DNA of 64,000 nucleotides from Faecalicatena sp. Marseille-Q4148 (GTDB lineage Bacteria; Bacillota; Clostridia; Lachnospirales; Lachnospiraceae), in the NCBI GenBank assembly GCA_018228665.1, contig CP073692.1:2306046-2370045 (forward strand), written 5' to 3'. A model generated the notes under the pieces. It saw only the letters and a program-made list of their open reading frames with translations. It searched no databases and was not told where the DNA came from. Shown piece by piece: positions 1 through 64,000 of this stretch (the first letter of the stretch is position 1; each line of letters opens with the position of its first letter). A program made the position numbers and the translations under genes.

Positions 1-770
1 CAGAAGATATGGACAGAATTATGAAACAGGCAGAGGCGAATGAAGAATCTCCACTCGGAAAGAAGATTCTTGGACAACTTCAGGAGAACCTGAAAATCGC
101 AGCAGAAGATATGATTCCAATCTGTCAGGATACAGGAATGGCAGTTGTATTTCTTGAAATCGGACAGGAAGTACATCTGGAGGGTGGACTTCTGGAAGAT
201 GCGGTAAATGAAGGGGTACGCCGGGGCTATACAGAAGGATATTTGAGAAAATCAGTTGTAAAAGATCCGCTCATCAGAGAAAATACAAATGATAATACGC
301 CGGCAGTTATTCACTGCAGAATTGTGGCAGGGGATCAGGTAAAAATTACAGTTGCACCGAAAGGATTCGGCAGCGAAAATATGAGCCGTATTTTTATGCT
401 GAAGCCAGCAGATGGAATAGAAGGTGTGAAGGATGCGATTCTAACAGCTGTGCGGGATGCAGGACCAAATGCATGTCCTCCTATGGTAGTCGGAGTTGGA
501 ATCGGCGGTACATTTGAGAAATGTGCTCTTATGGCAAAACAGGCATTAACGAGAGAAGCGGGAACACATTCAGAAATTCCATATGTAAAAGAGATGGAAG
601 AAGAACTTTTGAGAAGAATTAACGGATTGGGAATCGGACCTGGAGGTCTGGGTGGAAGAACGACAGCGCTTGCAGTGAATATCAATACTTATCCGACACA
701 TATAGCAGGACTTCCGGTGGCAGTAAATATCTGCTGTCATGTAAACCGACATGTGGTAGAAGTGATATAG
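1..770 (+). CDS. Fumarate hydratase, alpha subunit (class I Fe-S), 5' end cut off
   Basis: Catalytic half of an oxygen-sensitive [4Fe-4S] fumarase/tartrate dehydratase that interconverts fumarate and malate in the cytoplasm. The frame is open from base 3, so the gene begins outside the window. About 25 N-terminal residues are missing compared with the usual roughly 280. The first internal ATG is at 9. Visible family blocks are ICQDTGMAVVF, GFGSENMS and GVGIGGTFEKCALMA; their cysteines are likely cluster ligands. The gene stops 12 bases before the beta subunit, which has its own AGGAGG site, so the two form an operon. A tartrate dehydratase cannot be excluded from sequence alone. Confidence 0.93.
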   Translation, partial: EDMDRIMKQAEANEESPLGKKILGQLQENLKIAAEDMIPICQDTGMAVVFLEIGQEVHLEGGLLEDAVNEGVRRGYTEGYLRKSVVKDPLIRENTNDNTPAVIHCRIVAGDQVKITVAPKGFGSENMSRIFMLKPADGIEGVKDAILTAVRDAGPNACPPMVVGVGIGGTFEKCALMAKQALTREAGTHSEIPYVKEMEEELLRRINGLGIGPGGLGGRTTALAVNINTYPTHIAGLPVAVNICCHVNRHVVEVI

Positions 771-782
771 GAGGAAAGAAAG

Positions 783-1337
783 ATGGACAGACAGATACGA
801 GTTCCGATTACAAAAGAAGATGTAAAGAGTCTGAAAGCAGGAGATTATGTATATTTAAGCGGTACGATTTATTCGGCAAGAGATGCAGCTCATAAGAGAA
901 TGATTGAGACGATCGAAGCAGGAGAAGAGCTTCCGGTAGATCTGACTGGACAGATGATCTATTACATGGGCCCATCTCCGGCGCGAGAAGGACGTCCAAT
1001 TGGCTCTGCAGGACCGACAACAGCGAGCCGTATGGACAAGTATACACCGAAGCTTCTTGATATGGGACTTGCAGGAATGATTGGAAAAGGAAAACGTACA
1101 AAAGAAGTGATTGATGCAGTTGTCCGCAATACTTCCGTATATTTTGCAGCAGTGGGCGGAGCAGGAGCGCTTTTGTCTAAATGTATTAAAAAGGCAGAAG
1201 TGGTTGCCTATGACGATCTTGGCACAGAAGCAATCCGTCGTCTGGAAGTAGAGAATCTTCCGGCAATTGTTGTAGTAGATTGTGAAGGTAATAATCTTTA
1301 TGAAACAGCCATTTTAGAATATCAGACAGAAAAATAA
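783..1337 (+). CDS. Fumarate hydratase, beta subunit
   Basis: A 184-residue protein matching the C-terminal (beta) half of class I fumarases, which in Clostridia is encoded separately. It completes the substrate site of the Fe-S alpha subunit upstream. Family blocks are GPSPAREGRPIGSAGPTT near residue 62 and the GKG segment near 100. An AGGAGG ribosome site stands 7 bases before the ATG. Length and end point are normal. The reaction is fumarate/malate hydration; tartrate dehydratase is the alternative within the same family. Confidence 0.93.
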   Translation: MDRQIRVPITKEDVKSLKAGDYVYLSGTIYSARDAAHKRMIETIEAGEELPVDLTGQMIYYMGPSPAREGRPIGSAGPTTASRMDKYTPKLLDMGLAGMIGKGKRTKEVIDAVVRNTSVYFAAVGGAGALLSKCIKKAEVVAYDDLGTEAIRRLEVENLPAIVVVDCEGNNLYETAILEYQTEK

Positions 1338-1362
1338 AAGAACAGAAGGGATATAGCGGGCA

Positions 1363-2076
1363 ATGAAAAGAATTTTAATCATGGTACTTCGCAATATTAT
1401 ACTGGTACCGTTTATGTGGGTAAAACTATGCTATCATGCATCCCATGTACAGAAGTATACAGAAGAACAGCATTATAAAATGCTGCGGTTTATTACAAAA
1501 CGAGCGAATATCGGTGGAAATGTAACAATAGAAACATACGGTGAAGAAAATATCCCGAAACAATCAGGATTTATGTTTTTTCCGAATCATCAGGGAATGT
1601 ATGATGTTTTGGCCATTGTTGCATCCTGTCCGAAACCATTTTCTGTTGTAGCAAAAAAAGAAGTGGGAAACGTACCATTTTTAAAACAGGTATTTGCCTG
1701 TATGAGGGCATTTTTGATTGACAGAGACGATCTGAGACAATCAATGCAGGTAATTATGGATGTAACGAAAGAAGTGCAGGGAGGAAGAAACTATCTAATC
1801 TTCGCAGAAGGAACACGCTCAAAAGAAGGAAATAAGGTAAATGAATTTAAAGGCGGAAGTTTCAAGGCAGCAACCAAAGCAAAATGCCCAATTATACCGG
1901 TGGCGCTGATAGATGCTTACAAACCATTTGACACAAACAGTACTGCACCTGTAACAGTGCAGGTACATTTTCTTCCGGCAATAGAATATGATGAATATAA
2001 AAATATGAAAACACCGGAAATTGCAGAAATGGTAAAAAATCAAATTCAAGATACAATCAATGCTCACATAAAATAA
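1363..2076 (+). CDS. plsC: 1-acyl-sn-glycerol-3-phosphate acyltransferase (PlsC family)
   Basis: A 237-residue membrane-associated acyltransferase that should transfer a second acyl chain to lysophosphatidic acid in phospholipid synthesis. The N-terminus is hydrophobic. The catalytic HX4D box is seen as NHQGMYD near residue 80, the substrate-binding box as FAEGTRSKEG near 147, and the PIIPVAL box near 175. The gene follows the fumarase beta subunit by 25 bases and probably shares its transcript, which ends at the terminator at 2094-2140. Other lysophospholipid substrates are possible; the family assignment is firm. Confidence 0.88.
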   Translation: MKRILIMVLRNIILVPFMWVKLCYHASHVQKYTEEQHYKMLRFITKRANIGGNVTIETYGEENIPKQSGFMFFPNHQGMYDVLAIVASCPKPFSVVAKKEVGNVPFLKQVFACMRAFLIDRDDLRQSMQVIMDVTKEVQGGRNYLIFAEGTRSKEGNKVNEFKGGSFKAATKAKCPIIPVALIDAYKPFDTNSTAPVTVQVHFLPAIEYDEYKNMKTPEIAEMVKNQIQDTINAHIK

Positions 2077-2093
2077 ATAGAGAAATAATAAGG

Positions 2094-2140
2094 CAAGATA
2101 TGGTAGAAAGATATTCTGTAAACACCATATCTTGTTTTTT
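2094..2140 (+). terminator. Rho-independent terminator after plsC
   Basis: A perfect 11-bp stem (CAAGATATGGT with ACCATATCTTG) is followed by six T. It closes the fumarase-plsC unit. Confidence 0.85.
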
Positions 2141-2172
2141 GTGATAAAAAGCAAAAAAATATAAAAAAATCA

Positions 2173-2201
2173 TTGACATATTCATATGTGTTTAGTATAA
2201 T
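2173..2201 (+). promoter_or_regulatory. Consensus sigma-A promoter for tRNA-Ser
   Basis: TTGACA at 2173, a 17-base spacer and TATAAT at 2196 form a perfect vegetative promoter about 45 bases before the tRNA. Confidence 0.85.
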
Positions 2202-2247
2202 ACATTTTGCACTGTGATGCACAGTTAAATATGGAAATAAGAATTCA

Positions 2248-2335
2248 GGAGAAATACTCAAGTGGCTGAAGAGGCGCCCCTGCTAAGGGTGTAGACGGTT
2301 CGCGCCGTGCGAGGGTTCAAATCCCTCTTTCTCCG
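2248..2335 (+). tRNA. tRNA-Ser (anticodon GCT)
   Basis: An 88-base class II tRNA with a long variable arm. The acceptor GGAGAAA pairs with TTTCTCC. Anticodon GCT is at 2282-2284 and the GGTTCAAATC T-loop is present. CCA is not encoded. Confidence 0.96.
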
Positions 2336-2390
2336 CTCTTTTTTCAAAAAAGAAGAATGAAAAAAGTTTGAAAAAACTTGAAAAAACTTC

Positions 2391-2419
2391 TTGACAAAGC
2401 AAAACAGATGTGATAATCT
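2391..2419 (+). promoter_or_regulatory. rRNA operon promoter P1
   Basis: TTGACA at 2391 with a 17-base spacer to TAATCT at 2414. The segment 2388-2431 is repeated with few changes at 2471-2514 (P2), giving tandem rRNA promoters. The whole 2336-2669 stretch is rRNA leader with no gene. Confidence 0.75.
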
Positions 2420-2473
2420 AAATGAGCTGTCGCAAAGACAACAAGGACTTGAAAAAATAAAATAAAAAAGTTC

Positions 2474-2502
2474 TTGACAAAGCAAATCAGTTATGATAAA
2501 CT
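2474..2502 (+). promoter_or_regulatory. rRNA operon promoter P2
   Basis: TTGACA at 2474 and TAAACT at 2497 with a 17-base spacer; a near copy of P1 83 bases upstream. It lies about 170 bases before the mature 16S end. The intervening leader contains the TGATAACTAAACAATAG-type segment typical of Firmicutes rRNA leaders. Confidence 0.75.
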
Positions 2503-2669
2503 AGATAAGTTGTCAAACGACAGAGAACCTTGATAACTAAACAATAGACAACAACCCTGAAAATTTCTTTAAAGAGATTTCAGAACGAGTTGGACACAAA
2601 AGTCTAACGACCTAAAAACAGTAATTATGGATGAATTAGCTAGCAGTTGATTCGCCAAGAACAAACACT

Positions 2670-4206
<1,537 letters not shown>

Positions 4207-4347
4207 AAGAAGAAGTAAGAGCTGTTGTCTATTGTTGAGTTATTAAGGGAGTCTTCGGAGAAGGAGTGAAAGAAGAAGTTCTTCACACGGAGTGCGAAGA
4301 ACAGCTTTCGTACTAAGCTCGAGAAGACCTCGCTAAGTACTCAATGC

Positions 4348-4466
4348 TTCTGGTGGCGATGCGCTTAGGGGAGACACCCGTTCCCATCCCGAACACGATG
4401 GTTAAGACCTAAGCGGCCGATGGTACTGCACTGGAGACGGTGTGGGAGAGTAGGTGGCCGCCAGAT
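4348..4466 (+). rRNA. 5S ribosomal RNA, located between 16S and 23S
   Basis: A complete 5S gene. The terminal stem TCTGGTGGC pairs with GCCGCCAGA, and the core CACCCGTTCCCATCCCGAACACG is typical. It sits 145 bases after 16S and 370 bases before 23S instead of after 23S. No second 5S is found in the 180 bases following 23S. Exact ends are uncertain by about two bases. Confidence 0.93.
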
Positions 4467-4836
4467 TATAAAAAAAGATAAACCAAAGGAAGGGATGACA
4501 AAATTCCGGAGGGGAAGCTTTCATATAGATACTGGCAAGAACCTGGGGAGGTTCGAGCTAACCCAACCAACAGGGAAGTGTTGTTTAGGATAGCTGGTTT
4601 TACCAGTGATCAGGGTTCTGAAAAAGTTCAGATTTCTGATGACTGATAAAACAGTCAATGTACCTTGAAAACCGCATATAAGAAATAAATTGATGAAAAT
4701 ATCAAGACATCCGAGGTAATTGTTATTAGATAATAATTATTCGAAACACTGATTCAAATGAATCAAACCTAATTACCAACGCATGCAACGCTATGCATGT
4801 GTAGCTAACGTCCATTCCCGTGGATGAAGGCAAGTT
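4467..4836 (+). other. 5S-23S spacer, no tRNA gene
   Basis: A 370-base transcribed spacer. No cloverleaf and no ORF of coding quality is seen. It contains a CCTTGAAAACCGCATATAAG-type segment at about 4663, typical of rRNA antitermination leaders, and sequence before 4836 that probably pairs with the region after 23S for processing. The 16S-5S spacer (4203-4347) likewise has no tRNA. Confidence 0.7.
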
Positions 4837-7720
<2,884 letters not shown>

Positions 7721-7900
7721 AAGTGAGGTAAAGGATAGGAAAGTGAACGGAGGATGAGATTTCTTGTATGTGGTTTTGAAGGTACACCGAAAGCAACTTA
7801 GTGAATGCGACCGGTAAGGAAGCATGAGCTTAGTGCGAGGTGGTTCGCGAACCTTAATGAGCGTAAGCGAGTTTAGTTGAGCGGACATACCATCTAATAT

Positions 7901-7973
7901 TCCTCCTTAGCTCAGTCGGTAGAGCACTCGGCTGTTAACCGAGTTGTCGTTGGTTCGAGTCCAACAGGGGGAG
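7901..7973 (+). tRNA. tRNA-Asn (anticodon GTT)
   Basis: Acceptor TCCTCCT pairs with AGGGGGA. GTT is at 7934-7936. It is the first tRNA after the rRNA genes, probably co-transcribed with them. CCA is not encoded. Confidence 0.96.
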
Positions 7974-8001
7974 TTAAGGGCGGAAAGCCCCAGAAAGATG
8001 A

Positions 8002-8073
8002 GGCTCCTTGGTCAAGCGGTTAAGACATCGCCCTTTCACGGCGGTAACACGGGTTCGATTCCCGTAGGAGTCA
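8002..8073 (+). tRNA. tRNA-Glu (anticodon TTC)
   Basis: Acceptor GGCTCCT pairs with AGGAGTC and anticodon TTC is at 8035-8037. It follows tRNA-Asn by 28 bases. Confidence 0.96.
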
Positions 8074-8099
8074 TTTACACGAAAGTGTAAAAAAAACAC

Positions 8100-8128
8100 T
8101 TGCAAAATTGTGTGTGATGTGTTATTAT
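8100..8128 (+). promoter_or_regulatory. Promoter for the downstream tRNA cluster
   Basis: TTGCAA at 8100, a 17-base spacer and TATTAT at 8123, ending 11 bases before tRNA-Thr. It would let the Thr-Lys tRNA genes be expressed separately from the rRNA operon. Confidence 0.6.
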
Positions 8129-8139
8129 AACATAGTCAT

Positions 8140-8212
8140 GCCGATGTGGCTCAATTGGCAGAGCAGCTGATTTGTAATCAGCAGGTTATCGGTTCGAGTC
8201 CGATCATCGGCT
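8140..8212 (+). tRNA. tRNA-Thr (anticodon TGT), copy 1
   Basis: Acceptor GCCGATG pairs with CATCGGC and TGT is at 8173-8175. It is identical over all 73 bases to the copy at 8627-8699. Confidence 0.96.
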
Positions 8213-8216
8213 TTAT

Positions 8217-8298
8217 GGATGGTTTCCCGAGTGGCCAAAGGGGGCAGACTGTAAATCTGTTAGCAACGCTTTCGGTGGTTCGAATCCACCACCATCCA
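8217..8298 (+). tRNA. tRNA-Tyr (anticodon GTA)
   Basis: An 82-base class II tRNA with an extended variable arm. Acceptor GGATGGT pairs with ACCATCC and GTA is at 8251-8253. Confidence 0.96.
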
Positions 8299-8309
8299 TT
8301 AAAAATTAT

Positions 8310-8383
<74 letters not shown>

Positions 8384-8409
8384 CTCAACTTATTATTTTA
8401 ATAAGTTAC

Positions 8410-8482
8410 GCCCAGATAGCTCAGTCGGTAGAGCAAAGGACTGAAAATCCTTGTGTCGCTGGTTCGATTCCGGCTCTGGGCA
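8410..8482 (+). tRNA. tRNA-Phe (anticodon GAA)
   Basis: Acceptor GCCCAGA pairs with TCTGGGC and GAA is at 8443-8445. Confidence 0.96.
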
Positions 8483-8485
8483 TAT

Positions 8486-8558
8486 GGAGCATTAGCTCAG
8501 TCGGTAGAGCACTTGACTTTTAATCAAGTTGTCCGGGGTTCGAATCCCCGATGCTTCA
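8486..8558 (+). tRNA. tRNA-Lys (anticodon TTT)
   Basis: Acceptor GGAGCAT pairs with ATGCTTC and TTT is at 8519-8521. It begins only 3 bases after tRNA-Phe. Confidence 0.96.
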
Positions 8559-8560
8559 TT

Positions 8561-8592
8561 AAAAAAGAGAGTCTTAGTTGGCCCTCTTTTTT
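8561..8592 (+). terminator. Terminator after tRNA-Lys
   Basis: AAAAAAGAG pairs with CTCTTTTTT around a 14-base loop. It ends the first tRNA run and lies upstream of the second tRNA-Thr. Confidence 0.7.
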
Positions 8593-8626
8593 AATATCTA
8601 AATATGATAATTAGTTATTATGATAT

Positions 8627-8699
8627 GCCGATGTGGCTCAATTGGCAGAGCAGCTGATTTGTAATCAGCAGGTTATCGGTTCGAGTCCGATCATCGGCT
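8627..8699 (+). tRNA. tRNA-Thr (anticodon TGT), copy 2
   Basis: An exact duplicate of 8140-8212, located after a terminator and followed by its own terminator. No clear -35 box is seen in the 34 bases before it. Confidence 0.95.
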
Positions 8700-8706
8700 T
8701 TACGAA

Positions 8707-8735
8707 AAGAATCTCAGTTTCGAGGTTCTTTTTTT
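8707..8735 (+). terminator. Terminator after second tRNA-Thr
   Basis: A 9-bp stem AAGAATCTC/GAGGTTCTT (one G-T pair) is followed by five more T. Confidence 0.8.
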
Positions 8736-8749
8736 GTACTCGTTTGGAA

Positions 8750-8779
8750 TTGACAGATTCCATAGAAAAATTATATGAT
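8750..8779 (+). promoter_or_regulatory. Promoter of the acyltransferase gene at 8809
   Basis: TTGACA at 8750 and TATGAT at 8774, spacer 18. Confidence 0.65.
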
Positions 8780-8808
8780 GAGATAAATTAGGAAAGAGAG
8801 GGCTTATC

Positions 8809-9639
8809 ATGGAAATTGATAGATTAATGGAGAAGATCGGATTAAGCGAATGTGCAGTACAATTTGTAAAAAATTTTAAAATGCCGGAAAAAGTATATCA
8901 GGAATGGAAAGAATTATTTGATACAGACTTGAAGGCATTTTTCGAAAAAGGAAAAGAAACAGAGAATTTTGAACAGACGGTATTGTATCTGTATGTTCAT
9001 TTTGCGGCAGAGGCATGGAAATGGTTTTGCGAGGAAGGTATTTCTGAAGAAGTGTATATGTTAAACATGAGAGACATTGCAATCTGGGCAAATGCTTATG
9101 AAAAGAAAAATGGCTGTCCGGGACTTCGGGAAGCTGGCTGGATCAGTCTCTCACTTCGCGGTAAATTATTCCGGCTTGGAAGACTTCAGTTTGAACCGAT
9201 TGAACTGGAAAAAGAAATCAAAATAGAAAACAATACTTATCCACAGGGGATGAAGGTATTGAACGTACATATCCCCGAAGATGGTAAGTTATCAAAAGAT
9301 GCATGCCAGGAAGCATTTGAAAAAGCAGAAGTATTTTTTAAAGATCGAGGATTTACAGGAGAAAATGTATATGTCTGTGAATCCTGGCTGCTGTCTCCGG
9401 TACTGAAACATTTACTTGGAGAAGAAAGTAATATCATTGATTTTCAAAATCGTTTTGAAGTGTATGATATTGTATATCCTTTCCGTCAGGCAGAGGAAAG
9501 GATCTTTGGTGACATATCAGAAGATAGACAATCTTATCCAGAGACAACAAGTTTGCAGAGATCATTTAAAGGATGGCTCATGGAACACCCGGAAGATATC
9601 GGAATGGGAGTTGGAGTATTTCAATACAAACCGATATAA
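8809..9639 (+). CDS. GNAT-like acyltransferase-domain protein
   Basis: A 276-residue soluble protein resembling Firmicutes proteins annotated as acyltransferase-domain proteins, with an N-terminal NAT_N-like helical part (about 1-120) and a GNAT_C-like part (about 121-276). The ILSV-rich segment MKVLNVHIPEDG, the VYVCESWLLSP stretch and the PFRQAEERIFGD segment resemble that family. Substrate is unknown. A GGAAAGAGAGGG ribosome site precedes the ATG. It has its own promoter and stands just before the sugar ABC genes. Family assignment is from memory, so moderate confidence; its role is not predicted. Confidence 0.6.
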   Translation: MEIDRLMEKIGLSECAVQFVKNFKMPEKVYQEWKELFDTDLKAFFEKGKETENFEQTVLYLYVHFAAEAWKWFCEEGISEEVYMLNMRDIAIWANAYEKKNGCPGLREAGWISLSLRGKLFRLGRLQFEPIELEKEIKIENNTYPQGMKVLNVHIPEDGKLSKDACQEAFEKAEVFFKDRGFTGENVYVCESWLLSPVLKHLLGEESNIIDFQNRFEVYDIVYPFRQAEERIFGDISEDRQSYPETTSLQRSFKGWLMEHPEDIGMGVGVFQYKPI

Positions 9640-9762
9640 AACTTTATTTATAGAAAAAACAAATAAATAAATGCATTTATAAAATAATTCAATTAGACGC
9701 ATCTATGTATGATTGATAAAATATCTAACGAAGGAAAGTATACGAAAAGGAGAGATATAATT

Positions 9763-11082
9763 ATGAAAAAGAGAATTTTATCAGTTATGCTCGTAATGGC
9801 AATGACAGCCGGTATGGCAGCCGGATGCGGCAGCAGCGATAAAAATACTGACAGTAATGCAAAAAAGGATAATGCTTCCGGAGAGAAGGTTGTTCTGAAT
9901 TTCTGGTGTCATCAGAATGACGCCTGGACTGTTTCCTATAAGAAAATGGCAGAAAAATTCAATAAATCCCAGGATAAGTATGAGGTAAAAGTAACAGACT
10001 ATCCGTTCAGCGCTTACAACGAAAAGATTCAGACTTCACTGACTTCTGCAAAAGACGGAGCTGACATCCTGGCTGTATGGGGCGGAATGGCGCCTGATTT
10101 TATTAAGACAGATGCTCTTTCTGAAGTTCCGGAAGATCTTGTTTCTGAATTAGAATCTGATTACATGGATCCAACTCTTGGTATTTATAAGAAAGATGGA
10201 AAATACTATGGCGTTCCGATGGAATATAACCTTGAGTACGGCGGAATGATCGTAAATAAAAAAATGTTTGAAGAAAAAGGAATTTCTTATCCGACAACAT
10301 GGGAAGAATTAAGAAAAGTTTCACAGGAGGTATCTGTTTCTAACGGCGATCTTGTAGAAGTAAAAGGCTTTGAAATGCTTGATGGAGACTCTTTATTCTG
10401 TAACTATCTGGCAATGATCCTTCAGCAGGGCGGACAGTATTTGAATGAAGATAATTCTGTAAACTTTGCAACACCGGAAGGTATTAAAGCAATGGAAGAG
10501 ATCTTGAGCATGGTCGATAACGGAGAATGTGATCTGGAACATTTAACAAATGGAGATTACTGCTATAACGATGTGTACCAGGGAATCGGTTATATGGCAT
10601 CTGTTGGTTCCTGGGCGATTTCTGATGGATTAGAGAGCTATGACCTGACATACGGTGAAGATTTTGAATATGCACAGGTTCCAATGTACGGAGATAAGAT
10701 GGGATTTGCATCTGAAACAGGTTGGGGAATCATCGTACCGGAAGTAGGAGAACACAAGGAGGGTGCATGGGAATTTGTAAAATTCTTCAGTGAACCAGAA
10801 AACCTTGTAGAGCATAATATTGCATGTGCACAGCTTCCGCCAAGAAAATCTTTATTAGAAAATGAAAAATATAAAGAAGAACTTCCACAGGTTGAATTTT
10901 TACTGGAAATCTTACCGGACGGACAGTGGATGGGACCTTACAACACATCAGATATGAGAACAAGATTTAATGAAATGTTCATTGACTTATGTCAGTCTGA
11001 AAACAGAGATATTGAGAAAGCTCTGGCAGATGTATCAAAATCTATTTCGGAAGAATGTCAGATTGGATATTCTATGGAATAA
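9763..11082 (+). CDS. Sugar ABC transporter substrate-binding lipoprotein (CUT1 type)
   Basis: Extracellular solute-binding protein of a carbohydrate importer, 439 residues. The chosen ATG at 9763 follows an AAAAGGAGAG site and starts a lipoprotein signal peptide with the lipobox MAAGC. The open frame extends upstream to 9709, but that ATG has no ribosome site. The mature part has the family layout, with VVLNFWCHQND near the start, an ADILAVWGG segment and PTTWEELRKV. Two permease genes follow after a terminator at 11097-11125 that may reduce their transcription. The sugar is unknown. Confidence 0.9.
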   Translation: MKKRILSVMLVMAMTAGMAAGCGSSDKNTDSNAKKDNASGEKVVLNFWCHQNDAWTVSYKKMAEKFNKSQDKYEVKVTDYPFSAYNEKIQTSLTSAKDGADILAVWGGMAPDFIKTDALSEVPEDLVSELESDYMDPTLGIYKKDGKYYGVPMEYNLEYGGMIVNKKMFEEKGISYPTTWEELRKVSQEVSVSNGDLVEVKGFEMLDGDSLFCNYLAMILQQGGQYLNEDNSVNFATPEGIKAMEEILSMVDNGECDLEHLTNGDYCYNDVYQGIGYMASVGSWAISDGLESYDLTYGEDFEYAQVPMYGDKMGFASETGWGIIVPEVGEHKEGAWEFVKFFSEPENLVEHNIACAQLPPRKSLLENEKYKEELPQVEFLLEILPDGQWMGPYNTSDMRTRFNEMFIDLCQSENRDIEKALADVSKSISEECQIGYSME

Positions 11083-11096
11083 TTGAAAAATGAGAG

Positions 11097-11125
11097 GGCA
11101 GGGGATAAACTTCCCTGCCTTTTTT
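11097..11125 (+). terminator. Hairpin with T-tract between binding protein and permeases
   Basis: GGCAGGG/CCCTGCC stem followed by six T. It probably makes the binding protein more abundant than the permeases, which is common in ABC importer operons. Confidence 0.75.
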
Positions 11126-11218
11126 AGAAGGTTGATTAACTGCAGGATGATATGATATTATGGAATATCAATAAATCATCAATAGGTTTTAAAGGCGGTT
11201 GATAGAAAGGAGGAAGAG

Positions 11219-12097
11219 ATGAAAAATAATAAGTTTGTGGCAGCGATTCTCGTTCCCGGATTTTTGCTGCTGTTTATATTTTCAGTCTTTCCATTATTTT
11301 ATGGACTTGGGATATCATTTTTTGAATATAATCCTGTAAACAGCACCCAGCCGTTTCTTGGTTTGGAAAATTATAAGCGTATGTTTCAGGATGAAGTCTT
11401 TTATAAGGCAGTCATAAATACACTTGTGTTTTGTATCGTGGCAGTTCTTGGAAATATTGTGATTACATTGTTTCTTGCACAGATTATTTCGGTATTGCCG
11501 TCAAAAGGAATTAAGACATTTTTCCGGACAATTTTATTTATTCCATGTATTGCTCCGATGGTAGGAACTGCGCTCATCTGGAAATATGGTATCGTTGGTA
11601 CAAGAGGCGGACTTTTGAATGAAATTATTAAATACCTGGGGGGAACACCAAAGAACTGGGGGTTGACAACATGGCAAATGTTTCTGATCGTGATTGTATT
11701 TACACTATGGGCAGATATTGGATATAATGTGGTACTTTTTACGGCAGGTCTTGAGAGTGTTCCAAAGGAATTCGATGAGGCAGCGGCAATTGACGGAGCA
11801 GGTCCTGTAAGACGTTTTATTTCTATCCGGCTTCCACTAATCGGAAGAACATTTGCTTTCGTGGCAATTATGACGATGGCAAACTATTTTCAAATGTTTG
11901 CCCAGTTCAAAGTATTTGTTCCGGATGGCGGGCAGAAGGACAGTGCAATGGTACTGACAAATTACATCTATCGAATCAGTTTCACGCAATTTGATATGGG
12001 CTATGCATCGGCAGTTGCAACGGCATTATTTTTGATGATCTTTGTGGTTGCTATGATCCAGAACAGGATGATGCGGGCAGATTGGAGTTATGAATAA
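11219..12097 (+). CDS. Sugar ABC transporter permease, MalF/UgpA type
   Basis: A 292-residue inner-membrane subunit with about six membrane helices, the first at residues 8-30. The EAA loop that docks the ATPase is clear as EAAAIDGAGPVRRFISIRLP near residue 183. A GAAAGGAGGAAG ribosome site precedes the ATG. The stop overlaps the start of the next permease by one base (TAATG), so translation is coupled. With 12097-12924 it forms the channel for the binding protein at 9763. No ATPase gene is adjacent. Confidence 0.93.
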   Translation: MKNNKFVAAILVPGFLLLFIFSVFPLFYGLGISFFEYNPVNSTQPFLGLENYKRMFQDEVFYKAVINTLVFCIVAVLGNIVITLFLAQIISVLPSKGIKTFFRTILFIPCIAPMVGTALIWKYGIVGTRGGLLNEIIKYLGGTPKNWGLTTWQMFLIVIVFTLWADIGYNVVLFTAGLESVPKEFDEAAAIDGAGPVRRFISIRLPLIGRTFAFVAIMTMANYFQMFAQFKVFVPDGGQKDSAMVLTNYIYRISFTQFDMGYASAVATALFLMIFVVAMIQNRMMRADWSYE

Positions 12098-12924
12098 TGG
12101 AACATAAGAAATTTAAAGCGTATCATATGATAATTATTTTATTTCTGGTCGCGTTTTCTGCTGTGATGATGTATCCGATTGTATGGATGTTTTGTACTTC
12201 CTTTAAATCAAATGCAGAAATCCATATGAACAAAACGCAGTTCTTTCCTACAGAATGGACGATAGAAGGATACGAGACAGCGCTTGAGAAAGCTCCGATC
12301 GGAACATGGTTTTTCAACAGTGTTATGATTACAGCTGTTGTAACAATGATCGTAATCATTACAAGTACATTGCTTGGCTATGTATTTGCAAAATATGAGT
12401 TTAAGCTGAAAAAACCGTTATTTATGCTGCTACTGGCAACAATGATGGTACCTTCACAGGTAACAATGATTCCACGTTATCTGATGAATATGAAATTAGG
12501 ACTTCTGAACAGTCAATGGGCGCTTATTATTCCTTCGATGGTCAGTGCGTTTTCTATTTATCTGGCGAAGCAGTTTATTGAAGACATTCCAAATAGTATT
12601 TGCGAAGCTGCCAAGATTGACGGGGCGGGGCCGATGAAAATATACTGGCATGTGATTTTACCGATGATCCGGCCGGCAATCGGTTCAATCGGAATCTTTA
12701 CAGCGATGGCGCACTGGAATGATTATTTGAATCCATTGATTATGCTGAATGATAAAGAAAAAATGACACTGCCGCTGGGACTTGTATATTTTTCAAGTCA
12801 GCGAGGAGAAGATCTTGCAGCAATCATGGCAGTAGGAACAATGATTATGGTGCCGATGATCATTATTTTCCTGATTTTCCAGAAACAATTTATTAAAGGA
12901 CTGGCTCTAAGCGGAATTAAATAA
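12097..12924 (+). CDS. Sugar ABC transporter permease, MalG/UgpE type
   Basis: A 275-residue partner permease with about six membrane helices. The N-terminal TSFK segment and the EAA loop (CEAAKIDGAGPMKIYWHVILP, near residue 168) are typical of MalG-like subunits. It is translationally coupled to the MalF-like gene. The transporter needs an ATPase; the MsmX/UgpC-like protein at 39993-41105 is the obvious candidate in this window. Confidence 0.93.
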   Translation: MEHKKFKAYHMIIILFLVAFSAVMMYPIVWMFCTSFKSNAEIHMNKTQFFPTEWTIEGYETALEKAPIGTWFFNSVMITAVVTMIVIITSTLLGYVFAKYEFKLKKPLFMLLLATMMVPSQVTMIPRYLMNMKLGLLNSQWALIIPSMVSAFSIYLAKQFIEDIPNSICEAAKIDGAGPMKIYWHVILPMIRPAIGSIGIFTAMAHWNDYLNPLIMLNDKEKMTLPLGLVYFSSQRGEDLAAIMAVGTMIMVPMIIIFLIFQKQFIKGLALSGIK

Positions 12925-13034
12925 ATGGCTCCGATAGATATTGATATCCGAGACAGATTGACCTATACTGTAGATATTAAAGTCTGCCGACAGTGGAAGG
13001 AGAAATGAATTTTTATTGGAGGATATTAAAAAAT

Positions 13035-13436
13035 ATGGAAAGCAAATATATTAATCGGTATAATACATTTTGCAAAAGTATGAAAAACTTGGAAAAGAGT
13101 AAGAATGCCGATCCGAGTGCAGATTTTGTATTAGCAGCAACTGTATTAAATTTTAATTTTACCTTTGATATAGCTTGGAAAGTTATGAAAGATATTCTAG
13201 TAAAACAAATGGAAATACTGGATTTTGCGATGGGTTCTCCGAGACAGGTTATGCAGCAGGCATTTGTGAATGGTATTATTGATAATGACTGCTGGCTGCA
13301 GATGTTAAAAGATCGAAATCAACTAGCGCATGATTATGATGGAACATTTGCCGCAGAGAAATTTCATGATATTGTAAATACATACTATGATTTATTTGAA
13401 CAGTTTCGAGATACATGTGAGAAATATTATAAGTAA
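13035..13436 (+). CDS. HI0074-family nucleotidyltransferase substrate-binding protein, orphan
   Basis: A 133-residue helical protein of the HI0074 (NTase_sub_bind) family. Visible marks are the helix with NFTFDIAWKVMKDIL and the late RNQLAHDYDG segment. In other genomes such proteins pair with a small MNT-type nucleotidyltransferase in toxin-antitoxin-like modules, but no such partner is present here. The start is uncertain: 13035 has GGAGG 12 bases upstream; an in-frame ATG at 13005 and a GTG at 12993 would add 10-14 residues. A strong terminator follows. Function in this host is not clear. Confidence 0.7.
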   Translation: MESKYINRYNTFCKSMKNLEKSKNADPSADFVLAATVLNFNFTFDIAWKVMKDILVKQMEILDFAMGSPRQVMQQAFVNGIIDNDCWLQMLKDRNQLAHDYDGTFAAEKFHDIVNTYYDLFEQFRDTCEKYYK

Positions 13437-13445
13437 TTTAAGAGT

Positions 13446-13480
13446 GGATGGGTATCAGAGAGAGGATGCTCATCCTTTTT
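13446..13480 (+). terminator. Terminator after the HI0074-like gene
   Basis: An 11-bp stem GGATGGGTATC/GATGCTCATCC with two G-T pairs, an 8-base loop and five T. Confidence 0.85.
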
Positions 13481-13529
13481 ATATTTATGAATATTATTAG
13501 TATAGCGGAAAGTAGTTACAGTGGTTTTG

Positions 13530-13558
13530 TTGAATATGCATAAAACTTAAGCTATAAT
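13530..13558 (+). promoter_or_regulatory. Promoter for the two XRE regulators
   Basis: TTGAAT at 13530, 17-base spacer, TATAAT at 13553; the ATG of the first regulator lies 31 bases beyond. Confidence 0.75.
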
Positions 13559-13589
13559 AGACATAGAATTTCATTTGAGGTATTTAAAC

Positions 13590-14078
13590 ATGAGACTGGG
13601 AGACTTATTAAAAAAAAGCAGAATAAAATGTAATATGAAACTGGAGGAAGCGGCAGAAGAGCTTGGAATCAGCCGTCAGAGACTGTCTAACTGGGAAAAC
13701 GGCGGGAGTGAACCGGATCTGGAAATGGTTAGAAGAATGGCAGAATTATACGGTATGACAGTGGATGAACTTTTAGAAAGTGATTTTTGCGGGAAAAGCA
13801 CCGGGAAAGAGAAAGAAACGGTTAATGAAAGGCAGCAGACTTTTTGGGAACAGTATGAAAAAGAGATAGCTCTTGTCGGAATGTTCTTTAGTATGCTTAC
13901 CGTTACTCCACCTGTCATCTGTTGGTTTGGCTGCATTTATAACTTTGGAATGTTATTTATTTACCCGAAGAAAAATCTGGAGAGAAAGATGTATTGGCTA
14001 TTGAAAGGAATGGCTCTTATTGGTCTGGGGTTGTCCATAAATAATATTGTAGTCCCAATACTTTATTTGAGGATGTAG
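13590..14078 (+). CDS. XRE-type HTH regulator with membrane segments (first of a pair)
   Basis: A 162-residue protein with a Cro/cI-like HTH at about residues 1-60 (EELGISRQRLSNWENGGSEPD) and two to three hydrophobic segments in the C-terminal half (about 92-120 and 135-160). The layout suggests a membrane-tethered DNA-binding protein. The ATG at 13590 follows a TTGAGG site; a TTG at 13575 is an unlikely alternative. The paralog starts 2 bases after its stop. Targets are not shown by the sequence, but the pair lies directly before the secreted protein/ABC cassette. Confidence 0.78.
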   Translation: MRLGDLLKKSRIKCNMKLEEAAEELGISRQRLSNWENGGSEPDLEMVRRMAELYGMTVDELLESDFCGKSTGKEKETVNERQQTFWEQYEKEIALVGMFFSMLTVTPPVICWFGCIYNFGMLFIYPKKNLERKMYWLLKGMALIGLGLSINNIVVPILYLRM

Positions 14079-14080
14079 TT

Positions 14081-14581
14081 ATGCAATTAGGAGATCGTTT
14101 AAAGGAATATCGGAAAAATCATTCCATGAGTCAGGAAGAATTAGCTAAAAAAATGAATGTAACACGTCAGACTGTATCGGCTTGGGAAAATAATAAAGCA
14201 ATGCCTTCAGTCAGCACAATTATGATGCTGGCAAATGAGTACCATGTTTCGATAGAAGAATTATGTGGTCTGGAAGCGAAAAAAGATAATACAGAATCTG
14301 CTCCGCAGACAAGCAGATTCTGTGATAAGCTATTTGATCTCAAACATGAAGTTGTAGAGATGATTCTCTATCTGATCATGATGGTTACGACATGTTATTT
14401 CATGTATTTTGGCGTTCTGTTCGATGCATATGTGCTGATCTTTTACAAATGTGAAAATAAGAAAATACAGTTTTTGTTAAAGATTGCAGCAGTAATCTGC
14501 TTGGGAGTTAGTATCTATTTCGTATTTTCTTTTCTGGCAGTATTTGGTACAGAAGGTACTACGACAATAGAAAAATTATAA
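14081..14581 (+). CDS. XRE-type HTH regulator with membrane segments (second of a pair)
   Basis: A 166-residue paralog of the preceding protein. The HTH (residues 4-60) contains the very typical KMNVTRQTVSAWENNKAMPS segment. Hydrophobic helices follow at about 92-117 and 128-155. The tight 2-base spacing indicates one transcript. The last 6 bases overlap the 3' end of the convergent secreted-protein gene 14576-15082, so no terminator separates them. A role as sensor-regulators of the neighbouring cassette is inferred from position only. Confidence 0.78.
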   Translation: MQLGDRLKEYRKNHSMSQEELAKKMNVTRQTVSAWENNKAMPSVSTIMMLANEYHVSIEELCGLEAKKDNTESAPQTSRFCDKLFDLKHEVVEMILYLIMMVTTCYFMYFGVLFDAYVLIFYKCENKKIQFLLKIAAVICLGVSIYFVFSFLAVFGTEGTTTIEKL

Positions 14582-15082
14582 AAAGTAGGCAGTGATTTTA
14601 GAACCAGAAAGAACGGCTTTGAAACCATCAGAATAAGATTGTGAGTTTAAAGAATATCTAAATCGTAGTGTGGCAGTTGTACCTGAGTTACGTGTAGCAG
14701 TCTGTGAGATAATTTTAGTACCTGGATAAGAGACAGATGGAGAACCTGCTTTTGTGATGGCATTGTTGGAAATCGTTATAACCATAGAAGCAGTCCATGC
14801 ATTGGGTTTTGTCTTAGTAATACGATAAGATCCGGATGCAATGCGGGATACAGGTGTCAGTGGTTCAAAGGTAACAGAATATACTTCGCCATTGGCATCT
14901 AATACAGTAAAGGTTTGTGTTTCGCTGCAGGTTAAGTCATATTCGGCTACAGTAGAAAGAGCACTTGTTTCTGACTGTGACTGGAAATTTGTGTCAGATG
15001 CAAATGCTGTTGCTGAGAGATTGCTATTCATGATAGCAAAAGTTAAAAGTGATGCAAGAAATAGTTTTGTTTTTGATTTCAT
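14576..15082 (-). CDS. Secreted protein, DUF5626-like
   Basis: A 168-residue exported protein. A Sec signal peptide (KSKTKLFLASLLTFAIMN, then a small-residue AFAS cleavage region near 29) is followed by a beta-rich domain with SGSYRITKTKPNAWTAS and SNNAITKAGSPSVSYPG, which resembles the Lachnospiraceae DUF5626 family. An AGGAGG site precedes the ATG on the minus strand. It is divergent from the secreted protein at 15333 and shares its 250-base control region. Function unknown; the DUF name is from memory. Confidence 0.7.
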   Translation of the reverse strand: MKSKTKLFLASLLTFAIMNSNLSATAFASDTNFQSQSETSALSTVAEYDLTCSETQTFTVLDANGEVYSVTFEPLTPVSRIASGSYRITKTKPNAWTASMVITISNNAITKAGSPSVSYPGTKIISQTATRNSGTTATLRFRYSLNSQSYSDGFKAVLSGSKITAYFL

Positions 15083-15332
15083 AAAGAAAACCTCCTAGAA
15101 AATAATTGATAAAGATATAGTAGCTTGAAAAATAGCGTAAAATCAACAAAGTACATAGAAAATTGCGTTTTGTCAAAGGATATTTGCGTAAAAAGCAGGG
15201 TTGATGTAGTTGAGAAAAGAAAAATTGCGGTTTTTGACAGGGGATTTGCTTTTGGTGATAAGAATTGTAGGCTACAATAAATGTAAATCAAACAATTCCG
15301 GAATTAAAATGAGAGCGTAAGGAGGTAATTAT
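15083..15332. promoter_or_regulatory. Divergent control region with imperfect direct repeats
   Basis: A 250-base AT-rich region between two outward-facing secreted-protein genes. Two related 33-base segments, about 15158-15190 and 15221-15253, share the pattern ATTGCG, T-run, (T)CA/ACAGG, ATTTGC. A partial third copy with TAGCGTAAAATCAACAAAG is at about 15132. A rightward TACAAT -10-like box lies at 15273. On the minus strand TTGACA (15176-15171) may serve the DUF5626-like gene. The regulator is unknown. Confidence 0.45.
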
Positions 15333-16028
15333 ATGAAAAAATTAGTATCCCATTTATTGGTAATTTGTATGATGATTTTTATGAGTTCTAATGTTTTAGT
15401 AGCAGAAGCAAATTTTGATAATAAAAATAGTAAAGTTATAGAATTTATTGGAGAGGATGGATTAGAATATGAATATGTTCATTATTCAAATCCGGTTAAA
15501 TACGAATATGATGGAAAAACACATACTTTGTTAGGAAGTATTAGGAAAAAACAAAGTGAAGATGCAGTTTCAACATATGATTATCGAGAATGGAAAGAGT
15601 GGTCGGTTGTTGACTATGGAATTACACAATCATTTGTAAATATGTCAGGACCATATTTTGTTAGAAGTGTAGCAAGAGGAGAGTCCCATGAATATTCTGT
15701 TGAAAAATCTGTGTCTGTTAGTGCTAAAGCAGGAATAAACATTCCAGTTGGAAGTCAGGCAACTGTTAATAGAGCCTTACAAGGTAGTTTTTCTTTAGGA
15801 GCTACAGGAAATTATAGTACTCGTATTACGATTCGTCTTAGTGGTCCGGACAGTTCAGCTTTTAATACAAGAACATTTTATTATAAAACAGGGTATCATA
15901 AGCATAATATTACGGTTATAGAAACCTTGCGTTCGAATTGGGACGGGGTAATTAGAGAAACTAAATATAATAACTGTACGGGATTCGAACCAACATATCA
16001 GTCTTATTCGGAAGATAGTAATGTATAA
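15333..16028 (+). CDS. Secreted beta-rich protein of unknown function
   Basis: A 231-residue exported protein. The signal peptide covers about residues 1-26. The mature part is rich in Ser, Thr, Tyr and Gly with alternating polar/apolar residues, notably about 118-160 (SVSVSAKAGINIPVGS, then LQGSFSLGATGNYS) before a TRTFYYKTGYHKH segment. Such alternation suggests a beta-sheet domain. An AAGGAGG site precedes the ATG. Its stop overlaps the next ATG by one base, coupling it to a lipoprotein. I do not recognise the family. A secreted effector or bacteriocin-like protein is possible, by context only. Confidence 0.65.
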   Translation: MKKLVSHLLVICMMIFMSSNVLVAEANFDNKNSKVIEFIGEDGLEYEYVHYSNPVKYEYDGKTHTLLGSIRKKQSEDAVSTYDYREWKEWSVVDYGITQSFVNMSGPYFVRSVARGESHEYSVEKSVSVSAKAGINIPVGSQATVNRALQGSFSLGATGNYSTRITIRLSGPDSSAFNTRTFYYKTGYHKHNITVIETLRSNWDGVIRETKYNNCTGFEPTYQSYSEDSNV

Positions 16029-16444
16029 TGTTAAAAAGAAACGAAATGTTAGAGAATAAAACATACCTAAAAAAATTTATTATATGCTTATTGTTTATGC
16101 TCACTGTAGGAAGTCTGATCGGTTGCAAAAAAGAAGAGATAGTATATCTAGGAATTGATGCGGAAATTATTGAAATTGATTTAGAAAACAGCCAGATCGA
16201 GATTGAGTATATGGGCGAAGCTCAAAAGAGTAAAAAATATATTGATTGTACAGAAGCTATAGAAGCATATAGAATTTTATATTGTAATTATGAAACAGGA
16301 GATGTTGAAACAATTTCAATCAAAGATTTAAAGGTTGGTGATGAAATTATTCTCGGATTTGAAGAAGAAGAATACTCTAAAATTGATGAAGAATCGGTAG
16401 TGAAAGTGATGCAAATACAACTAGCGACACAGAGATTGAATTAA
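16028..16444 (+). CDS. Small lipoprotein of unknown function
   Basis: A 138-residue protein with a hydrophobic N-terminal segment ending in the lipobox-like VGSLIGC near residue 33, so probably a lipid-anchored surface protein. The mature part is acidic and beta-rich (YLGIDAEIIEIDLENSQIEIEY), like small OB- or SH3-like folds. Its start overlaps the upstream stop (TAATG). An in-frame ATG at 16046 would give a shorter signal peptide that fits lipoproteins equally well. A partner of the co-translated secreted protein, for example for immunity or folding, is only an inference. Confidence 0.6.
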   Translation: MLKRNEMLENKTYLKKFIICLLFMLTVGSLIGCKKEEIVYLGIDAEIIEIDLENSQIEIEYMGEAQKSKKYIDCTEAIEAYRILYCNYETGDVETISIKDLKVGDEIILGFEEEEYSKIDEESVVKVMQIQLATQRLN

Positions 16445-16452
16445 GTTCAAGT

Positions 16453-16487
16453 ATCAGGTAAGGTCACAATTTATAGCCTTACCTGAT
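16453..16487. other. Perfect intergenic inverted repeat
   Basis: ATCAGGTAAGG (16453) and CCTTACCTGAT (16477) form a perfect 11-bp stem with a 13-base loop. There is no T-tract, so it is more likely an mRNA stabiliser, processing site or weak attenuator between the lipoprotein and the next gene. Confidence 0.6.
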
Positions 16488-16508
16488 GCTTATTAAGGAG
16501 GAAATCAT

Positions 16509-17237
16509 TTGAAGAAAAAAGTATGGAATGGGATTATTATCGGAATAGCTGTTCTGATGTGTTCAGTCGTTCTTATTATGGTACTGCAAAAAGTTTTATG
16601 GCAGCCGGAAAGTAAAAATAATGAAAATAAAGTTGTGTCAAAAGAAAAAGATGAAACAAATGTTAATATTCCGGTTACTATAGATGGAGAAGTTATGCCG
16701 TACAGTGATATTATATCCGAGATAGGAGAGACATTTACAATTGAACCATTTGAAGTTCAAGTACAGGATATTTATGCGACAAAAGGTCCTATTGATTCAG
16801 ATGCAGCATATTATGCAAAAAATGATTTTTCTCATGTACTGCCGGTGGAATTTGGCGAAAATAATGAAATTTTGAATGAATATTCGTATCTTGTGTGTCC
16901 GGTTGAAATTACAAATATATCAGATACAGAGCAGGAATTGTACATAAATAGCTTTACATATATTTTGCTGACGGATGAGAAAGATGATATTGATTATGAG
17001 AGTAGAAGTTTGGGTGAGCTGCTTGGCTATAAAACAAGTAAAGATGCTTATGAAAGAAATAAAAGTTATGCCAGAGTGATTTTTCAATCTGGCGAAAAGA
17101 AGCAATATAATCTTGTCTTTATAGAAAAGGATGATGTTCTCACAGGATTTGATTTATATATCAGATATAGCATGGATGGATGTTTTGATCCAAGATATGC
17201 GGAAGGTGTAAGATTTATAAAAGCAGATTTAAAATAA
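16509..17237 (+). CDS. Membrane-anchored extracellular protein
   Basis: A 242-residue protein with one N-terminal membrane helix (about residues 7-28) and a long acidic extracellular part. Sections such as YSYLVCPVEITNISDTEQELYI read like immunoglobulin-like domains of the DUF4352/telokin type, and a similar pattern occurs in the protein at 20299. The start is TTG with an excellent AAGGAGG site 7 bases upstream. It stands just before the ABC membrane genes and is probably in the same operon. Function unknown; an accessory part of the transporter is a guess from position. Confidence 0.6.
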   Translation: MKKKVWNGIIIGIAVLMCSVVLIMVLQKVLWQPESKNNENKVVSKEKDETNVNIPVTIDGEVMPYSDIISEIGETFTIEPFEVQVQDIYATKGPIDSDAAYYAKNDFSHVLPVEFGENNEILNEYSYLVCPVEITNISDTEQELYINSFTYILLTDEKDDIDYESRSLGELLGYKTSKDAYERNKSYARVIFQSGEKKQYNLVFIEKDDVLTGFDLYIRYSMDGCFDPRYAEGVRFIKADLK

Positions 17238-17250
17238 TGGAGATAGTGGC

Positions 17251-18087
17251 ATGATACAAAGATTGGTAAATATTGAGTTAAAGAGAGCTGTGCATAGCAG
17301 AGGTTTTTGGATCAGTCTGATAATTGGTTTGAGTATTTCTATTATTCATATTATACATAATCTTGTTGGAGTTGTAGGATATTGGAATCAGGCTGATGAA
17401 GTATGGATAAATTCTTTTATTTATCCGGAAACAGTTTTTTCACATTGGATTGGCGGCAATACCTATAATATTGAAGGCTTTTTATATTTTTTGATTTTCC
17501 CGATTTTGGCTGTTCTTCCATGTAGTGCAGGATTTTATGATGAAATAAAAGATGGTTATTTTAAACAGGTATTTACACGATGCTGCCGGAGTGATTTTTT
17601 AATTTCAAAATATCTTGTAACTTTTTTGATGGGCGGTATTGTGATAGTTGTTCCATTGATATTAAATTTGATGATTTGTATGACAATGCTGCAAAGTTTA
17701 GTGCCTCAGGAAATTGCCGGGAAATTGGTAAATGCATCCGTATTATGGTATGGAATTTATGAAACACATCCGTATATGTATTTGTTGATTTTCTTTGTGC
17801 TGGAGTTTGTTTTCGGGGGAATGATGGCATGTCTTTCTCTGATGTTGACATGGTTCTCGGATAAAAAAATAGTAGCGCTATTATTTCCGTTTCTTTTGAA
17901 TATTTTCATTTATTCGGTATGTATGATGACGGGACATCCGGATGCTGTGAAATATTCTCCGGTATATTTCCTGCTTCCGGCAATAGGGTGTCCTTCATGG
18001 ATGTTGTTGATAGGATATTTGATCGTATTGGGAGGAGTAAGCGGTTATATATTTTTTCAAACAGGAAAAAAGACAGATTTATATTAA
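17251..18087 (+). CDS. ABC-2-type membrane protein (permease-like)
   Basis: A 278-residue integral membrane protein with about six helices. The order (short cytoplasmic N-terminus IELKRAVHSRGFW, first helix near 20-40, large loop, then paired helices) is that of ABC-2 export permeases. Sequence at about 93-115 (SAGFYDEIKDGYFKQVFTR) resembles the coupling segment of this family. It is followed at short distances by two more membrane proteins and an ATPase. The substrate is unknown; the secreted proteins upstream are possible clients. Confidence 0.65.
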   Translation: MIQRLVNIELKRAVHSRGFWISLIIGLSISIIHIIHNLVGVVGYWNQADEVWINSFIYPETVFSHWIGGNTYNIEGFLYFLIFPILAVLPCSAGFYDEIKDGYFKQVFTRCCRSDFLISKYLVTFLMGGIVIVVPLILNLMICMTMLQSLVPQEIAGKLVNASVLWYGIYETHPYMYLLIFFVLEFVFGGMMACLSLMLTWFSDKKIVALLFPFLLNIFIYSVCMMTGHPDAVKYSPVYFLLPAIGCPSWMLLIGYLIVLGGVSGYIFFQTGKKTDLY

Positions 18088-18102
18088 AAGAGGAAAGACG
18101 GT

Positions 18103-18831
18103 ATGGAAATTCGACATTTGAAAATAATTATCTTGACAATCTTATTGTACATATCTAATTTATTGTTTCTGAATCTGCAATTAAGAGTTTTTGACCGATT
18201 TGGATTGGCGTATTGTGCAATGGATGGAATGGCTATTTTGAATTCTCCATGGACTTTTGGTTTAGTCTCTGTGCCGCTGTCATGGTTTTTATTATTTGCA
18301 GATGAAGAAAAGATATATAGCAGCAATTATATTATCGTTCATATTAGTCGTAAAAATTTGTGGAAAAGACAAGTCAGAAGATTGTTCATCAGAAGTGTTG
18401 GCTTTGTCTGCATTGAATTTATAACGGCAGCGGCGGCGTGTATTCTATCCACACCGGAACTTTGGAATTGGGATTCCATGTATAGTTTGTTTTTCAGTAA
18501 AGTAAATCAAATATGCGAAAGTTCTCCGGCATTTATCGGCGCTGCATTTTTCCTGTTAATGCTTTGGAAAATGTTTTTCATTTCATTAATATTTCGGATA
18601 TTATCGTGGAAAGAAATGGGGATATGGACAATGTGGATAGGATATGCGATCGTTTTAGTGATCGAATGGGTATTCCCAAAACTGCCGGTATTTTTTAATT
18701 TATTCACGGTACAGTATCGTTTTGCAGCAGGAACGATATCCATATTAGCGGAGGCAGGAGCGGCATGTATATTGACAGTGATTCTTTATAAGGCAGGAGA
18801 AAAAGTTATTGAAAAGAAAGAATTCATGTAA
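18103..18831 (+). CDS. Integral membrane protein of the ABC cassette
   Basis: A 242-residue protein with about six hydrophobic helices and few charged loops, starting after an AGAGGAAAG site 15 bases past the previous stop. I recognise no motif. Size and position between two other membrane proteins and ahead of the ATPase suggest a permease subunit. The next gene overlaps its 3' end by 23 bases, so translation is coupled. Confidence 0.6.
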   Translation: MEIRHLKIIILTILLYISNLLFLNLQLRVFDRFGLAYCAMDGMAILNSPWTFGLVSVPLSWFLLFADEEKIYSSNYIIVHISRKNLWKRQVRRLFIRSVGFVCIEFITAAAACILSTPELWNWDSMYSLFFSKVNQICESSPAFIGAAFFLLMLWKMFFISLIFRILSWKEMGIWTMWIGYAIVLVIEWVFPKLPVFFNLFTVQYRFAAGTISILAEAGAACILTVILYKAGEKVIEKKEFM

Positions 18832-19660
18832 AATCGGAAAAGCATTGAGACAGGCAGTTGCATTTGACGTGCGGTGCGGATTTCTTCAAGTGAGAAAATA
18901 TTATATAGTACCGTTTATATTGGCAATATTCGTCTGTACTCAATTTTATAATTATAAATCTTACGGACAGGAAACGCACGTATGTTTTACTTTTTTGGAT
19001 TATCTGTATCGGTTTATGGAAGGGGTTCCATTTTTAGAAATTACGGAAAATACCATTTTTAAAATTCCGGGAGAATGGTTTTTGTTTTATACGCTCCTTT
19101 TATTTAGTGGGATGATTTATCCAAAATCATATGTGAACGGAATGGGCATACAGAATATGGTTAGAGTGCGAAGCACGAAAATCTGGTGGCTGTCAAAGTG
19201 TATTTGGATGTTTGAGCATATTTGCCTGTATTTTAGTGTACTGTATGTTGTGATTTTCCTTTTTTCCTGGAAAATGGGATCATTGAAACCTGTATTTACA
19301 ACGATTGATATGGGGTTAATAAATGAAGGAACTATCAAGACAGGAATATTAGTATTTGGAGTTCTTCCAATCTGTACAATATATATGATAAATATCTGGC
19401 AGGTTTTAATATCTTTTTTAAGTAATTCTCTGTTAGGAATGTTAGCAGGAATTAGCGTATTAATTGTTTCGGTATATTTACAGCAGGAATTGATACCGGG
19501 GAATTATTTAATGGCACTTAGGAATCAGAGTTTTACAATAAAGGGCGTAAACACAATGATTGGAATTTCCTTTAGTATTTTTATGAGTGTAGTCGGAATT
19601 TTGATTGGAAATGCAGTTTTAAAGAAAAAGGATTTTCTGAAGAAGAAGGGGGATTTTTAG
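18809..19660 (+). CDS. Integral membrane protein of the ABC cassette
   Basis: A 283-residue protein with about six membrane helices; the N-terminal 30 residues are basic and cytoplasmic. Translation starts at TTG 18809, preceded by GGCAGGAG, and overlaps the upstream gene by 23 bases. The stop codon touches the ATG of the ATPase gene. It most likely forms the transmembrane part of the ABC complex with the two preceding proteins. No family was recognised. Confidence 0.6.
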   Translation: MKRKNSCKIGKALRQAVAFDVRCGFLQVRKYYIVPFILAIFVCTQFYNYKSYGQETHVCFTFLDYLYRFMEGVPFLEITENTIFKIPGEWFLFYTLLLFSGMIYPKSYVNGMGIQNMVRVRSTKIWWLSKCIWMFEHICLYFSVLYVVIFLFSWKMGSLKPVFTTIDMGLINEGTIKTGILVFGVLPICTIYMINIWQVLISFLSNSLLGMLAGISVLIVSVYLQQELIPGNYLMALRNQSFTIKGVNTMIGISFSIFMSVVGILIGNAVLKKKDFLKKKGDF

Positions 19661-20287
19661 ATGCATATTGATATTCAGCATTTTACAAAAAGGATTGATG
19701 GAACTGTAGTGTTGGATGATATTTCACTTCAAATGGAATCAGGAAAAATCTATGGATTTCAGGGAAAAAATGGTTCAGGTAAATCAATGCTGATGCGTGC
19801 AATCTGCGGTTTGATTCATCCGACGGAGGGAAGTATAAAAATTGATGAAAAGCTAATGGGAACAGATATTTCATTTCCGGAAAGCGCAGGAATTTTGATT
19901 GAAAATCCAGGATTTATATCGTCCTACTCAGGTTTGCAGAATCTAAAACTAATTGCGTCAATCAAGAGACAGGTAAAAGAAGAATATATAAAAGAATTGA
20001 TGGAAAGATTTCATTTAGATCCGGCAGATAAAAAAGCTTATAGAAAATATTCACTTGGAATGAAGCAGAAATTGGGAATTATAGCGGCGATTATGGAAAT
20101 GCCGGAATTAATTATTCTGGATGAGCCGATGAATGGTTTAGATGAGGAAAGCATTGAGATTTTAAAAGATATGATTTTAGAGCTTAAAGAGGAGGGTAAG
20201 TTAATTATATTATCTTGTCATGATTCAGAGGAATTATTATATCTTGCAGATGAAATTTTTAATCTAAAAAATGGAAAATTGATATAA
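19661..20287 (+). CDS. ABC transporter ATP-binding protein
   Basis: A 208-residue nucleotide-binding subunit. Walker A is GKNGSGKS (about 35-42), the signature is degenerate (YSLGMKQK, about 127), Walker B is LIILDEP followed by MNGLDEES, and the switch His is in LSCHD. This pattern is that of export or antibiotic-resistance type ABC-2 systems such as the BcrA/LolD-like ATPases. It starts directly after the stop of the last membrane gene with AAGGGGG as ribosome site. It powers the three-protein membrane complex; the cargo is not known. Confidence 0.88.
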   Translation: MHIDIQHFTKRIDGTVVLDDISLQMESGKIYGFQGKNGSGKSMLMRAICGLIHPTEGSIKIDEKLMGTDISFPESAGILIENPGFISSYSGLQNLKLIASIKRQVKEEYIKELMERFHLDPADKKAYRKYSLGMKQKLGIIAAIMEMPELIILDEPMNGLDEESIEILKDMILELKEEGKLIILSCHDSEELLYLADEIFNLKNGKLI

Positions 20288-20298
20288 GAGGTAATTCT

Positions 20299-20865
20299 AT
20301 GAAGAAGAGGATAATGACCGGAATTATTGTTATTATAGTATTGTTTGGAATATGGGGGATTCTGGTAAAGAGAGCGAATAAAGAGTTTCCGCAAACAAAA
20401 GAAATTGTATATAACAATAATGAATGGGTAACCGCAGAGGTGTTAGGTAAAAATATAGAAGTGAAAGTACAGGATGGGTATTTCATGGAAGAGCAGGAAA
20501 TCAGGGATTCAGGAAAAGTACCGGAAGAAGCTTTCTTTACAACAGATATTCGTCTGTTGTGGATCAGATTTTCTGTTCGAAATAGTGGAACAGAAGCAAC
20601 AGAGGTAAGTCCGCTTCAGCTATCGGCAGAGTCGCGAGGCTGGTCTAATGTTGCTGATCGTGAATTTCTGTCGTATTTATCTGAAGATGATGAAGGATGG
20701 AGCATTCAGTTATCAGCAGGAGAAGAAAAAGAATTTTGTTACCCATATTTAATGGTGCAGCAGAATTTTAGAAAATCGGAGTGGGAAAAAGTGTATGAAA
20801 AAGAATATTGGATGACACTTAGCTTATATCCGGAGAAAAAAATGATTCCGATAGAAATAATATAG
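20299..20865 (+). CDS. Membrane-anchored extracellular protein
   Basis: A 188-residue protein with an N-terminal helix (about 6-23) and an extracellular domain. The core (LLWIRFSVRNSGTEATEVSP) parallels the ITNISDTEQE part of the protein at 16509, so the ABC genes are bracketed by two proteins of similar build. An AGAGG site stands 7 bases before the ATG. It is 11 bases after the ATPase stop and clearly in the same unit. DUF4352/DUF5028-like is the best family guess. Function unknown. Confidence 0.6.
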   Translation: MKKRIMTGIIVIIVLFGIWGILVKRANKEFPQTKEIVYNNNEWVTAEVLGKNIEVKVQDGYFMEEQEIRDSGKVPEEAFFTTDIRLLWIRFSVRNSGTEATEVSPLQLSAESRGWSNVADREFLSYLSEDDEGWSIQLSAGEEKEFCYPYLMVQQNFRKSEWEKVYEKEYWMTLSLYPEKKMIPIEII

Positions 20866-20880
20866 AGCGAGGTTATGCAT

Positions 20881-21636
20881 ATGGAGCAATTAAAACAAAA
20901 TTACTATGGAAGTCTGTGTACAGAAATGTATGAGATTTTACATAAGGAACCACCAAAGGATGAACTGGAGTTTTATCTTTCTTATGCGGAAAAAGATATG
21001 AAAATTCTGGAGGCGTTATGCGGCAGCGGCAGATTTTTCCTTCCATTTTATGAAAAAGGATTTGATATCAGCGGGATAGATTTATCAGAGGAAATGTTAA
21101 GGAAACTGAGAGAAAAGGCGCCCGATGCTAAGGTAATTCAGGCGGATATATTGAAATGTGACATAGAAGAGAAATTTGATTATATTTTTATCTGTGCCAG
21201 CTCTGTTGCATTGTTTACAGATATAGAGTTGTGCAAACAAATTTTAGCGAAGCTGAGGGGAATGTTAAAAACTGGCGGTAAGTTAGTCTTTTCAGTAGAT
21301 ACGATAGAAAATAAATGCGAAGATGATAGTGATTATGAAGTATCGGCAGAAGTGAAAACAAAAGAAGGATATGACTTAATCTTAAAAAGCAGAAATTTCT
21401 ATGATGAGAAAAGTCAGACACAGTTTATGCCGGGAATTTATGAATTATATGATGGATCGAAATTATTAGCGAGGGAAGAAATGGATTTCCAGATACATCT
21501 TTATAAGTTTGGAGAAATGGAACAATACTTGAAGGAAATTGGTTTTACAGATGTGAGAACGTATTCATCATTTTCAAAAGAAATTGCAGTAGATGATCAA
21601 TGCGAAATGCTTTTTTTTGAATGTAATAATTGTTAA
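20881..21636 (+). CDS. SAM-dependent methyltransferase (class I)
   Basis: A 251-residue Rossmann-type methyltransferase. Motif I is KILEALCGSGRFFLPF near residue 42, followed by the acidic post-motif (GIDLSEEM) and ADIL. The C-terminal part has the extra beta segments of small-molecule methyltransferases. The ATG at 20881 has GAGCGAGG 8 bases upstream; the in-frame ATG at 20875 is too close to that site. It follows the ABC cassette by 15 bases and probably ends the operon. The acceptor is unknown and may be unrelated to the transporter. Confidence 0.8.
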   Translation: MEQLKQNYYGSLCTEMYEILHKEPPKDELEFYLSYAEKDMKILEALCGSGRFFLPFYEKGFDISGIDLSEEMLRKLREKAPDAKVIQADILKCDIEEKFDYIFICASSVALFTDIELCKQILAKLRGMLKTGGKLVFSVDTIENKCEDDSDYEVSAEVKTKEGYDLILKSRNFYDEKSQTQFMPGIYELYDGSKLLAREEMDFQIHLYKFGEMEQYLKEIGFTDVRTYSSFSKEIAVDDQCEMLFFECNNC

Positions 21637-21657
21637 GTAAATGTAAGAAAGATTCTA

Positions 21658-21686
21658 TTGAATAAATTTATAAACTTATCTATACT
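21658..21686 (+). promoter_or_regulatory. Promoter of the lipoprotein gene at 21725
   Basis: TTGAAT at 21658, 17-base spacer, TATACT at 21681. Confidence 0.65.
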
Positions 21687-21724
21687 GAACATAACCACTA
21701 ATTATCTGAAAAGAGGTGCTTAAT

Positions 21725-22324
21725 ATGAAGAAAAGAAAGAAAATTCAATATTTATTTTTAGTATGTATTATAATGACTGCTTTTGTATTTAGCGGATGCG
21801 GTTCAAAGAAGCAAAATGAAGCGCCGAAGGGCGACAATGGTTCAGCTGCACAAGAGGCAGATGACACAAAGAAAGAGCCTGAGAATTCCGAGACAGAAGA
21901 TTTTGAAATCAGCGAGGGAGCCAAGAAAACGCTTGAACTTATGACTGTCTGCCCGAATGAGGAATTATATAATGAGGAAACGATGACGTATCCAATTGGT
22001 CTTACAGCGGAAGAAGTGACAGAAGAGCAGAAGGAAGCGGCGAATCAGGCAGCAGAAGAAGCATTTGAAAAGTGGAAAGGTTATATTGGAGAATATTATG
22101 ATGAGAAAGGTCTTGAATCATCTCGGAACAACGGCGTTTTATATTACTATTTGAGCAGGAATCAGAACATTGAACTGCGAGAATTAGAGGTTGTGGAGAA
22201 GACAGAAAAATCAGAAAGAGTTAAGGCAACCGTTCTTGTGGATGGCACAGCAGAAGAGACGGTATTTGATTTCAGAAGGAATGATAACGGACTAATCTGG
22301 ACAGTGGAGATAGAGAATGAATAG
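21725..22324 (+). CDS. Lipoprotein of unknown function
   Basis: A 199-residue lipoprotein: basic start, hydrophobic stretch, lipobox VFSGC, then a Glu/Lys-rich linker to residue 60 and a compact C-terminal domain (KGYIGEYYDEKGLESSR; VEKTEKSERVKATVLVDG) with the look of an NTF2-like or cystatin-like fold. The ATG at 21725 has AGAGG 8 bases upstream; a GTG at 21716 is less likely. It has its own promoter and terminator, so it is a single-gene unit. No function is recognised. Confidence 0.7.
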   Translation: MKKRKKIQYLFLVCIIMTAFVFSGCGSKKQNEAPKGDNGSAAQEADDTKKEPENSETEDFEISEGAKKTLELMTVCPNEELYNEETMTYPIGLTAEEVTEEQKEAANQAAEEAFEKWKGYIGEYYDEKGLESSRNNGVLYYYLSRNQNIELRELEVVEKTEKSERVKATVLVDGTAEETVFDFRRNDNGLIWTVEIENE

Positions 22325-22337
22325 TAAATAACCAGTC

Positions 22338-22390
22338 AGGGCAGTTTTCAGGCTGCACATTTGATATGTGCCTGAAAACTGCCCTGGTTT
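22338..22390. terminator. Bidirectional terminator between convergent genes
   Basis: A perfect 16-bp stem (AGGGCAGTTTTCAGGC, 22338, with its complement ending 22385) with a further small GCACAT/ATGTGC hairpin at its tip, followed by GGTTTTAT. Confidence 0.85.
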
Positions 22391-22408
22391 TATAGTTCTG
22401 AAAAGAAT

Positions 22409-24070
22409 TTATTTGCTGTATTTTGCAATCTCACGATTGACTTTATTTCTCAGTGAGATGAGATACATGTCTGATTTTGGATATACTTTAAATGTCAGAG
22501 GATCGGCAAGATCTTCTTCCATTAATTCTACGACATGTTCTTTGCTTGTCAGAGATGCAAGAAGCTTGAATGCTCTTACGTCATTTAATGCTTCATCGTG
22601 AACCATCATACGGATGGATTCTTCCGGATGTCTGTCAGCGCCCGGATATACGAGGAAGGAGTCTCCTGATGGGAATGCATAGCCTGCATCTGTAATTTCG
22701 TATGGATTGATATGTTCTTTGGAGAACTGTGTGTTGTAGAAATTATAGCCCCAGTGAAGGATTCCTTCGATATCAAATTTGAATAACTGTGCGCCGTAGA
22801 TACGGTTTCTTGCTGATGGCATGGACATGAAGCGGTTACTTACTTCATAGAACTGTCCAACGCAGTAGTATGTCCACAGGTGAGGTACATTGTGTTCGAT
22901 GAATGGTTCGATTTCGTTATTTCCAGGAATCGGACGGTCAACAAGTCCATTTTCATAGAAATCATAAGTGGATAATGCATCAAATGTATGATAGCCTTCA
23001 AGCAGATCTCCGAGAGAGTCTTTGGCAGCTTTGAATGTCTCAAAGTGTGCGCCAGGTTCATCGGAAATATGGAAGTATGTAATATCTGCAATGCCCCATT
23101 CTACTAATTTCTCTTTTAATGCCGGGAGATATACATGAAGGAAATTCGTGTATTCGCCGACTGCAGGTGTATGCCATCCGAAGATATTTTCTTCTTTGCC
23201 GTCTACTGTGGCAACGATTCTTGGTGCGTAGTTTGCGCCCCACTGTGAGAACAGATGAGACATTTCAAAATATTTGATGCCGTATTTCTGGCCGAGGTCA
23301 ACCCAGCGTTTCAGACGATCAAAGTTGAAATGATATTCGCCGTTCTCTACTGTGATCTGAACAAGCTGAACTGTTGTACGTTCTCCTCCAACTGCGATAT
23401 CAAGAGGCGGTGTGAACATTGGTGTCAGGAGCATGTTGCATCCGCGGGAAACGTATTCCGCAAGGAAGTTCTCGATGATCTGCCAGTGTTCTTCAGAAAA
23501 TGCATCTACATGATAGTAGTCAGCAAGACAGTCAGCGTGGAACCATTCTGTATGGATCAGATCCTGTTCCGGAAGAACGGCGTCAATGATTGTTACTTTT
23601 GTAGAAGCGCTGCATACGACTTCATTTTCGCTATTGATAAACTGAAGTTCGATTGGATATGTTCCGGCAGCGGCATCTTCAGAAACAATCACATCGAACC
23701 AGACGCTGCGCCATTTGTTCGGATATGCAACAACTGTATTATCTTTTAATTCACGGAGAAGATCCGGATACATTCCGGAACCTGTCTTCAGATAATTGTC
23801 ATCAAGGATTCCGCAGTCAGAGCGTCCGACCGGAACGTATTCAACACTTCTTGCATGAATCATGTTTTCAATCGGGGAAATGACCTTTAATGTTAGATTT
23901 TGTTTCATAAATCCGACATTTTTAATAGCTGCCTGGAAAGAAATCGTCTCGTTCTTTAAAGAAGTCATTACGAGACATTCTGTCTGATATTTTGGTTCTT
24001 CATCTGCAAATACTTTCGCAAGGGAACTTAATAATTTAAGTTCAAAAGTAGGTGCTTCTAATTTTCTCAT
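22409..24070 (-). CDS. DUF4091-domain glycoside-hydrolase-like protein
   Basis: A 553-residue protein without signal peptide. An N-terminal beta domain (about 1-165, with VWFDVIVSEDAAAGTYPIEL) precedes a TIM-barrel-like part and the C-terminal DUF4091 region (about 480-535). Barrel segments include EWFHADCLADYYHV, FEMSHLFSQWGANYAP and ITYFHISDEPGAHFE, whose acidic residues may be catalytic. DUF4091 proteins are linked to carbohydrate degradation. The ATG at 24070 has GTGAGG 9 bases upstream. A minus-strand TATAAT is at 24108-24103. Substrate unknown. Confidence 0.8.
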   Translation of the reverse strand: MRKLEAPTFELKLLSSLAKVFADEEPKYQTECLVMTSLKNETISFQAAIKNVGFMKQNLTLKVISPIENMIHARSVEYVPVGRSDCGILDDNYLKTGSGMYPDLLRELKDNTVVAYPNKWRSVWFDVIVSEDAAAGTYPIELQFINSENEVVCSASTKVTIIDAVLPEQDLIHTEWFHADCLADYYHVDAFSEEHWQIIENFLAEYVSRGCNMLLTPMFTPPLDIAVGGERTTVQLVQITVENGEYHFNFDRLKRWVDLGQKYGIKYFEMSHLFSQWGANYAPRIVATVDGKEENIFGWHTPAVGEYTNFLHVYLPALKEKLVEWGIADITYFHISDEPGAHFETFKAAKDSLGDLLEGYHTFDALSTYDFYENGLVDRPIPGNNEIEPFIEHNVPHLWTYYCVGQFYEVSNRFMSMPSARNRIYGAQLFKFDIEGILHWGYNFYNTQFSKEHINPYEITDAGYAFPSGDSFLVYPGADRHPEESIRMMVHDEALNDVRAFKLLASLTSKEHVVELMEEDLADPLTFKVYPKSDMYLISLRNKVNREIAKYSK

Positions 24071-24234
24071 GATATGATACCTCACTTTTTTATGATAAGT
24101 CTATTATACTCGATATGGGTGGAAAGAGCGATAGAAAAAATACATATATTTATAGAAGAAATGAATATGTACCGAAAGAAAATATATTGAAAAAAATGTC
24201 TTTAAAATGTAAGAGTTTTGTCATGGGATTCACG

Positions 24235-24263
24235 TTGAGATATTTATTCGGTTAAGGTATAAT
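24235..24263 (+). promoter_or_regulatory. Promoter of the dlt-like operon
   Basis: TTGAGA at 24235, 17-base spacer, TATAAT at 24258; the first ATG is 25 bases downstream after AGGAGG. Confidence 0.75.
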
Positions 24264-24287
24264 GAGACAAAACGCAGGAGGTATATA

Positions 24288-25811
24288 ATGATTCGAAATA
24301 TATTGGATTATCTGGAACATTCTGCAGAATGTTATCCGGATAAAATAGCATTTGCAGATGATAAAGATAAATGTACATATCGGGAACTGCTGGAGAGAGC
24401 AAGAGTGGTTGGAACTTGTCTGGCACAGCAAACGAAGAGAAGAAGTCCGATTCCGGTATTTATGGAGAAGGGTGTTGCCGCAGTGACAGCATTTATGGGA
24501 GTTGTACATGCGGGCTGTTTTTATGTTCTGCTGGATCCGAAACTTCCGGCAGAAAGACTCAGGCAGATTCTGGTTACTCTGGAAGCGGATCTGATACTAA
24601 CATCAGCTTCTTATCATAAACAGTTGGAGAAGCTTGCATTTACCGGGGATGTTGTTGATCTGGAGGATGCATTGGAAGTTGAGCCGCAGGAGGAGATACT
24701 TCGCAGCATACGATCAGGCAGTATGGATACTGATCCGCTGTATGCTAATTTTACATCCGGTTCTACCGGTATTCCGAAAGGTGTTGTAGTATGTCACCGC
24801 TCAGTAATTGATTTTATAGAGGAATTTACACAGTTATTTCAGATTACGTCAGAAGATGTGATTGGCAATCAGGCGCCTTTTGACTTTGATGTATCTGTGA
24901 AGGATATTTATTCGACTTTGAAAACGGGCGCTACGATGCAGATTATTCCGAAACAATATTTTTCTTTCCCGGTGAAGCTGCTTGATTTTCTTGTAGAGCG
25001 GGAAGTTACTACATTAATCTGGGCGGTATCCGCCCTCTGCATCATTACAACGCTGAAAGGCTTTGAATATAAGATACCGACGAAGGTAAAGAAAGTGATT
25101 TTCAGCGGTGAAGTTATGCCGGTGAAGCATCTGAATCTCTGGAGAGAGGCGCTGCCGGATGCAATGTATGTCAATGTCTATGGTCCGACAGAGATTACAT
25201 GCAACTGCACCTACTATGTAGTTGACCGGGAATTTGCCCCGGGAGAGGTGCTTCCGATCGGACGGGCATTTCCGAATGAGAAAGTATTTCTCCTTGATGA
25301 AGAGGATCATCTTGTAACTGACGAAGGGGTAAAGGGAGAGCTTTGTGTAGCCGGAACAGCACTGGCACTTGGATATTATAATAATTCAGAGCAGACGGCG
25401 AAGGCATTTGTCCAGAATCCGCTGAACAGATGTTATCTGGAACGGATTTACCGGACGGGAGATCTGGCTTATTACGGTGCGGACGGGAACCTGTACTTTG
25501 CCTCCCGGAAGGATTTTCAGATTAAACATATGGGACATCGGATTGAACTTGGAGAGATTGAGCTTGGTCTGGAGAAGATTGATGAGATTGTGAGAAATTG
25601 CTGCATCTATGATGAAGAGGAGCATAAGATTATTGCGTTCTATGAAGGGGAGATTGATAAGAAGCAGATTATCCGTGCACTGGGAAAGACGCTTCCGGGC
25701 TTTATGATACCGAATGTATTTGTGCAGCTTGAGACACTTCCGGTTACAAAGAATGGAAAGATTGACCGGAAGCAGTTAAGAGAGAAGTATGAGAACAGTT
25801 TGGAGGAATAA
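24288..25811 (+). CDS. DltA-like amino-acid adenylation enzyme
   Basis: A 507-residue stand-alone adenylation domain that should activate an amino acid as AMP-ester and load it onto the carrier protein at 27100. Core motifs are clear: the phosphate loop FTSGSTGIPKGV near 160, FDFDVSVKDIY near 204 (its Asp should bind the alpha-amino group), VYGPTEITC near 301, YRTGDLAYY near 390 and the catalytic Lys in TKNGKIDRKQL near the C-terminus. Size and layout match DltA (D-alanine-carrier ligase). Substrate could differ, because a decarboxylase-like gene follows at one base distance. Confidence 0.85.
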   Translation: MIRNILDYLEHSAECYPDKIAFADDKDKCTYRELLERARVVGTCLAQQTKRRSPIPVFMEKGVAAVTAFMGVVHAGCFYVLLDPKLPAERLRQILVTLEADLILTSASYHKQLEKLAFTGDVVDLEDALEVEPQEEILRSIRSGSMDTDPLYANFTSGSTGIPKGVVVCHRSVIDFIEEFTQLFQITSEDVIGNQAPFDFDVSVKDIYSTLKTGATMQIIPKQYFSFPVKLLDFLVEREVTTLIWAVSALCIITTLKGFEYKIPTKVKKVIFSGEVMPVKHLNLWREALPDAMYVNVYGPTEITCNCTYYVVDREFAPGEVLPIGRAFPNEKVFLLDEEDHLVTDEGVKGELCVAGTALALGYYNNSEQTAKAFVQNPLNRCYLERIYRTGDLAYYGADGNLYFASRKDFQIKHMGHRIELGEIELGLEKIDEIVRNCCIYDEEEHKIIAFYEGEIDKKQIIRALGKTLPGFMIPNVFVQLETLPVTKNGKIDRKQLREKYENSLEE

Positions 25812-25812
25812 T

Positions 25813-27036
25813 ATGGATAGAGAAGTACTGAAACAGATCAGCGAGCGCTATGAGACGCCGGCATATGTGTTTGATCTGGACATGCTGCGTGAAAGAATCC
25901 GGATGATGGAAGGAATCCTTGGGCGGGCGCAAATCTGCTTTGCCATGAAGGCGAATCCATTCTTGGTGCAGTGCAGGGAGCTTGGGATCAGCAAATATGA
26001 AGTATGTTCGCCGGGGGAATTTCATATCTGCGAGCGGGCCGGAGTTTCACCGGAGAAGATTGTATTGTCAGGAGTCTACAAAGCAGAGGAAGATGTACGT
26101 CACACAATAGAAAGTTGCGGGAATAAAGCAACATATACGATAGAATCAAGGTCACATTTGGAATTGTTGGAGCGTCTGGCAAAGGAGAAAGGAATTGTTC
26201 TTCCGGCGTTGATCCGGGTAACAAGCGGCAACCAGTTTGGGGTAGATGAGGAAGAAATTTGTAAAATAATTGACAGCAGAAACCAATATCCTCATATAGA
26301 GTTTTGCGGTCTGCAGTATTATTCCGGTACGCAGAAGAAGAAACTGTCAAAAATAGAAAAAGAGCTTGTTCATCTGGACGAATTTATACAGAGGTTAGAA
26401 GAAGCGTATGGTTATCAGGCGAAAGAATTGGAATACGGACCGGGATTTTATGTGCCGTATTTCGCCGGAGATCCGGAAGTGGATGATCAGGAACTGCTGA
26501 AAGCATTTGCAGCACTTTTGGAAGGACTGCATTTCCGGGGACATATTACACTGGAAATGGGGCGCTATATTGCAGCGTATTGCGGTTATTATCTGACGCG
26601 GATCGTGGATCAGAAGATCAATAAAGAACAGCGTTATGCAATTGTGGATGGAGGAATTCATCATTTATCTTATTTTGGACAGATGATGGCAATGAAGCTT
26701 CCGCATTATCAGCATATTCCGGCAGAAAATGAGATTAAAGAGAGTGATGCAGCAGAAGAATGGAATATCTGCGGCTCTCTCTGTACCGTCAATGATGTGA
26801 TTGTGAAGCAGCTTCCGCTTATCAATGGAAGGGTGGGAGATCTTCTTGTATTTGAACGGGTAGGAGCTTATTCTGTGACAGAAGGAATCTATCTGTTTTT
26901 AAGCAGGAATCTTCCGCAGATACTTACCTATGAGAAGAAAGAAGGAGTGAAGGTATTGCGTCCGGAAATCGCATCAGATATGCTGAATGACGGAAGCATA
27001 ACCTTAAGAATTTCTGAATCCGTTGCATTGCGGTAA
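25813..27036 (+). CDS. Fold-III PLP decarboxylase, diaminopimelate-decarboxylase-like
   Basis: A 407-residue alanine-racemase/LysA-type enzyme. PLP Lys lies in CFAMKANPF (near 43). The phosphate-binding EYGPGFYVPYF and EMGR (EPGR in LysA) follow, then the cross-subunit Cys box CGSLCTVND and the ERVGAYS motif. These marks favour a decarboxylase over a racemase. The ATG at 25813 follows GGAGG and lies one base after the adenylation gene stop; an upstream ATG at 25789 is inside that gene. Acting on a free or carrier-bound amino acid (as BtrK does in butirosin synthesis) is inferred from context. Confidence 0.8.
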   Translation: MDREVLKQISERYETPAYVFDLDMLRERIRMMEGILGRAQICFAMKANPFLVQCRELGISKYEVCSPGEFHICERAGVSPEKIVLSGVYKAEEDVRHTIESCGNKATYTIESRSHLELLERLAKEKGIVLPALIRVTSGNQFGVDEEEICKIIDSRNQYPHIEFCGLQYYSGTQKKKLSKIEKELVHLDEFIQRLEEAYGYQAKELEYGPGFYVPYFAGDPEVDDQELLKAFAALLEGLHFRGHITLEMGRYIAAYCGYYLTRIVDQKINKEQRYAIVDGGIHHLSYFGQMMAMKLPHYQHIPAENEIKESDAAEEWNICGSLCTVNDVIVKQLPLINGRVGDLLVFERVGAYSVTEGIYLFLSRNLPQILTYEKKEGVKVLRPEIASDMLNDGSITLRISESVALR

Positions 27037-27099
27037 AAACTCATGTATGATGAAATTGTTTATGTATAAAATATTAAGAAAAAGACAGGAGAAAAGAAA

Positions 27100-27327
27100 A
27101 TGGAACAGTTAATTGAAATTTTAGAAGAGATCGCGCCGGATGTGGATTATAACGAATGTACAACATTGATTGATGATGGTTTGTTGGATTCTTTCGCGAT
27201 TTTATCAATTGTAGGGGAATTAGAAGATGCATTTGATATTTCAGTGACACCGGCAGAGATTATTCCGGAGAATTTTAATTCCGCAGAGGCGCTTTGGGCA
27301 ATGGTGCAGAGACTTCAGGAAGAATAA
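27100..27327 (+). CDS. Acyl/peptidyl carrier protein, DltC-like
   Basis: A 75-residue acidic four-helix carrier protein. The Ser that would carry phosphopantetheine is in the DDGLLDSFAIL motif near residue 31. The protein should accept the aminoacyl group made by the adenylation enzyme and present it to the MBOAT protein encoded 13 bases downstream. An AGGAGAAAAG site precedes the ATG. Length matches DltC (about 78). Confidence 0.87.
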   Translation: MEQLIEILEEIAPDVDYNECTTLIDDGLLDSFAILSIVGELEDAFDISVTPAEIIPENFNSAEALWAMVQRLQEE

Positions 27328-27339
27328 AAGGGGGAAGGA

Positions 27340-28878
27340 ATGTCTTTTATATCAATGAAATTCCTGCTGTTCATTTTCTTTGCGGCAGCAGGATATTATT
27401 TGATTCCGAAGAAGTGGCAGTGGGGATGGCTGTTGTTATTCAGCTATCTCTACTATCTTTCTTCCGGATGGAAAATGACTCTCTTTCTCATCTATGTGAC
27501 GATGGTAACATATGGAGCAGGACTTGCGCTTCATGCAGTGGAGGAAAGAGATTCGCTTGATAAGCAAACGAAAAAGCGCCGCAAGAAACAGGTATTGATT
27601 CTGGCGCTTGTTCTTGATTTTGGATTACTGGCGATTTTAAAATATACGAATTTCTTTATTGAGAATCTGGATTATCTATTTCATCTGGAACTGAGCTTCC
27701 GGAACCTGATTCTGCCGATCGGACTTTCTTTCTACACATTTCAGTCGGCGGGATATCTTATGGATGTGTATTGGAAACGGTGTGAGCCGGAGCGCAATCC
27801 GCTGCGATTTGCACTTTTTGTATCATTTTTTCCGCAGATTCTTCAGGGACCGATTGGAAGATTTGACCGTCTGGCACATCAGCTTTATGAATCACATTCC
27901 TTTGACCGTGTGCGGATAGAGCGCGGTGTGCAGAGAATTCTGTGGGGATATTTTAAGAAACTCGTAGTGGCAGATACAGCTGCGATTTTTGTAAATGCTG
28001 CATTTGATGAATATACGACCTATACCGGAATTGCAATCTTTGGCGTGCTTGCCTATTCGGCACAGCTTTATGGAGATTTTTCGGGAGGAATGGATATTGT
28101 AATCGGAATTGCCCAGCTATTTGGAATCGAGCTGGATGAGAACTTTAAACGTCCGTATTTCGCAGTATCGATTACAGACTTTTGGCATCGTTGGCATATT
28201 ACGCTTGGAACATGGATGAAAGATTATATTTTCTATCCGCTGTCTCTGTCAAAATGGATGGGAAAACTTGGAAAATCCGCTAAGAAAATATTTGGAAAGA
28301 CATACGGGAGAGCGCTGCCGATCTGTCTGGCAAATATTGTTGTTTTCCTTGTAGTCGGAATCTGGCATGGCGCTGCATGGAAATTCATTGTGTATGGTTT
28401 GTACAATGGTCTGATCATTGGATTCAGCGGCCTGATGGTTCAGAATTACCGGTCATGGAAGAAACGTCTGCATATCAATGATAAGAGCAATGGATGGAAA
28501 GTATTTCAGATTGTAAGAACCTTTTTGCTTGTGAATATTAGCTGGTTTTTTGACCGGGCAGATACGATTCCGCAGGCGCTTCAGATGATGAAAAATGCTG
28601 TGACGAATTTTGCGCCGAAACAGCTCCTTGAGATTCAGGTAGGAACCGGGAATGCGGGAGTAAAATATACGATTCTGGCGCTTGGAATTCTTGTGATTTC
28701 CTGTCTGGCAGTGTTTGTTGTCAGTCTGTTACAGGAGAGAGGAATACAGATCAGAAATGCATTGGCAGCACGTCCGTGGGTAATTCGATGGATTGCTTAT
28801 ATGGCGCTTCTTATGTCATCGGCTATGCTCGGACAGCCGCCGGATTCTACAGGAGGATTTATTTATGCGCAATTTTAA
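27340..28878 (+). CDS. MBOAT-family O-acyltransferase, DltB/AlgI-like
   Basis: A 512-residue polytopic membrane protein with about 11 helices. The MBOAT signatures are visible: FFPQILQGPIGRF near 164, FWHRWHITLGTWMKDYIFYPLS near 283 and the invariant catalytic His in VVGIWHGAAWKF near 344. It is longer than DltB (about 400) and closer in length to AlgI/PatA-type enzymes. It should move an acyl group from the carrier protein across the membrane to a surface acceptor. Its 3' end overlaps the SGNH gene by 14 bases. Confidence 0.88.
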   Translation: MSFISMKFLLFIFFAAAGYYLIPKKWQWGWLLLFSYLYYLSSGWKMTLFLIYVTMVTYGAGLALHAVEERDSLDKQTKKRRKKQVLILALVLDFGLLAILKYTNFFIENLDYLFHLELSFRNLILPIGLSFYTFQSAGYLMDVYWKRCEPERNPLRFALFVSFFPQILQGPIGRFDRLAHQLYESHSFDRVRIERGVQRILWGYFKKLVVADTAAIFVNAAFDEYTTYTGIAIFGVLAYSAQLYGDFSGGMDIVIGIAQLFGIELDENFKRPYFAVSITDFWHRWHITLGTWMKDYIFYPLSLSKWMGKLGKSAKKIFGKTYGRALPICLANIVVFLVVGIWHGAAWKFIVYGLYNGLIIGFSGLMVQNYRSWKKRLHINDKSNGWKVFQIVRTFLLVNISWFFDRADTIPQALQMMKNAVTNFAPKQLLEIQVGTGNAGVKYTILALGILVISCLAVFVVSLLQERGIQIRNALAARPWVIRWIAYMALLMSSAMLGQPPDSTGGFIYAQF

Positions 28879-29836
28879 AAAGTGGATACCGCCGGTAATA
28901 TTTTTGCTCCTGTTTCTGATTGCAAATGAATGTCTTTTGATGGCGCTGCGGCCATTAAACCTGTTCCGAAATGATATGCACAATCTTCGGACAAAACAGT
29001 ATGACAATGTATATGTGGGAACGTCTCATGGAAAGGCAGCATTTCATCCGGCAGTACTTGATGAAGTGACCGGAAAGAAAAATGTGAATATGTGCATTGG
29101 AGGTCAATGGACGATTGATTCGTATTATATTTTAAAAGAAATGCTTCGTTACCAGAAGCCGGAGAAAGTAATCTATGAGTTGGACCCGGGCTACTGGATC
29201 ACAGAATGTTCGCTGGGGCCGGACTATGCGACTGTCTATGAAGAGATAGAACCATCGCTTGTAAAATTGGAATATTTCCGGGATAAAATGCTGGATATTG
29301 ATTTCCGTGCTACACTTTTTCCGTGGTATGTATACCGTCAGGGTTATAAAAATGTTATAGCGAATCTGAAATTAAGGACAAGCGATGCTTATAAAAATTA
29401 TGAAGATACTCTTTACAGTAATGCAGAATCTGTTTATGGACCGAATGGAGCGTTAAATCTGCAGAGAACAGGAAGACCGCCGCTTGACTATGAATTTGAA
29501 GTGTGGGATGACGATAAGGTAAATGAAGAGTCCGTCAAATATTTCGAAAAGATTCGTAAGCTTTGCGAAGAAGAAGGGATGGAACTGATTGTTGTGACAA
29601 CACCGATCCCGCAGGAGACTTTAGCAAAATATGAAAAAGAATATGAAAATGCCTATGATTTTGTTGCAAAGTATATGGAAGAAAGAGACATTTCATATTA
29701 TAATTTTAATGAAATTGAAATAGAAGGATTTGACAGGTCTGTAAATAGCTTTAATGATTACGAAGGACATATGTATACAGACATGGCAGACATTTTCAGC
29801 AGAAAGCTGGGAGAGATTCTAAAGGGTCATAAGTAA
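28865..29836 (+). CDS. Membrane-anchored SGNH-like protein, DltD-like
   Basis: A 323-residue protein with one N-terminal helix (about 9-27) and an extracellular part. GTSHGKAAFHP near residue 54 carries a Ser in the position of the SGNH nucleophile; the late ND..GHMYTDMADIFS segment could provide Asp and His. This is the architecture of DltD and of AlgX-type partners of MBOAT enzymes, which complete acyl transfer to the final polymer. The ATG at 28865 has AGGAGG 5 bases upstream, inside the MBOAT gene; the open frame before it is not used. Confidence 0.75.
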   Translation: MRNFKKWIPPVIFLLLFLIANECLLMALRPLNLFRNDMHNLRTKQYDNVYVGTSHGKAAFHPAVLDEVTGKKNVNMCIGGQWTIDSYYILKEMLRYQKPEKVIYELDPGYWITECSLGPDYATVYEEIEPSLVKLEYFRDKMLDIDFRATLFPWYVYRQGYKNVIANLKLRTSDAYKNYEDTLYSNAESVYGPNGALNLQRTGRPPLDYEFEVWDDDKVNEESVKYFEKIRKLCEEEGMELIVVTTPIPQETLAKYEKEYENAYDFVAKYMEERDISYYNFNEIEIEGFDRSVNSFNDYEGHMYTDMADIFSRKLGEILKGHK

Positions 29837-29857
29837 AAGCAGAAAGAGGATGAAGAT

Positions 29858-30484
29858 ATGAAGCAAAGCAGGAGAGAGTTCCGGAGAATTGCAATCGCAT
29901 TGTTCTTTTCAGCAAGTATTTTGACCGGCTGTCAGAAAGAGAAAGAACCAAAGCCGCCGGAACCGATCCAGGCGGAAGAGCCGGAAAAAGAACAGCAGAA
30001 TATCGTAGACGGCAAAGATAATGTGGAGATTACAGGAACGATAGAGGGGCTTACCTATACTTCAGCAGACGGAAGAATCTCCATTACGCTGCCGAATGAA
30101 TCATGGCAATGCGAGTCCGATGCAGAGGGGAGCGCCACGTTTATTTCTGATGAAGGTTTGATCTCAATTGTCAGAATGGACGGAGTAGAAACCGTGCAGT
30201 CAAGTATTTATCACAGTCCGGAAGAGTATGTCAGTTATTTGAAGGGAACTTCTCCGAGTATGGAGGGGGAAGTGGTAAGCTTTGAAAATGCATCTGAAAA
30301 TGGTGCGGATACCTTTCATGCGGTTTATCACTATACCGGAGAAAGTGAATACAAATATGCGGTATCAGGCGGCGTTGGATTTGAGGACCACTGCTATATT
30401 ATCAGTGCAAGAATGATGACAGAGGATGAGAATGCGCTGAATGAAGTTATAGACAGCGTTTATCATTGTAAGATTGAGAAGTAG
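29858..30484 (+). CDS. Lipoprotein with PsbP-like C-terminal domain
   Basis: A 208-residue lipoprotein: lipobox ILTGC near residue 24, a Pro/Glu-rich linker to about 50 and a domain (YTSADGRISITLPNESWQ...) resembling PsbP/DUF1795-like folds common in clostridial lipoproteins. An AGAGGATG site precedes the ATG. It is 21 bases after the SGNH gene and probably ends the dlt-like operon. Function unknown. Confidence 0.65.
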   Translation: MKQSRREFRRIAIALFFSASILTGCQKEKEPKPPEPIQAEEPEKEQQNIVDGKDNVEITGTIEGLTYTSADGRISITLPNESWQCESDAEGSATFISDEGLISIVRMDGVETVQSSIYHSPEEYVSYLKGTSPSMEGEVVSFENASENGADTFHAVYHYTGESEYKYAVSGGVGFEDHCYIISARMMTEDENALNEVIDSVYHCKIEK

Positions 30485-30517
30485 CCAGAAGTAGCGTAAC
30501 GAAGATTGAGAAGAAAG

Positions 30518-31933
30518 ATGATGAAGAGATTAGATGAAAAACTGGCAGAATATTCTGTCGGAGACAGTTATCCGTTTCATATGCCGGGGCATAAGAGAAA
30601 CGGGAAGCTGCCATATCCATTGCCGTATGGGCTAGATATTACGGAAATTGACGGATTTGATGACTTACATCATGCAGAAGGAATTTTAAAAGAGGCACAG
30701 GAAAGAGCAGCAGAAATTTATCATGCAGAGGAGAGCCATTTTCTTGTCAATGGAAGTACCGTTGGAATATTAAGTGCAATTCTCGGAACAACGAAGCGGG
30801 GAGATAAGATTCTTGTGGCGCGCAATTGTCATAAATCCGTCTACCATGCCATTGAAATGAATGAACTGCAGCCGGTGTATATTTATCCGGAATTTCTTAC
30901 CGAGATGCATTTGAATGGAGAGATTTCAGCAGAAGAGATTGAAAGAGCGCTCCGGGAACATGAGGGAATACGGGCAGTTATGATTGTATCTCCAACTTAT
31001 GACGGAGTAGTTTCAGATGTGCGTGCTATTGGGGAAATCGTTCATAGATATGAAATCCCGCTGATCGTTGATGAGGCACATGGAGCTCATTTCGGATTTG
31101 GAACAATATTCCCGGAGAATTCGAATATATGTGGAGCGGATATTGTAATTCATAGTCTTCATAAAACATTGCCGTCTATGACACAGACGGCAATTCTTCA
31201 TATTAATGGAGAACGTATAAATCGGGGGCGGGTACGAAAATATCTGCACATGCTGCAGAGCAGCAGTCCGTCCTATGTTTTGATGGCATCCATAGATGCG
31301 TGCATGGATTTTCTCCAGACAGAAGGAGAAAAATGGTTTTGTGAATATGAAAGCATGCTTCTTGCGGCGTGGGAGAGACTTTCGGGTTTAAAGCATTTGA
31401 AGGTAATAAAAACGGAGCAGTTTGATCTGTCAAAGATTATCATCTCGACATTGAACTGCAATATGACAAGCGGAGAATTGTACCACATTCTTCTGGAAAA
31501 ATATCATCTTCAGATGGAAATGAAAGCAGAAAGTTATGTACTTGCCATGACGACAGTATGTGACAGCGAAGAGGGAATGAAACGTCTTGTGGAAGCGCTG
31601 TTTTCTATTGATGAAGAACTGAAAGAACAGAACTTTGATACAGTGTTTACAGAAGAACGGTTCCCGGAAGCGGATGTATGTATGACAAGCGCAGAGATAG
31701 AACGCCTTCCGGAAATAGATTTTGAGATAAGACCGTGGGAAGACTGTGAGGGTTGGATCTCGGCGGAATATGCATATCTTTATCCACCGGGAATTCCGCT
31801 TCTTGCGCCGGGAGAGAGGATAAATCGGGCAATCATTGACTGGCTTATGCATTATCGGGAAATGGGCTTCTCGGTTGAAGGATCTATGACAGAAGGAATG
31901 TTAAAAGTAACAGGAGAGAGAAACAATGAATAA
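30518..31933 (+). CDS. Orn/Lys/Arg decarboxylase-family PLP enzyme
   Basis: A 471-residue fold-I PLP enzyme like B. subtilis YaaO/SpeA. The N-terminal HMPGHKRNG motif, the DEAHGAHFGF loop near 190 and the PLP-binding Lys in HSLHKTLPS near 214 are clear. The C-terminal third has the small decarboxylase domain. It lies directly before tmk and overlaps it by 8 bases, as yaaO does in Bacillus. It should make a polyamine or diamine (from arginine, lysine or ornithine); substrate is not decided by sequence. ATG at 30518 or 30521 is likely; a TTG lies at 30506. Confidence 0.87.
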   Translation: MMKRLDEKLAEYSVGDSYPFHMPGHKRNGKLPYPLPYGLDITEIDGFDDLHHAEGILKEAQERAAEIYHAEESHFLVNGSTVGILSAILGTTKRGDKILVARNCHKSVYHAIEMNELQPVYIYPEFLTEMHLNGEISAEEIERALREHEGIRAVMIVSPTYDGVVSDVRAIGEIVHRYEIPLIVDEAHGAHFGFGTIFPENSNICGADIVIHSLHKTLPSMTQTAILHINGERINRGRVRKYLHMLQSSSPSYVLMASIDACMDFLQTEGEKWFCEYESMLLAAWERLSGLKHLKVIKTEQFDLSKIIISTLNCNMTSGELYHILLEKYHLQMEMKAESYVLAMTTVCDSEEGMKRLVEALFSIDEELKEQNFDTVFTEERFPEADVCMTSAEIERLPEIDFEIRPWEDCEGWISAEYAYLYPPGIPLLAPGERINRAIIDWLMHYREMGFSVEGSMTEGMLKVTGERNNE

Positions 31934-32603
31934 GAAGACAAAAATCATCTGTCTTGAGGGGCTTGACGGTTCCGGAAAGACGGTTCAGACAACATTATTG
32001 GAAGAATATTTGAAACAGAGCGGGAAAAGTGTATTTTTGATTGATTTTCCGCAATATGACAGTTTCTTTGGAAAAGAAATCGGACGGATGCTTTCGGGAA
32101 AAGATGCGGTAAATGCAGCAGAAGTGGATGTGTATTCGATGAGCTTGTGGTATGCGGCGGATCGCTGGAATAGTCTCAGGAAGGTTGATCTTAGCCAGTA
32201 TGATTATGTAATCTTCAACCGCTATACACTTTCCAATGCGGTTTATCAGTGCGCGAGAGGATTTGGGAGCTACCGGAAAGAGTTTGTTGACTGGATTTTT
32301 GCGCTGGAGCAGGGAGAATTCGGACTTCCGGCTGTAGATCTTTATCTGTTTCTTGACGTGAATCTGGATGCCAGCAAGAGCAATGTAAAAGAAAAAGGGC
32401 ATCGGGATTATGTTGGCGAGCAGGCAGATGTATATGAAAGTTCTAAAAATCTTCTCACAGATGCGAGACAGATTTATCTGGAAATTGCGAAAGAAAATCC
32501 TCAGGTGAAGGTAATTTCCTGTATGAAAGACGGCAAACTGCAGCCGATTGATACAATCCAGGGAATGATCCGGGAAGCGGTTGATCTGGAAATCAGGAAA
32601 TAA
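31926..32603 (+). CDS. tmk: Thymidylate kinase
   Basis: A 225-residue dTMP kinase making dTDP for DNA synthesis. P-loop GLDGSGKT near 12, the ADRW box near 78, the NRYTLSN box near 98 and an LFLDVNLD segment near 142 are all in place. The start overlaps the decarboxylase gene by 8 bases. Gene order with holB, ricT, trmN6 and rsmI matches other Firmicutes. Confidence 0.92.
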   Translation: MNKKTKIICLEGLDGSGKTVQTTLLEEYLKQSGKSVFLIDFPQYDSFFGKEIGRMLSGKDAVNAAEVDVYSMSLWYAADRWNSLRKVDLSQYDYVIFNRYTLSNAVYQCARGFGSYRKEFVDWIFALEQGEFGLPAVDLYLFLDVNLDASKSNVKEKGHRDYVGEQADVYESSKNLLTDARQIYLEIAKENPQVKVISCMKDGKLQPIDTIQGMIREAVDLEIRK

Positions 32604-32699
32604 TTCTATATATTCACAAAAAAATATGTTATGATGTAATTGATATGAAAATTGCGTTCTATGTGATTTTATATACGGTTTTGGAAAAGAGGAATCAAT

Positions 32700-33698
32700 A
32701 TGGTAAATAATGGATTTAAAAAAATCGTTGGTCATAAAGAGATTATTGATTATATTCAGACAGCAGTAAAAGAAGACAAAGTTTCTCATGCATATATTTT
32801 GAACGGAGAACGCGGTTCAGGTAAGAAACTGCTGGCGAATTTATTCGCAATAACACTTCAGTGTCAGAACAAAGAAGGCCTGGAGCCTTGCTACGAATGT
32901 CAGTCATGCCGGCAGATTATGAGTGATAACAATCCGGATGTCATTCGTGTGACACATGAGAAGCCGAATACGATCAGCGTAGATGATATTCGTGAACAGA
33001 TTAATGCAGACATTCAGATCAAGCCATACAGTGATCCGTATAAGATTTACATTGTCCCAAATGCGGATCTTATGACAGTACAGGCGCAGAATGCACTTCT
33101 GAAGACAATTGAAGAGCCGCCGGCATATGCAGTGATCTTTTTGCTGACAGAGAATGCAGAGACGCTTCTGCCAACGATCCGGTCACGCTGCGTTATGCTG
33201 AAACTGAGAAATATCAAAGATAAGCTTGTGAAGAAATATCTTATGGAACAATTGGAGATTCCGGATTATCAGGCAAATATCTGTGCATCTTTCGCGCAGG
33301 GCAATATGGGAAGAGCGATCATGCTGGCATCTTCTGAACATTTTAACGAGATCAAAGAAGAAACGGTTCAGCTTTTGAAGTATATCAGAGATATGGAACT
33401 TGATGAAGTAGTTCAGGCTGTGAAGAAGCTCGGAGAATATAAGCTGGAGATCACAGATCTTTTGGATCTGTTTACAGTATGGTATCGGGATGAACTGCTT
33501 TATAAAGCAACGAAAGATGTGAATGGAGTTATTTTCTCAGATCAGCTCGGCGTAATTAAGGAACAGGTAAAGAGAAGTTCTTATGAAGGGCTGGAAGCAA
33601 TTCTTTCTGCAATTGAGACTGCAAAGACAAGATTGAAAGCCAATGTAAACTTTGATCTTGTTATGGAATTGTTATTATTGACGATAAAGGAGAATTAA
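32700..33698 (+). CDS. holB: DNA polymerase III, delta' subunit
   Basis: A 332-residue clamp-loader subunit. GERGSGKK near 39 corresponds to Walker A but lacks the Thr/Ser after Lys, as usual for delta'. A four-Cys zinc module (CQNKEGLEPCYECQSC) and the SRC motif in TIRSRC near 164 confirm the family. It should assemble with delta and tau/gamma to load the beta clamp. The next gene follows after 3 bases. Confidence 0.92.
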   Translation: MVNNGFKKIVGHKEIIDYIQTAVKEDKVSHAYILNGERGSGKKLLANLFAITLQCQNKEGLEPCYECQSCRQIMSDNNPDVIRVTHEKPNTISVDDIREQINADIQIKPYSDPYKIYIVPNADLMTVQAQNALLKTIEEPPAYAVIFLLTENAETLLPTIRSRCVMLKLRNIKDKLVKKYLMEQLEIPDYQANICASFAQGNMGRAIMLASSEHFNEIKEETVQLLKYIRDMELDEVVQAVKKLGEYKLEITDLLDLFTVWYRDELLYKATKDVNGVIFSDQLGVIKEQVKRSSYEGLEAILSAIETAKTRLKANVNFDLVMELLLLTIKEN

Positions 33699-33701
33699 AG
33701 A

Positions 33702-34613
33702 ATGACCACAATTATAGGAGTCAGATTCCGGACTGCGGGAAAAATATATTTCTTCGCACCGGGAAAGTTTCCGGTAAAGACGGGAGATCAGGTCATTGTA
33801 GAGACAGCAAGAGGAGTAGAATTCGGCAATGTTGTAACAGGTCCGAAAGATGTGGAAGATGATATGATCACACAGCCTCTCAAATCAGTGATCCGGATCG
33901 CGACAGAAGAAGATAAGAGGATTGAAGTAAAGAACCGGGAGAAAGAAAAAGAAGCTTTTAAGATCTGCCTTGAGAAGATTCGCAAGCATGGGCTTGAGAT
34001 GAAGCTGATCGATGCAGAGTATACATTTGATAATAATAAAGTATTGTTTTATTTTACAGCAGACGGAAGAATTGATTTCCGTGAGCTGGTAAAGGATCTG
34101 GCAAGTGTGTTCCGCACAAGAATTGAGCTGAGACAGATCGGAGTCAGAGATGAAACGAAGATCCGGGGCGGAATCGGAATCTGCGGACGACCGCTTTGCT
34201 GCCACACATATTTGTCAGAATTTGCGCCGGTATCTATCAAGATGGCAAAAGAACAGAATCTGTCACTGAATCCGACAAAGATTTCAGGAGTATGCGGACG
34301 TCTGATGTGCTGTCTGACAAACGAAGAAGAGACATATGAATATCTGAACAGTCGTCTGCCGTCAATCGGAGATACTGTAACAACAGTAGAAGGACTGAAA
34401 GGCGAGGTACAGTCTCTGAGTGTTCTTCGTCAGCTTGTGAAAGTCGTAGTGACACTGGAAAATGACGAGAAAGAGATTCGGGAATATAAAGTAAGCGAGC
34501 TGAAATTCCGTCCGAGACATCGAAAGAAAGAAGTGAAGCTTTCGAAAGAAGAGATGAAAGAGCTGGCTGCTTTAGAGAAGAATGAAGGAGCGTCAAAATT
34601 AAATGACAACTAA
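33702..34613 (+). CDS. ricT: PSP1-domain protein RicT (YaaT)
   Basis: A 303-residue PSP1 (C-terminal conserved) protein. The Cys-rich core GGIGICGRPLCCHTYLSEF and SGVCGRLMCCLTNEEETY (about 152-210) holds the cysteines that bind Fe-S clusters in the B. subtilis RicAFT complex, which affects RNase Y and sporulation/competence. The gene is 3 bases after holB with its own AAGGAG site, and overlaps the next gene by 11 bases. The C-terminus is lysine-rich. Confidence 0.9.
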   Translation: MTTIIGVRFRTAGKIYFFAPGKFPVKTGDQVIVETARGVEFGNVVTGPKDVEDDMITQPLKSVIRIATEEDKRIEVKNREKEKEAFKICLEKIRKHGLEMKLIDAEYTFDNNKVLFYFTADGRIDFRELVKDLASVFRTRIELRQIGVRDETKIRGGIGICGRPLCCHTYLSEFAPVSIKMAKEQNLSLNPTKISGVCGRLMCCLTNEEETYEYLNSRLPSIGDTVTTVEGLKGEVQSLSVLRQLVKVVVTLENDEKEIREYKVSELKFRPRHRKKEVKLSKEEMKELAALEKNEGASKLNDN

Positions 34614-35343
34614 TCTGAAACAAGGAGAACGTCTGGATGATCTTCAGATCAAAGGATATGAGATCATTCAGCATCCGGGGAAATTTTGTTTTGGAATGGA
34701 CAGTTCACTTTTGTCAAGTTTTGTGAGAGTAAAGTCCCAGGATCGGGTGCTTGATCTCGGCACAGGAACAGGAATTCTTCCGATTCTTCTGGAAGCAAAG
34801 ACAAAAGGAAAACATTTTACCGGACTTGAGATCCAGGAAGAGAGTGCAGATATGGCGAGAAGGAGCGTCCTGCACAATCATCTGGAAGAAAAGATTGAGA
34901 TTATAACAGGAGATATCAAAGAGGCATCCGCCATATTCGGGCATGTCTCTTTTGATGTTGTTGTGACAAATCCGCCCTATATGATTGGACAGCATGGGTT
35001 GAAAAATGAAACGGATGCCATGACGATCGCGCGCCATGAGACATTATGTACGCTGGATGATATTTTGCGGGAAAGTGCAAAGTTGCTCCCGTTTAAAGGA
35101 CGTTTTTATATGGTGCACAGACCATTTAGGCTGGCAGAAATTCTGTCAAAAATGGTGGCATATAAGATTGAACCGAAGCGTATGCGGCTTGTATATCCGT
35201 ATGTAGATAAGGAACCGAATATGGTGCTGATCGAAGGCGTTCGCGGAGGTAATTCCCGGATGACGGTGGAGAAGCCGCTGATTGTCTATGAGAAAGACGG
35301 AAGTTATACGCAGGAAGTGCTGGAATTGTATCAGCCGAAATAA
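34603..35343 (+). CDS. trmN6: tRNA(Val) adenine-N6 methyltransferase-like (TrmN6/YabB)
   Basis: A 246-residue class I methyltransferase. Motif I is VLDLGTGTGILPI near 50 and the catalytic NPPY box (VVTNPPYMIG near 124) marks N6-adenine chemistry. Family members modify A37 of tRNA(Val). It overlaps ricT by 11 bases and is followed by rsmI at 37 bases, as yabB and yabC are in Bacillus. Confidence 0.87.
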   Translation: MTTNLKQGERLDDLQIKGYEIIQHPGKFCFGMDSSLLSSFVRVKSQDRVLDLGTGTGILPILLEAKTKGKHFTGLEIQEESADMARRSVLHNHLEEKIEIITGDIKEASAIFGHVSFDVVVTNPPYMIGQHGLKNETDAMTIARHETLCTLDDILRESAKLLPFKGRFYMVHRPFRLAEILSKMVAYKIEPKRMRLVYPYVDKEPNMVLIEGVRGGNSRMTVEKPLIVYEKDGSYTQEVLELYQPK

Positions 35344-35380
35344 AGATAGAAGAGCAGATAGAAGAACAAGGGGAAATAGT

Positions 35381-36220
35381 ATGGCAGGAACTTTGTACTT
35401 GTGTGCGACGCCCATTGGAAATCTGGAAGATATGACCTTTCGGGTTATACGCACGCTGAAAGAAGTTGACTTAATTGCAGCAGAAGATACAAGAAATAGT
35501 ATTAAGCTATTAAATCATTTCGAAATAAAAACTCCTATGACGAGTTATCATGAATATAATAAGATAGAAAAAGGAAGAAAGCTCGTTGAGAAGCTTCTGG
35601 AAGGACAGAATATTGCACTGATTACTGATGCCGGAACGCCGGGGATTTCCGATCCGGGAGAGGAACTTGTGAAAATGTGCTGTGAGGCAGGGGTTACGGT
35701 AACCTCTCTGCCGGGAGCCGCTGCATGTATAACGGCGCTTACTATCTCAGGGCTTGCGACAAGAAGATTTGCTTTTGAAGCATTTCTTCCAACAGATAAG
35801 AAAGAGCGGCAGGAAGTTCTGAAGGAACTGGTGAATGACACGCGGACACTGATTCTTTATGAAGCGCCACACAGACTTGTCAAAACACTGCATGAACTGT
35901 CAGAGACATTAGGGGAAGAACGAAAGATTGCCGTGTGCCGGGAACTTACGAAGAAACATGAGACGGCATTTCGCACGACGCTGGGAGAGGCAATCGACTA
36001 TTACGAAGAAAATGAACCGAAAGGGGAATGTGTTCTTGTAATAGAAGGGCGCAGCAGAGAAGAAATTAAAAAAGAGCAGCAGATGAAGTGGGAAGAAATT
36101 TCCCTGGAAGAACATATGGCACATTATGAACAGCAGGGAATGTCAAGAAAAGAAGCAATGAAGTGTGTAGCGAAAGATCGGGGAATCAGTAAAAGAGACG
36201 TGTATCAGCAGCTTTTATAG
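35381..36220 (+). CDS. rsmI: 16S rRNA (cytidine-1402) 2'-O-methyltransferase
   Basis: A 279-residue SPOUT-unrelated tetrapyrrole-methylase-fold enzyme that methylates C1402 of 16S rRNA. Characteristic segments are GTLYLCATPIGNLEDMTFR at the N-terminus, AAEDTRNSIKLLNHF, ITDAGTPGISDPG and LYEAPHRL. The ATG at 35381 has AAGGGGA upstream; the frame open from 35282 overlaps trmN6 and is not used. The C-terminal tail has the HTH-like EAMKCVAKDRGISKRDVY. Confidence 0.93.
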   Translation: MAGTLYLCATPIGNLEDMTFRVIRTLKEVDLIAAEDTRNSIKLLNHFEIKTPMTSYHEYNKIEKGRKLVEKLLEGQNIALITDAGTPGISDPGEELVKMCCEAGVTVTSLPGAAACITALTISGLATRRFAFEAFLPTDKKERQEVLKELVNDTRTLILYEAPHRLVKTLHELSETLGEERKIAVCRELTKKHETAFRTTLGEAIDYYEENEPKGECVLVIEGRSREEIKKEQQMKWEEISLEEHMAHYEQQGMSRKEAMKCVAKDRGISKRDVYQQLL

Positions 36221-36252
36221 AATAGTTTAGAAGGATTTAGAGTTAAAATATT

Positions 36253-36290
36253 GCGGCAGTTTTGAAGGGAATTTCAAAACTGCCGCTTTT
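36253..36290. terminator. Bidirectional terminator between rsmI and the GntR gene
   Basis: A perfect 14-bp stem GCGGCAGTTTTGAA/TTCAAAACTGCCGC with a 6-base loop and T-tract; works for both convergent units. Confidence 0.88.
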
Positions 36291-36328
36291 GTAAGTAATT
36301 GTAGAAAATTTGTTAGAGTGATTCAAAA

Positions 36329-36955
36329 CTAAAATCCAAAGTCATTCAAATCATCTTTCAGATAAGAAATACATTTTTGAATATTGCCGTGTTCCAGCTC
36401 CTGAATGATATTTTCGTGGAAACGGACATCGTTATGAGGAGTAGCGGTTGTCCAATTCTCCCAGTAGAATTGGGCGTAGGCGCGTTTTAATCTTGTCATG
36501 GCAGCTGAAAGCTGTTCCAGTGCGTAGGTATTATGTGAAAAAGAAGCAAGCTTCAAATGGAATTGGGTATTTGCTTCCCAGTGTGTCCACATACTTTCTT
36601 TCAATGTCTGTTCGCAGAGTTCATCAAGCCGGCGAAGCTCATTCAGATCATCTGAGGTAATAGAGGAAAAACTCTTCTCTAATAAGAAGCCTTCCAGAGC
36701 GAAACGAAATTCCAGAATATTGCGAATGTCATCTCCGGTAAGGCGGACTACTTCATATCCATAACGAGGATGGCTGATGAGAACTTTCTCATTGCAAAGT
36801 GCAATTAGGGCATCCCGGACCGGGGACTTGCTGCAGCCGTATTTTTCAATCAGCTCCCGTTCTGTAATGATATCATTTGGCTTATATTCAGAAGAAATGA
36901 TACTGTTCATGATATTTTGGTAGACAGTATCTTTTATTGTACGATTTGCTTTCAT
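36329..36955 (-). CDS. GntR-family regulator with FCD domain
   Basis: A 208-residue regulator: winged HTH at about 7-72 (ITERELIEKYGCSKSPVRDALIAL) and an FCD ligand domain (about 78-200) with the metal/ligand His residues in AQFHLKLA-like QFHLKLASFSHN and the late FHENIIQELEHG. It is transcribed away from the UPF0597 gene and probably controls it; the shared 154-base gap is the likely operator. The effector would be a small carboxylic or amino acid. Confidence 0.87.
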   Translation of the reverse strand: MKANRTIKDTVYQNIMNSIISSEYKPNDIITERELIEKYGCSKSPVRDALIALCNEKVLISHPRYGYEVVRLTGDDIRNILEFRFALEGFLLEKSFSSITSDDLNELRRLDELCEQTLKESMWTHWEANTQFHLKLASFSHNTYALEQLSAAMTRLKRAYAQFYWENWTTATPHNDVRFHENIIQELEHGNIQKCISYLKDDLNDFGF

Positions 36956-37032
36956 TTAAAGTCTCCTTCGTCTAAAAAAGACATATGTTTTCAGTCAATT
37001 TTACCAAAAATAAATGCGCTTGTAAATATCGT

Positions 37033-37061
37033 TTGCTTCAAGAGAAAAAATCCTTTAGAAT
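37033..37061 (+). promoter_or_regulatory. Promoter of the UPF0597 gene
   Basis: TTGCTT at 37033, 17-base spacer, TAGAAT at 37056. Confidence 0.6.
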
Positions 37062-37109
37062 AGAATGTAGATAATACCAGTGATAATATCAGAGGAGGAA
37101 CAAGAACGA

Positions 37110-38393
37110 ATGGAAAAGACAGATAAGAGATATGGTACCTACGTCCAGATTTTGAAAGAAGAACTGATTCCGGCGATGGGATGTACAGAACCGATCGCAT
37201 TGGCGTATGCGTCAGCAAAAGCGCGGGAAGTACTTGGTGCGATGCCGGAAAAAGTACTGCTTGAAGTAAGCGGAAGTATTATTAAGAATGTCAAATCAGT
37301 AATCGTGCCGAATACTGACGGCTTAAAAGGAATTCCGGCAGCAGCGACAGCGGGGATTGTAGCAGGAAAAGCGGAAAAAGAGCTGGAAGTCATTTCTGTT
37401 GTGACAGCAGATGAGATTGCAACAATGAAACAGTTTCTGGAAGAAGTACCGATTCAGGTAAAACATGTTGATAACGGGCTGACATTTGAAATTATCGTAA
37501 CAGTATATAATGGGGATTCCTATGCGAAAGTTAGAATCGCTAACTATCACACAAATATTGTTCTGATCGAGAAAGACGGAGAAAAACTGCTTGAAATTCC
37601 GGTAAAAGGCGAGAATGAGGAAGGGTTGGCAGACCGTTCACTTCTTAATATGGAAGGAATCTGGGATTTTGTAAATTCTGTGGAAATTGAAGATATTAAA
37701 GAAGTGATCGGACGGCAGATTGAGTATAATACAGCAATTTCAGAAGAAGGACTTCGGGGTAACTATGGAGCTAATATCGGAAGCGTTCTTCTTGATATGG
37801 AAGGAAATAATATCCGTACAAGAGCGAAAGCAAAGGCAGCGGCAGGATCTGATGCGAGAATGAATGGATGCGAACTTCCGGTTATTATCAACTCCGGCAG
37901 TGGAAATCAGGGAATGACATGTTCTCTTCCGGTCATTGAATATGCAAAAGAATTAAAAGCAAGTGAAGAGCAGCTTTATCGTGCTTTGGTGCTGTCTAAT
38001 CTTGTGGCAATTCACCAGAAGACAGGAATTGGCCGTCTGAGTGCGTATTGTGGCGCTGTATGTGCAGGGGCAGCAGCCGGAACAGGAATTGCCTATCTGT
38101 GCGGAGGCGGATTTGAAGAAGTGACTCATACAGTGGTAAATGCACTTGCGATTACATCAGGAATTGTATGTGACGGAGCGAAAGCTTCCTGCGCAGCAAA
38201 GATTGCATCTGCAGTTGATGCCGGAATTCTTGGATATAATATGTACATCCGCGGACAGCAGTTCTATGCGGGCGACGGAATTGTAACAAAAGGAGCTGAT
38301 GAAACAATCCGCAATGTAGGACGTCTCGGAAAAGAAGGTATGAAAGAGACAAACGAAGAGATTATCGATATTATGGTAGGCGGAATGTGTTAA
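37110..38393 (+). CDS. UPF0597 (YhaM/CyuA-like) serine-dehydratase-fold protein
   Basis: A 427-residue protein of the serine dehydratase alpha-like UPF0597 family, whose E. coli and archaeal relatives act as cysteine desulfidases. The N-terminal MGCTEPIALAYASA with its Cys, the INSGSGNQGMT loop, and Cys residues in AYCGAVCAGAAAGTGIAYLCGG and GIVCDGAKASCAAK fit an Fe-S lyase. The ATG at 37110 has GAGGAGG about 12 bases upstream; a GTG at 37080 is less likely. It is divergent from a GntR regulator. Likely role: release of sulfide and pyruvate from cysteine, or a related lyase reaction. Confidence 0.87.
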   Translation: MEKTDKRYGTYVQILKEELIPAMGCTEPIALAYASAKAREVLGAMPEKVLLEVSGSIIKNVKSVIVPNTDGLKGIPAAATAGIVAGKAEKELEVISVVTADEIATMKQFLEEVPIQVKHVDNGLTFEIIVTVYNGDSYAKVRIANYHTNIVLIEKDGEKLLEIPVKGENEEGLADRSLLNMEGIWDFVNSVEIEDIKEVIGRQIEYNTAISEEGLRGNYGANIGSVLLDMEGNNIRTRAKAKAAAGSDARMNGCELPVIINSGSGNQGMTCSLPVIEYAKELKASEEQLYRALVLSNLVAIHQKTGIGRLSAYCGAVCAGAAAGTGIAYLCGGGFEEVTHTVVNALAITSGIVCDGAKASCAAKIASAVDAGILGYNMYIRGQQFYAGDGIVTKGADETIRNVGRLGKEGMKETNEEIIDIMVGGMC

Positions 38394-38442
38394 TCATTTA
38401 TAGCATATTGGTTAATAGCACGCTTTTTTAGGAGGAAAAGGC

Positions 38443-39312
38443 ATGTTGTATTTGTCATGCTTTGAATTTCCTGATATTGAGCAAGAGTATGATTTTATTT
38501 TTCGCCAGAAGAAGACTTGCTATGACACATATTATCCATTTCAGATTTTATCAAAACATCAATTTCGCAGAATTGATTTCGAACCGATGACAATTCTGTA
38601 TGGTGGAAATGGCTCCGGAAAGACAACGGCGCTTAATGTGATCGGAGAAAAGCTGGGACTGCATAGAGATTCTTTGTACAATCGTTCTGGTTTTTTTGAA
38701 GATTATATTCAGATGTGCGGCATGAAGTTAGAGCGGCGGGTTCCAAAAGACAGTGCAATCATTACAAGTGACGATGTATTTGACTTTATGCTGAATCTTC
38801 GCAGCATTAACGAAGGCATAGACAGAAAACGTGAAGAATTATTTGAAGAGTATCTGCAGGCAAAATATAACCATTTTCAGATGAAGTCTTTGGATGATTA
38901 CGAGCAGTTAAAGAAAGTAAATGCGGCAAGAAGCAGTACACAGTCAAAATATATCAGAAAAACGTTGTCAGACAATGTAAGAGAACACTCCAATGGGGAA
39001 AGTGCGTTTCTTTATTTTTCAGAAAAGATTAAAGAAAATGGACTTTATTTGCTGGATGAGCCGGAAAATAGTCTGTCACCGGCAAAACAGCAGGAGCTTT
39101 TACGTTTTTTAGAAGATTCTGTGAGATTCTTTGGATGTCAATTCATAATTGCAACACATTCTCCGTTTCTTCTTTCGATGCGGGGAGCAAAAATCTATGA
39201 TCTGGATGAAGAAATCGTTGATGTAAAACGGTGGAGTGAGCTTGAAAATGTGCGGGCATATTATGAGTTTTTTAAGAAACATGAAGAGGCATTTGCGGAT
39301 AAAAAGAAGTAA
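38443..39312 (+). CDS. AAA-family ATPase (predicted, COG3910-like)
   Basis: A 289-residue ABC/SMC-like ATPase. Walker A GGNGSGKT (near 54), the signature-like SNGESAFLYF (near 185), Walker B GLYLLDEPENSLSP and the switch IIATHSPFLLS are all present, but there is no membrane domain. Such stand-alone ATPases are widespread and uncharacterised. An AGGAGG site precedes the ATG. It is 49 bases after the UPF0597 gene and ends at a bidirectional terminator. No toxin or nuclease partner is adjacent. Confidence 0.8.
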   Translation: MLYLSCFEFPDIEQEYDFIFRQKKTCYDTYYPFQILSKHQFRRIDFEPMTILYGGNGSGKTTALNVIGEKLGLHRDSLYNRSGFFEDYIQMCGMKLERRVPKDSAIITSDDVFDFMLNLRSINEGIDRKREELFEEYLQAKYNHFQMKSLDDYEQLKKVNAARSSTQSKYIRKTLSDNVREHSNGESAFLYFSEKIKENGLYLLDEPENSLSPAKQQELLRFLEDSVRFFGCQFIIATHSPFLLSMRGAKIYDLDEEIVDVKRWSELENVRAYYEFFKKHEEAFADKKK

Positions 39313-39377
39313 ATGTCTGTTTTGAATGTAAAAATATTAAATAAGTATCAGGAACATATTAGGAAAATACAAAAAAG

Positions 39378-39425
39378 AACGTCTGTAAAATCAGGTTTAT
39401 ATGCCTGGATTCTACAGACGTTTTT
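39378..39425. terminator. Bidirectional terminator
   Basis: Stem AACGTCTGTA/TACAGACGTT extended by AATCAGG/CCTGGATT, with A and T runs on both sides, between the AAA ATPase (+) and the selenoprotein gene (-). Confidence 0.85.
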
Positions 39426-39438
39426 CATTTTCTTTGAA

Positions 39439-39705
39439 TTATCTTAAATCGTCAAGATTTTCCGGAAGACCGAACAGAATCTGCTCGCCTTTATTGACAA
39501 CGATACAAGGAAGACCGACACGATTGTTTTCTTTGATAGCATCAAACTCAGGTCTTGTATCACGATATGCAAGAAATTGCTTCAATGGAAGCATACCGGA
39601 AGAAATATCGACAGTAACAAAGTTAATGCCTGCTTCGGAAAGAGCCTCTTTCACTGGTGGACATCCCGGTCAATGTGAACTTGAAAATAAAACGATTTTT
39701 TTCAT
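39439..39705 (-). CDS. Glutaredoxin-like selenoprotein (in-frame TGA read as Sec)
   Basis: An 88-residue thioredoxin-fold protein if TGA at 39672-39670 is read as selenocysteine. The start ATG (39705) has AGGAGG upstream and gives MKKIVLFSSSH-U-PGC, so TGA sits exactly at the first residue of the CxxC redox motif (UPGC). The rest continues in frame with the cis-Pro motif VGLPCIVV and ends normally. A GAAAG/CTTTC hairpin with an AGGCT loop begins 18 bases after TGA, where a bacterial SECIS should be. Ignoring TGA gives only a headless 71-residue frame. A nonsense mutation is the alternative; selA/B/C genes cannot be checked here. Confidence 0.8.
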
Positions 39706-39992
39706 GAAGAAAACCTCCTTTATAGATAGAATAAATAAATCTTGTACAACTATATACGGATTCTATCATAAAGTGGTGAGAAATACAAATAAAAAACAAC
39801 AAGCCAAGTAATGTAAATTTATCAGACAAAAAATGTTCTTTGGCATCTTGTACAGAATTGAAAAAAAAGTTTGTGCAAGTAGAGTATAGCGTATTTTTGC
39901 AATATTCTATATACTAAGAACAACGAGAAAAGATATGCGTGAATGATTGTATTAATAATTATGGAAAAAGATTTTTAGGAGGAAACACTGAA

Positions 39993-41105
39993 ATGGCAAG
40001 TTTATCATTAAAACACATTAACAAGACATATCCGAACGGATTTGAAGCTGTTAAAGACTTCAACCTTGAGATTGAAGATAAAGAATTCATCATCTTCGTA
40101 GGACCATCAGGATGTGGTAAATCAACTACACTTCGTATGATCGCTGGTCTGGAAGAAATTACATCCGGTGAATTAAAGATCGGAGATAAAGTAGTTAACG
40201 ATGTAGAACCAAAAGACAGAGATATCGCGATGGTATTCCAGAACTACGCTCTGTATCCTCATATGACAGTATATGACAACATGGCTTTCGGTCTTAAATT
40301 AAGAAAAGTTCCGAAAGATGAGATTGATAAAATGGTTCATGAAGCAGCAAGAATCCTTGACCTGGAACCATTATTAGATCGTAAACCAAAAGCTTTATCA
40401 GGTGGACAGAGACAGCGTGTTGCTATGGGACGTGCTATCGTTCGTAGCCCGAAAGTATTCCTTATGGATGAGCCGCTTTCTAACCTTGATGCTAAGTTAA
40501 GAGGTCAGATGCGTATCGAGATTTCTAAATTACATCAGAGATTAGGTACAACAATCATCTATGTAACACATGACCAGGTAGAGGCTATGACACTTGGTAC
40601 AAGAATCGTAGTTATGAGCGCTGGTATTGTTCAGCAGGTAGATACACCTAAAGCATTATATGATACACCATGTAACTTATTCGTAGCCGGATTCATCGGA
40701 TCACCACAGATGAACTTCTTAGATGCTACATGTAAAGTAAATGGCGGTAAAGTAAGTCTTCAGGTTGGAGCTGCAAACATTGCACTTCCAGATGCAAAAG
40801 GTAAGAAATTAATCGAAGGTGGATACGAAGGAAAGACAGTTGTACTTGGTATTCGTCCGGAAGACGTACATGATGAGGCTGATTTCATTGCTAAATCTCC
40901 GGATACATGTATCGAAGCTACAATCCGTGTATACGAGATGTTAGGTGCAGAAGCAAACTTATACTTCGATTACGAAGGAGCTAACATGACAGCTCGCGTT
41001 GAGCCAAGAACACCAGCAAGACCTGGCGATACAGTGAAGTTTGCATTTGACGCAGATAAGATCCATGTATTTGACAAAGAAACAGAGATGACAATCACAA
41101 ACTAA
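39993..41105 (+). CDS. ugpC: Sugar ABC importer ATPase, MsmX/UgpC type
   Basis: A 370-residue ATPase with an N-terminal nucleotide-binding domain (Walker A GPSGCGKST near 37, signature LSGGQRQR near 134, Walker B VFLMDEP, H-loop VTHD) and a C-terminal OB/TOBE regulatory domain (about 240-370, VLGIRPEDVH). Such proteins serve several carbohydrate importers at once. Isolated location and strongly biased codon use (many TTA/CTT, GGT, GTA typical of abundant proteins) suggest high expression. The ATG at 39993 follows AGGAGG; the upstream in-frame ATG at 39939 lacks a site. It could energise the importer at 9763-12924. Confidence 0.9.
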   Translation: MASLSLKHINKTYPNGFEAVKDFNLEIEDKEFIIFVGPSGCGKSTTLRMIAGLEEITSGELKIGDKVVNDVEPKDRDIAMVFQNYALYPHMTVYDNMAFGLKLRKVPKDEIDKMVHEAARILDLEPLLDRKPKALSGGQRQRVAMGRAIVRSPKVFLMDEPLSNLDAKLRGQMRIEISKLHQRLGTTIIYVTHDQVEAMTLGTRIVVMSAGIVQQVDTPKALYDTPCNLFVAGFIGSPQMNFLDATCKVNGGKVSLQVGAANIALPDAKGKKLIEGGYEGKTVVLGIRPEDVHDEADFIAKSPDTCIEATIRVYEMLGAEANLYFDYEGANMTARVEPRTPARPGDTVKFAFDADKIHVFDKETEMTITN

Positions 41106-41128
41106 TCTGATTTGTGAGAAAGATACAG

Positions 41129-41174
41129 AAGCTGTTGTTTTGCAATAATAGATTGTAAAGCAGCAGCTTTGTTT
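41129..41174 (+). terminator. Terminator after the UgpC-like gene
   Basis: An 18-bp stem starting AAGCTGTTG at 41129 and ending at 41169, with a few G-T pairs and a 5-base loop, followed by TGTTT. Confidence 0.75.
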
Positions 41175-41238
41175 ATAGATTTTATATAAAATGGCGAAAA
41201 CAATGTTTCGATATGAAACAAAATTGGTTAGAATGTTC

Positions 41239-41267
41239 TTGACAAACGAAAAGAGAAAAGGTATATT
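41239..41267 (+). promoter_or_regulatory. Promoter of the riboswitch-controlled cation ATPase
   Basis: TTGACA at 41239, 17-base spacer, TATATT at 41262. Confidence 0.8.
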
Positions 41268-41277
41268 ACTGTGTAGA

Positions 41278-41414
41278 TAAAAGGGAGTAACTAACATTCC
41301 GGAAGATTTGTGGAATGTTTGCGATGTCGTCAATACGATGAATAGATCATCCGTATCGTAATGAAATAGTGAGACTTTTATTGTACTGTTTTAGTGCAAT
41401 AAAGGTCTTTTTTT
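41278..41414 (+). promoter_or_regulatory. yybP-ykoY (Mn2+) riboswitch with terminator
   Basis: The leader has the conserved AAAAGGGAGTAAC start, the GTCGTCAATACG loop and a closing segment AGACTTTTA, matching the yybP-ykoY class that senses Mn2+. Immediately after it GACTTTTATTG (41373) pairs with CAATAAAGGTC (41397) over 11 bp, followed by seven T, giving an intrinsic terminator as expression platform. Mn2+ binding should prevent termination and switch on the ATPase downstream. Class assignment is from conserved sequence; folding was not computed. Confidence 0.85.
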
Positions 41415-41531
41415 ATAAGGTAAGATCAGAAGAAGTGATGCAGATTCTGAACTGCCGGGAAAAAGACCTTGCACTAAAGCGTAAAAACTGTAATGGCAGT
41501 CAATACTAAAAAAGAAATGGAGGACATGGAT

Positions 41532-44156
41532 ATGCAGGAATGGTATCAAAAAAATGTCGACGATGTGCGGAAAACATTAAATGGACACAGTAATCCGCTG
41601 ACATCACAGGAAGCGAAGCAGCATCAGGAAAAATACGGCAAGAACGAACTTCAGGAAGGAAAGAAGAAAAGCGTTTTCCAGATTTTCCTGGAACAGTACA
41701 AAGATTTTCTCGTTATTATTTTGATTATTGCAGCAATCGTTTCCGGATTCTTAGGAGATTTTGAGAGTGCAATTGTAATTCTGATCGTAATTACAATGAA
41801 TGCGATTCTTGGTACGGTTCAGACCGTGAAAGCAGAACAGTCACTGCAGAGCCTGAAGAAGCTGTCAGCGCCTGAAGCAAAAGTAGTAAGAGACGGCACA
41901 GCAATTAAAGTTCCGGCATCAGAAGTTACTGTAGGTGATGAAGTAATGCTGGAAGCCGGAGATTATGTACCGGCAGATGGACGTATTCTTGTAAATGCAA
42001 GTTTAAAGATTGACGAGAGTGCGCTGACTGGAGAAAGTTTACCGGTAGAAAAAGATGACAGTGTGCTTACAAGCGAAGTACCGTTAGGTGACAGAGTGAA
42101 TATGGTATTTTCAGGAAGTTTTGTCACATATGGTCGTGGATCTTTTATTGTAACAGAAACAGGTATGAATACAGAGGTAGGAAAGATCGCAGGTCTTCTT
42201 GAGACAGCGGCAGAGAAGAAAACACCGCTTCAGGTAAGCCTTGATGATTTCGGTAAGAAACTTTCTATCGCGATTCTTGTATTCTGCGGATTATTATTTG
42301 GAATGAACGTACTTCGCGGTAATCCAATCGGAGATTCTTTCTTATTTGCAGTTGCACTTGCAGTAGCAGCAATTCCGGAAGCGCTCAGTTCTATCGTTAC
42401 AATCGTACTTTCTTTCGGTACACAGAAGATGGCGAAGGAACATGCGATTATTCGTAAGCTGCAGGCAGTGGAAGGACTTGGAAGTGTGTCTATTATCTGT
42501 TCTGATAAAACAGGTACTCTGACACAGAATAAGATGACTGTTGAGAAATACTATGTAAATGGAAGTGTTGTTGAGGCAGATGCAATCGATATGAAAGATG
42601 ATCTGACAAAACGCCTTATGAATTACAGTATTTTATGTAATGATGCCACAGTAATTGATGGAGAAGAAATCGGAGATCCTACAGAAACAGCGCTTGTTGC
42701 TCTTGGAAATAAATACGGTGTGGATGCACTTGTTCTCAGAGGAGAAAATTCAAGAGTTGCTGAAGTTCCGTTTGACAGTGACAGAAAATTGATGTCTACA
42801 GTTCATCCGAACTCAGAAAGCGGCAATACATTCTATATGATCACGAAGGGAGCCGTAGACGTACTTCTTGACAGAACAAACAGAATTATTGAGAAAGACG
42901 GTATTCGTGAGATTACAGAAGAAGATAAGAAAGCAATTGAAGAACAGAACCAGGCATTTTCAAGATCAGGACTTCGTGTACTTGCTTTTGCATACAAAGA
43001 AGTGTCTGAAGAGCTTGTGAAGAATGGTGTTTCTGTTAATGATGAATATGATTATACATTTGTAGGTCTGACAGCAATGATGGACCCGCCGCGTGTGGAA
43101 TCTATGGCGGCTGTTGCAGAATGTAAGAAGGCAGGAATCCGCCCGATCATGATTACAGGTGACCATAAAGTTACGGCAGCAGCGATTGCAAAGAGAATCG
43201 GTATTCTGGAAAATGAATCTGAGGCATGCGAAGGCGCTGTGATCGATCCGATGTCAGATGAAGAACTGAAAGATTTTGTAGAAGGTATTTCTGTATATGC
43301 GAGAGTTTCACCGGAGCATAAGATCCGTATCGTAAAAGCATGGCAGGAAAAAGGAAATATTGTTGCTATGACAGGAGACGGTGTAAATGACGCGCCGGCT
43401 CTGAAGCAGGCAGATATCGGAGTTGCTATGGGTATTACAGGAAGTGAGGTTGCAAAAGATGCATCTTCTATGATCCTGACAGATGATAACTTCGCGACAA
43501 TTGTAAAAGCAGTAGAAAACGGAAGAAATATTTACAAAAATATTAAGAGCGCTATTCAGTTCCTGTTATCAGGTAACTTTGGTGCGATCCTGACAGTATT
43601 ATTTGCTTCTGTTGCAAACCTTCCGGTACCATTTAAAGCAGTCCATTTGTTATTTATTAACCTTCTGACAGACAGTCTCCCGGCGATTGCACTTGGACTT
43701 GAGCCGCATGTTGAGACAGTTATGGAAGAGAAACCTCGTCCGCATAATGAATCTATCTTAACAAAAGATTTCCTTGCAAAGATTGGAACAGAAGGATTTG
43801 TTGTAGGATTCCTGACAAGTATTGCATTCTTAATCGGTTTATCAAGAGGAGGTGCAGATCTTGGAGCAACAATGGCATTCGGTACATTGTGTACAGCAAG
43901 ACTTGTACATGGATTTAACTGTAAATCAGATAAACCTGTTATCTTTAAGAAAGCATTCTGGAACAATATTTATTTAATCGGTGCATTTTTAATTGGACTT
44001 ATCCTAATTTCAGGTGTATTATTAATTCCAGGGCTGAAGAATGTATTTGATGTAGTAACACTTAGCTGGACAGAATACGGTATGGTATGCGGTCTTGCAG
44101 TGCTTGTACTTCCAATCGTTCAGCTTCTGAAATGGATCATCAAAGGAAGGAAATAG
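41532..44156 (+). CDS. P-type cation-transporting ATPase (P2A type; Mn2+/Ca2+ export)
   Basis: An 874-residue membrane pump. Phosphorylated Asp is in SDKTGTLTQ (about residue 325), the TGES loop is at ALTGESLPVE, MTGDGVNDAPALKQADIG marks the hinge, and VAAIPEAL in helix M4 is the ion site. About ten membrane helices. The riboswitch upstream and the known role of similar lactococcal/streptococcal pumps point to Mn2+ (or Ca2+) export. ATG at 41532 has GGAGG 8 bases upstream; in-frame ATGs at 41493, 41517 and 41526 exist. The AI-2E gene follows by 3 bases. Confidence 0.9.
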   Translation: MQEWYQKNVDDVRKTLNGHSNPLTSQEAKQHQEKYGKNELQEGKKKSVFQIFLEQYKDFLVIILIIAAIVSGFLGDFESAIVILIVITMNAILGTVQTVKAEQSLQSLKKLSAPEAKVVRDGTAIKVPASEVTVGDEVMLEAGDYVPADGRILVNASLKIDESALTGESLPVEKDDSVLTSEVPLGDRVNMVFSGSFVTYGRGSFIVTETGMNTEVGKIAGLLETAAEKKTPLQVSLDDFGKKLSIAILVFCGLLFGMNVLRGNPIGDSFLFAVALAVAAIPEALSSIVTIVLSFGTQKMAKEHAIIRKLQAVEGLGSVSIICSDKTGTLTQNKMTVEKYYVNGSVVEADAIDMKDDLTKRLMNYSILCNDATVIDGEEIGDPTETALVALGNKYGVDALVLRGENSRVAEVPFDSDRKLMSTVHPNSESGNTFYMITKGAVDVLLDRTNRIIEKDGIREITEEDKKAIEEQNQAFSRSGLRVLAFAYKEVSEELVKNGVSVNDEYDYTFVGLTAMMDPPRVESMAAVAECKKAGIRPIMITGDHKVTAAAIAKRIGILENESEACEGAVIDPMSDEELKDFVEGISVYARVSPEHKIRIVKAWQEKGNIVAMTGDGVNDAPALKQADIGVAMGITGSEVAKDASSMILTDDNFATIVKAVENGRNIYKNIKSAIQFLLSGNFGAILTVLFASVANLPVPFKAVHLLFINLLTDSLPAIALGLEPHVETVMEEKPRPHNESILTKDFLAKIGTEGFVVGFLTSIAFLIGLSRGGADLGATMAFGTLCTARLVHGFNCKSDKPVIFKKAFWNNIYLIGAFLIGLILISGVLLIPGLKNVFDVVTLSWTEYGMVCGLAVLVLPIVQLLKWIIKGRK

Positions 44157-44159
44157 TGA

Positions 44160-45335
44160 ATGAATTTTTCTAAGGAAAATATTAAGCAGATACGAAGTCT
44201 GATTGTCTTTACGCTGTTATTGCTGATTGGATTGTGGAAATATGAAGTTGTATTAGATATTCTTGGATTTGTGTGGGGAATTATATCGCCGTTTATTCTC
44301 GGAGGTGCGATTGCATTTATTCTGAATGTACCGATGAATTTTATTCAGAAGAATTTGTTTGAAAAGAATAAATATTTTCAGACTGAAAAAGGAAAGAAAC
44401 TGCGGGATAAACTGGAAAATACAGTCAGTCTTGTCATTACAATCTTTTTGGTAATCAGTATTTTAGCAGTTGTGATCTTTGTCGTTGTGCCTCAGCTTGG
44501 TAAGACATTTGTAACACTAAAGCGCAATATAGAAGTATTTATCCCAAAGATTATGGCAGATATTGCAACGTTATTTGAAAATAACCCGCAGATTCTGGGA
44601 GAGCTGAATGGACTTCAGTTAGATTGGAAGCAGCTGAACTGGGATAATATTCTAACAACGATTATCGACTTTTTCCGTCATGGTGCAGGAAGTGTGCTTG
44701 GAAGCACTTATCAGGCAGCAAAGGGAATTGTAAGCGGTATGGCAACATTCTTCATTGCGTTTGTATTTGCATGTTATATTCTTCTTCAGAAAAAGAAATT
44801 AGCAGTACAGATTCGGAAAGTAATGTATGCATATCTAAAGACAGAGCAGGTAGAGAAGATTTTGGATGTTTGTTCATTGACTTACAAAACATTTTCCAGC
44901 TTCTTAACCGGTCAGTGTATGGAAGCCGTTATTCTTGGAACGATGTTTTTTGTAACAATGGGACTTTTAAAGTTTCCATATGCACTGCTTGTAGGTATGC
45001 TGATTGCGGTAACAGCGCTTGTTCCGATCTTTGGAGCATTTATCGGCTGTGCAGTCGGAGTGTTTCTGATCGTGATGGTCAGTCCGGTAAAGGCATTGGC
45101 ATTTATCGTATTATTCCTTGTTCTGCAGCAGATTGAAGGGAATCTGATCTATCCGCATGTAGTTGGAAATTCAGTCGGACTTCCGTCCATGTGGGTGCTT
45201 GTAGCAGTTACACTTGGAAGCAGTTTAATGGGAATTGTGGGAATGCTCGTATTTATTCCGATTACTTCTGTTATTTACAGTCTGCTTCGCAGAAGTGTGT
45301 ATGCACGGTTGGAGCAAAAGAAAATTAAGTTATAA
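44160..45335 (+). CDS. AI-2E family membrane transporter
   Basis: A 391-residue polytopic protein of the AI-2E (PF01594) family with eight or so helices; a soluble coiled stretch lies between helices 3 and 4 (about 120-170). Conserved parts are FILNVPMNFIQ, ALLVGMLIAVTALVPIFGAFIG and QQIEGNLIYPHVVGNSVGLP. Family members were first linked to autoinducer-2 export, others to Na+/H+ exchange; the substrate here is open. It starts 3 bases after the ATPase stop and is thus under the same riboswitch. Confidence 0.87.
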   Translation: MNFSKENIKQIRSLIVFTLLLLIGLWKYEVVLDILGFVWGIISPFILGGAIAFILNVPMNFIQKNLFEKNKYFQTEKGKKLRDKLENTVSLVITIFLVISILAVVIFVVVPQLGKTFVTLKRNIEVFIPKIMADIATLFENNPQILGELNGLQLDWKQLNWDNILTTIIDFFRHGAGSVLGSTYQAAKGIVSGMATFFIAFVFACYILLQKKKLAVQIRKVMYAYLKTEQVEKILDVCSLTYKTFSSFLTGQCMEAVILGTMFFVTMGLLKFPYALLVGMLIAVTALVPIFGAFIGCAVGVFLIVMVSPVKALAFIVLFLVLQQIEGNLIYPHVVGNSVGLPSMWVLVAVTLGSSLMGIVGMLVFIPITSVIYSLLRRSVYARLEQKKIKL

Positions 45336-45338
45336 ATG

Positions 45339-45389
45339 AAAACCGTTCGTCATATAGTTTGGAGAAAACAATATGGCGGGCGGTTTTTT
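45339..45389 (+). terminator. Hairpin abutting the spmA start
   Basis: A 17-bp stem (45339-45355 with 45371-45387, some G-T pairs) ending in TTTTTT. It terminates the AI-2E transcript and ends 2 bases before the likely spmA ATG. Confidence 0.8.
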
Positions 45390-45391
45390 CT

Positions 45392-45994
45392 ATGCTGAAT
45401 TGGCTTTGGGGCGGTATGATTTTTATTGGTGTGATTTATGGAGCATTTAATGGCAGGATGGCGGATATTACAAATGCGGCGCTGGACTCATCCAGAGAGG
45501 CGGTAAGCTTATGCATTACGATGATGGGAGTTATGTCTTTGTGGGTGGGACTTATGAAGATTGCAGAAAGTGCAGGAATCATAAAAGGATTGTCAGCAAG
45601 GATGAAGCCGATACTCCGGTTTCTGTTTCCGGAAGTACCGGATAATCATCCGGCACAGAAACATATGGCAGTAAATATGATTGCAAATGTTCTGGGACTT
45701 GGATGGGCAGCAACTCCGGCGGGGCTTAGAGCGATGGAGGAGCTTCGGGAATTGAACAAACAGTCCTGCAAAAGATATGGAGGTTCTGCAGCAGTGGCAA
45801 GCAATGCGATGTGCAATTTCCTGATTATTAATATTTCATCGCTGCAGCTGATTCCGGTAAATGTCATAGCTTATCGAAGCCAGTACGGCAGTGTGAATCC
45901 GGCAGGAATTATTGGAGCAGGAATTGTGGCAACGGCTGTGAGTACGGCGACAGGCATATTATTTTGTAAAATGATGGATTGGAAGAAGAAATAA
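45392..45994 (+). CDS. spmA: Spore maturation protein A
   Basis: A 200-residue membrane protein of the nucleoside-recognition (Gate) family, required with SpmB for spore core dehydration. Typical parts are MLNWLWGGMIFIGVIYGAFNG at the start, MGVMSLWVGLMKIAESAG, and NMIANVLGLGWAATPAGLRAMEEL. The chosen ATG fits the family start but has no ribosome site and lies directly after a terminator stem; a TTG at 45359 would put the stem inside the gene. SpmB, normally adjacent, is 3.4 kb downstream. Confidence 0.88.
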   Translation: MLNWLWGGMIFIGVIYGAFNGRMADITNAALDSSREAVSLCITMMGVMSLWVGLMKIAESAGIIKGLSARMKPILRFLFPEVPDNHPAQKHMAVNMIANVLGLGWAATPAGLRAMEELRELNKQSCKRYGGSAAVASNAMCNFLIINISSLQLIPVNVIAYRSQYGSVNPAGIIGAGIVATAVSTATGILFCKMMDWKKK

Positions 45995-45999
45995 GTATC

Positions 46000-46281
46000 A
46001 GTAGATGTGGAAAAAATACTTGCATATTGTGGAAAATACGTTATAATAAAACGAGTGTTGTGGAAAACACATGCTTTTTTGATAAGGATAATTCAATAAG
46101 ACAGTTCGTGACCATCCTGTCTATAAATAAAACTAGGGATTGCAAATTGAAGTACGCCCGGGCGTACTTTTATTTTGTTGTGGTATGATGGCGCTTTCGA
46201 AAAAAGGCGTCTTTTTTACTTTATAGGAAAGTTCGACTTTCGTCGAACTTTTGAATGAAAATAGCCCGCACAAAGGCGGGC
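46000..46281 (+). other. Promoter followed by an array of hairpins
   Basis: No ORF of coding quality. A TTGCAT/TATAAT promoter (46020-46047, spacer 16) is followed by GTGTT/AACAC near 46054, the 18-base palindrome AGTACGCCCGGGCGTACT at 46151 with T-rich tail, GGCGC/GCGTC near 46190 with six T, the 9-bp AAGTTCGAC/GTCGAACTT at 46229-46250, and GCCCGC/GCGGGC at about 46263-46281. It may be a small structured RNA or the hairpin end of the neighbouring HUH element. Confidence 0.5.
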
Positions 46282-46303
46282 AAAGGAAATAGACGGTTTG
46301 AGT

Positions 46304-46498
46304 TTAGAAGATATAAAAACCTTCTTCGCCGAAATCGTCATCATCCAGATCATCAAATTCGTGTAAGAAATAATCCATATCCAAAAGATCATCATCGCTC
46401 ATGTCGCGGACTTCGTCAGAAGTCATGCCTTCTGGAGGATTTTTAATATACTGTTCCCGAAGTTCCTTTGCAAGTTCTGCCTCAGTGATTCGTTTCAT
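46304..46498 (-). CDS. Small acidic protein next to the IS91-like transposase
   Basis: A 64-residue very acidic protein (SDEVRDMSDDDLLDMDYFLHEFDDLDDDDFGEE). The ATG at 46498 has GGAGG 8 bases upstream on the minus strand; frames starting at 46519 ignore this. It follows the transposase gene by about 20 bases on the same strand, so it is probably the second gene of the element. Function unknown; an acidic protein could act as accessory or inhibitor of the DNA-binding transposase. Confidence 0.65.
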   Translation of the reverse strand: MKRITEAELAKELREQYIKNPPEGMTSDEVRDMSDDDLLDMDYFLHEFDDLDDDDFGEEGFYIF

Positions 46499-46520
46499 AG
46501 TGATAGCCTCCATTTCCATA

Positions 46521-47720
46521 TTAGATACGTTGATTGTACCATGTAACAGGAGACTGTGGAAGAGAAGAAGGAGAGGCAGGAGAACGGCATCGGTGCTTAC
46601 GCATCACTCTTTCATATAATTCATGCAAAGGAACAGGTTCATGGTTGAAATATAACTCAAGGAAAAGCATAGTTGTACCACAAGAAGGGCATTTTAGAGG
46701 ATCATAACCAAAAGTATGAAGGATAGAATCTCGCCACCGATTAAAGGAAAGAAATATTTTGTGCTTTTCCCTGGAGATTGCTCTGTGAAGAGATTGGTCA
46801 GATTTACGATGTCTGGCATATATGCCGTAATAACGAATCATCTTGAAATGTTTTTCAGGGATATGCTGAGTAAGTCGTGCCATGAAATCAAGAACAGGGA
46901 GAGTTTCAGTGACCAGTTTTTCGTCTTCATGACGATTATAGTGAAAAGTAACAAATTCACCGTCGTAAGAATCAATACGAGAAGTTGCAATGACTGGTCT
47001 GCCAAGATAACGGCCAATGTACTTAATCACATGAGAGGGGTTGCATTTATTGGGCATAGCTCGAACATAAAAACCATTTTTATGTTCGGTGTAGATAGAA
47101 GCCTTAAGTTTTTTAAAGGAGTCACCGAGCTTAGAATGTAACTCGTTCAAAAGAGCCGTTTGGAATGAATCGCGCAAAAGCCTATAATTGAAGTGTTTTT
47201 TGTGACGCCAATGAAGAGAATTCCCAACGCCGCCTTCGGAAATGAGACAATGGATATGGGGATTCCACTTTAAATCTCTGCCAAAGGTATGAAGAACACA
47301 GATAAAGCCAGGAGTAAAGAGTTCGGTTTTGTTATCTTTATGGAACATGCGAGTGACAACACTGTTGACAGCAGAGAAAAGGCAGTTTAAAAGAGAACGG
47401 TCATTTAAAAATAGAGGACGTAGTTCTCGAGCAATGGTAAACACACAGTGGCGATGCTGGACATTGATGATCTTAAAAGACATAGAAGTAGTTCTGTCGA
47501 TGGAATACATGTTGCCGCAGGTAGGACAAAACCTAGAATGACAGCGGAAAGGAACATATTTGAAATTTCCGCAGGAAGGGCAGGCATACATGGCACCGCC
47601 AAAAGAAGGATCGCCACAATGAATCATTTTTTCTACATTTTCGATGACGGAGTCACGAGGATGTTGAATATAAATCATTTCCTCAAAATGGTCTTTAAAA
47701 ATTTTTTGTAAAACATTCAT
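46521..47720 (-). CDS. IS91-family HUH (rolling-circle) transposase
   Basis: A 399-residue transposase. An N-terminal zinc-binding domain (CPSCGNFKYVPFRCHSRFCPTCG, about 48-72) is followed by the HUH metal motif in WNPHIHCLISEGG near 150 and the nucleophile-type KYIGRYLGRPVIATSRI near 240. IS91 elements move by a single-strand rolling-circle route and leave neither terminal inverted repeats nor target duplications. The frame is intact, so it may be active. A second CPSCG near 365 is in the C-terminal tail. Confidence 0.9.
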   Translation of the reverse strand: MNVLQKIFKDHFEEMIYIQHPRDSVIENVEKMIHCGDPSFGGAMYACPSCGNFKYVPFRCHSRFCPTCGNMYSIDRTTSMSFKIINVQHRHCVFTIARELRPLFLNDRSLLNCLFSAVNSVVTRMFHKDNKTELFTPGFICVLHTFGRDLKWNPHIHCLISEGGVGNSLHWRHKKHFNYRLLRDSFQTALLNELHSKLGDSFKKLKASIYTEHKNGFYVRAMPNKCNPSHVIKYIGRYLGRPVIATSRIDSYDGEFVTFHYNRHEDEKLVTETLPVLDFMARLTQHIPEKHFKMIRYYGIYARHRKSDQSLHRAISREKHKIFLSFNRWRDSILHTFGYDPLKCPSCGTTMLFLELYFNHEPVPLHELYERVMRKHRCRSPASPSSLPQSPVTWYNQRI

Positions 47721-47943
47721 AAGACTATTATGAGGGAAAATGAGAAAAAAAGAAACCCCTAACCCCTCAAGAGTGAGGGGAAGGGGAGTTGAAGTGTCGG
47801 AGACACTTTTTTATTTCATAGAAAATTATCCGTTAGCCGTGTCACGCGCGCGGAGAATCACGTCTGAGGGATTTTTTCTATGGAAAGATAGTGAAAAATT
47901 ATAGAGAAATACAGGAGATCAGCGAAAGAAGGAGGAAGAACGC

Positions 47944-48675
47944 ATGGAAGAGAAGTTTGAACCGGAACGATACAGTGTGATTCGGGAGAAAAATAAGCGG
48001 GAGATTGTGATGCTGCGTGGAAGCGGCTGTAAGTGGAAACGCTGTGCATTTTGTGACTATCATTTTGATGCTTCTCCGGATGAGGAAGCGAATTTCCGGA
48101 TGAATGAGCAGGAGCTCAATAAAGTAACAGGTCTGTACCATAAGCTGGAAGTAATTAATTCCGGAAGCTTTTGTGATCTGGATGAAAGAACTATTGAAAA
48201 GATTATTGCTGTCTGCAAAGAAAAAGAAATCGGAGAAATTCATTTTGAATGTCACTGGATTCACCGAAGAGAAGCGGCAGATTTTCGGAAGAGATTTGCT
48301 GATCAGGGAATGATTGTAAAGATCAAAACGGGAATTGAAACATTTGATCAGCATATGCGTCAAGACGTGATGAAAAAGGGGCTTCCGGAAAATGATCCGG
48401 AAGTGATTGCACAATATTTTGATGAAGCATGTTTTCTGTTTGGACTGAGCGGACAGACAGAGGCATCTATGCGATATGATATTGAAACAGGACTGGCACA
48501 CTTTGAACGGATCTGTCTCAATATTATGGTGGAGAATACAACTTCGATAAAACCTGATCCGGATGTAATCAAAGTATTCCGGGAGCGGATCTATCCGGAT
48601 TATATTGAAAATGAGCGGGTAGATATTTTAATGGAAAATACAGATTTTGGAGTAGGAGGAGAAAAACATGTCTAA
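47944..48675 (+). CDS. queL: Radical SAM protein, QueL-like (queuine salvage lyase)
   Basis: A 243-residue small radical SAM enzyme. The cluster motif is an unusual CKWKRCAFC (C-x4-C-x2-C) near residue 29. The protein is co-translated with a YhhQ-type queuosine-precursor transporter (8-base overlap). In Clostridioides difficile a radical SAM lyase of this type (QueL) frees queuine from queuosine and is encoded near a transporter of this type. The assignment as QueL rests on size and neighbour, not on direct comparison. AGGAGG precedes the ATG. Confidence 0.65.
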   Translation: MEEKFEPERYSVIREKNKREIVMLRGSGCKWKRCAFCDYHFDASPDEEANFRMNEQELNKVTGLYHKLEVINSGSFCDLDERTIEKIIAVCKEKEIGEIHFECHWIHRREAADFRKRFADQGMIVKIKTGIETFDQHMRQDVMKKGLPENDPEVIAQYFDEACFLFGLSGQTEASMRYDIETGLAHFERICLNIMVENTTSIKPDPDVIKVFRERIYPDYIENERVDILMENTDFGVGGEKHV

Positions 48676-49366
48676 TGAAATGCTGTTATGTATTTCTGTA
48701 ATACTTTTGTTTGGAGGAACATTATTATTTTACTATCTAATGGGAATTACCGGGCTATACTGCTGGACGGTACTTGCAACGATTGCTGCTAATATCGAAG
48801 TATTGATTTTGATCAGAGCGTTTGGTATGGAACAGACGTTGGGAAATGTTATGTTTGCATCTACATTTCTCGTAACAGATATCATTAGCGAGATTGGAGG
48901 AAAAGAAAAAGCAAATCGCGCAGTGAATATAGGGATTATGACATCTATGATGTTTATTTTGATCTCGCAGTTATGGCTGCTATATACACCGGCACAAGGG
49001 GACTGGGCGATGCCGAGCATTCAGGCGATTTTTTCCAATACACCGCGTCTGATGCTTGTAAGTTTTGCCGTGTATGCAATCTGTCAGAAATTTGATGTAT
49101 GGCTGTATCATAAATGGTGGGAATTAACAGATAGGAAATATCACGATCACAGCCGTTTTCTGTGGCTGCGCAACAATGGATCTACAATGATCTCACAGCT
49201 TTTAAATACCGTGTTATTTACGCTCGGAGCCTTCTGGGGAGTGTATGACGGAAAAACGCTTCTGTCTGTACTTGGTTCAAGCTATGTGATTTATCTTGTA
49301 ACAAGTCTTATTGATACTCCATTTGTGTATCTGGCAAGAAAAATTAAACCGAGAAGTGAAGCATAA
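48668..49366 (+). CDS. yhhQ: Queuosine precursor transporter, YhhQ/VUT family
   Basis: A 232-residue membrane protein with six or so helices. Family blocks are LATIAANIEVLILIRAFG, STFLVTDIISEIGGKEKANRAV and RNNGSTMISQLLNTVLFTLGAFWG. YhhQ proteins import queuine or preQ bases used to modify tRNA G34. The start overlaps the radical SAM gene by 8 bases. Together they indicate salvage, not de novo synthesis, of the tRNA base. Confidence 0.85.
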   Translation: MSNEMLLCISVILLFGGTLLFYYLMGITGLYCWTVLATIAANIEVLILIRAFGMEQTLGNVMFASTFLVTDIISEIGGKEKANRAVNIGIMTSMMFILISQLWLLYTPAQGDWAMPSIQAIFSNTPRLMLVSFAVYAICQKFDVWLYHKWWELTDRKYHDHSRFLWLRNNGSTMISQLLNTVLFTLGAFWGVYDGKTLLSVLGSSYVIYLVTSLIDTPFVYLARKIKPRSEA

Positions 49367-49382
49367 TATTTGGAACATATTA

Positions 49383-49429
49383 AAGAAAACTCCGCATATT
49401 CTGTAAAAAGAATGGTGCGGAGTTTTCTT
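49383..49429 (+). terminator. Hairpin abutting the spmB start
   Basis: A perfect 14-bp stem AAGAAAACTCCGCA (49383) with TGCGGAGTTTTCTT ending at 49429. The likely spmB ATG is the very next base. Confidence 0.75.
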
Positions 49430-49951
49430 ATGAGCGTGTTAATGTATTGTTCAGACTATATTGTTCCTTTTATTATTCTGTCTATTGTGGTGTATGGACT
49501 TCTGGAACAGGTCAATGTGTATCAGGAATTTATTAAAGGAGCAAGAAATGGATTTTTGACAGTTGTGAAGATTATGCCAACTTTGATTGGTCTGATGGTA
49601 GCTGTTGGAATCTTGCGGGCATCCGGATTTCTTGATTTTATTGCAGTCTGCATCGGACGTGTCAGCAGCAAAGTCGGGTTTCCGGGAGAACTTGTTCCGC
49701 TTACGGTAGTAAAGATGTTCTCCTCTTCAGCAGCATCGGGGCTTCTGCTGGATGTGTTTAAACAATATGGAACAGATTCCTATATCGGTATGATTGCATC
49801 CATTTCTATGGCGTGTACAGAAACGATTTTTTATACAATGTCTATTTATTTTATGACAGCCGGTGTCAAAAAGACGAGATATACTCTTGCCGGAGGACTT
49901 GCTGCCACATTTGCCGGACTTGCAGCAAGTGTGATTCTTGCCGGTATGTAG
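49430..49951 (+). CDS. spmB: Spore maturation protein B
   Basis: A 173-residue Gate-family membrane protein paired with SpmA. Recognisable parts are DYIVPFIILSIVVYGLLEQVNVYQEF, MPTLIGLMVAVGILRASGFLD, and VKMFSSSAASGLLLDVFKQYGTDS. The ATG at 49430 (or 49442) fits the family start; the frame open from TTG 49370 would include a hairpin. No ribosome site is present before 49430, as with spmA. It is separated from spmA by the IS91-like element and the queuine genes. Confidence 0.87.
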   Translation: MSVLMYCSDYIVPFIILSIVVYGLLEQVNVYQEFIKGARNGFLTVVKIMPTLIGLMVAVGILRASGFLDFIAVCIGRVSSKVGFPGELVPLTVVKMFSSSAASGLLLDVFKQYGTDSYIGMIASISMACTETIFYTMSIYFMTAGVKKTRYTLAGGLAATFAGLAASVILAGM

Positions 49952-50055
49952 AAAAATACAATCTGCTGTTCGTTTTTTCTTGGCATTTTCTCTGGATTGC
50001 GTATAATAGAAGTAGAGTGATAGTGAAAATTTCGGAAAGGAACAGGTGTATATTT

Positions 50056-52632
50056 ATGAAAGTATTGGTCATTGGCGGTGTTGCAGCAGGAACAAAAGCT
50101 GCGGCAAAATTAAAAAGAGAAGACCGTTCTGCAGAAGTAACGATCGTGACAAAAGGCAGGGATATTTCTTATGCAGGCTGCGGTCTGCCTTATTATGTGG
50201 GGGATGTGATTCCGGACAAGGAACAGCTTATTGTAAATACACCGGCAAAATTTGCAGCGCTGACAGGAGTGAAAGTGCTGACGGAACGAGAAGTCACTGC
50301 ATTACATCCGGATACAAAAGAAGCTATTGTGAAAAATCAGCGCACAGGAGCAGAGGAAAGCTATTCTTTTGATAGATGTATCATCGCTTCCGGAGCATCC
50401 GCGATTGTTCCGAGAGTATCAGGCGCAGATCTTCCGGGAGTGTTTACAATGCGGACACCGGATGATGCTATTGAGACAAAGGAATATATGATTTCTTCCG
50501 GAGCGAAACGTGCAGTTGTTGCAGGGGGCGGATTTATCGGACTTGAGATTGCAGAGAATCTGATGGCACAGGGATTGTCTGTGACAGTAATTGATATGGC
50601 TGATCAGATTATGCCGGGATTTGACCGTGAACTGGCAGATTATGCGAAACGCCATTTGGAGAAGAAAGGGATCAAAGTACTTCTGAATACGAAACTCGAA
50701 GCAATTCTTGGACAGACAAAGGCTGAAGGTGTGAAGACAGATCAGGGTGAGCTGAAAGCAGATATGGTAGTCATGTCTCTCGGAATTCGGCCAAATACCG
50801 CCTTCTTGAAAGACAGCGGTGTAGAATTGATGCCAAATGGAACCATTGTGGTAGATGAGATGCTGCGGACGAATGTTCCGGATGTATATGCAGCAGGCGA
50901 CTGTGCATGCGTAAAGAATCGTATGACAGGCAAAACAGCGTGGTCCCCAATGGGTTCTTCTGCAAATATGGAAGGGCGTACACTGGCAGAAGGCATTGCA
51001 GGAAAATCAGTTTCTTATTCGGGTGTACTTGGAACAGCAGTCATTCGTCTTCCGGAATTGAACGGAGGAAGAACCGGGTTAAGCGAGGAAGCTGCGAAGG
51101 CAGAGGGATATGATACAGAGACAGTGACTTGTGTTGTAGATGATAAAGCGCACTACTATCCGGGTGCAGGTTCCTTTATTATTAAATTAATTGCAGATCG
51201 GACAAGCCGCAGACTTCTGGGTGTTCAGGTACTTGGCCAGGGCGCAGTGGATAAAGTTACAGATATTGGAGTGGTTGCACTTACAATGGGAGCGGAGCTT
51301 TCACAGCTTCAGAATATGGATCTGGCGTATGCACCGCCATTTTCCACAGCGATCCATCCATTTGTGACAGCAGTCAATATTCTGGTAAATAAACTGGATG
51401 GAGCACTTGAGAGTATGACTCCGGCAGAGTTTGCCAAAGGCGCTGCAAAAGAATATAAAATCGTGGATGCGTCTTTGCAGCCGTCTATTTCAGGAGCGCC
51501 GTATGTGGATGTAACTGCCGTGGACGGACCAATTGACGGTCTTGAGAAAGATGAGAAATTACTTCTTGTCTGTGCAAAAGGAAAACGTGGATATCTGCTT
51601 CAGAACCGTTTGAAATATTACGGATATACGAATACGAAAGTGCTTGAGGGCGGTTTATTTGTCAATACTGTTAAAGTGCAGGAAGAAGTTACAGTAAGTC
51701 AGGAAGATATTACAAGAGTAAAAGCGTGGGGATTCCTGCATAATAAAGGTACGAACAAATTTAATGCCCGTATTATTACAAGAAATGGAAAGATTACAGC
51801 AGATGAAGTAAGATGTATTATGGAAGCAGCGGAGCAGTTCGGAAGCGGAGAAATTGCGATGACATCCCGTCTGACAGTGGAGATTCAGGGCGTTCCGTTT
51901 GATAAGATTGAGGATCTCAGAGCATTTGTGGCAGAGGCTGGTCTGGAAACCGGAGGAACCGGATCAAAGGTGCGCCCGGTCGTATCATGTAAAGGAACAA
52001 CATGTCAATATGGACTGATCGATACATTTGCGTTGTCAGAAGAGATACATGAGAGATTCTTCCACGGTTATGCAAATGTAAAACTTCCGCATAAGTTCAA
52101 AATCGCAGTAGGCGGATGCCCGAATAACTGTGTAAAACCGAATTTGAATGATATTGGAATTATCGGTCAGAGAATTCCGGCGTTTGAAGCAGAGAAGTGC
52201 CGTGGCTGTAAAGTATGCCAGATTGAAAATACATGTAAAGTGAAAGCGGCAAAAGTTGTAGACGGAGTGCTTCGTATTGATGAAAATGAGTGTAATAACT
52301 GTGGTCTCTGTGTTGGAAAATGTCCGTTCAAAGCGATTGAGGACGGTACATACGGTTACAGAATCTATATCGGCGGAAGATGGGGCAAGAGATTTGCACA
52401 TGGAAAACCGCTGTCAGTTGTATTTACAGAGAAAGAACAGGCGCTTGATGTGATTGAGAAAGCAATTCTGCTTTTCCGTGAACAGGGAGAGACGGGAGAG
52501 AGATTTTCTGATACGATTGAGAGACTTGGATTTGAAAATGTGGAAGCACAGCTTTTGAGCGATGATATATTCGCACGCAAAGATGAAATTATCGGAGCGA
52601 AACTTCATCTTGTAGGCGGGGCAACGTGTTAA
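50056..52632 (+). CDS. Multidomain redox fusion: CoA-disulfide-reductase-like, rhodanese, sulfite-reductase-like, ferredoxin
   Basis: An 858-residue fusion. Residues 1-450 are an FAD/NAD(P)H disulfide reductase of the CoADR/NADH-oxidase type (FAD motif GGVAAGTKAA; single redox Cys in YAGCGLPYY at 42; AAGDCA). About 490-560 is rhodanese-like with VCAKGKRGY. About 580-700 is NIR/SIR-like with CKGTTC and GGCPNNC, possible siroheme-Fe-S ligands (C-x4-C instead of the usual C-x5-C). About 715-770 holds two 4Fe-4S ferredoxin motifs. The flavodiiron gene follows by 28 bases. Reaction unknown; sulfur- or oxygen/NO-related reduction is inferred. Confidence 0.82.
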   Translation: MKVLVIGGVAAGTKAAAKLKREDRSAEVTIVTKGRDISYAGCGLPYYVGDVIPDKEQLIVNTPAKFAALTGVKVLTEREVTALHPDTKEAIVKNQRTGAEESYSFDRCIIASGASAIVPRVSGADLPGVFTMRTPDDAIETKEYMISSGAKRAVVAGGGFIGLEIAENLMAQGLSVTVIDMADQIMPGFDRELADYAKRHLEKKGIKVLLNTKLEAILGQTKAEGVKTDQGELKADMVVMSLGIRPNTAFLKDSGVELMPNGTIVVDEMLRTNVPDVYAAGDCACVKNRMTGKTAWSPMGSSANMEGRTLAEGIAGKSVSYSGVLGTAVIRLPELNGGRTGLSEEAAKAEGYDTETVTCVVDDKAHYYPGAGSFIIKLIADRTSRRLLGVQVLGQGAVDKVTDIGVVALTMGAELSQLQNMDLAYAPPFSTAIHPFVTAVNILVNKLDGALESMTPAEFAKGAAKEYKIVDASLQPSISGAPYVDVTAVDGPIDGLEKDEKLLLVCAKGKRGYLLQNRLKYYGYTNTKVLEGGLFVNTVKVQEEVTVSQEDITRVKAWGFLHNKGTNKFNARIITRNGKITADEVRCIMEAAEQFGSGEIAMTSRLTVEIQGVPFDKIEDLRAFVAEAGLETGGTGSKVRPVVSCKGTTCQYGLIDTFALSEEIHERFFHGYANVKLPHKFKIAVGGCPNNCVKPNLNDIGIIGQRIPAFEAEKCRGCKVCQIENTCKVKAAKVVDGVLRIDENECNNCGLCVGKCPFKAIEDGTYGYRIYIGGRWGKRFAHGKPLSVVFTEKEQALDVIEKAILLFREQGETGERFSDTIERLGFENVEAQLLSDDIFARKDEIIGAKLHLVGGATC

Positions 52633-52660
52633 GACAGAAAAATAGGAAGGAACATAGAAA

Positions 52661-53866
52661 ATGAAAAATGTAAGAAAGATAGCAGAGGATTTATACTGGG
52701 TAGGGGCAAGTGACAGAAGACTTGCATTATTTGAAAATGTGTATCCGTTGAGAGATGGAGTTTCTTATAATTCATATCTTTATGTAGATGAAAAAACAGT
52801 ACTTCTTGATACGGTAGATCATTCTGTCAGCAGACAGTTCCTGGAAAATATAAAAGGTGTACTGGGAGAACGCGCCCTTGATTATGTAATAGTTAATCAT
52901 ATGGAGCCGGATCACTGTGCAGTTATTGAAGAATTAATCCTGCGCTATCCAAAACTTCAGATTATCGGAAATGCCAAAACAATCGGAATGGTAAAACAGT
53001 TTTATGATTTCGAAGTAGATTCCAGAGCATATATTGTAAAAGAAGGCGATACATTTTCTACAGGAAAGCACGAACTGAAATTCGTGATGGCGCCGATGGT
53101 ACACTGGCCGGAAGTAATGGTAACATATGATGTGACAGAAGGAATCCTCTTCTCTGCAGATGCATTTGGCTCCTTTGGCGCTCTAAGCGGTAATGTATTT
53201 GCGGATGAGACAGAATTTTGCTGTGAACAGATAGATGAGGCAAGAAGATATTATACGAATATTGTCGGCAAATATGGTATGCAGGTACAGGCATTATTAA
53301 AGAAGGCATCCGCTCTGGAAATTAAGATGATCTGTCCGCTGCATGGCCTGATCTGGAGAGAAAATATAGAAAAATTTGTTGAGAAATATCAGATGTGGAG
53401 TACTTACACAGCCGAAGAAAATTCAGTTTTAATTGTGTATGGTTCTGTCTATGGCAATACTGAAAATGCAGCAGAAGTTCTTGCGGGTAAGCTTGCAGAT
53501 CAGGGAATCAAACATATTAAAGTATGTGATATTTCTAAGACAGATATTTCTTATGTGCTTGCAGATACATTTAAATACAGTCATATTGTATTTGCAGCTG
53601 CAACATATAATAATGGAATTTTTACACCAATGGAAACATTGCTTCACGATTTGAAAGCGCATAATGTTCAGAATCGTACGGTAGCTTTGATTGAAAATGG
53701 TTCCTGGGCGCCTGCATCCGGAAAACAGATGGCAGAACTGATCGCAGGACTTAAGAATGTTGAAGTGCTGGAGGAGAAAGTAACGATCAAATCTGCACTG
53801 AAAGATAATCAGGAAGAAATGCTGGATGAATTAGCACAGAAGCTTGTGGAGAGCTTGAAAAAGTAG
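52661..53866 (+). CDS. Flavodiiron protein (FprA type)
   Basis: A 401-residue A-type flavoprotein that reduces O2 or NO. The metallo-beta-lactamase-like diiron domain (1-250) has NHMEPDHCA, MVHWPEVM, SADAFGSFG and CPLHGLIW supplying the iron ligands; the flavodoxin domain starts near 260 with VYGSVYGNTENAAEV. The preceding fusion protein, in the same operon, could supply electrons from NADH. There is no rubredoxin domain at the C-terminus. Confidence 0.93.
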   Translation: MKNVRKIAEDLYWVGASDRRLALFENVYPLRDGVSYNSYLYVDEKTVLLDTVDHSVSRQFLENIKGVLGERALDYVIVNHMEPDHCAVIEELILRYPKLQIIGNAKTIGMVKQFYDFEVDSRAYIVKEGDTFSTGKHELKFVMAPMVHWPEVMVTYDVTEGILFSADAFGSFGALSGNVFADETEFCCEQIDEARRYYTNIVGKYGMQVQALLKKASALEIKMICPLHGLIWRENIEKFVEKYQMWSTYTAEENSVLIVYGSVYGNTENAAEVLAGKLADQGIKHIKVCDISKTDISYVLADTFKYSHIVFAAATYNNGIFTPMETLLHDLKAHNVQNRTVALIENGSWAPASGKQMAELIAGLKNVEVLEEKVTIKSALKDNQEEMLDELAQKLVESLKK

Positions 53867-53940
53867 TGTTTGGAGATGGAATCTGAAGGAATGAAAGAAG
53901 CTTGAGAAGCTGGGAGTTAATAAGATAGTTCCAAATAGAG

Positions 53941-53985
53941 GGCAGGTAGACTCATGTGAGTTTCACCTGCCTTTGCAATTTTTTA
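53941..53985 (+). terminator. Terminator after the flavodiiron gene
   Basis: GGCAGGT/ACCTGCC outer stem with an inner ACTCA/TGAGT stem, then a short TTTGCAATTTTTT tail. Confidence 0.65.
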
Positions 53986-54110
53986 TAAAAAGAGGCTTTT
54001 GTATATAGAGAAAATCAATAAACATATTTAAAATAACAATTATATAAAAGTGCTAGGTTTTGTTATACTATTTTTATACTATAGTCTAAAAGTAAAGGTA
54101 GTATTGGAAT

Positions 54111-55007
54111 ATGGATTTATTAAAGATGAAGTATTTTAAAGATGTGTTTGAGCTTAAAAGTTTTACAAAAGCTGCAAACATTAATTTTGTACATCAAAGT
54201 GCAATTACACAGCAAATTGCTTCCATTGAAAAAGAAATAGGGGTAATCTTATTTATTCGCGAGCATGGCAAAATAGAATCGACTTTACAAGGGGAAATTT
54301 TTTATGAGGAATGCGTATGTATTTTGGAAAAATATAAGAATTTTTTGAAAGAATTAAAAGATATTTCTATGCCGGAACCTCAAAAGAAAAAAATAGTGAT
54401 AGGATTTTCCGGAGCAATGGAAGACAAATTTTCCAATTTAGTAAGTTGTTATTGCAAAAAGAATTCAGATGTGAATCTGGAATTTGTTGAAGGAAATTAT
54501 GCATCACTATGCAATAAATTATTGAATCAAGAAATAGATGTTGTATTTGGCGCGGCTTGTGAGCTTGAAAATATTCCGGGAACAGAATGGAATATTTTAT
54601 TTCGGGAAAAGCAGATGGTATTAATGTCTAAAGAGAATCCGTTATCTGTAAAGGAAAAAATTAAATTAGAAGATTTGGAACAACAGACGTTAATTGTTCC
54701 TTTAATTGATATGGTACCTAGTTGCCATAAAAAAGGGAAACAGCTAAAAACAAAGTCAAAGTATAAGATAGATATTAAGTTTTCAAATTCTTTCGAAGCA
54801 ATAAAAATGCAAGTACGAAGTAATCAAGGAGTTACGTTTGCAGCAGAATCATTTGAGGATTATAATCATGAAGAATTTAAAAAAGTGTTAATTAGCGATA
54901 TACATTTTGTGTGTACATTGGGAATTCTCCACTTAAAAGATAATACAGATCTAATTGTAAATCATTTCATAAAAGTAATATTAAAAGAATCAGGTAAGTT
55001 GTTATGA
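54111..55007 (+). CDS. LysR-family transcriptional regulator
   Basis: A 298-residue LTTR. The winged HTH is at about 1-62 (SFTKAANINFVHQSAITQQIASIEKEIG) and the periplasmic-binding-protein-like effector domain follows (about 90-295, KIVIGFSGAMEDKFSNL). The stop overlaps the start of a second, HTH-only LysR-like gene. Position directly before an amino acid importer suggests it controls that importer. Base composition is more AT-rich than in neighbouring core genes. Confidence 0.85.
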   Translation: MDLLKMKYFKDVFELKSFTKAANINFVHQSAITQQIASIEKEIGVILFIREHGKIESTLQGEIFYEECVCILEKYKNFLKELKDISMPEPQKKKIVIGFSGAMEDKFSNLVSCYCKKNSDVNLEFVEGNYASLCNKLLNQEIDVVFGAACELENIPGTEWNILFREKQMVLMSKENPLSVKEKIKLEDLEQQTLIVPLIDMVPSCHKKGKQLKTKSKYKIDIKFSNSFEAIKMQVRSNQGVTFAAESFEDYNHEEFKKVLISDIHFVCTLGILHLKDNTDLIVNHFIKVILKESGKLL

Positions 55008-55261
55008 CTTTAAAAAAGATGAAATATTTTATTGATGTAATGCAGCAGGAAAGTATTACGAAAGCTGCAATAAAAAATAATATAACGCAATGTGCTATGA
55101 GCCAGCAAATAAAAGCTATTGAAAAAGAATTGGGTGTACTCTTATTGATAAGGGGGAGAAACCAATTAATTCCAACAAAAGAAGGAATATTGTTCTATAC
55201 GTTATGTAAAGATTGCACAGAAACACATAATAATTATATGATAAAAATAAAGAATACATAA
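55004..55261 (+). CDS. HTH-only LysR-like protein
   Basis: An 85-residue protein that is only the LysR DNA-binding domain (about 1-62, SITKAAIKNNITQCAMSQQIKAIEKELG) plus a short tail; the effector domain is absent. It overlaps the full-length regulator by 4 bases (ATGA), so both are made together. Either a decayed duplicate that lost its 3' two-thirds or a real mini-regulator that could form mixed dimers with the full protein. The 128 bases after it show no trace of the lost domain. Confidence 0.65.
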   Translation: MTLKKMKYFIDVMQQESITKAAIKNNITQCAMSQQIKAIEKELGVLLLIRGRNQLIPTKEGILFYTLCKDCTETHNNYMIKIKNT

Positions 55262-55321
55262 TTATTATATTACAGATATAAATACATAAGATAAACTGAT
55301 TATGACATGGTTATTTCTAAT

Positions 55322-55350
55322 TTTACATTTGACTTGCCTATATATATAAT
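55322..55350 (+). promoter_or_regulatory. Promoter of the amino acid ABC operon
   Basis: TTTACA at 55322, 17-base spacer, TATAAT at 55345; the ATG is 40 bases downstream. Confidence 0.6.
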
Positions 55351-55389
55351 TTGAAATTAGAAAAGGAAAGTTAAATGGAGGAAGAAAAC

Positions 55390-56214
55390 ATGAAAAAAAG
55401 AGTAGCAATGATGTTAGCAGCAATGTTAACAGTATCAATGTTTGCAGGGTGTGGAAAGGCTGAAAACAAGACAGAAAATGATGTTAATCAAAAAACTGTA
55501 GCAGAAGAATCAAAGGAAAATGATCCGATTGTGATTTCAACAACTGGGCAACATGCATTCTTTTCTGAAACAAACGAAGAAACCGGAGAACTTCAAGGAT
55601 TTGAAATTGAAGTATGGGAAGAAATCGGAAAACGTCTCGGGAGAGAAATAAAGTGGGAAACAGCAGGATTTCCAGGCGTTATTGAATTGTTAGAATCTGG
55701 ACGAGTAGATACTGTGGCAGATCAAATTGGTATTACAGAAGAACGAGAAGAAAAATATTATTTTAGTGATGTGTATTTCTATGTTCCATATAGAATTGTG
55801 GTTGCGGAAGATAATAATTCTATTAATGAGGTAGAAGATTTATTTGGAAAAAAATTAGGTCTTCTGAGTGATGATATTGCTTATTCGTATTTTGATGAAC
55901 TGGATCCGGAAGGAAAGATCGAATATGTAAATTATGAAGACAGTGCAACAGTTCCGGCAGATGTGGCGGTTGGAAGATTGGATGCAACTTTAATGTCTTC
56001 ATTACATATTGAAACAGTAAAAAAAGAATCTGGTTTGAAAATTAAAGGAGTAGGCGAACCGGTTTATACAGAAAATGCAGGCTATCCTTTTGCTAAGACA
56101 GAAGAAGGAAAAGCTCTTCGAGATGATGTAAATAAAGTATTAAAAGACTTAAGTGACGAAGGCTTTATGAAAGAAACAGCTGTTAAATGGTTTGGATTTG
56201 ATCCAATGGAATAA
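55390..56214 (+). CDS. Polar amino acid ABC transporter substrate-binding lipoprotein
   Basis: A 274-residue extracellular binding protein of family 3. Lipobox MFAGC near residue 20; family 3 signature in LQGFEIEVWEEIGKRLGREIKWETAGFPGVIELLESGRVD; late VNKVLKDLSDEGFMKETAVKWFG. ATG 55390 has GGAGG 9 bases upstream; ATG 55375 overlaps that site. It is the first gene of a complete three-gene importer. Cystine or a related amino acid is likely from resemblance to Tcy-type proteins, but not proven. Confidence 0.88.
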   Translation: MKKRVAMMLAAMLTVSMFAGCGKAENKTENDVNQKTVAEESKENDPIVISTTGQHAFFSETNEETGELQGFEIEVWEEIGKRLGREIKWETAGFPGVIELLESGRVDTVADQIGITEEREEKYYFSDVYFYVPYRIVVAEDNNSINEVEDLFGKKLGLLSDDIAYSYFDELDPEGKIEYVNYEDSATVPADVAVGRLDATLMSSLHIETVKKESGLKIKGVGEPVYTENAGYPFAKTEEGKALRDDVNKVLKDLSDEGFMKETAVKWFGFDPME

Positions 56215-56239
56215 TGTTTTAAAAGTTAGAGGGGTATAA

Positions 56240-56911
56240 ATGGACATTTTTAGAATAGATTATTTTTGGAAAATGATTCCTAAAATATTGCATTTACTTC
56301 CCGAAACAGTAAAAGTTGCATTGTTTTCGCTTTTGCTATCCTTAGTCTTTGGGCTAGTACTGGCAATTATAAGACAATATAAGATAAAAGGGTTATACTT
56401 TATCAGTTCAGTATATGTTTCCTTTTTTAGAGGAACACCATTTATTGGGCAGCTATTTTTGTTTTATTATGGTTTTGCACAATTTAGTGATACAATCAGA
56501 AGTATGTCACCATTTACAGCAGTTATAATAGCACTTAGCTGTAACTATTGTGCATTTATGTCAGAAGATATAAGAGCTGCGTTAAATTCTGTTGATAAAG
56601 GACAGTATGAAGCCGGATTATCAATTGGTTTAAGGCCAATGGCAGTCATTAGAAAAATTATTTTGCCGCAAGCTGTAAGAATTGCAGTACCAGGATTATC
56701 TAATAATTTTATAAATCTTTTTAAGTCTACAGCTATTGGATTTATGATAGGTTATAAAGATATGATGGCAGTTGTTAGCATGGAAACATCCAGAACTTAT
56801 CGATTTTTAGAAGGCTATGCGGCTGCAATGCTTATATATTGGATTATTATATCAGTACTTTCGGCTTTTCAGCAGTATTTTGAAAAGAGACTAAATCGCA
56901 TTTATTCATAA
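56240..56911 (+). CDS. Amino acid ABC transporter permease
   Basis: A 223-residue inner-membrane permease of the HisM/TcyB type with about five helices. The family loop is clear (YEAGLSIGLRPMAVIRKIILPQAVR near 127) as is SFFRGTPFIGQLFLFYYG near 57. Ribosome site AGAGGGG. It follows the binding protein by 25 bases and precedes the ATPase by 11. Confidence 0.9.
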   Translation: MDIFRIDYFWKMIPKILHLLPETVKVALFSLLLSLVFGLVLAIIRQYKIKGLYFISSVYVSFFRGTPFIGQLFLFYYGFAQFSDTIRSMSPFTAVIIALSCNYCAFMSEDIRAALNSVDKGQYEAGLSIGLRPMAVIRKIILPQAVRIAVPGLSNNFINLFKSTAIGFMIGYKDMMAVVSMETSRTYRFLEGYAAAMLIYWIIISVLSAFQQYFEKRLNRIYS

Positions 56912-56922
56912 GGAAGAAGTTA

Positions 56923-57666
56923 ATGATTAAAGTAGAAAATTTAAAAAAGAATTTTGGCGAGTTACAAGTATTGGATGGCATATCATTTCAGCTTGATACA
57001 GGAAAAGTTCTTGCTGTTATAGGACCTTCCGGAACGGGAAAATCCACATTGCTGCGCTGTATTAATTATCTTGAAAAGCCAGCAGAGGGGATGATTACAA
57101 TCGACGATGTCTTGCTTGATGTGAAAAGTGCTAAAAAGGATGATATTTACCGTTTAAGAGAGCAAACGGCAATGGTATTCCAAAATTATAATTTGTTTAA
57201 GAATAAGACTGCTCTGGAAAATATTATGGAGCCAATGGTTTCAGTTCAGGGGATGTCAAAATTATTAGCAAAAGAAAAAGCGACAGAGATTTTGGAATCA
57301 ATAGGACTTTTAGAAAAAGCAGAATATTATCCGGCACAATTATCAGGTGGGCAGCAACAGAGAATTGGAATAGGACGAGCAATGGCTGTCAATCCGAAAG
57401 TAATGTTGATTGATGAACCAACTTCATCGCTTGATCCGGAATTAGTAGGTGAGGTTTTGAATCTTTTGTACAAATTGGCGAAAGAACGTACAACGATGAT
57501 TATTGCTACTCATGAGATGAATTTTGCAAAAAATATTGCAGATTGGGTAATTTTTTTAGAGGACGGAAAAATTATTGAGGAAGGTTATCCAGAAGATTTT
57601 TTTGAAAGACCTAAAACAGAACGAGCAAAACAGTTTTTAAACAAATTTGTAGTAGATAAACAGTAG
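56923..57666 (+). CDS. Amino acid ABC transporter ATP-binding protein
   Basis: A 247-residue GlnQ/TcyC-type ATPase. Walker A GPSGTGKST near 34, Q-loop VFQNYNLF, signature LSGGQQQR near 139, Walker B VMLIDEPTSSLDPE and H-loop ATHEM. It completes the importer, whose transcript ends at the terminator at 57670. All three subunits are intact. Confidence 0.93.
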   Translation: MIKVENLKKNFGELQVLDGISFQLDTGKVLAVIGPSGTGKSTLLRCINYLEKPAEGMITIDDVLLDVKSAKKDDIYRLREQTAMVFQNYNLFKNKTALENIMEPMVSVQGMSKLLAKEKATEILESIGLLEKAEYYPAQLSGGQQQRIGIGRAMAVNPKVMLIDEPTSSLDPELVGEVLNLLYKLAKERTTMIIATHEMNFAKNIADWVIFLEDGKIIEEGYPEDFFERPKTERAKQFLNKFVVDKQ

Positions 57667-57669
57667 TGA

Positions 57670-57713
57670 GTTGATGCTTCAATGACAGAGTAGTCATTGA
57701 GCATCAACTTTTT
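57670..57713 (+). terminator. Terminator after the amino acid importer
   Basis: A 16-bp stem (GTTGATGC... with ...GCATCAAC) with one bulged T and a 6-base loop, followed by five T. Confidence 0.9.
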
Positions 57714-57876
57714 CTATTAAAATTTTTATTTTTCTGCGAATGCTTTTGCAATTGATATTGTTTTTTTCTTGTCAATAAGCTATCATATCAAATGGAACTT
57801 TTTTGTAAATGCCGATAAGTGCGAGATATTTTTGGGGATAACTGCGTGCTTATGTGGATATCTTTGGAGGAAAATA

Positions 57877-59607
57877 ATGAAATTGGGGAATAAATTAATT
57901 GCAGCATTTCTGGCAGGAGCTATGATTCTGTCCGGCAGCGGAATCACAGCATCGGCAACGGATACGCAGAATGAGTCTGGGCAGCCGCCGGAAGATCCGA
58001 CAGCACAAAATACAGAGGGACAGGCAGCAGATCCGAATGCAGGATATAAAATTGATCCGGTAACGATTGAATCGTCAGCGATGCCGATGACAGAAGAAGA
58101 TATTGAGAAGCAAATGGCGGTTCAGCTCTCAATTAAGCCGGAGACAAATAGTCTTGAAAATTGGCCGCAGGGACCGGATGTGACGGCAGACAGCGCTATT
58201 GTGATGGATATAAACAGCGGAGCGATTCTCTATGGGAAACAGGTGGATAAGAAAGAGTATCCGGCAAGTATCACAAAAATTATGACAGCGCTTCTGGCGT
58301 TAGAGAACGGAGATCTAAATGCAGATCGCGTTACATTTTCAGAAGACTGTATTAATTTTCTTGAATATGGAGATGCTCATATTGGGATGCAGGCAGGAGA
58401 AGAAATTTCGCTAAATGATGCGATGTATGGAATGCTTCTGGCGTCTGCCAATGAAGTTTCTTATGCCATTGCTGAGAATATCGGAAATAAATTGGGGATC
58501 GGTTACACTGGATTTATTGAGAAAATGACAACAAGAGCTCAGGAGCTTGGTTGTAAAAATACTCATTTTATGAATGCAAATGGACTTCATGATCCGAATC
58601 ACTATGTTTCTGCAAAGGATATGGCAATGATTAGTGCAGAGGCATATAAATATGAAGCGTTTCGCAATGTGATTAAGACACAGCAGTATACGATTCCGCC
58701 GACAAACTTAGTGGGAGAACAGCGTACATTTCAGCAGAATCATAAGATGATCTATGAAGGAAATCAGTATTATTATGATGCCTGCACAAGTGGAAAGACA
58801 GGATATACAGATCAGGCCAGAACAACTCTTGTATCTTATGCAGAGAAGAATGGGATGCAGCTTGTCTGTGTGGTGCTTCGCACAAGAGGAGGCGTTGCAT
58901 ACACGGATACACAGGCGTTATTTGAATATGCATTTAATAATTTCCAAAAGGTATTATTAAAAAATGTAGAGACTTCGAAAGATTTTTCCAAAATTCCGGA
59001 GGATGCATATGTGATTCTTCCGAAAACTGCTTCGACAGATGAACTGATGGAGAAGATAGAGAAGACAGTTTCTCCGGCAGAAGATAATAAAAAAGAAGCA
59101 GAAGTTACTTACACTTATGGAGATGTTCCGATTGGAAAAGCGACACTGGCTTTTTCGGAAGGATATCTTCTGAAGCAGGAGAAGAAAACAGAAGAAGCTG
59201 ATGGAAAAGCAGAGAAATCCAAAGAAGAAAAAAAAGAAGAAGGACTTCCGCTCTGGGCAAAGATTTTGATTGGAATCGGAGCAGTCATTCTGATTGCCGG
59301 AATCATCCTTTATATTTATGTTCGTCGTGAGAAGGAAAAACGCCGTCGCCGGAATCTGAAGAGAAAGCGTGCGAAACAGCGGGAAATGGAAGCTGAGGAA
59401 AGACGAAGAAGTGCAGAAAGACAAAAGCATCAGCAAAACCGTCAGCGAAACCGCCAGAGCTATCCAACGAATTATGAAGGAAGAGCAGGAAGAAATGATA
59501 TCAAACGCAGAACGGATTTGAATTACAGAAATGAACAGTATCGCAGCCGCTACGATCATAGTCATTCTGCAAATCAAAATCATTATACGAGAAATCGTAA
59601 AGGTTAA
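57877..59607 (+). CDS. D-alanyl-D-alanine carboxypeptidase (S11) with basic cytoplasmic tail
   Basis: A 576-residue penicillin-binding protein 5-type enzyme that trims peptidoglycan pentapeptides. Signal peptide at the start; active-site SxxK in ASITKIM near 130, SxN in LLASANEVSY near 191, KTG in SGKTGYTD near 307. A beta domain follows, then a membrane helix (about 465-487) and about 90 residues very rich in Arg, Lys, Gln and Asn. Family members usually end with a short amphipathic anchor, so this tail is unusual. ATG 57877 follows TTGGAGG; the frame open from 57769 is not used. Confidence 0.88.
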   Translation: MKLGNKLIAAFLAGAMILSGSGITASATDTQNESGQPPEDPTAQNTEGQAADPNAGYKIDPVTIESSAMPMTEEDIEKQMAVQLSIKPETNSLENWPQGPDVTADSAIVMDINSGAILYGKQVDKKEYPASITKIMTALLALENGDLNADRVTFSEDCINFLEYGDAHIGMQAGEEISLNDAMYGMLLASANEVSYAIAENIGNKLGIGYTGFIEKMTTRAQELGCKNTHFMNANGLHDPNHYVSAKDMAMISAEAYKYEAFRNVIKTQQYTIPPTNLVGEQRTFQQNHKMIYEGNQYYYDACTSGKTGYTDQARTTLVSYAEKNGMQLVCVVLRTRGGVAYTDTQALFEYAFNNFQKVLLKNVETSKDFSKIPEDAYVILPKTASTDELMEKIEKTVSPAEDNKKEAEVTYTYGDVPIGKATLAFSEGYLLKQEKKTEEADGKAEKSKEEKKEEGLPLWAKILIGIGAVILIAGIILYIYVRREKEKRRRRNLKRKRAKQREMEAEERRRSAERQKHQQNRQRNRQSYPTNYEGRAGRNDIKRRTDLNYRNEQYRSRYDHSHSANQNHYTRNRKG

Positions 59608-59626
59608 ATAAAATCACTCTTTACTC

Positions 59627-59656
59627 TTGACATATTCGCAGATTTTTTTCTATAAT
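59627..59656 (+). promoter_or_regulatory. Promoter of the T-box/ileS unit
   Basis: TTGACA at 59627, 18-base spacer, TATAAT at 59651. Confidence 0.8.
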
Positions 59657-59677
59657 ATAAAGGAATTGTGTAAATAA

Positions 59678-59950
59678 CAAAGGCATTGAAGAAGACAGTA
59701 AGATCTGTTTGAAAGGCAAAGCGAGCCGGAGAGGGTGCAAGACCGGTGCGAGTAAGCAGATACGAAGATCACTTCTGAGCTGCACGCTGAAAAGGACGAA
59801 GAAGATTCGGAATGATTAAGCGCTGCCGGGATTCTACCGTTAACAAGAGCGCATATGTTAGTATGCAGTAACAGGTGGTATAACGATATGCTTATGATGT
59901 AGTAACAGCAGATTTCGTCCTTTTACAGGGATGGAATCTGCTTTTTGTTT
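59678..59950 (+). promoter_or_regulatory. T-box riboswitch (Ile specifier) with terminator
   Basis: A tRNA-sensing leader. Stem I begins near GAAGAAGACAGTAAG. The specifier ATC (Ile) is at 59768-59770, followed by the usual ACTTCTGAG. A T-box-like AACAGGTGGTA segment that binds the uncharged tRNA end is near 59867. The terminator is a long stem 59907-59942 (AGCAGATT with AATCTGCT at its base) followed by TTTTT, and TCGTCCTTTT lies within it. Uncharged tRNA-Ile should promote readthrough into ileS. Confidence 0.9.
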
Positions 59951-60044
59951 TACGGAGATATATCCTCCGCAAGGCAAAAGCGCACTGCAGAAGGTGCCTA
60001 AATAAAGAAGACATGAAAGAAAATTCAGGAAAGGAAGAAAGATC

Positions 60045-63000
60045 ATGTATCAGAAAGTATCTACAAATTTGAATTTCGTAGAGCGTGAGAAGAAAACAGA
60101 AAAGTTTTGGGAAGAAAATGATATTTTCAAAAAGAGTATGGAACATCGCAAAGAAGGAGAGACGTATACATTTTATGATGGTCCTCCGACAGCGAATGGA
60201 AAGCCGCACATCGGTCATGTGCTGACACGAGTTATCAAAGATATGATTCCGCGATACCGTACTATGAAAGGCTATATGGTTCCGCGTAAGGCAGGATGGG
60301 ATACGCATGGACTCCCGGTTGAGCTGGAAGTTGAGAAGCTTCTTGGACTGGACGGGAAAGAACAGATTGAGGAATACGGTCTGGAACCGTTTATCGGTCA
60401 TTGTAAAGACAGTGTATGGAAGTATAAAGGAATGTGGGAAGATTTCTCAAAGACAGTCGGATACTGGGCTGATATGGAGAATCCATACGTTACTTATGAT
60501 AATAATTTTATCGAATCTGAATGGTGGGCATTAAAACAGATCTGGGAGAAAGGACTTCTCTACAAAGGCTATAAGATTGTTCCATATTGCCCGCGCTGCG
60601 GAACACCGCTTTCCAGTCACGAAGTTGCACAGGGATATAAGGATGTGAAAGAACGTTCTGCTATCGTAAGATTTAAAGTTGTTGGCGAAGACGCTTATTT
60701 CCTTGCATGGACAACAACACCGTGGACATTGCCGTCTAACGTGGCGCTCTGTGTGAATCCGGAAGAAACTTATGTAAAAGTAAAGAATGATGGATACACA
60801 TATTATATGGCAGAAGCTCTTGTTGAAACTGTTTTAGAGGGAGACAAAGAGATTCTTGAAACTTACAAAGGAAAAGATCTGGAATATAAAGAATATGAGC
60901 CGTTATTCCCGTTTGTTGAACTGAAGAAGAAAGCATACTATGTGACATGTGCAGATTATGTTACATTGACAGACGGTACCGGAGTTGTTCACATTGCACC
61001 GGCATTTGGTGAAGATGACTCTCAGGTAGGAAGAAGATATGATCTTCCGTTCTTACAGTTAGTTGATGAGAAAGGTGAGATGACAAAAGAAACACCGTGG
61101 GAAGGAACATTCTGTAAGAAAGCAGATCCAATGGTATTAGAAGACCTTGAAAAGAGAGGACTTTTGTTCTCAGCGCCGAATTTTGAGCATAGCTACCCAC
61201 ATTGCTGGAGATGTGATACACCGTTGATCTACTATGCCCGTGAGTCATGGTTCATTAAGATGACAGAAGTGAAAGATGACCTGATCCGCAATAACAATAC
61301 GATCAATTGGATTCCGGAGAGTATCGGTAAAGGACGTTTCGGCGACTGGCTTGAGAATGTTCAGGATTGGGGTATCAGCCGTAACCGTTACTGGGGAACT
61401 CCATTAAATATCTGGGAATGTGAGTGTGGACATCAGCATGCGATCGGAAGTATTGAAGAGTTAAAATCTATGTCAGATAATTGTCCGGATGATATCGAGC
61501 TGCACCGTCCATTTATTGATAAAGTGACAATCAAATGTCCGCACTGTGGCAAAGAGATGCATCGTGTTCCGGAAGTAATTGACTGCTGGTTTGACAGTGG
61601 AGCAATGCCATTTGCACAGCATCACTACCCATTTGAGAATAAAGAAGTATTTGAACAGCAGTTCCCGGCGAACTTTATTTCTGAGGCGGTAGACCAGACT
61701 CGTGGATGGTTCTACTCACTGTTAGCAATCTCAACACTGATTTTCAATAAAGCGCCGTATAAAAATGTTATCGTACTTGGCCATGTTCAGGATGAGAATG
61801 GACAGAAGATGAGTAAATCCAAAGGAAATGCAGTTGACCCGTTTGACGCACTTGAGACATACGGAGCAGATGCAATTCGTTGGTATTTCTATGTAAATAG
61901 TGCGCCATGGCTTCCGAACCGTTTCCACGGAAAGGCAGTTGTAGAAGGACAGCGCAAGTTTATGGGAACACTTTGGAATACTTACGCATTCTTTGTACTG
62001 TATGCGAATATTGATGGATTTGACGCAACAAAATATACATTAGAGTATGATAAGCTTCCGGTTATGGATAAATGGCTTCTGTCCAAATTGAACTCACTCA
62101 TCAAGACAGTTGACGATAATCTGGCTAATTACAGAATTCCGGAAAGTGCAAGAGCACTTCAGGATTTTGTAGATGATATGAGTAACTGGTATGTCAGAAG
62201 AAGCCGCGAGCGTTTCTGGGCAAAAGGAATGGAGCAGGATAAGATCAATGCATACATGACATTGTATACAGCGCTTGTAACAGTATCGAAAGTGGCTGCT
62301 CCGATGATTCCGTTTATGACAGAAGATATTTATCAGAACCTCGTAAGAGGAATCGATGCAAATGCTCCGGAAAGTATTCACCTTTGTGATTATCCGGTGG
62401 CAAATGAAGCATATATTGATAAAGAGCTGGAAGAGAATATGAAAGAAGTGCTTGATATCGTTGTAATGGGACGTGCATGCAGAAATGCAGCAAATATCAA
62501 GAACCGTCAGCCGATCGGCAAGATGTTTGTGAAGGCAGAGAAAGAACTTCCGGAATTCTATAAAGAAATTGTTGCAGAAGAATTGAATGTCAAAGAAGTA
62601 GAATTTACAGATGATGTAAGAAACTTTACTTCCTATACATTTAAACCGCAGCTCAAGACAGTCGGACCGAAATACGGTAAGCTGCTTGGCGGTATCAAAG
62701 CTGCGCTCACATCTTTAGATGGCAATGCAGCTATGGATGAAGTAAATGCAACAGAGCAGTTAAAATTAAATGTGAATGGAGAAGAGGTAGTGCTTCTTCG
62801 TGAGGATCTGCTCATTGATATGGCTCAGACAGAAGGTTATGTATCTGAAAGTGATTATGGAGTAACCGTTGTACTTGATACAAATCTGACACCGGAACTT
62901 TTGGAAGAAGGTTTTGTAAGAGAGATTATCAGCAAGATCCAGACAATGAGAAAAGAGGCAGACTTTGAAGTGACTGATAAGATTAAAGTCACATACGAAG

Positions 63001-63152
63001 GAAGTGAGAAAGCAGAAGCAGTTTTTGAAGCCCATAAGGAAGAAATCGGCAGCGAAGTTTTAGCAACAGAGGTGAAAAAACAAACTCCGGCAGGATATGT
63101 CAAAGAATGGAGTATCAACGGTGAGAAGGTAACACTTGGAGTTGAACGATAG
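60045..63152 (+). CDS. ileS: Isoleucyl-tRNA synthetase
   Basis: A 1035-residue class I synthetase charging tRNA-Ile. The HIGH box is KPHIGHV (His at 55) and KMSKS is GQKMSKSKGN (Lys at 588). CP1 editing domain between them; zinc-type Cys pairs at CPRCG, CECGHQ and CPHCG are inside the CP modules. The last 100 residues have no Cys zinc finger and the C-terminus is extended, which fits the eukaryote-like type 2 enzyme (inherently less mupirocin-sensitive, known of the class). It is controlled by the T-box upstream; AAGGAAGAAAG site before the ATG. Confidence 0.95.
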   Translation: MYQKVSTNLNFVEREKKTEKFWEENDIFKKSMEHRKEGETYTFYDGPPTANGKPHIGHVLTRVIKDMIPRYRTMKGYMVPRKAGWDTHGLPVELEVEKLLGLDGKEQIEEYGLEPFIGHCKDSVWKYKGMWEDFSKTVGYWADMENPYVTYDNNFIESEWWALKQIWEKGLLYKGYKIVPYCPRCGTPLSSHEVAQGYKDVKERSAIVRFKVVGEDAYFLAWTTTPWTLPSNVALCVNPEETYVKVKNDGYTYYMAEALVETVLEGDKEILETYKGKDLEYKEYEPLFPFVELKKKAYYVTCADYVTLTDGTGVVHIAPAFGEDDSQVGRRYDLPFLQLVDEKGEMTKETPWEGTFCKKADPMVLEDLEKRGLLFSAPNFEHSYPHCWRCDTPLIYYARESWFIKMTEVKDDLIRNNNTINWIPESIGKGRFGDWLENVQDWGISRNRYWGTPLNIWECECGHQHAIGSIEELKSMSDNCPDDIELHRPFIDKVTIKCPHCGKEMHRVPEVIDCWFDSGAMPFAQHHYPFENKEVFEQQFPANFISEAVDQTRGWFYSLLAISTLIFNKAPYKNVIVLGHVQDENGQKMSKSKGNAVDPFDALETYGADAIRWYFYVNSAPWLPNRFHGKAVVEGQRKFMGTLWNTYAFFVLYANIDGFDATKYTLEYDKLPVMDKWLLSKLNSLIKTVDDNLANYRIPESARALQDFVDDMSNWYVRRSRERFWAKGMEQDKINAYMTLYTALVTVSKVAAPMIPFMTEDIYQNLVRGIDANAPESIHLCDYPVANEAYIDKELEENMKEVLDIVVMGRACRNAANIKNRQPIGKMFVKAEKELPEFYKEIVAEELNVKEVEFTDDVRNFTSYTFKPQLKTVGPKYGKLLGGIKAALTSLDGNAAMDEVNATEQLKLNVNGEEVVLLREDLLIDMAQTEGYVSESDYGVTVVLDTNLTPELLEEGFVREIISKIQTMRKEADFEVTDKIKVTYEGSEKAEAVFEAHKEEIGSEVLATEVKKQTPAGYVKEWSINGEKVTLGVER

Positions 63153-63180
63153 AATCCAGAAAAGAAGAGGGTAAGGCAAT

Positions 63181-64000
63181 ATGTATTATAGTTCTGAATT
63201 AAGAGGAAGGTTTGACAAAAAAGCATTTCAGAAAGAAGTAACTCACAATGTCAAGACATTATTTCGAAAAGAAGTAGAGGAGGCAACACAGGAGCAGCTG
63301 TTTCAGGCTGTCTCCTATGCTGTCAAAGAAGTAATTATTGATGATTGGCTTGCAACACAGAAGACTTATAAAAATGAAGAGCCAAAGACTGTCTACTATA
63401 TGTCAATGGAGTTCCTGATGGGACGTGCGCTTGGAAATAATCTGATCAACCTTTGTGCATACAAAGAAGTGAAGGAAGCGCTTGATGAAATGGGAATCGA
63501 TCTGAATATCATTGAAGATCAGGAACCGGACGCAGCTCTTGGAAATGGAGGTCTTGGACGTCTTGCAGCATGTTTCCTCGACTCCTTGACAACTCTTGGC
63601 TATCCGGCATATGGATGCGGAATCCGTTACCATTATGGTATGTTTAAACAGAAGATCAAAGACGGCTTCCAGGTAGAGAAACCGGATGACTGGTTGAAGA
63701 ATGGAAACCCATTTGAAATTCGTCGGGATGAGTATGCAAAGGAAGTACGTTTTGGAGGAGATATTCAGGTAACCTGGGATGAAAAGACCGGACGAAATCA
63801 TTTTATTCAGACAAACTATTCATCTGTTATGGCGATTCCTTATGATATGCCGATTGTTGGATACGGCAACCATGTAGTAAATACACTCCGGATCTGGGAT
63901 GCGAAAGCGATCACAGATTTCCAGTTAGATGAATTTGACCGTGGAAATTATCATAAGGCAATCGAGCAGGAAAACCTTGCAAAAACGATTACTGAGGTAC
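63181..64000 (+). CDS. glgP: Glycogen/starch phosphorylase, 3' end cut off
   Basis: The first 273 codons of a GT35 phosphorylase that releases glucose-1-phosphate from glycogen. Recognisable blocks are YYMSMEFLMGRALGNNLINL near 65 and the glycine-rich LGNGGLGRLAACFLDSLTTLGYPAYGCGIRYHYG near 120. The frame is open to the window end; the PLP site lies beyond it. ATG 63181 has AGAGGGTAAGG upstream and lies 28 bases after ileS, so partial readthrough from ileS is possible. Confidence 0.93.
   Translation, partial: MYYSSELRGRFDKKAFQKEVTHNVKTLFRKEVEEATQEQLFQAVSYAVKEVIIDDWLATQKTYKNEEPKTVYYMSMEFLMGRALGNNLINLCAYKEVKEALDEMGIDLNIIEDQEPDAALGNGGLGRLAACFLDSLTTLGYPAYGCGIRYHYGMFKQKIKDGFQVEKPDDWLKNGNPFEIRRDEYAKEVRFGGDIQVTWDEKTGRNHFIQTNYSSVMAIPYDMPIVGYGNHVVNTLRIWDAKAITDFQLDEFDRGNYHKAIEQENLAKTITEV

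What the first reader, a model, noticed from the sequence alone, without database searches (positions are those of the whole stretch)
24288..29836. Variant dlt-like operon with an embedded LysA/BtrK-type decarboxylase
Seen: adenylation enzyme, fold-III PLP enzyme (starts 1 base after it), carrier protein, MBOAT and SGNH protein in one tight run behind one promoter. Established: DltA, DltC, DltB and DltD put D-Ala on teichoic acids; BtrK, a LysA homolog, decarboxylates an amino acid while bound to a carrier protein. Inference: here an amino acid is activated, loaded, decarboxylated and then transferred to a surface glycan, adding an amine-bearing group other than D-Ala (GABA- or beta-alanine-like). 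The PLP enzyme keeps decarboxylase marks (CGSLC, GAYS). The MBOAT is AlgI-length. I know of no described system with this gene set.
Basis: partly seen in the sequence, partly recalled or inferred. Interest (0 to 1): 0.82.

Follow-up and report, generated by a model that had tools for sequence, protein, structure and literature searches.

The report
Dlt-like operon with embedded carrier-acyl decarboxylase
A probable gut bacterium carries five genes that appear to load an amino acid onto a carrier protein, strip off its carbon dioxide and pass the resulting amine-bearing group outside to decorate a surface sugar polymer; the gene set recurs in many relatives, few of which have the standard D-alanine system.

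Summary
Window 24288-29836 has, in one tight run, an adenylation enzyme, a fold-III PLP enzyme, a carrier protein, an MBOAT and a DltD-like SGNH protein. It is not strain-specific: of 63 relative loci with enough flanking DNA, 44 keep all five genes. In 299 genomes of one family, 55 have the PLP enzyme, 52 of those a related MBOAT, and 13 of 299 canonical DltD. BtrK, a carrier-bound glutamate decarboxylase, is the best sequence match; by fold it ties with LysA. The PLP family lacks two LysA motifs. The adenylation pocket is nearly invariant and unlike DltA's. All 58 MBOATs aligned end in a shuttle-type hexapeptide with its Tyr. In nine loci the A-PLP-ACP genes sit in a capsule-type cluster beside an LpxD-like acyltransferase. 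Best reading: an acidic amino acid is loaded, decarboxylated on the carrier and transferred as an amine-bearing ester to an envelope glycan. The acyl group (beta-alanyl, GABA or lysyl) and the acceptor are not shown. New variant of a known kind.

The parts
24235..24263 (+). promoter-like site TTGAGA-17-TATAAT ahead of the run
   Evidence: 11 of 12 matches, but site number in the region not above chance
24288..25811 (+). adenylation enzyme (stand-alone AMP-binding), 507 aa, pocket code DVKSISVCNK
   Evidence: TIGR01733 342.7 bits, over its 317.4 cut-off; DltA model TIGR01734 305.4, under 559.85; D, V, K, S, S, C, N positions identical in 73 of 73 rows
25813..27036 (+). fold-III PLP decarboxylase, BtrK-like, 407 aa
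27100..27327 (+). carrier protein, 75 aa, phosphopantetheine Ser31 (LLDSFA)
   Evidence: Ser in 77 of 77 rows
27340..28878 (+). MBOAT acyltransferase, 512 aa, catalytic-type His343
   Evidence: Pfam MBOAT 56.5 bits; the two solved sequences matched at E up to 1 are both DltB, best E 6.9e-24; His in 58 of 58 rows
28858..28875 (+). C-terminal acyl-shuttle hexapeptide FIYAQF of the MBOAT
   Evidence: Tyr at position -4 and Phe at -1 in 58 of 58 MBOAT rows; FXYXXF motif described in PMC12148441 (passages)
28865..29836 (+). SGNH/DltD-like transferase, 323 aa, one N-terminal helix, Ser54/Asp298/His302; its ATG overlaps the shuttle Tyr codon

Best explanation
The operon makes an amine-bearing acyl group on a carrier protein and exports it to decorate an envelope polymer. 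Steps: (1) the adenylation enzyme activates an amino acid that carries an extra carboxylate and loads it on the carrier (inferred from the pocket); (2) the BtrK-like PLP enzyme decarboxylates it while it is bound to the carrier (inferred from homology, missing LysA motifs and gene order); (3) the MBOAT moves the acyl group from the carrier to the Tyr of its own C-terminal FIYAQF, as shown elsewhere for PatA and for DltB with DltX (inferred from motifs); (4) the DltD-like SGNH protein takes it on its Ser and esterifies an extracytoplasmic glycan (inferred). Most likely acyl group: beta-alanyl from Asp (about 0.4); then GABA from Glu (about 0.2), lysyl from diaminopimelate (about 0.15) or another (about 0.25). 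These shares are my estimates, given that the scheme itself is right.
For: Recurrent five-gene set in different orders. PLP enzyme and MBOAT co-occur in genomes: 52 of 55 PLP genomes have the MBOAT against 87 of 244 others; with a stricter MBOAT score 17 of 55 against 2 of 244. BtrK nearest solved relative by sequence; BtrK and the family share CTxxD and GTQ and lack RPxxY. 27 of 28 genomes have a better-scoring LysA elsewhere. The pocket residues are constant and differ from a canonical DltA at five places, among them Met to Lys, Cys to Ser and Ala to Asn. Shuttle Tyr, MBOAT His, SGNH Ser/Asp/His and carrier Ser are conserved. In nine loci the A, PLP and ACP genes instead sit in a cluster with an LpxD-like acyltransferase, an aminotransferase and a Gfo/Idh oxidoreductase, eight of them also with a WecB-like epimerase, which fits an acyl group handed over from the carrier. 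Precedent for the order load-then-decarboxylate: VinN-VinL-VinO, passages of PMC11284099.
Against: No biochemistry. Fold does not separate BtrK from LysA (Z within 1). The family differs from BtrK too: Glu204 and Pro207 (80 of 81) around the Gly loop where BtrK has Asn and Gly, and Gln165 where BtrK and LysA have His. The pocket loop is the same length in 73 of 73 rows and as in a canonical DltA, unlike the shortened loop reported for VinN, so side-chain activation of Asp is not directly supported. 87 of 244 genomes without the PLP enzyme also have an MBOAT at the loose threshold. 13 of 63 long loci have A and ACP but no MBOAT near, and three lack the adenylation gene beside the PLP gene. 14 of 57 SGNH hits in the loci are weak, 20 to 50 bits. 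Described MBOATs with a fused shuttle motif use acyl-CoA and no carrier (PMC12148441 passages), so this pairing has no direct precedent there.
Confidence: 0.66

Rival explanations
1. The PLP enzyme acts on a free amino acid first and the adenylation enzyme then loads the decarboxylated product (as IdnL3 then IdnL1 in incednine biosynthesis).
For: A precedent is described in PMC11284099 (passages). LysA-type enzymes often act on free substrates (recalled), and the fold cannot tell.
Against: The pocket has Lys205 and Asn306 in 73 of 73 rows where a canonical DltA has Met and Ala, which suits a substrate that still has its second carboxylate; CTxxD and the absence of RPxxY are shared with BtrK, whose substrate is carrier-bound (its PDB name).
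Confidence: 0.15
2. The acyl group is lysyl: diaminopimelate is loaded by one carboxylate and its other end decarboxylated on the carrier. This is a sub-case of the best explanation with another product.
For: The pocket loop is of the ordinary length (compared); the PLP enzyme is a relative of LysA.
Against: Activating free lysine would be simpler; the LysA motifs recalled to hold the distal end are absent.
Confidence: 0.12
3. It is an ordinary D-alanylation operon whose PLP enzyme is an alanine racemase that supplies D-Ala (some database records name relatives alanine racemase).
For: Several relatives carry that name; Pfam Ala_racemase_N gives a weaker hit, 46.3 bits.
Against: The C-terminal domain is the decarboxylase sheet domain Orn_DAP_Arg_deC with Cys321 and Asp325 in 81 of 81; DltA, DltB and DltC models are all far under cut-off; the D-Ala pocket residues are changed.
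Confidence: 0.04
4. The A, PLP and ACP genes feed cytosolic sugar N-acylation or another product only, and the MBOAT/SGNH neighbours use a different donor.
For: Nine loci show these genes in a capsule-type cluster without MBOAT nearby, and L058 has A and PLP in a neighbourhood with ketosynthase III-like genes.
Against: In 44 of 63 long loci all five genes stay together, in several orders, and 52 of 55 PLP genomes have the MBOAT; acetylating MBOATs use acetyl-CoA and need no carrier (PMC12148441 passages).
Confidence: 0.03

Closest known systems
Dlt pathway (DltA, DltB, DltC, DltD, DltX)
   Same: adenylation enzyme, carrier, MBOAT and DltD-fold SGNH protein in one operon; acyl-Tyr shuttle motif
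   Different: extra PLP decarboxylase; shuttle motif fused to a longer MBOAT instead of a DltX microprotein; different pocket; DltA, DltB and DltC models under cut-off and no DltD model hit
MBOAT-SGNH acetylation pairs (PatA/PatB; AlgI with AlgJ/AlgX)
   Same: MBOAT with a fused C-terminal FXYXXF (N. gonorrhoeae PatA FIYANF) and an SGNH partner
   Different: own carrier protein and adenylation enzyme; amino-acid derived donor instead of acetyl-CoA
BtrI/BtrJ/BtrK of butirosin (mostly recalled; BtrK named) and VinN/VinL/VinO of vicenistatin (PMC11284099 passages)
   Same: carrier protein plus PLP decarboxylase acting after loading
   Different: those serve antibiotics; here the module is joined to an envelope-type acyltransferase. 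BtrJ is recalled to be an ATP-grasp ligase, not an adenylation enzyme
Exosortase-A-associated AMP ligase and PLP decarboxylase (TIGR03098, TIGR03099)
   Same: ligase and PLP decarboxylase of the same superfamilies, named for the exosortase A system
   Different: both far under cut-off here (202.9 of 592.35; 178.6 of 478.45)
AlmE glycylation of lipopolysaccharide (PMC11253843 passages)
   Same: Dlt-like adenylation logic applied to an envelope glycan
   Different: glycine substrate; no decarboxylase known to me (recalled)

Membership tests
Canonical Dlt D-alanylation | DltA over curated cut-off | tested here: not met
   305.4 of 559.85 bits
Canonical Dlt D-alanylation | D-Ala methyl pocket (Leu, Met, Cys) | tested here: not met
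   Val202, Lys205, Ser273 in 73 of 73 rows, against Leu, Met, Cys in a canonical DltA from G012; roles from PMC11253843 passages
Canonical Dlt D-alanylation | DltB and DltC over cut-off | tested here: not met
   166.7 of 375 and 38.3 of 68 bits
Canonical Dlt D-alanylation | DltD by sequence model | tested here: not met
   no NCBIfam hit for the SGNH protein at 0.001; the DltD model TIGR04092 finds nothing at 0.001 in 27 of 28 genomes with the PLP gene
Canonical Dlt D-alanylation | DltD fold | tested here: met
MBOAT-SGNH envelope acyltransferase pair | MBOAT with conserved His and C-terminal FXYXXF | tested here: met
   window ends FIYAQF; His343 58 of 58; Tyr -4 and Phe -1 58 of 58, but 14 of 58 lack the first Phe (13 LIYAGF, 1 PIYAGF)
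MBOAT-SGNH envelope acyltransferase pair | SGNH partner with Ser and Asp-His | tested here: met
   Ser54 58 of 58, Asp298 and His302 57 of 58 with 1 gap
MBOAT-SGNH envelope acyltransferase pair | acyl-Tyr intermediate | not testable with these tools
   needs labelled donor and mass spectrometry
BtrK/VinO carrier-bound decarboxylase | nearest solved relative by sequence | tested here: met
   BtrK 115.4 bits, next non-BtrK 99.5
BtrK/VinO carrier-bound decarboxylase | BtrK-like active-site marks without LysA distal-site marks | tested here: met
   CTxxD and GTQ 81 of 81; RPxxY 0 of 81 against 27 of 29 LysA. That the LysA motifs bind the distal end of diaminopimelate is recalled
BtrK/VinO carrier-bound decarboxylase | decarboxylates the loaded carrier | not testable with these tools
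   no assay
LysA | over curated cut-off | tested here: not met
   176.8 of 297.9. Of the 27 genomes with another LysA only one copy is over the cut-off (487.6), the rest 265-294 bits, so the cut-off alone is weak
LysA | CExxD and RPxxY | tested here: not met
   Glu at that column 29 of 29 LysA, Thr 81 of 81 here (2 of the 81 have a CExxD string elsewhere in the protein)
Alanine racemase | racemase-type C-terminal domain | tested here: not met
   decarboxylase C-terminal domain found instead, no racemase C-terminal domain at 0.001
VinN-type beta-amino-acid adenylation enzyme | loop one residue shorter | tested here: not met
   same length as the DltA of G012 and 12 residues in 73 of 73 rows; VinN itself was not aligned
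Exosortase-A-associated dCO2ase_PEP1 | over curated cut-off | tested here: not met
   178.6 of 478.45

The most novel reading that the evidence does not exclude
Many Lachnospiraceae use, in place of D-alanine, an omega-amino-acyl ester (beta-alanyl or 4-aminobutyryl) made by decarboxylation on a carrier protein. The same A-PLP-ACP cassette is interchangeable between an MBOAT/SGNH exit to surface polymers and an LpxD-like exit to capsule sugars, so a natural-product trick has become a general envelope-tailoring module in a major gut family.
Probability: 0.45. Interest if true: 0.86.

Novelty: new variant of a known kind. Interest (0 to 1): 0.74.

Why it matters
D-alanylation is a textbook way in which Gram-positive bacteria add positive charge to their surface. 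Canonical DltD was found in only 13 of 299 sampled genomes of this family, and a study of eight gut commensals, most of them Lachnospiraceae by its own words, counted no complete dltABCD in any of them (PMC10877564, passages with its Table 2). The decarboxylase of this operon is in 55 of the 299, so the operon is a candidate for a similar function with a different chemical group. If right, it adds an unknown surface modification to gut bacteria, with possible bearing on cationic peptides, host recognition and phages, and it makes the question testable with one mass measurement.
Full report
What is there. The five genes lie at the stated place, all on the + strand, with gaps of 1, 63 and 12 bases and then a 14-base overlap. 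Families: AMP-binding, Orn_Arg_deC_N plus Orn_DAP_Arg_deC, a weak PP-binding hit, MBOAT, and a last protein without a Pfam hit.

Is it conserved? A search with the PLP enzyme scored 5900 relatives at E 1e-3 or better among the 7996 candidates scored. A scan of one genome per species found 226 relatives among 259 pattern matches; the best 80 were kept. In those 80 loci the order A-PLP-ACP-MBOAT-SGNH appears in 42, A-PLP-ACP alone in 18, MBOAT-SGNH-A-PLP-ACP in 4, PLP-ACP-MBOAT-SGNH in 4 and A-PLP alone in 4, with rarer orders in the other 8; many loci are cut by contig ends. Among the 63 loci with at least 1.6 kb before and 3.2 kb after the PLP gene, 60 have A, 61 ACP, 49 MBOAT, 47 SGNH and 44 all four (SGNH was counted from 20 bits up, and 14 of 57 SGNH hits lie under 50 bits). 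Three of the 63 lack A nearby (L014, L020, L032); for two of them (L020, L032) an adenylation enzyme with the same key pocket residues lies elsewhere in the genome (L085, L089).

Genome sample. In 299 genomes from the family of G001 (Dorea phocaeensis, L001), 55 have the PLP enzyme at E 1e-60 and 139 have the MBOAT at E 1e-80. 52 of the 55 are among the 139, against 87 of 244 others (p 7e-17); with MBOAT matches of about 458 bits or more, 17 of 55 against 2 of 244 (p 4e-12). 35 of 56 PLP hits have a listed MBOAT within 8 kb, 26 of these 235-454 bases away (the MBOAT listing was cut). Relatedness is not corrected for in these p-values. In 398 genomes drawn from the phylum only 4 have the PLP enzyme, two of them already in the family sample, so it is concentrated in or near this family. 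Canonical DltD (TIGR04092) is in 13 of 299, 3 of them also with the PLP enzyme. Of 28 genomes with the PLP gene that I examined (of the 80 loci), 1 has DltA over cut-off and 1 has DltD, the same genome (G012).

The adenylation enzyme. It passes the general amino-acid adenylation model but not DltA. Positions matching the classical ten-residue code read DVKS[ILM]S[VLI]CNK in 73 rows, one with a gap at the last site; the mapping of the window onto the code was made by eye from recalled landmarks. A canonical DltA from G012 has Leu, Met, Cys, Val and Ala where the window family has Val, Lys, Ser, Cys and Asn. Review passages tie the Leu, Met and Cys to the D-Ala methyl group. A Lys and an Asn in the pocket suit a substrate carboxylate; Lys at this place in glutamate-activating domains is recalled. 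The loop that is one residue shorter in VinN is not shortened relative to DltA here, so the product cannot be read from the pocket.

The export half. All 58 MBOAT rows (the window and 57 from 56 loci) end with Tyr at -4 and Phe at -1: 39 FIYAQF, 13 LIYAGF, 2 FMYAQF and 1 each PIYAGF, FIYANF, FTYVQF and FQYMQF. PMC12148441 (passages read) describes the FXYXXF motif as the acyl shuttle of DltX and of MBOATs with two extra helices, shows acetylation of its Tyr in PatA and quotes FIYANF for N. gonorrhoeae PatA. It also says that the pathways with a fused motif lack a carrier protein; a carrier together with a fused motif, as here, is thus a mix of the two described layouts. The SGNH model (pLDDT 94.1) is nearest to DltD; Ser54, Asp298 and His302 are conserved. 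The SGNH start codon lies partly inside the shuttle Tyr codon (read); an ATG sits at that place in 51 of 57 relatives, and the SGNH frame agrees with it in 37 of these.

A second exit. Nine loci (L039, L049, L053, L054, L065, L067, L069, L070, L074) carry A, PLP and ACP inside a polysaccharide-type cluster. Matches to the L054 genes are a hexapeptide-repeat acyltransferase directly before A, a Gfo/Idh oxidoreductase and a DegT aminotransferase in nine of nine, a WecB-like 2-epimerase in eight and a UDP-sugar dehydrogenase in five; L069 is cut by its contig end. In some (for instance L067) another gene, a GtrII-like glucosyl transferase, stands between PLP and ACP. The acyltransferase is LpxD-like in L054 and L039, the two I scanned, but under the curated cut-offs (131.4 and 116.1 of 207 bits). 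The set resembles the route to UDP-2,3-diamino-mannuronic acid (recalled), with the three genes at the N-acylation step. It supports the view that they make a carrier-bound acyl group.

Literature. Searches gave listings only; passages were read in PMC12148441, PMC11284099, PMC11253843 and PMC10877564. None of the listings or passages that I saw describes this gene set. The library holds open-licence papers only.

Verdict. A real, widespread variant of the Dlt/MBOAT-SGNH kind, for which I saw no description, with a BtrK-type decarboxylase gene between the loading and transfer genes. The order of chemistry, the acyl group and the acceptor are inference.

Noticed in passing
window 28858-28878: The SGNH start codon overlaps the codon of the MBOAT acyl-shuttle tyrosine; an ATG is there in 51 of 57 relatives and the SGNH frame agrees with it in 37 of these.
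   Followed up: partly
L054 1042-18971 and eight similar loci: A, PLP and ACP genes embedded in a capsule-type cluster beside an LpxD-like acyltransferase and aminotransferases.
   Followed up: partly
L049 2919-4109, L053 1626-2894, L074 1113-2279: A second fold-III decarboxylase, FslC/LysA-like and under the curated cut-offs, in the same capsule-type clusters.
   Followed up: no
L058 2164-11170: A and PLP genes about 6 kb after a carrier gene, with two ketosynthase III-like genes and an SDR gene between, perhaps a natural-product cluster.
   Followed up: no
window 2670-7722: rRNA operon with the 5S gene (4349-4466) between 16S and 23S, an unusual order (that it is unusual is recalled).
   Followed up: no
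window 22409-24085: GH123-type glycoside hydrolase on the other strand just before the operon.
   Followed up: no
window 30506-31933: Orn/Lys/Arg decarboxylase homologue of another PLP fold (OKR_DC_1), downstream of the operon and ahead of a gene that looks like thymidylate kinase (by eye).
   Followed up: no
L009 11592-17892: Two MBOAT-SGNH pairs follow one A-PLP-ACP set, so two acceptors may be served by one donor.
   Followed up: no
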